Shown here piece after piece: positions 1 to 38,874 of a DNA stretch of 38,874 bases. Source of the DNA: Spirogloea muscicola (Eukaryota; Streptophyta; Zygnematophyceae; Spirogloeales; Spirogloeaceae); the NCBI GenBank assembly GCA_009602725.1, contig WELB01000232.1, forward strand, positions 128,683 to 167,556. The letters are read 5' to 3'. Under the pieces are notes generated by a model. That model had not been told where the DNA came from and did not search any database. It saw nothing but the letters and a program-made list of their open reading frames with translations. Both the position numbers and the translations under genes were made by a program. The stretch's first letter is position 1. The number at the start of each line of letters is the position of its first letter.

Positions 1-735
1 TAGCCAGCCCTGCTGCTGCCTAGCCAGCCCCGCTGCTGCCTGCTGCTGCCGCCGCCGCCACAGCTCTGCTGCTGCCGGCTGCTGCCAGCCCGTCACCGCA
101 GCTCATCACTGCGGGCCCTGCCGGCTCTCTGTAAGTCTACTGGTAGAGTCACCGCCCTAGGGCGGTGCCTCAGGGTAAGACTTCCGCTGCGCTCTGTGCG
201 CGAATGTGCGTTGGCGTTCTCCTGTACGAGGGTTGTCTCCAAAACAACCCTATGCTCGAATCCAAACCAGGACACCCTGACTCTAACTGTGTGATAAGAT
301 GCAGAGATGTCACACGCGTTGTCCCCGGCGCCTCGACACGTCGGCCCCGACAGCGGGGCCTTCCCTTCGACAGGCCTGCCCCTCGGGGCGGGCCGCATGC
401 CAGCCCCGCGGGGTGGGCCATGGAGCGACCCCAGGCGCCCCTGGAAGGGGGGCAGCACCGGGTGCACTAGGAGTCTGGGGGCAGAGACACGGACAGCATT
501 CGGATCAGTGAAGCCCCGAGAGCGGCGCAGCCCTGCTGCCGCGCCTGCTGCTGCAGCCGTCGCCGGAAAGACGCTGCCGGCTCGCTGCAAGACGTTTGCG
601 GCCTGCCCTTATTGGGCTAGCTGCGGGCTGGTGCCCGAGTGGTGGAGACGCCGCCTGACGGCGGCACCACAGTGCAAGACTTCCGCTGCGCGCCAAGGAG
701 CGAGGAGCTTCGTGGTGTAGGGGTTTGCTTATAAG
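1..735. other. GC-rich, triplet-repeat DNA without a gene
   Basis: The first 120 bases and 530-600 are rich in CTG/CCG triplets (runs of gctgctgcc). A short segment, aagacttccgctgcgc, occurs at about 177 and again at about 676, so the region contains a diverged internal duplication. Open frames on both strands are low-complexity and match no domain I recognise. I see no gene. Confidence 0.5.
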
Positions 736-739
736 TCCC

Positions 740-3025
740 TACGTCCGAAGCAATCAAGACTTGACCGCCTAATTGCCCGTGAAGAGGGGTCGGGCCATGA
801 CATGATCTGTTCGGTTGGCTCGCAGGGGCTACCGTGTTTAGCTCCCCGGACCTGCAAAATGGTTTTCACCAGATTTGAATCACGCCTGCGGATGTTCCAA
901 TGTCGGCATTCCGTATGCCGCTTGGACACTTTGACGTCAAGGTTCTGATTTTGCTTTGACCTTGACCGGCTACGTTCCAGGCTGTGATGACGAGAGTCTT
1001 TGGCCCCTTGCTCTGTATTTTTTCGTGCTGGTTTAATTGGACGACATACTGGTGTTCACCAGGCCTGCTGGTTTAATTGGACGACATACTGGTGTTCAGC
1101 AAAATGCCGGAGGATCACGTGGGGCACCTGCGCCAAGTGCTGCAGTTGCTGCTTGAGAATCAACTGTGTTTGCCAAGTTTCAAGTGCGCATTGTACCAGC
1201 CAGAGCTGACATACGGTGGTGATGTCGAGGGCAAAGACGGACGGCATACGAGTCGACCCCAAGAAAACTTCGGTAGTACGGGCTTGGTGTAACTGTTTTC
1301 ATGGCTTTTTTCATGGCTGGAATGTCAATGCAGCAGTGATGTACTGATAGGTGCCTGGAGACGAGACACCTCGTCCGGCTGACAATAAGTTCACCGTCAG
1401 TTCTGCAGGAAAGGCTTGACAGATGCCTAGAGATAAGATAATAGCCTGTGCAAGACTCTGTGGCGTCTGCATGTGTGTGCGGCCATCTTGTGGCCGAATG
1501 TCTTTGTGCTGTTGAGATTGCTGTATGAGTTTTTGCTCCGTTGCTGGACTGTGCTAAGAGTGGCACCACTGCCAGAGCAGCTTCTGTATTTTGGGCTGGA
1601 GGAAAGTGCAGTACTGGCTCTGCTCTTTTTGGGCAAGCGTACCTGCTTTACATCAAACGTGATGAGGTCAATTTTATGGAGCCCTGCGGTGCGAACTGCG
1701 CCATCGACGCGATGTTTGGCACGCGTCGGCGAGCATGGCAAGGGATGGCGAAGGTGAGCCCCTCGGCATGGGAGCGATTTAAAGAGTCAGAGGATGACGG
1801 TGATGCTGTGTCTCCTGGCTTTATTCCTGCTGTTGCTGCTCCTGGTGCTCATGCTGCAGCCGCTGAAGTAGCTGCTGGTGCCAACTTGCTGCTGCTGCTG
1901 CTTCTGCTGCACCATGGCTGTTGCTGCTGGAACCAACCTGCCTTGATGTTGATGTTGAAGGATAAGGTCCACTTTTGACAATTTGCCGGATTTAGAAGCC
2001 AATGTGGCTGCCCCAAGAAGCGACATGCCCACTGGCGCAACCAGTGGACGGCTTTCCGTGTGGAGTGGAGCTTCTGGTCAAGATGAAGGGATTACCACCC
2101 CACAGACGAACAATGTGTCCTGTATGAGGAAACCATGATGGCATCATCGTGTGTGGAATGTGAGCAACTCGTGGTGCACAAGGGCCCTTGGACAAGGCAC
2201 TACGGACGAAGCCAAGATGCGGTCTACAGGGGGTTCTTGCCTCTCATCTAAACACCAATCCTCCTTGCATGTACCGATGAAGTCCATTTAATGTCGTTTT
2301 AATAAGTCATGGCTAGGCAAGCCTGATCCCTAACCTGCTAGGCAAGCCTGCTTCCAATAATTATCGTACGGCAATGTGCTTTCTCGTGGCGGGTGGTTGT
2401 CCCTACCAAGCACTCAGTTCCTAAAAGGGCTCATCCGGCTCTAATCTGCCTGTTAGGGACCGAACGCTACATTAGTCTCAGAGGTGCACGCCTTACGTGT
2501 TTGGCGTTGCTACCTGGACGACCTACAGTTGTCACCGATCATTGTCCGTCGACGTATTTTCACTCACAGCAGCATTTGACTCGGCGTCAAGCTCGATGGC
2601 TGAGTGTATGGCATTATACCGTATCCACTGGGTGCCTCGCCCTGGACGGCATACTTTTGCGGACCCCGTGAGTCGCAACACTCGAGGGGCTAATGTGTTG
2701 GCTACCTTGAATGCTTCTGGAGTGCCGGCTGCAGGACTGCGTCCGACTCGGCAAGCTTCTCGGCTTCACGGCCGACTTCTCCGAGCTGTACGTGGGACTT
2801 ATTTGAATGGTATGGCAGCGACCTAGGACTAGCCGGGACAGCCAACGTACGCACCCTCACCGATGACAAAGGCTTCTGCTGGCAAGGCGACGCTTGTGGT
2901 CCCGGACTGCATTGCCTTGCGCTCTAACATCATGCAGGAGCCGCACGATATGCCTTAGTGTGTTCATCTGGGAGTGAGCAAGACCAAAGAGGCTGTGCAA
3001 CGCCTCTTTTGGTGGAAGGGCTTTT
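740..3025 (+). mobile_element. Ty3/gypsy LTR-retrotransposon pol relic (decayed)
   Basis: Blocks of a Ty3/gypsy polyprotein lie in the right order on the + strand but in shifting frames with stops. A reverse transcriptase block (about 825-1240) reads NGFHQI, then ITPADVPMSAFRMPLGHFDV, then ATFQAVMTRVFGPLL, and includes the catalytic LDDILVFSK followed by PEDHVGHLRQVLQLL. An RNase H block (about 2520-2690) reads VVTDH and HLTRRQARWLS, with the PGRHTFADPVSRN end in another frame. An integrase zinc-binding block (about 2880-3020) reads LVVPDC, IMQEPHDMP, LGVSKTKEAVQRLFWWKG. About 1 kb between RT and RNase H (1300-2330) has no recognisable pol sequence and may be an insertion. No LTRs or primer-binding site were seen. 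It cannot encode a functional protein and is a fossil. Confidence 0.85.
1027..1098 (+). repeat. 32-bp direct duplication inside the RT relic
   Basis: The segment gctggtttaattggacgaca plus the next 12 bases occurs at 1027 and again at 1067 (period 40). It covers the codons for the catalytic LDD motif, so this site is duplicated and frameshifted. Confidence 0.8.
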
Positions 3026-4489
3026 CAGCTCAGGTGCATGCTTTCGTGACAAGCTGTGTGTAAGGCGGCGGGCGGAGGCCCGGGGCCTTAGGACGCGGAG
3101 CTGGACTGCGAGCGAGGATCAAGAGACTGGAAGCACGATGCACAAGGCGTCTTGGATTACTGGAGGGGCAAGAGTACAGAGTGCTCGAGAGGTGAGCAGG
3201 CAGGATACAGATTGCTGGAGATGGGGGCCCAAGAGGGGCCCCCCTCCTTATATAGCCTAGCCTCACTAGGGCCTCTGTAAAGATCTAGAAGTTGCAGGAG
3301 GACGTTCCCATGCCCGGGGTCCCTCGGGAACCCTCTAGAGGAGCCCAGATTAGGGTTAGGGCTGACTAGGCTGGATTTAGGCTTAGGGCGCGGGGCGCCG
3401 GCTCGAGCTCGGGCTAGGGCGCATGACAGACAGGTCATAGCAGGAGTTGGAAAGCGTATGCTACTCGGAAAGGGAAGCGACTATAAGGATGGCCACTCAG
3501 TAAGGCCTAGTAAGCTACCGCAAGGCGGGCGAACGAGGTATGATGGGAGAGTTCGAGCTTGATCGGGGTCGGGGGGGGGGGGGGGGGGGGGAGGGGGGGC
3601 GCCTGGAAGAAAAAGATTCTTTCCAGAATGGTGCGATGGCTGTTAAAGAAGTGCTGGCTCATAGAGAAGAGAGAAAGGCCAGCCCCAAACAAGCATGGAC
3701 AAGCTACGAAGAAGACGGGAAGAGGAGAGGAGGTCTTTTTGTTAGGGGCGATGGCTTTGAAGGGCCAGCCATGGAAAGCGGGACAAGGTCACGAAGGGGC
3801 TGGAAAGCGCTGAAGCACACAGCTACGCAAGGTGGCTACCACCAAGGGTTGCTCAAAAGCCCCTAGTCAGCAGCCGCCAGTCAAAGTATGGTGCAGCCCA
3901 AAAAACCACCTGGGCAGTACCCAGAAGCAGCAGCCCAAGCGCGGCCTGCGCGCAAGTGCTCTGCAAAAGCCTGGATCCGATGGAGCGAGACTGACAGGCG
4001 CATGCCCAACACTTCGAGCGAGCGATCCAAGAGCCACCCGAGCATTGAAGTCGGCCTGCTCTTTCATGTGGGCCTTGGCATCGGATGATCGCACGCCAGG
4101 CAAGCCATCTAGTAGTAGAAGCGTCTCTAGACAGTAGTTCTTTCTGTGTAAAGCAATGGCTGTGAAAGGCCAGCCCAGATATACACTAAGTCTGGAGGGC
4201 CGGAAGGCGCGAAAAGGCGAGAGCTGTACAATAACAAGCTCTACCAATGTAAGGCAATGGCTGTAAAATGAACAACAGGTATGTCGTGCCTGCCCGTATA
4301 GCGCTCACAATACGTCGAAGTGCCACACGTGAAGCCCCGCCTACAGGCCAGGACTCTGCTTGGCTAACAGCAGCCTGGCCTGCATGGCCTCACTACCAGA
4401 TGAGCAGACCTGCAAAGAATGTGGCAGAAGAGTCACCACACCTTCTAGCCGACGCTACAACGACGCTCTGCGCCCGGGCATGACAGGTA
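3026..4489. other. Gene-free region with G-homopolymer and telomere-like bits
   Basis: No gene recognised. It holds a short telomere-like stretch (gattagggttaggg near 3350), a run of 21 G at 3571-3591, and two diverged ggctg...ggccagccc hairpin remnants (near 3675 and 4155) that resemble the hairpin module seen elsewhere in the window. A 126-codon open frame on the - strand (3867-4247) matches nothing I know. Confidence 0.5.
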
Positions 4490-4585
4490 GAAGGTATGGC
4501 CACCAATGCATCCATGGACGTCTATGTCCAGCACAATAGATTCATCACAGGCAGGGTGGTCCGCGTATTTGCTGTGCCTTGACGT
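4490..4585 (-). mobile_element. Non-LTR retrotransposon fragment (endonuclease tail)
   Basis: The - strand reads HSKYADHPACDESIVLDIDV then HGCIGG. This aligns with KYADHP...LAIDTHGALGA of the large - strand copy at 19622-21040 and KYSDHP...LAVDVHGAFGS of the copy at 22046-22825. It is a short, 5'- and 3'-truncated piece of the same family, lying just after the restriction-like endonuclease motif. Confidence 0.75.
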
Positions 4586-4867
4586 TTCTCCCGTGATGCT
4601 CGCGCCTTGCTGACAGCGTGCTGAGATGAAGAAGAGAAGTGGAGAGTGAGACAAAGAGAACGCGAGAGAAAGGAGAAAGCAGAGAGCGAAGGATGTGAAT
4701 GGCCAGCCCATCATATGATTAATGAGAGAAAAAAGCAGTGCTCGTTCACGGGGGGACGAAGGGCTGCTTGCAGAGGGAGCGAGGAGCCCGTGTGTGCACT
4801 GTGGCGGCCAGCTGAGGGGCGCACACGCAAACACGTCTGCAGCCGCAGTGGACCGCCAATCGTGCTG

Positions 4868-4975
4868 TGTGCTTGTTTTTCTTAGCGCTTCCCCTGGCCC
4901 TGTTCTCGTCGTTTGTTGATTCTTTTTTGGGCTGGCTTTTCCAGCCCCTATTCTCAGTGGGCGAGCACTTTCTCT
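4868..4975 (+). repeat. Retrotransposon 3'-UTR hairpin module
   Basis: Order: gcttgtttttcttagcgctt, cccctggccc, a T-rich spacer, then the stem-loop GGGCTGG-CTTTT-CCAGCCC, then ttctcagtgggcgagcactt. The same order follows the ORF end at 18872, 22682 and, on the - strand, 19770, which identifies it as the 3' UTR of the local non-LTR family. Confidence 0.85.
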
Positions 4976-5304
4976 ATCGTGCTGGCACTGAGGGAGGGGA
5001 ACCTACTCAAAAATCACGCCATGGGTGCTCGGAGGGCCGTGCGTGGGCCCTAAAGCAAGGCGAGCGCCCACGGGGGCAGACGACGGGCTGCTAGTGGCTC
5101 ATAAGTTGTATTACACCCGGGTACGAAGCTCCAGCAGAATCCTTTCCAACACGGGCGGTGGCTGTAAGGAGCCGGCCATCAGGATACATCATGATACGGG
5201 AAGGACGGTGTCGCGTGTCCCGCGCGACTTCGCCCGTCGTCGGCTTCCCTTAGCTGCGAAAGGAGGTCCACGAGGGGAGGTCCAATCCCCTCTCTCTCTC
5301 TCTC

Positions 5305-5415
5305 TAGGTACCTTTGATTAGGTCTCCGTATTATGTAGCATTGTTTAGTCTGCACTCGACTCTGCCTGAACAATGTATTGGCTCGAATTGGATTTGGCCT
5401 CCCTTTCAATTCATG
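5305..5415 (+). repeat. Dispersed repeat family A, copy 1
   Basis: About 110 bp containing taggtctccgtattat, gtttagtctgcactcgactc and gcctgaacaatgtattggct. An inverted, nearly identical copy is at 10566-10665, and diverged copies lie at 19060-19470. It has no coding potential. I see no tRNA-like A/B boxes, so it is not an obvious SINE. Confidence 0.8.
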
Positions 5416-6317
5416 CGCCCCGCGCGCCTTCTCTCTCGTTGTGGGGAAAGGGGGGGGGTGGGGGGACCTCCCCGTCGCCTCACGATAACGGGTCCGAGGT
5501 GAACGGGGACAGGTCGTGGGCCCCACTGGTAGAGAAAAGCCCCCGCCGACGGCCAGCGGCGCCTCCAAGAGGGCCGCCCCCCGACGGGCGGGACCCACCT
5601 CGGGAGCCACACCAAAACGACGTGGGCGGTCGCCACTTCCACGTGATGCGCAACCGCGCCACACGTGGGCCGGGTCTTCCCGACGGCAGCGGGCCACGAC
5701 TTGGCCTCCTCCACGATGGCTGCAGACGACGGGTTGAGGCCTTTCTGATCGGAGTTTGAAGGCGGGACGAGACGGCGGGACGCACGGCCCCGTTGCGGAG
5801 CGGCGTCTCTCCCAGCAGCTCCCCGGTGCGGGGAAAGTTTTCCCCCACGCTGCCCGCCGACGGCCAGCTAACTTGACGGCGTGGGCACGGCGGTCGGCCG
5901 GTGAACACGTGGCGCGCGCACCGCGGGCCGCGGGCCGGCGTTTGTCGCGGCCCGCTTGGCGCGTGCGGCGGCCATCAAGATCCCACGGGAGCACGTGACC
6001 CCCTCCCTCCTCCCCCCCTCCACGCCTGGCGCGCGGCCCCGCGTGGCACAGGCAGCACCCCCCCCCTCCCTCCCTCCTCCCCTCCCTCCTCCCCCCCCGC
6101 TGATATAGCCATTACCGCCCGCTGTATGCAGACTGGCTGGCTGTTACTGTTACAGCCGCTCTTCACATACTGGTGGTCGTTTATTCTATCTTCCTCCCCC
6201 ATGCAGCGGAGCCCGCCCTCCCGCCTTCGCCCCCCTCGAGCTCCGCCACGGCGGCCCTGGCAGCCCACCTCGCCGCCGAGCTCCGCGCCGGCGGCGGCGG
6301 CGGCGGCGGCGACGGCC
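5416..6317 (+). promoter_or_regulatory. GC-rich upstream region of the bHLH gene with CACGTG cluster
   Basis: Very GC-rich DNA, then a C-rich stretch (6000-6110), then the start of the bHLH gene. Four exact CACGTG (G-box/E-box) sites occur at 5640, 5662, 5906 and 5992. The long open frames on both strands here are low-complexity Arg/Pro/Ala translations typical of GC-rich non-coding DNA. The promoter role is inferred from position. Confidence 0.45.
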
Positions 6318-8541
6318 ATGGCGGCGGCAAATGGGGACTGCGACTGCAGCGACGCCGGGGGGAATCTAGAGGGCGCGGCTGCCAAGGCTCCCGTGGCCAC
6401 GTGGGCAGCGTCAGCGCCACGCTGGACGGCGACGGGGCCCGCCAAGCCCAAGCCCAAACGCAGCCGCTCGTCCGATGTGAGCAGCCGCTTCGCTCATTCG
6501 TCTTGCTCAATCTCCTCAAGGCGCGGCAAGCNCAGCGGCGGCGGCGGCGGCGGCGGCGGCGCCGCCGCAGCAGCAGCGGGAGCCGCTGAGCCTGGACCTG
6601 AACATGCAGGCGTGGGCGCGGCAGCCGGAGCTGCGCGCAGTGCAGCCCGACGAGGCCGAGCACAAGCCACCAATCCACTCGGCGCTGTTTCCCGCCGCTG
6701 CTCGCGCGGCGGCGGCGGTGGCGGCGGCGGCCAAGCCTGCGGCGCCGCACCAGAGCTGGGCCTCCGACGGTGGGGCGCCCACCACTCAGAGCTCAGGTGA
6801 GCTGCGGCCGCAGGTCTTGACCATGACGAGTGGCCGTGCTGCACAGCTGATGTATGGGGGCTTTCAAAAGATTCGTAAGATTCACGGATCACATCACGCC
6901 TCCACACATACATAGTATCCAGAAACATTGCAGTACCAATGCAAACCAAGGAGCCGCTGTACGCTGCAGTCGTCGGCTGTGGCTCTGACGCCTGCTGCCG
7001 CAACGCTGGTGCGGAAATGCCGGCAGGCCTAGCTGGGCTGCTCCCGTCGCCGTCGGCGGCGGCGCCGGCCCAGCTTCAGCTCGAGCGCGTGCCGAGCCGC
7101 GACTGGAGTGTGGCAATGGCTGGCGCTGCGCCGGGTGCAGCTGCGGCGGCTGCGGCGTCGCGGTCTGAGGGTGGCCTCTTCCTGTCCAGCGACTCGGAGG
7201 CTGACGATCTGCTCGACGACGAGGGTGAGCAGCAGAGCTGCCGCTGCCATACCAGCGACGCCGGCCATGGCTGCCTGTCAGTGCCGTCAGCTGCTTACAG
7301 CAGCTGCCGCGGCAACGGGCGATCTGCCCGTTATGCAGACGAGACGCGGAGCGGGAAGAAGCGAGCTGCTGGCAAGCAACTCTCCAAGACCGGCGGCAGT
7401 GGCAACGCGCTGGGAGCAGCGGCGGCAGCTTCGCCGGCGGCGGCGCCGCCCGCGGCGGCCCTCTCGCACCTCATGACGGAGCGGCGGAGGCGGGAGAGGC
7501 TCAATGCGCAGTTCCTGGCGCTGCGCGGCATCGTGCCCAACATCACGAAGATGAACAAGTCGTCCACGCTGGAAGACGCGATCGACTACATCCGCTCGCT
7601 GCAGGGCAAGGTCGTGGCCATGGAGCGCCGCCTTGCCGCTGCTGAGGAAGCCGCCAGGGACATCAAGGTTCCTCCTCCCTCCCTCCACTTGCCTCCTCCA
7701 TCTTCCTTCGTCCACCTTCACCCTCTTACTTTCCCGAAGTTGCTGAGCTACCGGTGGTGCCTCCGCTGCCATTCTTTGCCGCAGCCGCTGGCAGTGAAGG
7801 AGGCCGCCGAGGACGCGGAGGCAGCGGGCTTCGTGGGCAGTGCTGGGAAGACTGGGAAGCTCGCGCCACCTGCGGCACCACCACCGCCGACGCCAAACTC
7901 ATCCCGCGAAGAGGCAGCGGGCCCAGCAGCGGGCGTCCATGTTGATGTCCGGCTTATTGACAGGTGATTGCTGCTGCCGCCACATCCGCGGCACAAGCAG
8001 GCGGATCTATTGGCGCTGACTGCAGCTGTTGGCTAGTCTGATAATGTCAAAATCGTCTCTGAAAGTTGTAAGCACTTGTTGACTAGCGGTAAAAGAACCA
8101 TCTCTCACCGCTGAGTTAGAGGTCTGGACTGTCTGAGATCCAGCTTCATCCCAATCTTTGGTCCTCATTTCCGTCCTGCTGCTGCCGTGGTTGCCATGCA
8201 GCGAGCAGGTGCTTCTGCGTGTGCAGTGCGCCCGGCGACGAGGCCTGCTGTCGGATGTGCTTGCGGCGCTGGACAGCACGCCGCTGGATGTGCGCCACGC
8301 TTCGTGCATGTCGTCTGCCGACTGCGTCAGCGTCCACATATTCAGCTCTGCGGTGGAGGGCAGCGGCAGTGGCAATTGGCACGAGGAGCTGGAGCAGAAG
8401 ATTGGGGATGCTGTCGTCAGCCAGCTCCGCTGCGCACGCCGCACCGGTGTCAGCAACGGTGGCAGCAGGGCTGACCACGGCGACGGCAGCAACGAGACTC
8501 CTCCCACCAAGCGGGGCCGCAGCAGCAGTCGTGGTGCCTGA
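6318..8541 (+). CDS. bHLH transcription factor with C-terminal ACT-like domain
   Basis: Predicted nuclear DNA-binding regulator. A phase-consistent model joins 6318-6476, 6571-6796, 6934-7667, 7785-7963 and 8202-8541 (545 aa). The bHLH domain is at about residues 303-355: HLMTERRRRERLNAQ (basic region), LRGIVP, then KSSTLEDAIDYIRSLQGKVV (helix 2). The basic region has the H-E-R spacing (H, +4 E, +8 R) that in this family goes with CACGTG binding. The C-terminus (about 424-480: VHVDVRLID, then QVLLRVQCARRRGLLSDVLA) fits the ACT-like dimerisation domain of many plant bHLH proteins. The N-terminus has a basic stretch (KPKPKRSRS, possible nuclear signal) and LSLDLN, an EAR-like repression motif. 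The middle is rich in Ala, Ser and Asp. Exons 3-5 are firm. Exon 1 and its junction are less sure, because an ambiguous base lies at 6532 inside the inferred first intron; an alternative start is the ATG at 6604. The intron 7668-7784 keeps the frame open if retained. Confidence 0.82.
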
Positions 8542-9700
8542 ACTTCCTGACAGACCACCCATCAGCCGGTGCCTCATGCGGCCTGGCTGCTGCAGCTCCA
8601 ACCACAGATGAATGATCATCAGAAATCCAACCGCCCAACCGCCCACAATGACAACGTGCGGCAGCAGCGGCGGTGCTTGGGTTGCACAATTTTTCTTGTA
8701 GCTCCTTTCCTGGTCGTTTACAGCAGTGCCGGCGGAGGCAGTGGTGGTAGTAGCAGCTGTGGGTGTCTGGAGCTTCGAGGAGGTGAAGAGGGAGGCCAGG
8801 GTATGTCCCCCTCCTTCCTTTCCCTCGCCCTCCAGCTCCACCTGCAGCGCTCGCAAACCTCCCCGTCCCTTCACCGTCGGCTTTTTGGCGACTAGCTGAG
8901 CTGCGCCTTATTGTGTTACCCCGAGTTTTCATGCAACTGCTGATAGTCTGAACGTGCGTGCACTCTTTTGCGGACCCTAGCCATGCTTATTTCTGCTTGT
9001 TTACCTGCCGGCAAATTGCTTATTGCATTGCCATTAAGATCAATGTTTGGCTCCAGCAAATGCATCGATCGCAGCCGAATGACTCGTGAAATCGGATGCA
9101 GTTGGCGTAAGCACACGAGGTTGCTAATTGCAAGCTTGGTAGGCTCTTGAAGCTCCCGGCTGTTGAGATCCGTCGGATCGCCACGGTCAGCAACAAGTTA
9201 TGTGCAGGGGTCACTATATAGCACGGCAACATGGCACCCTTTCCTTGCACAAAACTCCTGATTCTCTCCATCCTTGGCCTGCTGAAGATGGAAGCAAGAA
9301 GGTCAAGCTGAGGCTTTGGCTGAGCGCTTTGCTGTGGTTGTGCTTCCGTGTCTACGCTTCCACCTATACCCTGTCCAGTCCTTCTGTGCTGGCCTGTCTC
9401 AGCCACTGCCTCGTTTGGATGTGCACCGCCTTCCTTGCTGCCACTTTCTCTTTATGAGCGGCTGTTGATAAGAACCCAATTGATAAGAACCCAACCCTTG
9501 GTAGCTACTCGTGTTGCCCGTCGGTTCGTGGGTCTCTAGTTGGGGCTTCCCCTAGACACTATCTGGGCTTGTGGGCTGGCCTGTCACAGCCACCGCTTCG
9601 TTGAAAAAAGCACGTCTTGGGCGGAGTGGGTGAATAGTGGCGATTTTAGTGCGCAAGGGCTAAGACACGGAAGGAGCCGTGGGCCGAAGGAAACGCCGCA
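8542..9700. other. Region downstream of the bHLH gene, no gene seen
   Basis: Probably includes the 3' UTR of the bHLH gene. Open frames on both strands at 8542-8930 are short shadows without recognisable domains. A tandem ttgataagaacccaa repeat occurs at 9466-9495. Nothing else is supported. Confidence 0.45.
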
Positions 9701-10370
9701 GTAGAGTTGGGGGGCTTCGTCGGGCATCATCGGGGAAAGAGGGAGACCGGTTGGCACCGTCGCGGCGTGGGGAGCGAACGGCTGAACGGGCAAAGGAGAG
9801 ACGACGGACCCGGAGCCGGGGAGCCGCTTCGTCGGGCACCGTCGGGGCGGCCGCCCACGTCCCCCCCCCCCGCTCGGCGCGCCCGAGCTGACGGCAGCGC
9901 CGCTTGTCCGCTTCCCCTTGTCCCCCTCCCGCGTCGTGTAGCGCTCACGTGCGTACGCACGCGCGCACGGCCACGTGCTGCCGCCCGGGGCACACGCCGA
10001 CACGTGACCTCCGGGCCCGCGTGTGGCACGCCCCGGGAATGGAGCGCCCTCTCCGCCTCCCACGTGGCACCTCCGCCTGGTGCGGAGGGCTGCCTGCCGA
10101 CGCGTGGTGCACGCGGGCCGAGATTCACGGCGAAAACGGCGGACAGTCGGCAGGACCCCTTCGCGACAGACCGGCCGCCCGGGCGGGTCCCCTGCGGCAG
10201 CGGGAAGGGGATCTACTTGTCGTGTAGCGCGCATGCTGCGGCCGGACACCCTGTACGGCCGCCCACCGCGTGATTAGCGTCGAACCTTCCCCGCCCGGGG
10301 CTCGTCCGCCCCCGACTGCCCGCTAACGGCGGGAGCGCGACGGCTGCCCGTCTCCCGGGACGGGCAGCTC
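9701..10370. promoter_or_regulatory. GC-rich segment with second CACGTG cluster
   Basis: Four exact CACGTG sites lie within about 120 bp, at 9946, 9972, 10001 and 10061. The segment is very GC-rich and its long open frames are low-complexity. It sits downstream of the bHLH gene as the mirror of the cluster at 5640-5997. No adjacent coding gene explains it as a promoter, so the regulatory role is inference. Confidence 0.35.
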
Positions 10371-10372
10371 GT

Positions 10373-10450
10373 GGAAGAAGAAAGTGCTCGCCCATTGAGA
10401 ATAGGGGCTGGAACAACCAGCCCGAAAAAGAATGAACAGAGTACGAAAGT
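10373..10450 (-). repeat. Retrotransposon 3'-UTR hairpin module (inverted)
   Basis: Reads gaagaaagtgctcgcccatt, gagaataggggctgg, then the opposite arm ccagcccgaaaaagaatgaa. It is the reverse complement of the module at 21860-21964, with the same loop variant (ggctggttgttccagcc). Confidence 0.85.
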
Positions 10451-10565
10451 CGTGGAAACACTCTGCTCTGCCTGCCCGGCTTCAGGCGTTTCTGCTTGAA
10501 CGAGGTAAAAGCGCGCGAATGTGCTGAATCTGTAGAAACAGCTCTTCCATGGAAGTAACAGCTCT

Positions 10566-10665
10566 AAAATTGAAAAGGAGGCCAATTCAAGCCAATACAT
10601 TGTTCAGGCAGAGTCGAGTGCAGACTAAACAATGCTATATAATACGGAGACCTAATCTAAGGTAC
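10566..10665 (-). repeat. Dispersed repeat family A, copy 2 (inverted)
   Basis: Reverse complement of 5305-5415: agccaatacattgttcaggc, gagtcgagtgcagactaaac, ataatacggagacctaatct, ggtacc. Differences from copy 1 are few. With copy 1 it forms a widely spaced inverted pair around the bHLH locus. Confidence 0.85.
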
Positions 10666-12415
10666 CTAAGATGACATTAGTACCCACGGGTGCTCTAAAG
10701 TAAAGGATTGGCTGCGTCACAGGCCAGTCCAAATGGTACATGGTACTAGGAAGAGAGAAGGCGCGCGGAGCGCATGAGGGGAGAGGCAGGCCAGTTAAGC
10801 CCATTCACATGCAAACGGGGGCTAAAGTACCAGTGTGAAAGCTGAGGGGAGTTAGGCAAATGAAGGCAATACACTGTTCAGGTAAAGCTTGTGCCAAAAG
10901 TGGGGCTACACAGCTAAACCCTAAACCCTAAGCCCTATGCTAACGGGAAATGGCGTTGAGTGATGGAGCGCCTGAGTGGCCAAGTACAAAGGCAAGCACA
11001 TTGACTGATTTACATCACCTGCTGCTAGACTGATTGGCTCAGTAACCACAAGTCAGCATGTAAGGGGGGCTTAGGAGACTACGAAAGCCGGCTGAAGGGG
11101 CAAGTAGGGGGCCTTTCGTTCTCCGAGGGGGCCGACCCCTGAACCGTCTATCCTGGATCCCTAAACCCAAAACAACCACGCGTGGCAGCATGGCCTGCAT
11201 GAGAAACTACCTCTTTGTAAACTGATGGCCGTATTACTGGCCAGCCCAGAAATGGATACAAGGAGTTGCACATGAAGAGATAGTAGCTCTTCCATATGGG
11301 GCGAGGGCTGTGAGAGGCCAGCCCTAAAAGACCAGGACATGCATGTCATGAGAAAGATGGTATTGGGGGGGGCAAAGATGGTACTGGGGCCCTCCCGTCG
11401 TACCATCTTTTACATGTCATCTACATTCCGGCCAACCTCGCTATACCGTGTCTGAGCTAAACTCAATCAAACGGACTGCCTCTTCTGATAAACTGCCTCC
11501 TACATAGCTTCCAAACAATCAAACGGACTGCCTCTTCTGATAAACTGCCTCCTACATAGTATCCAAAGAAGATCAGTTGCATGAAAGAGCGCAACTTGCA
11601 ACGAACCGCAGCTTTCAGCATGGAGTATATCGCTCTGGGGCCAGCTACGCTACGCTATGAAGGGTCTGAAGCTTTGGGGCTGCGGCAGTGGCAGCGCACA
11701 CCTAACAAGCCATCCAAGACTGGCCTGCCAGTATTGTTGACCTCACAATGCGAGGAGGTCATCAGCCGTAAGGGTGGTTGTCAGAACCAGTGAGGATGAC
11801 ACTATTAGCTGTTACTGTGAATCTGGTGCCGATCAGCAACACTTAGTCTGCCTGCTGTGTCCAGCATTACAAGGAGGTGCAGCGGGGCAGAGCTTGCAGG
11901 CATGGCACGGCTACAAAGTGGCTGTTAGATGCAATCTGTGGGGTACTAGCGTTTACGAGCCTGTTTGTGATACGGCAGAGAAGTCAGCTAAAAAGATGGT
12001 GGGCAGGCATTGAGATCACGTGGTCAATTGTCGAAGTAGTAGTCAAAGTGTTATCAGCAGCTAAACGTCATTCAGCCTGGCAACAGCCAGAGCTGCATGC
12101 AGTCAGTCAGTGTACCTGAACCTACTTGCAGGAGGCCTTGACACTGAGGCCACATGTGAGCAGATGAGCTCGCAACATGACAGCGTAGCTCAACGTGCAG
12201 CAAGAAGCAAAGAAGAGTGCGTACCTTGCTGCAATACGTTGGCCAGTCAAGGAAGTCTTTGATACGGATGCCTGGTTGAGCCGGTCGAGAAGGCCGCAGC
12301 TGGCCGAGCGGCGGCTGCCGCTCTAAGCTCAACAGAGCCTCGCTTTGATAGTGATAGTGTGGGGGCTGGGGGGCCGGGGAGGGCGAGAGAGTGTGGATAG
12401 AGAGGCCAGGTCCAG
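10666..12415. other. Gene-free region with telomere-like tract and tandem duplication
   Basis: No gene recognised. Contents: a telomere-like tract (gctaaaccctaaaccctaag) at about 10914-10936; a ggctgtgagaggccagccc hairpin remnant near 11308; and a tandem duplication with period 52 at 11465-11568 (unit begins aatcaaacggactgcctctt). Short open frames at 11581-12119 match no known family. Confidence 0.5.
11465..11568 (+). repeat. 52-bp tandem duplication
   Basis: The unit aatcaaacggactgcctctt...cctcctacatag occurs twice in direct order, starting at 11465 and 11517, with only a few changes near the unit end. Confidence 0.85.
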
Positions 12416-12526
12416 AAGAAAGTGCTCACCCATAGAGAAGAGGGGCTGGCAAAGCCAGGAGGAAGGACGGACCGAAGGACTGGCTTTCCAAGCCCCTATC
12501 CTCATGGGGCGAGCACTTTCTCCGAG
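12416..12526. repeat. Foldback of two 3'-UTR hairpin modules
   Basis: An inverted module (gaagaaagtgctcacccata, gagaagaggggctggcaaag) is followed within about 30 bp by a forward one (actggctttccaagccccta, tcctcatggggcgagcactt). The two form an imperfect inverted repeat with arms of roughly 45 bp. Confidence 0.75.
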
Positions 12527-12554
12527 GAAGGCCTTCGGAAGCCCTCTTCTGGAG

Positions 12555-12665
12555 CTTGTGCTTGTTTTTCTTGGCGCTTCCTCTGGCCCCCTTCTCGAAC
12601 TTTTTCCATTGGTTTTTGGGCTGGCCTTTCCAGCCCCTATCCTCGATGGGCGAGCCCTTTCTCCT
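12555..12665 (+). repeat. Retrotransposon 3'-UTR hairpin module
   Basis: Contains cttgtttttcttggcgcttc, cctctggcccccttctcgaa, the stem GGGCTGG-CCTTT-CCAGCCC and ctatcctcgatgggcgagcc. Same order as the other copies. Confidence 0.85.
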
Positions 12666-13083
12666 CTCCTGGAAGCGTTTTTCTCTCTTTCGAATGAGAA
12701 CAGCGCTTCCAACGACCGGTGGCTGTGAGAGGCCAGCCCAAAAGGAACGGACAAGGTCTGACAGGGCCGGATGGCGCGATGGCGGAATGGTAACCACAGA
12801 AAAGGCTTGGGCTGTACATTGATTGAGAGAGGGGCCAATGCAAGCCAGTACGCTGTGTCAGATATGTATGTGCTCACTCGAGGGCATTAGTGTTTCCCTT
12901 AGCCAGAACGGGTGTAGATGGACCAATCAGTAGCAGCGAGTGAGGAGCCTCAAATCCGACAGACTAGATGCCGGAAAACAATCCCCTTGACGAAAGCCAG
13001 CTCATTGCCCCGTTACCTGGACTTTAGTAAAGCTCACACAGGCCTCCCTTCCTCTTTCATGCGCACGCGCACCTTCTGTGTGT

Positions 13084-13147
13084 AAGAAGAAGGTGCTCGC
13101 CCATTGAGAAGAGGGGCTGGCAAAGCCCCTCTTCTCAAGAAGAAGTG
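13084..13147. repeat. Foldback hairpin module with perfect 13-bp arms
   Basis: An inverted module (aagaaggtgctcgcccattg) runs into GAGAAGAGGGGCT-GGCAA-AGCCCCTCTTCTC, a perfect 13-bp inverted repeat with a 5-base loop, then aagaagaag. It looks like two modules of opposite orientation joined at the hairpin. Confidence 0.75.
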
Positions 13148-13365
13148 GCTCTGTGTAAGAAGGACAAGTACGAAGTAAAGAGGCGATACAATAACAAAGC
13201 GGGAAAACACAACTGAAAGGGGGACTCTGGCACCCACGAGTGAGCACACGGTCACAAGGTAAGGAAGGGCCAAATGGCGCAGAATGGGTTCTGAAAGTTC
13301 ATGCTTCTCAGCCCGGCTGCTGGAAATGTGGCTGCTCCAATGCTTCGCCCTCTCCCGTATTCGGC

Positions 13366-13475
13366 ATCAGTGCTGACTCGTGGTTACTGAGCGGGTCAGC
13401 TTAGTTAGCAGCAGGTGACCGACATTTGTCAATGTGCTTGCCTTTGTACTTGGCCACGAATGGCCCTCCATCTCT
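13366..13475 (+). mobile_element. Non-LTR retrotransposon 3'-end fragment
   Basis: agtgctgactcgtggttact then gagcgggtca encodes the end SVLTRGY-stop. The same end and the following gtgcttgcc...gtacttggcca occur in the copy at 21041-21670. It lies about 25-130 bp upstream of the phosphatase start, so the promoter of that gene abuts or includes retrotransposon sequence. Confidence 0.7.
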
Positions 13476-13498
13476 TCATACACACGCATTTTCCTCTC

Positions 13499-16154
13499 AT
13501 GGCCGCCATGGCCGCCTCGCTGGCCCGGCCGCCTGCCGCCGCCGCCGCCGCCGCCGCCGCGCCTCTCAGCAGCCGCGCCGAGGCCGAGCCCCGGCGCGGC
13601 CTGTGCCGCCAACGCCCAAGCGGCGGCAGCAGCTGCGGCGGCATTGGCGGCGGCATCCTCGAAGCTGCTCCCGCACGAAACAGCGAGCTCATCCGGTGGT
13701 CGCCGGCAGCGGCGGCGGCGGCTCGCCGAGTGGCGTGCAACGGCGCCGGCGGCGGCGGCTCTGAGGGCGCGGCGCTGCCCGAGGCCCTCCTCTTCGACTG
13801 CGACGGCGTGCTGGTGGACACGGAGCGCGACGGCCACCGCATCTCCTTCAACGAAGCCTTCCGGGAGATGTGGCGGAAGCAGCTCCGGAGGGCTCTATGG
13901 CGCCGCTGCGGCCTCCTCCAGCCACGAAAGGGCTTGAGCTTCAGGGTTTAGGGTTTAGGTTTCAGGGGGTTTAGGGGTTTAGGGGTAGGGTTTAGGCGCA
14001 TGGCCACCGCTCGTCCCTTGCTCTCATGGCGTTCCTGCCCGCCAGGGGCGCCGCCATTGTAGCTCAAATGGCCATGACTTCATCACAAAGTTGTATAAGC
14101 TCAAAGTAAATAGGAGGCTCCGTCCTGTATGCTGCAGAAAGGGCTGTACGTGGAGTGGGATGTGGACCTCTACGGCGAGCTCCTCAAGATTGGCGGCGGC
14201 AAGGAGCGGTGAGTGAGCGCCACTGCCACCACTACCGACGCCGCTGCAAGCGCGCAGTTGGTCAAGTTGCCGCCAGCCTCGGCTTTCACAATCCGGATCG
14301 AGTCTCCCGAGGCTCGGTCACCCACTCTTACATGCTCTCACCTGAATGTCTGCAAGAGCAGCGCGTCAGAAGCCTTACCTCAGTCGAGTCGGCTCGTCGG
14401 CCAAGGATACATTGATGCAGCTAAGCACAGAATGCACCAAACTGGCCGGCCATGTCAGCTGCGACACTTGCGCTAAACTTGGAGGAGCCCGCTGCCTGTT
14501 TGCCGCGCCTGTGGCCACCGCCACTGACAGGGTCTGCCTGGAAACTTCGTGTTGTGCCGCAGGATGACAGCACATTTCAACAAGGTAGGGTGGCCCGAGC
14601 ACGCGCCGGCAGGCGAGGAGGAGCGCAAAGCCTTCATTGCGGAGCTGCACAAGCTCAAGACGGGCCTCTTCATGAACCTCGTGGAGACGGGCGCGCTGCC
14701 ACTCCGCCCCGGGTTTGCCAGGTGCCGGCCTGGAGCAGCAAATCTGCACCCCCGAGATTAAGGCCCAGACATTGAGGCTTCATAGCAAGGTCTCCAGCTT
14801 TGTGGCTTAAGTGTAAGCTGCTGCAGGGATTCAGAAAGAAGAACAAGGTCCAGTTTTGGGTCTGGTGCAGGCTGGCTCACGCCACTCCTTTTTGGCCTTG
14901 CTCAGGCTGGTGGACGAGGCCCTTGGCAGCCAAGTCAAGGTCGCCGTCTGCAGCACGTCCAATGAGAAGGCGGTGTGTCCCTGATTCAATGCCCCAGTGT
15001 TTGTAGAACATCTGCAGCTAAGCACCAAGTAGCCGCCAGCAGCGCAATGTTCAGGTTCAGATGGCACAAGTAGCACTTCAAGTTACCACATTATATCCGT
15101 TGCTCTCTAGTTGGCGAGAGCAGTGCCTGCAATATTGATCCTAGTCGAGCTGTTGCGGAGTTTGATTGTGCACACATTGATACTGCACACATCGATACAC
15201 TCGCGCCAGGTGTCTGCCATCGTGCGAGTGATGCTCGGTACGGAGAGGGCGAAGGCCATCCAGATATTTGCAGGAGATGTGGTCCCCAAGAAGAAGCCAG
15301 ACCCGGTGAGGGCATCTCAGCGTGCAATATGTGACTGTCTGTGTGACACCTAGTTGCTTGTGGTTGACTTGAAAGCACGTGAGCTTGCATCATCCCTGTA
15401 GCAATAAGGCCTTCTTGATTAGGCAGCTGACTTGCTCCCGTAGCCGAGCTGTGGCAGGCCATCTACCAGCTTGCAGCTGAGACGCTGGGCGTGAGCTCGG
15501 CCAGGTGCCACACCTCGATGCAATTCTACCCTTTGGACTCAATAGCTGCTAAGAGTTGCCCCAGAAAGCTTACACCTCAATCATAAGCGCATTAGTGCTT
15601 TTGCAACGTCTCTTGGCCACTCCGACTTGCGCACAATGCGCATCACATACATGCGTGAGGTCACCTCATCTTTAGGCAGATGCAGAGCAAAAATCCGCCA
15701 GTGGCCGTGCTGAACCCAAAGTCCCCAAGCGGGCATGCTGGTCATCTTTCAGGTGTGTTGTCGTTGAGGATAGCCACATTGGCGTAACGGCGGCCAAGGC
15801 CGCGGGCATGACTTGCGTCGTCACCAAGAGCGGGTCAGCGCCCCAACTTCTGGAATTTATGTCTATACCTCACGACCTCTCAAGAAGCTCAAGCCCCTGG
15901 CTGAGCTGAATACTACAAACTCCTCCATCCACCATCCATCTGGGATGCATGGCCTGGTTATGAAGCAACATCACCCACCGTCAGGCTCCACTTGAGCCCT
16001 CCATCTGAGGCGTCCTCTTTTGTGCAGCTACACTGCTGATGAGGATTTTAGCGCGGCGGACGCTGTATACGAGTGCATTGGCGACAGCCCCACGGACGGC
16101 TTCAGCCTTTTCACACTTGCCGAGCTTCTCTCGGCTGCCAAGCTCCCGGCATAG
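13499..16154 (+). CDS. CbbY-like HAD phosphatase, plastid-targeted
   Basis: Resembles plant CBBY (haloacid dehalogenase superfamily), which dephosphorylates xylulose-1,5-bisphosphate, a misfire product that inhibits Rubisco, in the chloroplast stroma. Exons: 13499-about 13945, 14138-14208, 14563-14721, 14906-14972, 15210-15305, 15458-15504, 15753-15833, 16028-16154 (about 364 aa). The first about 90 residues are rich in Ala, Ser and Arg, like a transit peptide. HAD motif I is LLFDCDGVLVDTE (nucleophile near residue 100); then ISFNEAF, VEWDVDLYGELLKIGGGKER, motif II AVCSTSNEKA, AGDVVPKKKPDP (motif III Lys), and VVVEDSHIG (motif IV acid). All key residues are present. Exons 2-8 have clean GT-AG junctions with matching phases. 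The exon 1 donor is uncertain: the only phase-compatible GT found lies inside a TTTAGGG-like tract, and about 25 unexpected residues follow FREM. It converges with the TsaE gene, 53 bp away. Family assignment is strong; the exact substrate is inferred. Confidence 0.88.
13939..13999 (+). repeat. Interstitial telomere-like repeat (TTTAGGG type)
   Basis: Imperfect tandem copies of ttcaggg, tttaggg and tttagggg at the exon 1/intron 1 border of the phosphatase gene. The plant-type telomere unit is TTTAGGG. Confidence 0.8.
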
Positions 16155-16207
16155 TGCGCTGCACTGAGAAGGGCTGCGCCCTCGCACGAGTTTGGCCTCG
16201 CACCAGT

Positions 16208-17896
16208 TTACCCATGTGAACCCGTTGGCTTGTGTTGTTGCTTCTCTTGGTGGTCTCTGTCGTCTTCAAGGCCCATAGCTACAGCATCCGCTTGCCTTTG
16301 AGGTGTTGGCGGCGACGACTGCGGGGTCTTCATCTCGACTCGCAGCGCTGCCAGCACTTCCTGCCACCGTGCACCATGGGCAACCAGCGTGATGATCCGT
16401 GGCCGCCAGTCGGGGGCCACGCCGCCACCGTCCTCATTGGCGATCTCTTTGCTCTCGCCCCCACAACCGCCGACCCTCGCGGAGTTGAGCCCCGCCACCG
16501 CTAGCTGTGCGGCGTTAAGTGCCTCAATCTCTATATCGAGGCGGTCACATGGCAGCAGGCTGCCGAGCCGCTCCGGCCATTCAATCAGGCTCACAGCTGC
16601 AGACGTAGAGATGCCACCAGTACAGCTGCCCTTGCTGAGTTGCCAGAGTAGCTGACTGGGCTTTCTAGAGAGTAGTCAGACCAGCCGATTTGCAGTACGC
16701 CAGAATATGGCAGCTAAAGATGTGACTTGCGCAGCGCAAACTGCTGGTGAATCACGTCGCAATTGAGGGGTTTTAATTTTCAGTCAGGGTGAAACTTCAG
16801 GGTAGGGTTAGGATGACTACGAGTATTAAGCTAGTTGCTCCTACCTTCCATGAAGGACGCAGGGAGCCCAAGGCGGTCAAAGCTGGCGGCAGGCTGCAGG
16901 CGGTACAGGTCAAAGTGGTGCACCGGGCTGCACACGCCAGGGCCATAGCGAGCACTGGGGCCACTGTCAAGGCCACTGTCAAGGATAGCCGTAAGCTCCG
17001 GAGGGCTGTGGAGTTGACCCACCGGCCACTCTCCAGGTGCTGTTTCAGCGGAGGCGCCCAATTCCGCAGCTTCATGGAGAGCTTCTAACAGGACTTCAAG
17101 CAAGGCCCGCTTGATTGTTGGGCTCAGGGCGCTTGATGAGGCTGCCTAGTAGACCTTCTGTGCTGCCGCACTTCCTGCCGTGACTGCTGGCGAGGCTGAC
17201 GAAGGGGCCTTTGGCAAACACTTGCGTCGAAGGTAAGGGTTCAGGCGGGGTGTGCTCTATGACTCGGTCAATGTCATCAGCACCAACAATTTGAGGTTGG
17301 ACGATTGTGATTGGGGCTTATCGTACAGCAGTAAGTGGCACTCACGGGCCAGCGTGTGTGTCGTACACGTTCTGCAGCACAAAGGTGGGGGACGGGACGA
17401 TGGCATCGCCGTCGCCGGCGACGGCTTGCACGAGGTGCCGGCTGTCCTCAGCGGCAGCAGCGCGCCACACGCCGCCACCAGCTTGACATTGTCAGACCCG
17501 CAGACTGTATGTATGTGCACGGCTCTCCCTGGCGAGAAGGGTTTAGGCAACAGGAGCTCACCAGAATGCGGTCTTGCCGGTGCCCACAGAGCCGCGCAGG
17601 CAGAGGACGTCGCCGACTGCGACACGGCGTGCCAGCGCTGCCGCCAGGGCGCCGGTCTCGGCCTCGGACCGCGTCAGGAGCTGCAGCCGGCCCTGTGGTG
17701 CTGCGCCCACTTTGCCGGCTTTGAAGCCGCCATTAACATCGTCTGCGCCTCTTTTGGAGCCGCTGCCAAAGCTGCAGCTGCTGGAGGTCCTTCGTGGGCA
17801 CCGCGCCTTGCCATGCAGCAACGGCACAGCTCCACTGCAGCCGCGGAGGCGCAGCAGCCGCGAGTGCAGGTGCGGCTGGGGCCTGCTGAGTAGCAT
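16208..17896 (-). CDS. TsaE-like ATPase (tRNA t6A modification), organelle-targeted
   Basis: TsaE is the bacterial-type P-loop ATPase that supports TsaD/TsaB in making N6-threonylcarbamoyladenosine at position 37 of ANN-decoding tRNAs. Exons on the - strand: 17896-17562, 17441-17346, 16927-16845, 16596-16208 (300 aa, phases agree). The Walker A motif GSVGTGKT is at about 102-109; then VPSPTFVLQNVYDTHAG (about 127-143), VHHFDLYRL (about 146-154, the family's H-x-D-L-Y-R-L motif) and AVSLIEWPERLG (about 172-183, the W-P motif). Bacterial TsaE is about 150 aa. This one has about 85 extra N-terminal residues starting MLLSRPQPHLHSRLLRLRG, Arg/Leu/Ser-rich and typical of a plastid or mitochondrial presequence, and about 110 extra Ser/Gly-rich C-terminal residues. 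I chose the ATG at 17896 for that presequence; the frame stays open upstream to about 18010 without an ATG, so an earlier exon is possible. Plastid location is inference. Confidence 0.85.
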
Positions 17897-18149
17897 CCCG
17901 CCGCCGCTGCTCTGCCGGCGCCACCTCAGGATCACTCCAACATCGTCGCGCAAGTCAGCAGTCTCCAGTCCGCTGCTCGACTTCGGCAGGATTACAGTGA
18001 GGAGCGGCACGCCAGCGAAGCCCGACTGGCGACAGTGTCTTCTGTCTGCACTTCTTGGCCCGCAGGCAAGCAGAAGACAGGCTAAGAGCGGCCGTGCTTC
18101 GAAGCGGCCACTGGGCTCTCAATATCCTCTGTTGAGCAGCTGTTCTGCT

Positions 18150-18372
18150 TCCGGGTCTCGGCAAAGTGCCGCTTCTCCTGCTCCGAGTTACTCTGATCTG
18201 CTGTTGCTCACACGTGGATACTGAGCAGCCATCTGCATCTCCCTCTGCACCATCTTGCACTTTGTAGTGTAGTCCTTTTTCAGCACCTCTTTCTTTGGCT
18301 TTGAACATTGTCCATTCTTTTTGGGTTGGCTTTGCCAGCCCCTCTTCTCAATGGGCGAGCACCTTCTTCTGT
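18150..18372 (+). mobile_element. Non-LTR retrotransposon tail plus 3'-UTR hairpin
   Basis: The end of an open frame reads YSDLLLLTRGY-stop (stop at about 18222-18224), the conserved C-terminus of the local family. From about 18310 comes the hairpin module (tttttgggttggctttgcca, gcccctcttctcaatgggcg). Most of the ORF is missing. It lies just upstream of the divergently placed TsaE gene. Confidence 0.75.
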
Positions 18373-18830
18373 TGAGCAGCCGCAGGTCAGAAGAATAAGA
18401 ATGTGGTTAGAGATACCAGGCTCTGAACTGACAAATTCTTTCTTATTGGACAATGTAATCTAGTACTCCCAAAAGCCTCAGCTGCTCCGGCTTGACGAGC
18501 CGAACCAGCTTTCCTTCCTTGCTTCTCACCCTGTTACCTCAGTGATTAATAATGATGCAAGGGACTGACAATGACGTCCGCTTATCAGGATCATCCGAGT
18601 ACTGTGTGATCTGCAAAGGACTTTTGGTAATACCGACGATGTTGTCCGTACCACCAGTGGCAGTCTTAATCCACATGTCACTAGGGACAATATCACAGAA
18701 CTGCAGCTTCAATGCAGCAACCATATTTCTGCCCAAGCACAGGTTGAGCACCTGAGTCGATGAGAACCAGTGGAGGCCAAGTCGACTCAATCTTTAGGAT
18801 GCCAGTATAGTAACAGAAGAGAACATCTTC
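18373..18830. other. Gene-free spacer
   Basis: No gene or recognised repeat. A - strand open frame at 18539-18790 matches no family I know. Confidence 0.4.
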
Positions 18831-19010
18831 TTCCTCTCCTCTGATCTGCGGCTGCTTAGCAGGGGTTACTGAGTGATTCGTAGCTGCTTTGTTCTTTTTG
18901 TGCTTGTTTTTCTTAGCGCTTCCCCTGGCCCCCTTCTCGTACTTTGTCCATTCTTTTTTGGGCTGGCTTTTCCAGCCCCTATCCTCAATGGGCGAGCACT
19001 TTCTTCTTCT
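18831..19010 (+). mobile_element. Non-LTR retrotransposon 3' end (ORF tail and 3' UTR)
   Basis: Begins in the ORF end SDLRLLSRGY-stop (stop at about 18870) and continues without a break into gtgattcgtagctgctttgt, cttgtttttcttagcgcttc, the stem GGGCTGG-CTTTT-CCAGCCC and cctcaatgggcgagcacttt. This junction shows that the dispersed hairpin is the element's 3' UTR. Confidence 0.85.
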
Positions 19011-19059
19011 GTTCGGGTGACCTGCAAGGTGCAGAACCATCACATGATTGATCTGCGAG

Positions 19060-19470
19060 ATTTACCTTAGACACCTTAGCATAGGGCTTCACTATATGTA
19101 GCGTTGCTTATTTTGCACTCATTCTGCCTGAACAATGTGTTGGCTTGCATTGGCCTCCATTTCATTCCATGAGCTCCGCGCGCCTTCTCTCAGAGGCATA
19201 GGGCTTCATTTCAGCATAGGGCTTCATTTTAGCACATAGCTTTACTTGCTGCACGAGCTTTTGCCTGTACAATGTATTGGTTTGCACTCATTTTACCTGA
19301 ACAATGTGTTGGTTTGAATTGGCCTCCGTTTCATTCCATGAGCTCCGCGCGCCTTCTCTCAGAGGCATAGGGCTTCATTTCAGCATAGGGCTTCGTTTTA
19401 GCACGTAGCCTTACTTGCTGCACGAGCTTTTGCCTGAACAATGTGTTGGCTTGATCTGGCCATCCTTTCA
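19060..19470 (+). repeat. Dispersed repeat family A, tandem array
   Basis: Two and a partial third unit with a period of about 169 bp. Each has gcctgaacaatgtgttggct (or a variant), ggcctcc, tttcattccatgagctccgc and cttctctcagaggcataggg. Related to 5305-5415 and 10566-10665. Confidence 0.8.
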
Positions 19471-19550
19471 TGTTGCATGCACACCGCGCGCCATCTCTAT
19501 CTCTCTCTCCCTCTCTCCACTCTCGACAGCCCAGCCTGCTGAGTCTTCCT

Positions 19551-19621
19551 CCGAGATGCACTGTTCGGCATCTTCCAGGAGGCCGGCTATACGGTGGCGA
19601 TGGAGCATGCTTCCGTCATGT
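19551..19621 (+). mobile_element. Non-LTR retrotransposon fragment
   Basis: The + strand reads DALFGIFQEAGYTVAMEHAS then VM, matching NAMFGIFVEAGYAVALENTS of the copy at 22046-22825. It is cut off directly by the inverted 3' UTR of the - strand copy that begins at 19622. Confidence 0.75.
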
Positions 19622-21040
19622 CAATCCTCCAGAAGAAAGTGCTCGCCCATTGAGGATAGGGGCTGGAAAAGCCAGCCCAAAAAAGATTGAACACAAGTAC
19701 GAGAAGGGGGCCAGGGGAAGCGCTAAGAAAAACAAGCATACAAAGAAACAAAGCAGCTACGAATCACTCAGTAACCCCTGCTAAGCAGCCGCAGATCAGA
19801 GATGCTAGGCTCCCGGAAGTGGGTCCCCTGGCCAGAGCCAGAGGCAGCAGCGAGGGCTCTGCCGGCACGAAGGTGCAGCGCGCGGGCCATAGACCTCTGC
19901 AGCGAGACGGCCAGGCGCGTACAATAGATACACTTGCGCCAGCGACCCGGCTGTAGGAAAGTCTACCGGCTCCCCATGGAAGCGACGGGCGATGGCGTGC
20001 CGGGCGAGCTGGGTGAGCAGCTCGAGCCACCGAGCGCCCAGCGCCCCATGGGTGTCAATTGCCAATGGGAAGAACTTGTGTTCCCGTGGATGGTCGGCGT
20101 ACTTGAGCTCTTTAGCCCGAGCGGCGCAGGCAACCACATAGCCAGCCTTGGTGGCACATTGGGCTGGGTGTGAGCGGTCGTATGCGTCGGTGGTCACCAC
20201 GTCCAGGAGAAGACGTGGCCCGCCGGCCTGTGGGGTGGCCACCAGGTCTACGCGACGGGAGTGGAGACCGTTGGCCCTTTCCTGGAGCGGCATGACGCCG
20301 GAGTGCTCCGCTGCCCCCCGAGAAGCCAGCCTCCACCAGGATGCCATGCATCGCATCGCGGAGGCGGTCGTGGGCCGCTGTCCGCTCCTGCTGTGGGCGC
20401 AGCGCAGAACATGAGCGGCCAGCTCCCCAGACTCGGCCCCTCGCTCGCCGCAGACACACTGACGCACACCCTGGAGACATGGAGGTGGCAGTCCCAGGAG
20501 CCGGTGGACGGCAGTGCGAAATACCTCATCGGGGAGAGTGAGGGCGTCATTGATTGGGAGGGCCTGAAGCCACGCCGCTGCCCCCGGGGAGGAGGCCGAT
20601 TGAAGTCTCGCGCGCCTGCGCAAGTCGGCCTCAGGGACCTGCAGCACGGCGGTGGTGTAGGCGGCCTTGTCGACCACGGCCGCGAAGCGCGCTTGGACGC
20701 GCAGGTCAGCGGTGTGCGCGAGGTGCGCAAAGGAGACCGACTGGCCTGCCAGGTCCGGGTGCGCCGCGAGCAGCTCCTGGTGGGCGGAGCGAAGCGACAC
20801 CTGGAACGGCAGCGCGCCAATGTCGACCTCCACCACCGCCTGCTCCAGTGCACGCCGGCCGTGGACCATGAAGCGCTGGGCCACGGAGGCGGCCGTCCGC
20901 GCCCAGCTGCCGAGGTATGCAGCCCGGCAAGAATGGGCGAGCGGGCGCAGGCCGAGACCACCGTGGCGGAGGGGAAGCGCCGCCTGGTGGATAGCGGCTG
21001 GCGACTGGAGGAAGCCCTGGTGGCGGACCAGGGCCGCCGA
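19622..21040 (-). pseudogene. 5'-truncated non-LTR retrotransposon with restriction-like endonuclease
   Basis: Longest copy in the window, - strand. From its 5' end it encodes the C-terminal part of a reverse transcriptase polyprotein (IHQAALPLRHGGLGLRPLA, AAYLGSWA); a long linker with WLQALPINDALTLPDEVFRT; a Cys/His cluster CVCGERG...LAAHVLRCAH; and HSRRVDLVAT...RLLLDVVTTD, resembling the (P)D...D core of restriction-like endonucleases in R2/NeSL-type elements. It continues through KYADHP and AIDTHG to the tail. A 4-base surplus near GSLAQVY, relative to the copy at 22046-22825, shifts the frame so the normal SRGY end is lost. The 3' UTR with the hairpin follows (19805 down to 19622). The RT catalytic region is absent, so it is dead. 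Clade assignment is tentative. Confidence 0.8.
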
Positions 21041-21670
21041 GCTCGCCAGAGGGCTGGCGGAATCCACACGCGCTGCAACGACCTGGTGGCGTCCACGCCG
21101 GGCGACGGCGCGCGAATCATTGCTGATGTGGTCACCACTGATGTGGTCGACCGCTCCAACCCGGGGCTCTCTGCCTCGCAGGCTGGCCACGCTGCGGCGA
21201 AGGCCGCTCGCAGCAAGGCGGCCAAAGACGCCGACCACCCAGCTGCAGTCCCCCTGGCTGTGGACGTGCACGGGGATCTCGAGTCCCAGTGGCTCGACCT
21301 GCTGGCCAGGCTTGCGCGGCGCGCTGTGTCCCGCAGGCGTGGTGAGCCGGCTGACTTCAACGCCGCTGGCTCGTGGGCTCAGGTAAGTCGTATGCGATTG
21401 TCCGTCTCCCTTCAGCGGTCCATGGCCCACGCCGTGCAGCTGCGTGATGGCCGTGCTCCTCCCTCTGTTTTTCTTTGCTTTGCACCGGAAAGCTGGGCGA
21501 GCTCTAGTTGGTGGCAGAAGGCCTTCATATCTGACATCTAGTATTCAGGCATCGATTAGTGATCTTTATGTTTTGACCCGTGGTTACTGAGCGGGTCAAT
21601 GTGCTGAAGGTTATGTAGGTCTTCAGATGTGCTTGCCAGTGTACTTGGCCATTTGGCCCTCCGACTTCCA
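21041..21670 (+). pseudogene. 5'-truncated non-LTR retrotransposon copy (endonuclease end)
   Basis: The + strand begins abruptly at GGIHTRCNDLVAS, then RIIADVVTTDVVDRS, DHPAAVPLAVDVHGDLESQW, LARLARRAVSRR, AAGSWAQVSRMRLSVSLQRS. A frame change near 21540 separates this from the C-terminus SDLYVLTRGY-stop (stop at 21588-21590). A 3' UTR of a second type follows (gtgcttgccagtgtacttgg). It abuts the - strand copy 5' end to 5' end. Confidence 0.8.
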
Positions 21671-21859
21671 CCACCCAGCATTAGTCAACGGTTTCGATGA
21701 ACCCCCCCCCCCATTTGGCCTACATTTCTTTCTAATACACGATCTTTTCCCCCCCCAAAGACGGACCGGGGGGCCGTCGCCGCAGGAAAGATGCGGTTGT
21801 GACGTGCTCTTGCAGCAGCCTCCGACTTTCGTCAGGAGGATAGTTTTCTTACTTTGTTT
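21671..21859. other. Spacer with C-runs
   Basis: Two C homopolymer runs (near 21702 and 21750). Nothing coding recognised. Confidence 0.4.
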
Positions 21860-22045
21860 CTGTTACTTAGCGCTTCCCCTGGCCCCCTTCTCGTACTCTG
21901 TTCATTCTTTTTCGGGCTGGTTGTTCCAGCCCCTATTCTCAATGGGCGAGCACTTTCTTCTTCTTTCTTAGCGCTTCCCCTGGCCCCCTTCTTGTCCTTC
22001 GTTGATTCTTTTTTGGGCTGGCTTTTCCAGCCCCTATTCTCATGT
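21860..22045 (+). repeat. Two tandem 3'-UTR hairpin modules
   Basis: The first module has the loop variant ggctggttgttccagccc (21860-21964). The second (21965-22045) starts again at ttcttagcgcttcccctggc and has ggctggcttttccagccc. The second breaks off at the gggcgagc motif and runs straight into the next coding fragment. Confidence 0.85.
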
Positions 22046-22825
22046 GGCGAGCGCGGTTCCGACGCGGCATCGTTGGCAGCTCACATGCTTAGGTGCGCAT
22101 GGGGCGGGGAGCGGACAGGTACGCACGACCTGCTGCGAAATGCCATGTTTGGCATCTTCGTCGAGGCCGGTTATGCGGTGGCGCTCGAGAACACGAGCGT
22201 CATGCCTCCGACCGCTGGGGAGGATGGCCGCATCCACACCCGGCGCGCCGACCTCGTCGCCAGAGCGCTCGGCGGGGGGCCTCGGCTCATCGCAGACGTC
22301 GTCACCACTGACAGCTTTGCTTCCAGCAGCGCAAAGCGCTCGTCGGAGGAGGCGGGCTACGCAGTCGGCCAAGCGGCGGGCGAGAAGGAACGGAAGTACT
22401 CGGACCACCCGGTGGGCGACGAGTTCATTCCACTGGCAGTGGACGTGCACGGAGCCTTTGGCTCGCCCGTCGCGTCCATGGTGAACCGATAGACTTTCCT
22501 GCAGCCGGGTCGCTGGCGCAAGTGTATCGCATGCGCTTGGCCGTCTCGCTGCAGAGGTCCATGGCCCGTGCGCTGCACCTTTGTGCCGGGAGAGCCCTCG
22601 CTGCTGCCTCTGGCTCTGTCCAGGGGACCCACTTCCAGGACCCTAGCCTCTCTGATTTGCGGCTGCTTAGCAGGGGTTACTGAGTAATTTGTAGCTGCTT
22701 TCTTTCTTAGTGTGCTTTGGTTTCTTAGCGCTTCCTCTGGCTTCCTCTGGCCCCCTTATCGTTCTTTGTTCATTCTTTTTTGGGCTGGCTTGTCCAGCCC
22801 CTATCCTCAATGGGCGAGCCCTTTC
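22046..22825 (+). pseudogene. 5'-truncated non-LTR retrotransposon copy with 3' UTR
   Basis: + strand: GERGSDAASLAAHMLRCAWG (zinc-binding cluster, first Cys pair lost), AMFGIFVEAGYAVALENTSV, HTRRADLVARALGGGPRLIA then DVVTTD (endonuclease-like core), KYSDHP, LAVDVHGAFGS. The frame stops at 22490 (VNR-stop). The rest, AGSLAQVYRMRLAVSLQRSM through SDLRLLSRGY-stop (about 22682), follows in another frame. Its 3' UTR with the hairpin extends to about 22825. At least one frame break, so non-functional. Confidence 0.82.
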
Positions 22826-23104
22826 AAATTTGGCTCCAAATGGCTTGACTTGCTCCACCGCCTGGCGCGGCGTGCAGCGGCCCGCCGCCTCGGGCAGCAG
22901 GGCGAGCAGCCCGGCTTCAACGTAGCCGGGTCCCTCGCTCAGGTTTTCCGTATGCGTTTGGCCGTCTCGATGCAGCGGTCCCTCGCCTTCGCGGTTCACT
23001 TGCGTGCAGGCCGAGCTTTGGCGGCGGCCTCCGGCTTCCGTCAGGGCGACGTCTTTCCGCCAGCTAGCTTCTCGGACCTGCATCTCCTGTCTAGAGGTTA
23101 CTGA
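22826..23104 (+). pseudogene. 5'-truncated non-LTR retrotransposon copy (extreme C-terminus)
   Basis: Open frame FGSKWLDLLHRLARRAAARR, GFNVAGSLAQVFRMRLAVSM, QRSLAFAVHLRAGRALAAAS, ending SDLHLLSRGY-stop at about 23102. This is the cleanest C-terminus in the window and defines the family's end. It begins directly after the 3' UTR of the previous copy. Confidence 0.82.
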
Positions 23105-23156
23105 GCGTTCCCTGGCTGATGTCTTAGTCCTAGTCGTTCGCACTCAGGCTCCCTCA

Positions 23157-23976
23157 NNNNNNNNNNNNNNNNNNNNNNNNNNNNNNNNNNNNNNNNNNNN
23201 NNNNNNNNNNNNNNNNNNNNNNNNNNNNNNNNNNNNNNNNNNNNNNNNNNNNNNNNNNNNNNNNNNNNNNNNNNNNNNNNNNNNNNNNNNNNNNNNNNNN
23301 NNNNNNNNNNNNNNNNNNNNNNNNNNNNNNNNNNNNNNNNNNNNNNNNNNNNNNNNNNNNNNNNNNNNNNNNNNNNNNNNNNNNNNNNNNNNNNNNNNNN
23401 NNNNNNNNNNNNNNNNNNNNNNNNNNNNNNNNNNNNNNNNNNNNNNNNNNNNNNNNNNNNNNNNNNNNNNNNNNNNNNNNNNNNNNNNNNNNNNNNNNNN
23501 NNNNNNNNNNNNNNNNNNNNNNNNNNNNNNNNNNNNNNNNNNNNNNNNNNNNNNNNNNNNNNNNNNNNNNNNNNNNNNNNNNNNNNNNNNNNNNNNNNNN
23601 NNNNNNNNNNNNNNNNNNNNNNNNNNNNNNNNNNNNNNNNNNNNNNNNNNNNNNNNNNNNNNNNNNNNNNNNNNNNNNNNNNNNNNNNNNNNNNNNNNNN
23701 NNNNNNNNNNNNNNNNNNNNNNNNNNNNNNNNNNNNNNNNNNNNNNNNNNNNNNNNNNNNNNNNNNNNNNNNNNNNNNNNNNNNNNNNNNNNNNNNNNNN
23801 NNNNNNNNNNNNNNNNNNNNNNNNNNNNNNNNNNNNNNNNNNNNNNNNNNNNNNNNNNNNNNNNNNNNNNNNNNNNNNNNNNNNNNNNNNNNNNNNNNNN
23901 NNNNNNNNNNNNNNNNNNNNNNNNNNNNNNNNNNNNNNNNNNNNNNNNNNNNNNNNNNNNNNNNNNNNNNNNNNNN
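23157..23976. other. Assembly gap (run of N)
   Basis: 820 undetermined bases. Open frames running through it are artefacts. It falls at the edge of the retrotransposon nest, where assembly failure is expected. Confidence 0.99.
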
Positions 23977-24224
23977 TTCCCCCCACCCCCTCTTCCTGGT
24001 CCTCGCAACCCCTCCCATTTGCCGGCATGCGGTTACGAAGCCGGTCGGCAGACGGTCTATGCATGTAGATGTATTGACCTTTGTACTTGGCCGCTGTGGC
24101 CCTGTTACACAAACTGAGCTGTTCTTCTACTGCAGTCGCTCTCCCTTGCTGACCGCAACTCATAGCCAGGCACTTTCGTCAGTCGCAGCCTGAAGGGCTG
24201 CCCGGGCACAGGGTATCCTGAATC

Positions 24225-27200
24225 ATGTTGCGATGGTTGGCTGCCCTGCTGGGTTGCCTTCTCGTCGTCACATGGGTCGTGCAGCTTGCAGCCGCTGAGG
24301 GTGCCACTGCCAGCAATGCTGATGGCACTGAGCAGTGGGGCTACACCGAAGTCAAGACAGGTATTCGACTCCAACACCTGCCGATGCACATGTTGCTGAT
24401 TCTTGGACCCAACACAACCACATGAGGTTGTATGCTGGCTTTCGAGCAGCGCGCCGTATGCGCCGCCTGCCACTTGGCAGGAGGATAATTGCTGCATTGC
24501 TGAGGCAGTGTAGGTGCCCACATGTTCTGGTGGCTGTACAAACGGCAACCCAGTGAGGGCGACCTCAGGAGCAGCAGCAGCGGTGGCAGTGGCAAGGACG
24601 CTGGCAATGGCATGACACCCGTCATCCTCTGGCTCCAGGGCGGCCCGGTGCGATGACATTACCAGCAAAATCCATCAGCCTCTGACATAATGAAGTGACT
24701 GCTTTTACTGACTGCAACCTGTATGCCTAAGAACAACCCTTGACTTTTAACCTTACCTCACCTTACCTCACCTCATATAATCGCCCTAAACCCTAAACCT
24801 AAACCCTAGAGTGGCTCCTGCTGTGAGAACTCAGCTCTGGATATCAGCTTTCCTCTACCTGGTGGCCTGGTGGGTTGCAGGGTGCATCAGGTGTAGGATA
24901 TGGCAACTTCATCGAGATCGGGCCGCTGCGCATTGACCTCTCACCACGGCCCGCCACCTGGCTGAGCGCCGCGCACCTCCTCTTTGTGGTAAGTTGTCAC
25001 CAACTTACTTGCAGCCGCTGCTGCAACATCCAGCGGCGCTGACCTCAGTGGCGGCTGGTGCCGCTACAATGCTGCTAGTGAGCGCCACATTCTGTCCTGG
25101 GGTCTCACAGCGTGCTTGCAGCATCGCTGCCGCAGGACAACCCCGTCGGCGTAGGCTACTCCTATGTGGAGCCCGGGGAGCCGCTGCCAACAACTAATGC
25201 AGCAGTTGTCGCCGACCTCATCACGCTGCTGCAAGACGTCCTGGGCAATGCAATGGGCGGCTGCCTGCAGGCCAGCCCCTTGTTCGTCTTCGCCGAATCT
25301 TATGGCGGGAAGTTTGCCGTCGAGCTCGGCGAGACGCTCGCACGGGACTACAGTCTTGCCGTCAACCTCCAAGGTGTGCTCCTCGGCGCATGCATCCACA
25401 ACAGCCTGCCACTCTCGCCGCATAGGCGGCCTTGCTTTATGCAGCTGCCTCTGTGACTGGGCGCCTGGGGCTGATGGCAGGCGTGGCGCTCGGCGACTCG
25501 TGGATCTCTCCTATTGATTTCATGGTGCGACTTGAAGTTTCACATTGATTTCATGGTGCGACTTGAAGTTTCACATATACAGAACTAAGAGTGCAGCACA
25601 TATTCACCATTAGTGAATTGTGAGCCATGTGTGATGTATTTGGCAGGACGAGAGTAAAGAGAGGCAGGGAGGGAGGGCAGGAAGGTGGGCGATAGGGAGG
25701 GAGGGAGGAAGGGCAAGAGGGATCTAGCGGGAGGAGAGCGGGTGGGAGAATGAGCGGACATGAAGGAGGGAGGGGGAGAAGAGAGGGAGGGAGGGAGTGC
25801 TACTACCACTTCATTGGAGATCTTAGCCTAAGCCCTGACCTATCTCAAGTCTGGAGGCTGACGCTGTACTGAGCCGTGAAGACGTGGCTGCCGTGTGCAT
25901 GGCTACCGTCCTCAGCGGGCATGGAGCCCCATGCTACGGACGCTGTCGCTAGTGGACGACAATGAGGCAGATGTCATCGCCAGGTCAGCACCCGTCTCCC
26001 AGAGTCAGGGGTTCTTTATGCAGCGATTTATCAAGGAGACAGGACTCGATAGGAGATGCCCTCATACTCCTCACTTCAAGCTACCTGTTAACCTGTGTCC
26101 ATTTCCAGGGTACGGTGTAGGTTCGCTAAATATTCCTGCACTGGACCTCGTTTGCATTGTCCAACAAATAAGGTTGCACTCTGCATGACCGACGTAGTTG
26201 ATGTTTCGACTCTTCCTGACTGTGACTAGCATGGCGCTTGTTTGATGGACAGCTTTGCCACTGCTGCAGAGGACGCTATTAGCCGCAGCGAATTGCAGAA
26301 TGCGACATTGATTTGGGCAGCCCAAGAGGGAAAAGTTGACGAGCTTACCGACCATGTTGTAAGCTCCCCAAAAAATTTCCAACACTAGCCACTCCTTGAT
26401 GCAAAGCGGCCGCTACAGGTGAAGGGCAGCGCTTGCAAGCGCGCCTGCTGATTTCGTTACCTGGTCATCTTCATGACAAGCAGAATACCTGCTGGTCTTT
26501 GTCTTACAGGACTTCTATAACATCCTGAGGCACAACAGCGAGAGCGCATCTGGGCAGAAGGTTGCAGCAGGACAAAGCCCTGGGGTGGTAAGCACTACTG
26601 AGCAGAGTTTACAGTACCTGGCAAAGAGGCGGCTGCAATCATGGGAGAGCGAGGAGCTGGCTGCGCTCATGAACGGTCCCGTCCGGAAGAAGCTGGGCAT
26701 TATTCCACCTAACCTGACGTAAGTTAACTGCTCCCGCTGTGTGGCACTTTAGCCAGGCTTTGCAGTGGCTTATGGGTGGTGCAACAAACTGGGTCAGTAG
26801 ATGCTGCAGCTGAGGACTGCATGGCTTGCTTGTCAGTTGGGGAGAGTCGTCATACGCAGTTTTTGAGGCCCTGTCTGCGGACATCATGCTGAGCGTTGCT
26901 GATAAGGTCAGCCCCTGGCCAATTACTCAGCGCAAGTATCGTACCATATTTCACTGCGTCAATGCAGCCAGGTATTCTGCAGTAGAAGCACCCATGCTTG
27001 CGGTGCTGGCACCAACTTTGCCATCAGAGGCATGTGATTGCAGGTTGATTCCATCCTCCAACTGGGGGTGCACGTGACTATCTACAGTGGCCAGGTGACA
27101 TTGACCTGTGATATGGTGCTAGCTTGCCTGCACTGTGATACAGGTGCCACAGAGGCGCCATAGCTTAACGATTTGCTAAATTCTCACTACAATCTTCGTC

Positions 27201-27930
27201 TTGCTGCACAAGCCGAATTTGGCTGTTCACGAGCATGGCCCACCTTGCAAGAGTCAAAGTGACCAACCCATGGTCACTTTGACTCCTCCTGCAGCTTGAC
27301 CTAATTTGCTGCACCTTGGGAACAAAGTCCTGGTTGCAACGGCTAAGGTAATCATTAGCCTTCCGCCCAGAGCAATAGGACGAGCCCTTGATTGTAAGCC
27401 TTGTCTTAGTGCTTGACTGCACCAATGATTGCACTGCTGTGCTCTGATTGCCGCAGCTGGGAAGGCCTCCAAGCATTCAATGCGGCTCCGCGGGCGCCCC
27501 TATACTGCAAAAAGAGCTCCACACAAGCCTTTGCGAAGCGTTTTCGCAACCTTGCCTTCTACTGGGTCATGAATGCTGGCCACATGGTGAGCTCCATATT
27601 GAGAGGGCTGTCAGCAACACCACGACGCACAATGCGCCGCAGCCAATTGGGGCTGTTACTCTTGGTTATATATGGAGCTCAATGACCATCAACTTGTACT
27701 GGAACTCCACTTCTTTCTCAGATCAGGTGCAATGTATCATGACCTAGTATTGCTAGTCTGTTGGTAGCAGTGAAGATTAATGTGCTTGGCAGCTGTGGCG
27801 CAACTGACCTTCCTTGCGATTGAGAAAGCCTGCTTGTGGCTTTCAGGTCCCAGTGGATAACCCGTGCATGGCATTGCGCATGGTCCGCTTGATAACGGGC
27901 AGCTTGCAAGGGGACATCTCATCACAATGA
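24225..27930 (+). CDS. Serine carboxypeptidase-like protein (SCPL51/RISC type), complete
   Basis: Family S10 peptidase; removes C-terminal residues at acid pH in vacuole or extracellular space, though some plant SCPLs act as acyltransferases. Thirteen exons, all phases consistent: 24225-24360, 24514-24647, 24881-24988, 25136-25373, 25481-25524, 25916-25983, 26253-26358, 26510-26718, 26837-26906, 27044-27094, 27295-27347, 27457-27586, 27847-27930 (476 aa, usual length). The N-terminus MLRWLAALLGCLLVVTW is a signal peptide ending near AAAEGA. Then WGYTEVK, AHMFWWLYK, the oxyanion region LWLQGGPGASGVGYGNF, and DNPVGVGYSYV. The catalytic triad is intact: Ser181 in AESYGGK, Asp390 in SGQLDLIC, His448 in MNAGHMVP. 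AESYGGK, not GESYAG, marks the SCPL51/RISC subgroup. Odd points: a 31-bp duplication covers the exon 5 donor and a perfect hairpin precedes exon 11. Physiological substrate unknown. Confidence 0.93.
24783..24810 (-). repeat. Interstitial telomere-like repeat in SCPL intron 2
   Basis: ccctaaaccctaaacctaaa then ccctaga: about four CCCTAAA units, preceded by a short ccttacctca tandem (24753-24775). Confidence 0.85.
25513..25574 (+). repeat. 31-bp exact tandem duplication over the exon 5 donor
   Basis: The unit attgatttcatggtgcgact plus 11 more bases occurs at 25513 and 25544. It contains the last codons of exon 5 and its GT donor. Using the second donor would include an in-frame TGA, so only the first supports a full protein. 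Confidence 0.9.
25640..25805. repeat. Purine-rich GGGAGG tract in SCPL intron 5
   Basis: About 160 bases almost entirely G and A on the + strand, with repeated gggaggga units. Confidence 0.8.
27251..27285. other. Perfect 15-bp hairpin before the exon 11 splice acceptor
   Basis: GAGTCAAAGTGACCA, loop ACCCA, TGGTCACTTTGACTC. It ends nine bases before the cag acceptor at 27292-27294 of SCPL exon 11. Confidence 0.92.
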
Positions 27931-29591
27931 CAACGCCTTATTGTACTGCTTGTACGACATTTGGAGGTCATAGTTTATTAGAAAAATTATCACAATGTTA
28001 TAGACAATAAGTCTAATGTACTTGTTGAAACGTTATTACAGTATTTTAGACAGTAGGTCAAAAAAGTTGATACGGAAGTTCCATGTATAGATGTGGCGCA
28101 AGGTGCACAAGTGGAGACATTCAGATGCTCCTGAGAAGAGGTGGAGTACCGGCAGGTGGTTCCTAGTTGTCACATTCGTGTGGAAGCAATTGAGCAACGC
28201 GGGAAATAGATGCAGAAGCAAGCCAGCATTCTAAGAAGCTCTTCAAGAATTTCATGGGTCCTCAGATGACATGGCCATGGTCGACAAAGTTGGGGGAATT
28301 CTTACTCTTCGCGCAGTCTAACTGACGTGCAATTACTAGTGCACAAGAAGCAAGGCGCAGATGTGCGTTGTGGTACCGCTTGTACCACAAGCGCTGAGGT
28401 TCACCTGCATTTCAAACGTTAGCTGCAACCTTGAAGCAATTGGTCGCACCCTTGCAGGAGCACCAGATTTCTGGTGTGTAGGGGGCATCTGGCAAAGCGG
28501 GCTCTGACAACCCACATGCACCAAGCTCGCTGAGCTGACGTAACTGCAGCTACCACCACTATCCTCATCATCTTGTCATGGAGAGCAGTTGCCCAGCATG
28601 CACGTCTCTGCTTGCCTTTGGTGGCTTGTGCGGGACGATGTATGCATGGCTTGCCTAGTTTCTTATGGACATAATTCCTATGGACATGATGAGTTTCTGC
28701 CAATTGGCGCACGTCACAGCCACAGAAGGCATGTAGTGCAAGTGCGCCTTCCTAACAGTCAGGACGCCATTAGGTAAATGAGCCGGACGCCAAAACAGAT
28801 AAATGAGCCAGCCGTGATCACTCTACACATGTGGCAGCAGCATTTCTAGCACAAAGTCATCAGCGTGGAGGTCTTACATTAATGATTACCTCTCTGTATT
28901 GGCACCCCCAATTGCACTTGTGGCTGAAGAGATTGGGTTTGGAGCCAAGAGGACAGCAGCTTATTACAGTAATTGCAATATACATAGTGCTCTTTCTGGC
29001 ACTTGAGGGTTGCACGACAGCTGACTACCCACGGACTTGGTACGTGAGCCCATTGAGCTGGTGTAGATAATCTGAAGCTTTGCTTGATGGTAGCAGGTTT
29101 TAAATGCAGACACGGCGTTGCTGTACACTGCGGCTTGGACTTATCTGCTCTACTACTCTCATACAAGGAACTCTTCTGATCAAGGGCGGGACCACATCCG
29201 CCCGGTCAAATAACGTGGTCTGTATACCTATTGACTTACAAGCTCCTTGCCAACACCTATGCAGAAGATTGGAAGGTCATGCTGGTAGATTGTATGCTCT
29301 CATATTGTGAACTCTGCCGCAGTCATGCTGATTAAGTAGTAAAGAAAGGTTGAAGCACACTGAATATCTGCTCGTGACTACTGCAATACCGAGGCATGTT
29401 TCAATCAGCAGCAATATCAGTTCACTGTAGAAGAGCACACAACGTACACAATTGACACAACCAACACAAGCAATGACTCGCCTCAGTACAGTCTGTGCCC
29501 CCCTGTGATGCACACTTGTGCATGCGCTGTTGGTTGGCCACAGCTCCTGCGTCCATGGAGGACCCACTTTCTCTGTGGGGTTATGGGCTAT
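27931..29591. other. Intergenic region, no gene seen
   Basis: AT-richer than the rest of the window. Includes the probable 3' UTR of the carboxypeptidase gene. Short open frames on both strands have no recognisable domain. A small direct repeat (aaatgagcc) occurs at about 28776 and 28801. Confidence 0.5.
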
Positions 29592-29632
29592 TCTTTTGGG
29601 CTGGCCTTTCCCAGCCACTATCCTCATTACAA
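29592..29632 (+). repeat. Diverged 3'-UTR hairpin module
   Basis: ttcttttgggctggcctttc, ccagccactatcctcatt: the hairpin and flank of the retrotransposon 3' UTR, isolated from any ORF remnant, about 6.5 kb from the nest. Confidence 0.7.
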
Positions 29633-29736
29633 TCATTTCCATATAAAGTCTTGCAGACCTAGTTTAGGACTATGAGGTCAGCAGATTCAAGCCCTTAAAT
29701 TGAAAGAGCTTCCTTTCGGTACATAAGATCAAAGAC

Positions 29737-29898
29737 ATGGCACTTCACATCAAAGCAGCAGCTCTGCTCATCGGGCGGGCAGCCAAACCAATCCCCCAAC
29801 AGATTTCGATCCTTGGGCTCTTCGAAAAACCCGTCCCCGTTTCCCAAACTACGAAGGGGCCAGAAACACTATCTCAGAACTGTGTAGCTGTAAGTTGA
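29737..29898 (+). CDS. Possible first exon or 53-aa ORF, unknown
   Basis: ATG opens MALHIKAAALLIGRAAKPIP then QQISILGLFEKPVPVSQTTK and ends VAVS-stop. The composition is unlike the repeats around it, and a strong donor-like GCT/GTAAGT lies just before the stop (at 29887-29895), so it may be an exon that splices on. No downstream partner was found before the cytochrome c gene, and no family was recognised. The basic, Ala-rich start could suit a mitochondrial presequence, but this is speculation. Confidence 0.2.
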   Translation: MALHIKAAALLIGRAAKPIPQQISILGLFEKPVPVSQTTKGPETLSQNCVAVS

Positions 29899-30227
29899 GT
29901 CCTCTGACTTTTCTGTGAGTTGCCACCTCGCAAGCTGACCGGCCTCACTTTATCAAGAGCCCTTAGCCCTAGCCACTGCACATCTCACCTGAGCCGCCAC
30001 GCCCCAAGCATCGTGCCGCATCCCTCGCCAAGCCTTTGCCTTGACGACGCTGCCTTTTGTGACGCCGCCTTCAGCACTGCTGCCGCTACAACCACTGTTG
30101 GCATCGTCAGCAGTCGCTACAAGCCAGTCGTACATGCGGCTGCGTAACTCACGACATCTACACCGGTGCGTTACTTGATCAACAGCAGAATATATACCAT
30201 CATCTCGTCTGAACTTGGTGGAGCGGA

Positions 30228-30971
30228 ATGAGCAGAGCCCAGACCAAGGGGTTGCATCACCGGCACCACCCCTGCCGACCACCCGGCGATGGTGCCGCAG
30301 GCCGCAAAATCTTCGAGGAAAAGGTGATCTGGACTTTACGTCGGCTTGCTCAGCGTGGCCTGCAACCTTAAGCGATTGGGGCAGAGGCTGTCCGACTTCA
30401 TGCATGCATGCCCAATACCTGTACTAGCATGCAACACCATGAGTAAGCACTATGTCGTGGTGTAGTGCGCGAGCTGCCACACAGTTGAGAAGGGCGCACC
30501 GCACACAGACAAGGGGCCCAATCTTGGCGGACTTTTTGGACGTCCAGCGGGTTCTGCGCGCGGCTATCCGTATAGCCCGGCGAACCTCGTCAAGGCTGTG
30601 GTATGGAATGAGGAGACGTTGTACCAGTACCTCGAGGACCCCAAGAAATTCATTCCCGGTGAGCAAGGGCGCAAGGCAAAGCATTGCTCGACAATGACAA
30701 CTTGCAAGCGTGCAACTAGACAGCAATCAGCAATCAGCTCTTGCGGCTGATGGATATCAACATCATCAGATTGCACAAACGCCAGTGACTTAAGAAGCTC
30801 GTCAGAGACTGACGTGTAACATGGTAAAGCTGAGACGGCTTTCTATTCGAAACATATCTGTTTGTGGCAGGCACAAAAAAGGACATGGAGGGTCTGAAGG
30901 ATCCTCGGGATCGGTGCGATGTCATTGCCTACCTTGAAAATGCTACGCAGATGGAGCATTTAATAGCATAG
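30228..30971 (+). CDS. Divergent cytochrome c paralogue lacking the axial Met80
   Basis: Class I cytochrome c fold, homologous to the mitochondrial intermembrane-space electron carrier between complexes III and IV. Exons 30228-30323, 30466-30658, 30871-30971 (129 aa, phases 0 and 1 agree). Visible: [13 protein letters not shown], the heme-binding CASCH (Cys33, Cys36, His37), [23 protein letters not shown] (Trp59 and Tyr67 of the horse numbering), [10 protein letters not shown]. After this, normal cytochromes have MVFxGLKDP. Here the sequence is [19 protein letters not shown], the same length, so Met80 is replaced by Lys and a Met sits two residues later. One residue is inserted before GPNL. 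The start ATG is the only in-frame one in the exon, and a TATATA lies about 38 bases upstream. Intron positions match those of the neighbour at 32184, so the two arose by tandem duplication. Could be a decaying copy, but the frame is intact. Confidence 0.85.
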
Positions 30972-31631
30972 AAACCACGGAGACAACTAATGCTCGTCGT
31001 GTGTAGCTGCAGAGAGGAACTACATCCAAGCTCTGCCCTATATTACATGCTTGGAACTACGAAGCCTGTAGAAGAAGTTGAGACTCTTCTGAGGAATTGC
31101 TGCATAGCAATCACACTCTTGATCGCTCATGTGCCGTCTGACCATGGGTCTGATGAATGCCAACCAGGTTGCAACACAAATGCCCGACTCTTTGGCAGTA
31201 GAACTGCTAAGGCTGTGCACCGGCTCTCCTCTGATCTATCACGACCATTACTTATGCAACATTCTGGGCTGGCCATACTCAGCAGCCGCACCTTGAGGAT
31301 TAGCCAAGCCTCTGCGCGCCCCCCTATGCACCCTTTCTTTGGTATACCCTCTCTGTTTCTGAGTGCCACCTCGTACAGCAAGAGCCACTCGCGAGCCGCC
31401 ATCTGCACGTACCGAAGCTGGGATAAATAACCGAGGATGCTGCCAACCTGGAGTAATGTCCGTCCCACTGTGTAGCTTCATGTAAGGAGAGGTGGCTAAT
31501 GTAAGAGTGGCATGCGAGCATTATCTAACAGCGAGAGGTACAGATGGAGCCAACAGCGATGCTACAGGGGGAGAAGAGGGCTGGGGAAAGAAACGAGGGG
31601 GCCCACGGCGTTGGGGCTGGGGTGGGGACGN
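30972..31631. other. Intergenic spacer between the cytochrome c genes
   Basis: No gene or known repeat recognised. Ends at an ambiguous base (31631) before the GA tract. Confidence 0.45.
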
Positions 31632-32092
<461 letters not shown>

Positions 32093-32183
32093 GGGGGGGA
32101 AGGCTTGAGCTTATGCTGCCGACTTTATATCAGGGCCCGAAGGCAGTGGGCCATGCAAGACATGGGTTCACTTGGAGGACGCC

Positions 32184-33255
32184 ATGACTTCGACGCCACC
32201 GCTGCAGTCCGCGGACGCCGCAGATCCCCAGAAAACCTGCACCGACTGCGTGGGCCTTGACGGCAAGCGCAAGCCTGGGTGGTCGTGCGCGCCACCCTGC
32301 CGCCCTGAGCACGGCGAGAAGATCTTCAAGATGAAGGTTCTTGCAAACCAGAATCATATGATCATTTTAATCTACGTCCATGTTGGAGGAGGTCTCAGTC
32401 CTGCTCAAGTTCCTGCAATCAGCTGGCATCACTCGCCTCAGTGAAGCGGGTAGGTGGCCTGCGAGTGGCACTAGTCACACGCTTGCGCGAGCTGGGACTG
32501 GTGCCACCGCATAGTACGCACCTTTGCAGGCCCCTCGCTGCTGACAAGGACAGGGTTAGTGCAGGTTCTGAAATGATAGCTGCAGGCACTGGACAGCAGC
32601 TTACGTGAGACGCTGACGCTTGTATAGACACGTACTTGGCTGAATGGGTTCCTTGCTTGTGCCATCATCTGGCAAGCAGTGTTCGCAGTGCCACACAGCG
32701 GAGCGCGGGGGTAAGCACAAGCTGGGCCCAAATCTTGGCGGCCTTTTCGGGCGCGTATCGGGCACGGCGCCGGGATACGACTACAGTCGGTCGAACCGCG
32801 CCAAGGCGATCGTGTGGAATGAGGCGACGCTGTACGAGTATCTGGAGGCACCCAAGAAGTACATCCCAGGTATGCTTGCACATGCCCACCTTCTCAGAAC
32901 CCTATCATGTAGACCTTTGTGGACCAAGTCAATATGTAACAATCTGCAGTGCTCTTGCACTAGCTAGTGTCGCAACAATTTACTGAACCAATTTTGCATT
33001 CGCAAGCCCCGACTGAGGCCCACGCAAGGCTTCCCTCCGCACCATGCAAGATGTCTAAATGCCTGTGATCTGCAGGCCCTGCAATCCGTGGCTGCTGTGT
33101 TGTCACTGTGGATGCTGCATGTAGGCACGAAAATGGTGTTTGTGGGGCTCAAGGACCCCCAGCATCGCGCAGACCTTATTTGCTACTTGCGAGAGGAGAC
33201 AGAGACGTGCGCTGTACACCAGTGGCGGCACAGCCATCATGAGCTGCACGACTAG
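32184..33255 (+). CDS. Cytochrome c (mitochondrial type) with N-terminal extension
   Basis: Soluble electron carrier of the mitochondrial intermembrane space. Exons 32184-32336, 32680-32869, 33125-33255 (157 aa, phases 0 and 1 agree). The core has HGEKIFKMK, heme-binding CSQCH (Cys52, Cys55, His56), [33 protein letters not shown], Met118 in [11 protein letters not shown] (the Met80 equivalent) and [12 protein letters not shown]. All conserved heme contacts are present. Plant cytochrome c is about 112 aa. Here about 41 residues precede the core, with four cysteines (CTDC, SCAPPC), and about 15 His-rich residues follow it ([10 protein letters not shown]). No splice acceptor near the core would remove the N-terminal extension, but the real start may differ. 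Likely the functional cytochrome c of the pair. Confidence 0.88.
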
Positions 33256-34071
33256 CTGTACATGTTCAATTGCAGAAGCCTGCTGGCTTCTGTACTGCCT
33301 CTACCAATGTACCTCGCAGCTCCATAATGCTGGCCCAATCATGCATGAACGACACAGACCATGATGAGCACAGTCTGCGAAGTAGTGCTTGCAACTTTCC
33401 CTAGGTCTCAATGAGGAGCAGCTGTCTCTGCATGCATGACGGAGAGCACTGTCCAGATCCGCTGGCTTACCCTGCAGAAAATGCACTCCCCCACCATGAC
33501 ATGTGTTCACTTGCTGCCAGTCCAACCATTGCTGATGCTGATGCTAAGGGAAGCCATGGAAGTGCAAGCATGCATCAATCACCGTCCTGACTGTGCCGTT
33601 TGTAAGATGCAAGTAGCCACTGTCCATTGTCATATGATCACTACTGGACGCTTGCCATCAGTGCAGTACTACTGTACTATTCTACTTATGTACGCCTGAG
33701 CAGACAGCCACTGCAGCAATGAGGCAGCAGCTAGACCTCCCTAAGAACTGCGAGCTGTCAGGTCATGCCTATCTTTCCACCTCATGTGACTGCAACTGGT
33801 GTTGTAGATGATTACCACGTCTCAATATACATAATTTATCACGATATGCCAATGTCTACATTTGAGAGAAATTTACAGCCCTGTTTTGTGGGCCTCTACA
33901 ATACCCAAGCTAGGACAAGCTAGACAAGCTAAAAGCTTGTCTCATAAGTGAGACAATGAAGCCCCTAGCCCCAAGCCATGTTTGCCTTCTCCACTATATC
34001 AGTTGGCGACTTGAATTTGAGGGGCAACACAGCAGCTTGACCTAATTTCAGAAGCTATTGTGCTTTAGCCA
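33256..34071. other. Intergenic region, no gene seen
   Basis: Contains a small perfect inverted repeat, gacaagct-aaa-agcttgtc, near 33926. Otherwise nothing recognised. It must hold the 3' UTRs of the convergent cytochrome c and DeSI-like genes. Confidence 0.5.
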
Positions 34072-35869
34072 CTAGGATTGAACTCCCATGCGGCTGCCAC
34101 CACCGATACCATACCTTGCCATAACTCTTTTGGTCGCCAGAGCCGCTGCCTCGCTGGGGCCCAATCCACCACCTTGCATGAGCAGCGAAAACTCCCTCAT
34201 GATCTCATCCTGGACCACCTTCTTAGCACCAAGTGGAGCGGCAGCCACAGGTGCAGTGCCCCGTGCCTCCTGCGCAACAACGGCCTCCTCATCTTCGGGG
34301 CGGGGTCTCTTACTGCTGCCCACATTGATGGAAGCTTCAGGTGTCGCAGTCTTGTGAGAGGAGGGATCCTCTGGAGAAGATGACGTCAATGTTGAGGCAG
34401 AGCCTCCATTTGCGCTGGGTCCTGAGTCCGCTGATGTCCTTGACATCACAGATGGTGATGGTCCAGTTGCAGTTGCGCTTGAGCGCGAAGCTGCAGGGGC
34501 AGGCGCTGCTGCAGAAGCAGAGGCCCCAGGAGTGGCCGCAGTCGAAGCTGGTGGAATCTGAATGCTGGCAAAATTGATGTTGGATGGACGTGGGAGCTGT
34601 GCAAGCTCTGGCGCAGCATTGTTGCGCAGCGATTTCTCAAATTGCTCAAGCATTGGAACTGCAGGACAGCAACACAGCAGCCATTAGAGTTGCCAGAATG
34701 AAAACGTGGCCACATGTATGTATAGACAGCCTTTGGCAGGCACCGACCCTCACAGTCCAGTCAGTGAGTCCACTAAGACTTTCGCTGGGCACTTTCCACA
34801 GGACTGTACCTATGAGAGCCCCCGCCGGTGTGTTGAGGACGTCAGTTGGCAGCTGCAGAATGTGCTGCGGGATGCCATCCCCCAGGAGGAACTGTACCAC
34901 CTCGTCACTGAAGTTGTTGCTGCACACACGCCCTCAAGGGTGCACGAAGGCTTCTCAATTGCAAGTCCCTCATAAGCCATACTTTGGTCAGAAGCTACTC
35001 GCCACCATGACATGAAAGCCAGCAGGTGATATCAACAAATGCGAGAATCAAAGGGCGCACCAGTTGTGGCGAAGGAGGCTGTATGTCTGCACAGTGTAGC
35101 GAGGGCTAATCTCACTCAGGAACTCCTCAAAGAGCTCTTGGGGCACGTCCGTGCGGCCCAACTCCAGGACCTTCACAGGGCGGCCGTATTGCGTGCTGCT
35201 TGGCCTGCCGCTGCAGATGCCACCGCCAAACCAGTATTCCTTGCCATAGACGACCACGCCTGTGTGCCTGTCAGGCGCTCACTGAGGCTCTCAGCAGGCG
35301 CGCCACAAACTTGAGCAAAACGGTGCAACGAAGTACCCATCTGCTGCACTACTTATGACCAGAGAGCTTTGACTTTGCAGTGCCATTAACGCACCCAACT
35401 GCAACTCAAGTTGGTCATGTTGCAATCTGAACACGACTATCCAGTCAGACATGTTGGTTCATCGCATGAGATGGTGCAAAAGTCTGATAGTACTATGACT
35501 AGAGCAGGTGCACATCCTTGCAACAACCGACTGCAAACTCATATTAAGAATGTTGCAATCTGAACACGACTATCCAGTCACACATTTAAGGTGCATCGGA
35601 AAATACGGTGCAGGTACTCTGATAGTACTATGACCAGAGCAGGTGCACGTCCTTGCAACAACACACAGCACCGAGCTCCAGAAGATGGCTGTGACAGACA
35701 GTGGCCCTAATTGTGCTGCCAGGCAATCAGGGAATGGTGGGGGAGAATGGCGCTCGGGTTGACTGAGAGCCTCACCAAATTGCCTCAATTTCCTTGCCGA
35801 GGAACGACTTGGACATCTGCTTGGCGAGGCCCTGGGAGAGGTCGTAGATGTGCAGCCGTATGCGCTCGC
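34072..35869 (-). CDS. DeSI/PPPDE thiol isopeptidase (deSUMOylase-like), first exon unresolved
   Basis: PPPDE-family papain-like peptidase; animal DeSI-1 removes SUMO, and plant members are predicted deSUMOylating or deubiquitinating enzymes. Exons on the - strand: 35869-35776, 35267-35061, 34919-34810, 34658-34072 (phases agree; about 332 aa plus a short first exon). Visible: RLHIYDLSQGLAKQMS, LGKEIEAIWHTGVVVYGKEY with the catalytic His, YWFGGGI, then LLRHNCNNFSDEVVQFLLG with the catalytic Cys, and LPTDVLNTPAGALI. The Cys codon is split by an intron. The tail has FEKSLRN, about 110 Ser/Ala/Pro-rich residues, then DEIMREFSLLM and SEAAALATKRVMARYG, a C-terminal motif I recall from plant homologues. 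The exon carrying the start must end in phase 1; two short candidates (ATGs near 35965 and 36106) fit and I cannot choose. Confidence 0.86.
35418..35662 (-). repeat. Tandem duplication (period about 132) in the DeSI-like intron
   Basis: tgttgcaatctgaacacgac, tatccagtca, ctgatagtactatgac, agagcaggtgcac and tccttgcaacaac occur twice in order, starting near 35418 and 35551. Confidence 0.85.
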
Positions 35870-36298
35870 CTGACTGTGGCAGCCAATGGGGTCGTCAGCG
35901 CCGGTGGAGGAGGGCAGGCAGCGTGCCGTGCTCGACGCCGCCTCTCAAGACACTCGCTGCCATGCTCTCGAAGGACGGGCCCTGGTGCGAGCGAGGCTTC
36001 TGACGGCGGCACCAACAAGTGCAGTCCAGCCAGGGGTCGGGTGTGCTGCGGAGCTGCCGGGCAGACCTGGCTCGCGCCGTCGGCGGCGGCGGCGGCACCG
36101 CCCATGTCGAGAGCCACGAGAGCCCCCCGCCGGAGGCGACGAGGCCGCGGAGGCCCGCCGCGGCTGCGCCGCGCAGGACCAGCCTCCGGAGCTCGGTACC
36201 GCTGGGCCTGTCGGCCCCGAGCGCGAGCACGGACCACCAGCAGCGCCTGCTTGCGCTGCGGCCGCGTGAGCAGCGCGGCGATGGCGGGCGGAGGTGCC

Positions 36299-36332
<34 letters not shown>

Positions 36333-36904
36333 GACCTTCGAGCGTAACGGGAGATGTTATGAGTGTGAAGCGGCTCGTAATAGGAGGGGGCACTTGCCAC
36401 GTGCCTTACTTCGATTCGACAGGCCGCCTGCAGGCGGGGCCGGAGTCGGGCGGGCCCGGAACCGCGGAGCCTGAATCGGATCGGTGGGCCAATGCTACCT
36501 GCCTCGGCACGACGGGGGCCCACAGTGGTCCGGGACTGTCGACTGGCCACTTATTAGGACCTGCGGCCGGCCAGATGGCCCCGGCCGCGGCTTCGTCCGC
36601 CCGCGGGCGCATTCGCTGCCGGAAGCTTCTGGAGGAGCGCAGCGGCGACGGCACCGTTAGGTTAGAGCAGCCGAGCTCGATTTCATGTCATAAATTTACC
36701 CACGCTCGAGCCGCAGGGTGGCTGCCACGCGCCAACCTGCGCGGCCAACCCGGCGGCACTTGCGGCGGCGTCGGCGGCCGTTGCGGCGGCATCGACGGCA
36801 ACGGCGGCGGCGGCGGCGGCGACAGAGTGTTGCTTAAAGTAACGGCATTTGGCGTTCGTACTTTGGGAGATAGCGAGATACGCAGAGTCGGCGAGCGGCG
36901 CCCA
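35870..36904. promoter_or_regulatory. GC-rich divergent intergenic region
   Basis: Lies between the DeSI-like gene (-) and the DUF218 gene (+) and must contain the first DeSI exon and both promoters. It contains GGC/GCG triplet runs (36295-36333 and 36760-36822). The long open frames on both strands are low-complexity and show no domain. Confidence 0.45.
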
Positions 36905-38321
36905 ATGCGGCCAGGCGTCGTTGTGCTGGGCTGCGCCGTGCGGCCCGACGGCGCCTGCGGCCCGGCGCTGGAGGCCCGCGTGCGCGCCGGCGCGGCGCAG
37001 CTCGCCGCTTGCCGCGCCGCCGCGCTCTTCCTCACCGGCCACAACAGCGGCGGTCCCGGTACGTGCTCCCAGCACGGAGTGATCACCTGCGGGTAGCCTC
37101 CGTGGTGGCTCGCGATCGAGCGGCTGGCTGTGCCTCGTTAGCTCCCGCACTTGAGCGACGGTGAGGTGCCCCGCTCATCAGAGCAGCCGAGCTTTCGCTG
37201 AGCCGGCATGCTCCGGGGCATTTGCTCTGGCTGCGACCAATGCCTCTGCACAGTCACGGAGGCCAGGGCTGCCGCGAAGCTGGCGCGCGAGCTCGGCGTG
37301 GCCGAGGAGCGCATCGTGCTGGAGGAGCGGGCCTCCAACACCTTGGAGGTGCGTGGCAAGACCCGCCCGGCAGTGGCTGGAGGTGCTCTCAGGGGAGCCG
37401 CAAGTGCTGATTGGGCCAGCTCTTCCTCCGAGCATACCTGCATTGCCATGGCTCTGCTTATCTGCGCTCACCGTGGTTTTGCGTAAGGCACAAGGACATG
37501 CTGTGCGGTCAGAGCTGCCTTAGGCATGCCTGCTTTGACTCCGAGTCAGACAGCCAATGGCAAACCATATGTTGTGAACGAGATGTCCTCGAAGAAAGCA
37601 CGACTGCTGCAAATATATTCGAGAAGGCCCATGACTCTTAGCAATACAAGCTTGCTTGGCACATCTGATCTCCATTTGCCTTTGACAATGACACAGAATG
37701 CATTATTTGTCAAGCCGCTCGTCTTGGAGCGGGGGATCACGGAGCTTATCGTGGTGACATCCGACTTTCACATGAAGAGATCCTCCTTCATCTTCGACGA
37801 GGTCTTCTCTCAAACAAGGGTCAAGGTTGGCTACTCGTGCCATTATTGGTTGCTTATACGTCACATGTCCCGCTTGACTCGTCACTCAAGCATTCATGAG
37901 TTTGGTGGGCATCGTTCGTTTTGCCTCTCAGAAGAGCCCAGTTGACTCTATCGTGCTTTTATTGATGAATCTGCATTTTCATACGTTCTGCCCCGCAGCT
38001 GACTTATGTTGAAGCTCCTTCTAATTATGGACCTCCGGAGAGGTTGGCTCGCGCCATGAAAGAGGTGAGATTGAGGGTCGCAGCCATTTACATACTTGTA
38101 TGATAGTTTATCGCACATACTCTGTAGTCTACTGATGTCTACACTCAGGTCCTTTCTTTCATCGACCAATGCATGGCCAGCTAGCTCAGAGGTCCTACTT
38201 GCTGCATGCTGGAAACACAACATTGACCAAAAGGTTCTTCCACTCTTATGTGCAGGAAGCTGGACTTCTGCAAGCCCAAGTGTCATTAGGTTGGCCCATC
38301 CTGGGTTCTGCCTCCGCGTAA
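36905..38321 (+). CDS. DUF218/YdcF-like domain protein
   Basis: DUF218 proteins (bacterial YdcF, SanA, ElyC; also in fungi and plants) share a Rossmann-like fold. Their biochemical role is mostly unknown, and E. coli YdcF was reported to bind S-adenosylmethionine. Exons 36905-37058, 37254-37348, 37697-37825, 37999-38064, 38256-38321 (169 aa). Every junction is GT-AG and in phase. Visible: MRPGVVVLGCAVRPDG (first strand and the family's VVLG start), ALEARVRAG, LFLTGHNSGGP (S/TGG loop), TEARAAAKLARELGVAEERI, VLEERASNTLEN (the conserved E..S.NT.EN motif, split by intron 2), GITELIVVTSDFHMKRS (VTS.FH.. motif), YVEAPSNYGPPERLARAMKE. There is no signal peptide or membrane segment, so it is probably soluble. 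It is divergent from the DeSI-like gene and shares its upstream region. Confidence 0.88.
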
Positions 38322-38759
38322 CTTTCGCATAAGGTGCATGTATGCCTGTGCCTCGAGCGTAATTCAACGTTCATCACAGTGGTCCCGCAAGGTGCCCATC
38401 TATATGAACAGAGATGCGGCAATGTACATTACAGCACCGAACCTCGTGCGACGAAGTTCTTGCCAACCGTGAGCTTCCAGCAGCGCGCCGCACTGGCCGA
38501 CAGTTTAGAGTGGCTGGGGTGGCATTGCTAATTGGCATATTGTCAAGGTCGGCACAAAAGCAAGAGCCATGAACGCTGCGAAAAAAAATTGCCGTCTCTT
38601 TCATTGTCAACCCGTTAAATTCACCTAGAGCGAGCCAACCGTGCTCCACAGGATGGTTAGAGTGGCCGTGAAGAGTGACCGTGTCAGGTCCCTGGCCAGT
38701 TTGGAGAGCCACTGTTCTGGCCAGAGAGGAGCAGCCTGCGCGCACGCAAGAGAAGGGAG
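38322..38759. other. Downstream region, no gene seen
   Basis: Probably the 3' UTR of the DUF218 gene and spacer. No gene recognised on either strand. Confidence 0.4.
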
Positions 38760-38874
38760 CGAGTTATAGAGGGGGGTGGGGGGCGGGAGAAGAGTGAGAG
38801 GGAGCTGGAGAGAGGGACGGAGGGAGGGAGGGAGAGAGAGAGAGGGAGGGAGGGAGAGAGAGAGAGAGAGAGAG
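38760..38874 (+). repeat. GA/GGGA purine-rich tract at window end
   Basis: Mixed gggagg and gagaga units continuing to the window edge, like the tract at 25640-25805. Confidence 0.9.

Follow-up and report, generated by a model that had tools for sequence, protein, structure and literature searches.

A genome that probably belongs to a green alga contains, in addition to its ordinary cytochrome c genes, an intact one that encodes lysine at position 80, where the textbook mitochondrial cytochrome c has the methionine that acts as its sixth ligand. The gene, hereafter gene A, lies in a stretch of 38,874 nucleotides (the window) belonging to an assembly of 153 Mb in 471 contigs, which its introns suggest to be eukaryotic, and judged from its sequence it looks like a gene for a working, specialised heme protein. 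As the best explanation we propose that gene A works as a specialised paralogue of mitochondrial-type cytochrome c, one that would take no part in respiratory shuttling and would carry a low-potential heme whose distal site is either His/Lys-ligated or labile; we hold the chances for and against this proposal to be even.

A cytochrome c gene encoding lysine at the axial ligand position

The predicted gene model comprises three exons and encodes a protein of 129 amino acids in an open frame of 129 codons before the stop (Table 1). Residue numbers throughout are those that we take horse cytochrome c to have. When the protein was aligned with rice and animal cytochromes c, its second loop lysine fell at position 80, the following aspartate at 81 and the methionine at 82, so that gene A carries Lys80-Asp81-Met82 where the ordinary cytochrome c genes of the genome, and a second paralogue about 1.2 kb downstream (gene B), carry MVF. 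The initial annotation had read the last exon as encoding Lys in place of Met80 in an open frame that keeps CXXCH and the Trp59 and Tyr67 positions, beside a neighbour gene with MVF at 80-82; the gene model and the alignment bore out this reading, the neighbour being gene B with its GTKMVF. It had also described the length as unchanged, which holds for the distal loop, where there are no extra residues, but not for the whole protein, which has one inserted residue near position 27/28 and a longer N-terminus, with 19 residues preceding Gly1, ten more than in the ordinary gene. The N-terminus of gene B is likewise extended, with four cysteines arranged as C-x2-C ... C-x3-C, all of them also found on contig C368, which carries the locus a second time, and could possibly form a metal or redox site.

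Gene A matched the Pfam profile PF00034 (Cytochrom_C) with 42.6 bits against a cut-off of 21.3, whereas its score against Cytochrome_CBB3 (26.1 bits) was under that profile's cut-off of 27. Among 104 PDB sequences its best match was rice cytochrome c (1ccr; E 1.2e-37), with which it shares 58.4% core identity and the pattern PKKxIPGTK. Retained residues include F-x3-CxxCH, Arg38, Asn52, Trp59, Tyr67, Lys72, Lys73, Thr78, Lys79 and the stretch PKKFIPGT. Of the features of class I cytochromes c, the CxxCH near the N-terminus and the PF00034 match are thus present, and the Met80 sixth ligand is absent. At core columns uniform across the six rows other than gene A, both copies of gene A deviated at Gln16, Lys27, Tyr74, Met80, Phe82 and Leu94; besides Met80 to Lys, these changes include Phe82 to Met and Tyr74 to Phe, and Asp81 is a further difference from the mitochondrial protein. 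The core net charge (Lys and Arg minus Asp and Glu) was 0 in both copies of gene A versus +6 in both copies of gene B, +8 in the ordinary protein, +6 in rice and +7 and +8 in two other PDB rows. Since the C368 copy has the same lysine at the axial position, gene A is a paralogue by descent, and its product would be an ordinary His/Met cytochrome c only if Met82 replaced Met80 as the ligand. The GC content at third codon positions was 0.65 in gene A versus 0.93 in the ordinary gene, which may point to low expression.

Table 1 Features of the window (C368, contig with the second copy of the locus)
Feature	Position	Strand	Description
Gene A exon 1	30228..30323	+	Frame open, donor GT at 30324; versus C368, 3 bases and one amino acid differ
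Gene A N-terminal extension	30228..30284	+	Histidine-rich, with a cysteine (HHRHHPC); one residue differs in C368
Gene A intron 1	30324..30465	+	Predicted, GT...AG, 142 bases, phase 0, between Lys13 and Cys14
Gene A exon 2	30466..30658	+	CASCH heme motif (30466-30480) through Trp59, Tyr67 and PKKFIPG; 7/193 sites differ versus C368
Gene A intron 2	30659..30870	+	Predicted, GT...AG, 212 bases, phase 1, inside Gly77
Gene A exon 3	30871..30971	+	Lys80 codon AAG 30879-30881, Asp81 30882-30884, Met82 30885-30887, stop 30969-30971
Gene B	32184..33255	+	Three exons, as below
Gene B exon 1	32184..32336	+	Extended N-terminus with four cysteines
Gene B exon 2	32680..32869	+	CSQCH ... PKKYIPG; intron positions and phases match those of gene A
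Gene B exon 3	33125..33255	+	Met80 kept
GA repeat	31632..32091		Perfect (GA)230, 460 bases, between genes A and B; GA tract there in C368 too
Stretch shared with C17	36306..37856		1,551 bases, 100% identical to C17:143264-144814; C368 copy about 88%
Other open frame	6879..7964		Helix-loop-helix DNA-binding domain, 48.9 bits; sole Pfam match among 10 open frames scanned
Telomere-like repeat	13943..13996		Short, interstitial, plant-type (AGGGTTT)

Gene A in a second copy of the locus

The second copy of the locus on C368 aligned with the window in six main pieces of 79-88% DNA identity that span window positions 25717-38873, with a gap inside the GA repeat. Its gene A is intact, and KKDMEGLKD is unchanged, with Lys80, Asp81 and Met82 identical. 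We considered a base-calling error in the A-run beside the Lys80 codon and discarded it, because C368 keeps the same three residues despite one silent base difference there, which makes such an error very unlikely.

Between the two copies of gene A, 19 of 390 exon sites differed, 11 of the changes being synonymous and 8 nonsynonymous. The resulting estimates (dS 0.133, dN 0.0275, dN/dS 0.206) rest on two copies and 19 differences. When 19 changes were simulated 5,000 times under neutrality, so few amino-acid changes arose with P 0.006, and a one-sided Fisher test on synonymous versus nonsynonymous sites gave P 0.0009. The introns differed at 50 of 352 aligned sites, but the contrast between exons and introns is uneven, because intron 1 diverged by only 7.0% (10/142 sites and one gap event) and exon 3 by 8.9% (9/101 sites); intron 2 differed at 40 of 210 aligned sites, with 4 gap events. 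Four of the eight amino-acid changes fall in exon 3, beyond the loop and none within KKDMEGLKD. The loop stretch itself has about one base change in 33 where several would be expected at the intron rate, and the unchanged loop in so short a stretch proves little alone. Neither copy has a stop or a frameshift, and the splice signals are kept, so that neither the lost constraint nor the broken frame of a pseudogene was found. These comparisons indicate that the coding sequence of gene A is under purifying selection. Neutral decay, which the initial annotation had named as an outcome that would refute its reading and for which the C368 comparison stands in for population data, is disfavoured as a long process, and a very recent loss of function may have occurred. 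For gene B, the same comparison gave dN/dS 0.182, with differences at 82 of 587 intron sites and 21 of 474 exon sites.

Ordinary cytochrome c genes and the probable origin of the paralogues

Ordinary Met80 cytochrome c is present in three copies in the genome, on contigs C89, C43 and C66, all with GTKMVF. The two complete copies encode an identical protein and differ by 6 silent changes in 339 bases; exon 1 of the C66 copy was not found in C66:20000-29000. Exons 2 and 3 on C66 are the same as those on C43 (0/227 differences), though the surrounding aligned pieces are only 72-95% identical. Among PDB chains the ordinary protein matched rice best (202.6 bits; next 158.8), which fits an alga of the green lineage.

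The ordinary gene is interrupted in Gly29 and between Lys73 and Tyr74, whereas in both gene A and gene B one intron separates Lys13 from Cys14 and the other splits Gly77; on account of these shared positions the two genes appear to form a lineage of their own. In a tree of 10 rows gene A stood on a long branch of 0.7 changes per column, and the tree did not settle whether A and B are sisters. As Met80 is present in gene B as well as in the ordinary gene, the change to Lys80 would most simply have arisen on the branch of gene A, which the ordinary Met80 genes elsewhere in the genome would have left free to specialise.

Searches for further exons, copies and relatives

A tblastn search with three exon-3 peptides in the window and the first 20 kb of C368 detected no Met80-type exon besides gene B's own, and the remaining listed matches had E above 0.03. 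An alternative Met80 exon for gene A, which the initial annotation had raised as the other refuting outcome and which this search of the DNA addressed in part, was therefore rejected, none belonging to gene A having been found. Nor did DNA queries from 30150-31100, 33300-38700 and 26000-30150 (together 26000-31100 and 33300-38700) reveal a third copy of the locus in the same genome, C368 giving the only other long match. For the 33300-38700 region 40 of 70 candidates were scored, and 38 matches were listed; beyond the window and C368, these were the identical 1,551-base stretch on C17, which may reflect a recent duplication or an assembly duplicate, and short repeat-like matches.

A protein search of the genome gave 16 matches, from which one on C109 (E 2.55) was dropped as chance. 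The PF00034 profile found no match in the genome among 8 candidates scored, we think because exons were scored singly. No relatives of gene A were found in viral contigs (4 pattern stretches), nor any of the ordinary gene or gene B (4 and 1 pattern stretches, respectively). In prokaryote genomes gene A gave 59 pattern stretches and one called relative, L035, which was dismissed as chance, the match being limited to the His-rich residues 2-17. The profile of the heme-attaching enzyme HCCS (PF01265) matched nothing in the genome and likewise nothing in any of 14 control genomes, so this search was uninformative. By title and abstract, the literature search found no natural Lys80 cytochrome c, and such a protein could still have been published; one paper mentions Lys80 a single time, for a bacterial cytochrome c552.

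Possible heme ligation and function

The CASCH motif would anchor heme c, and His18 would serve as proximal ligand. The F-x3-CxxCH spacing, described in PMC4158909 as the spacing that HCCS recognises, is kept in gene A, and the same source describes the axial Met as dispensable for heme attachment. At the sixth site, Lys80 or another distal lysine could bind the iron, or the site could be only loosely held. Once Met80 is lost and the iron has lysines 73, 79 and 80 in its vicinity, one would most simply expect a low-spin His/Lys heme, whose potential would be low and much lower than in respiratory cytochrome c. Ordinary cytochrome c has a potential of about +250 mV. For Lys-ligated variants of the yeast protein, PMC12188557 reports about -140 mV.

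A gene A protein of such low potential would be unable to take electrons from cytochrome c1 as usual, which fits the lost positive charge; the front-face lysines 8, 13, 72, 73, 79 and 86 (in our own numbering) are still present, and the protein might therefore still dock on complexes III or IV. Instead of transferring electrons from complex III to the oxidase, the protein could serve as a low-potential, or as a ligand- or peroxide-reactive, heme protein in which the lysine acts as a removable gate on the heme site, with a role involving peroxide, NO or low-potential partners. A salt bridge to Asp81 could keep Lys80 away from the iron. The more specific proposal, that gene A encodes a natural cytochrome c of mitochondrial type, maintained by selection, in which the gene itself supplies Lys80 as sixth ligand, with a permanently low-potential His/Lys heme and a non-respiratory function in peroxide, nitric oxide or redox sensing beside the ordinary genes, is one that we put forward tentatively, as possible rather than probable.

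The initial annotation had compared Lys80 with the alkaline form of cytochrome c. The comparison stands in that a lysine in place of methionine is the expected ligand and that the potential is low (PMC12188557), but it is loose, because the ligand in the alkaline form is given as Lys73 or Lys79 (PMC12188557, PMC7139943), not residue 80, and displaces a Met80 that is still present, whereas gene A has none. The closer analogue is the Met100Lys variant of cytochrome c-550, cited in PMC6879331 as an engineered protein with lysine-histidine ligation, a class I cytochrome c in which a lysine codon likewise takes the place of the axial Met; that variant is a laboratory mutant of a bacterial protein, whereas gene A is natural and its lysine ligation a prediction. 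Natural His/Lys hemes are described for heme 2 of AvTsdA (PMC6879331) and for the hemoglobin THB1 of the green alga Chlamydomonas (PMC11904497), and these sources note the lysine ligands in the few such hemes as labile. In both the natural lysine axial ligand is established where that of gene A is a candidate, and AvTsdA is a bacterial diheme enzyme and THB1 a hemoglobin, whereas gene A encodes a mitochondrial-type cytochrome c.

Alternative explanations

If the distal loop slipped so that Met82 bound the iron, a possibility that the initial annotation had also raised, gene A would still encode a His/Met cytochrome c, though one whose loop is unusual. Met82, which replaces Phe82, is identical in both copies, as this explanation would have it, but the loop has no extra residues that would permit a slip, two lysines and an aspartate precede the methionine, and position 82 of cytochrome c is normally packed alongside the heme and not bound to the iron; we consider it quite unlikely. 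An empty sixth site, or one filled by water or hydroxide, would make gene A a peroxidase or gas-binding heme protein with Lys80 and Asp81 in the second shell. Met80Ala cytochrome c is described as hydroxide-bound at neutral pH (PMC7139943), peroxidase activity is reported to rise once Met80 leaves the iron (PMC10041640), and Asp81 could pair with Lys80. Against this explanation, which we regard as unlikely, gene A retains each of the distal lysines 72, 73 and 79, and Lys73 and Lys79 are reported to bind the iron of ordinary cytochrome c when Met is displaced (PMC12188557, PMC7139943).

Gene A might also be a duplicate under relaxed constraint or in decay, one that died recently or has no function. 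Its long branch, its third-position GC below that of the ordinary gene and a dN/dS of 0.21, compared with no amino-acid change among the 6 differences in the ordinary gene, would suit such a history, but dN/dS is well below 1 and frame and splice signals are preserved in both copies, which makes decay decidedly improbable. Finally, Met80 could be supplied in the mature transcript, for example by splicing gene A exon 2 in phase to gene B exon 3, since the second introns of both genes interrupt Gly77 in phase 1. In both copies, however, exon 3 of gene A is open and has an acceptor of its own, and no other Met80 exon turned up in the window or the first 20 kb of C368, so that we judge this route extremely improbable.

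Implications

The literature on Met80 loss that we encountered concerns mutants, pH and lipid binding. If the proposal of a functional Lys80 paralogue is correct, a natural protein kept by selection would offer a test of what a Lys-liganded cytochrome c is good for in a living cell, and of how a respiratory electron carrier can become something else.
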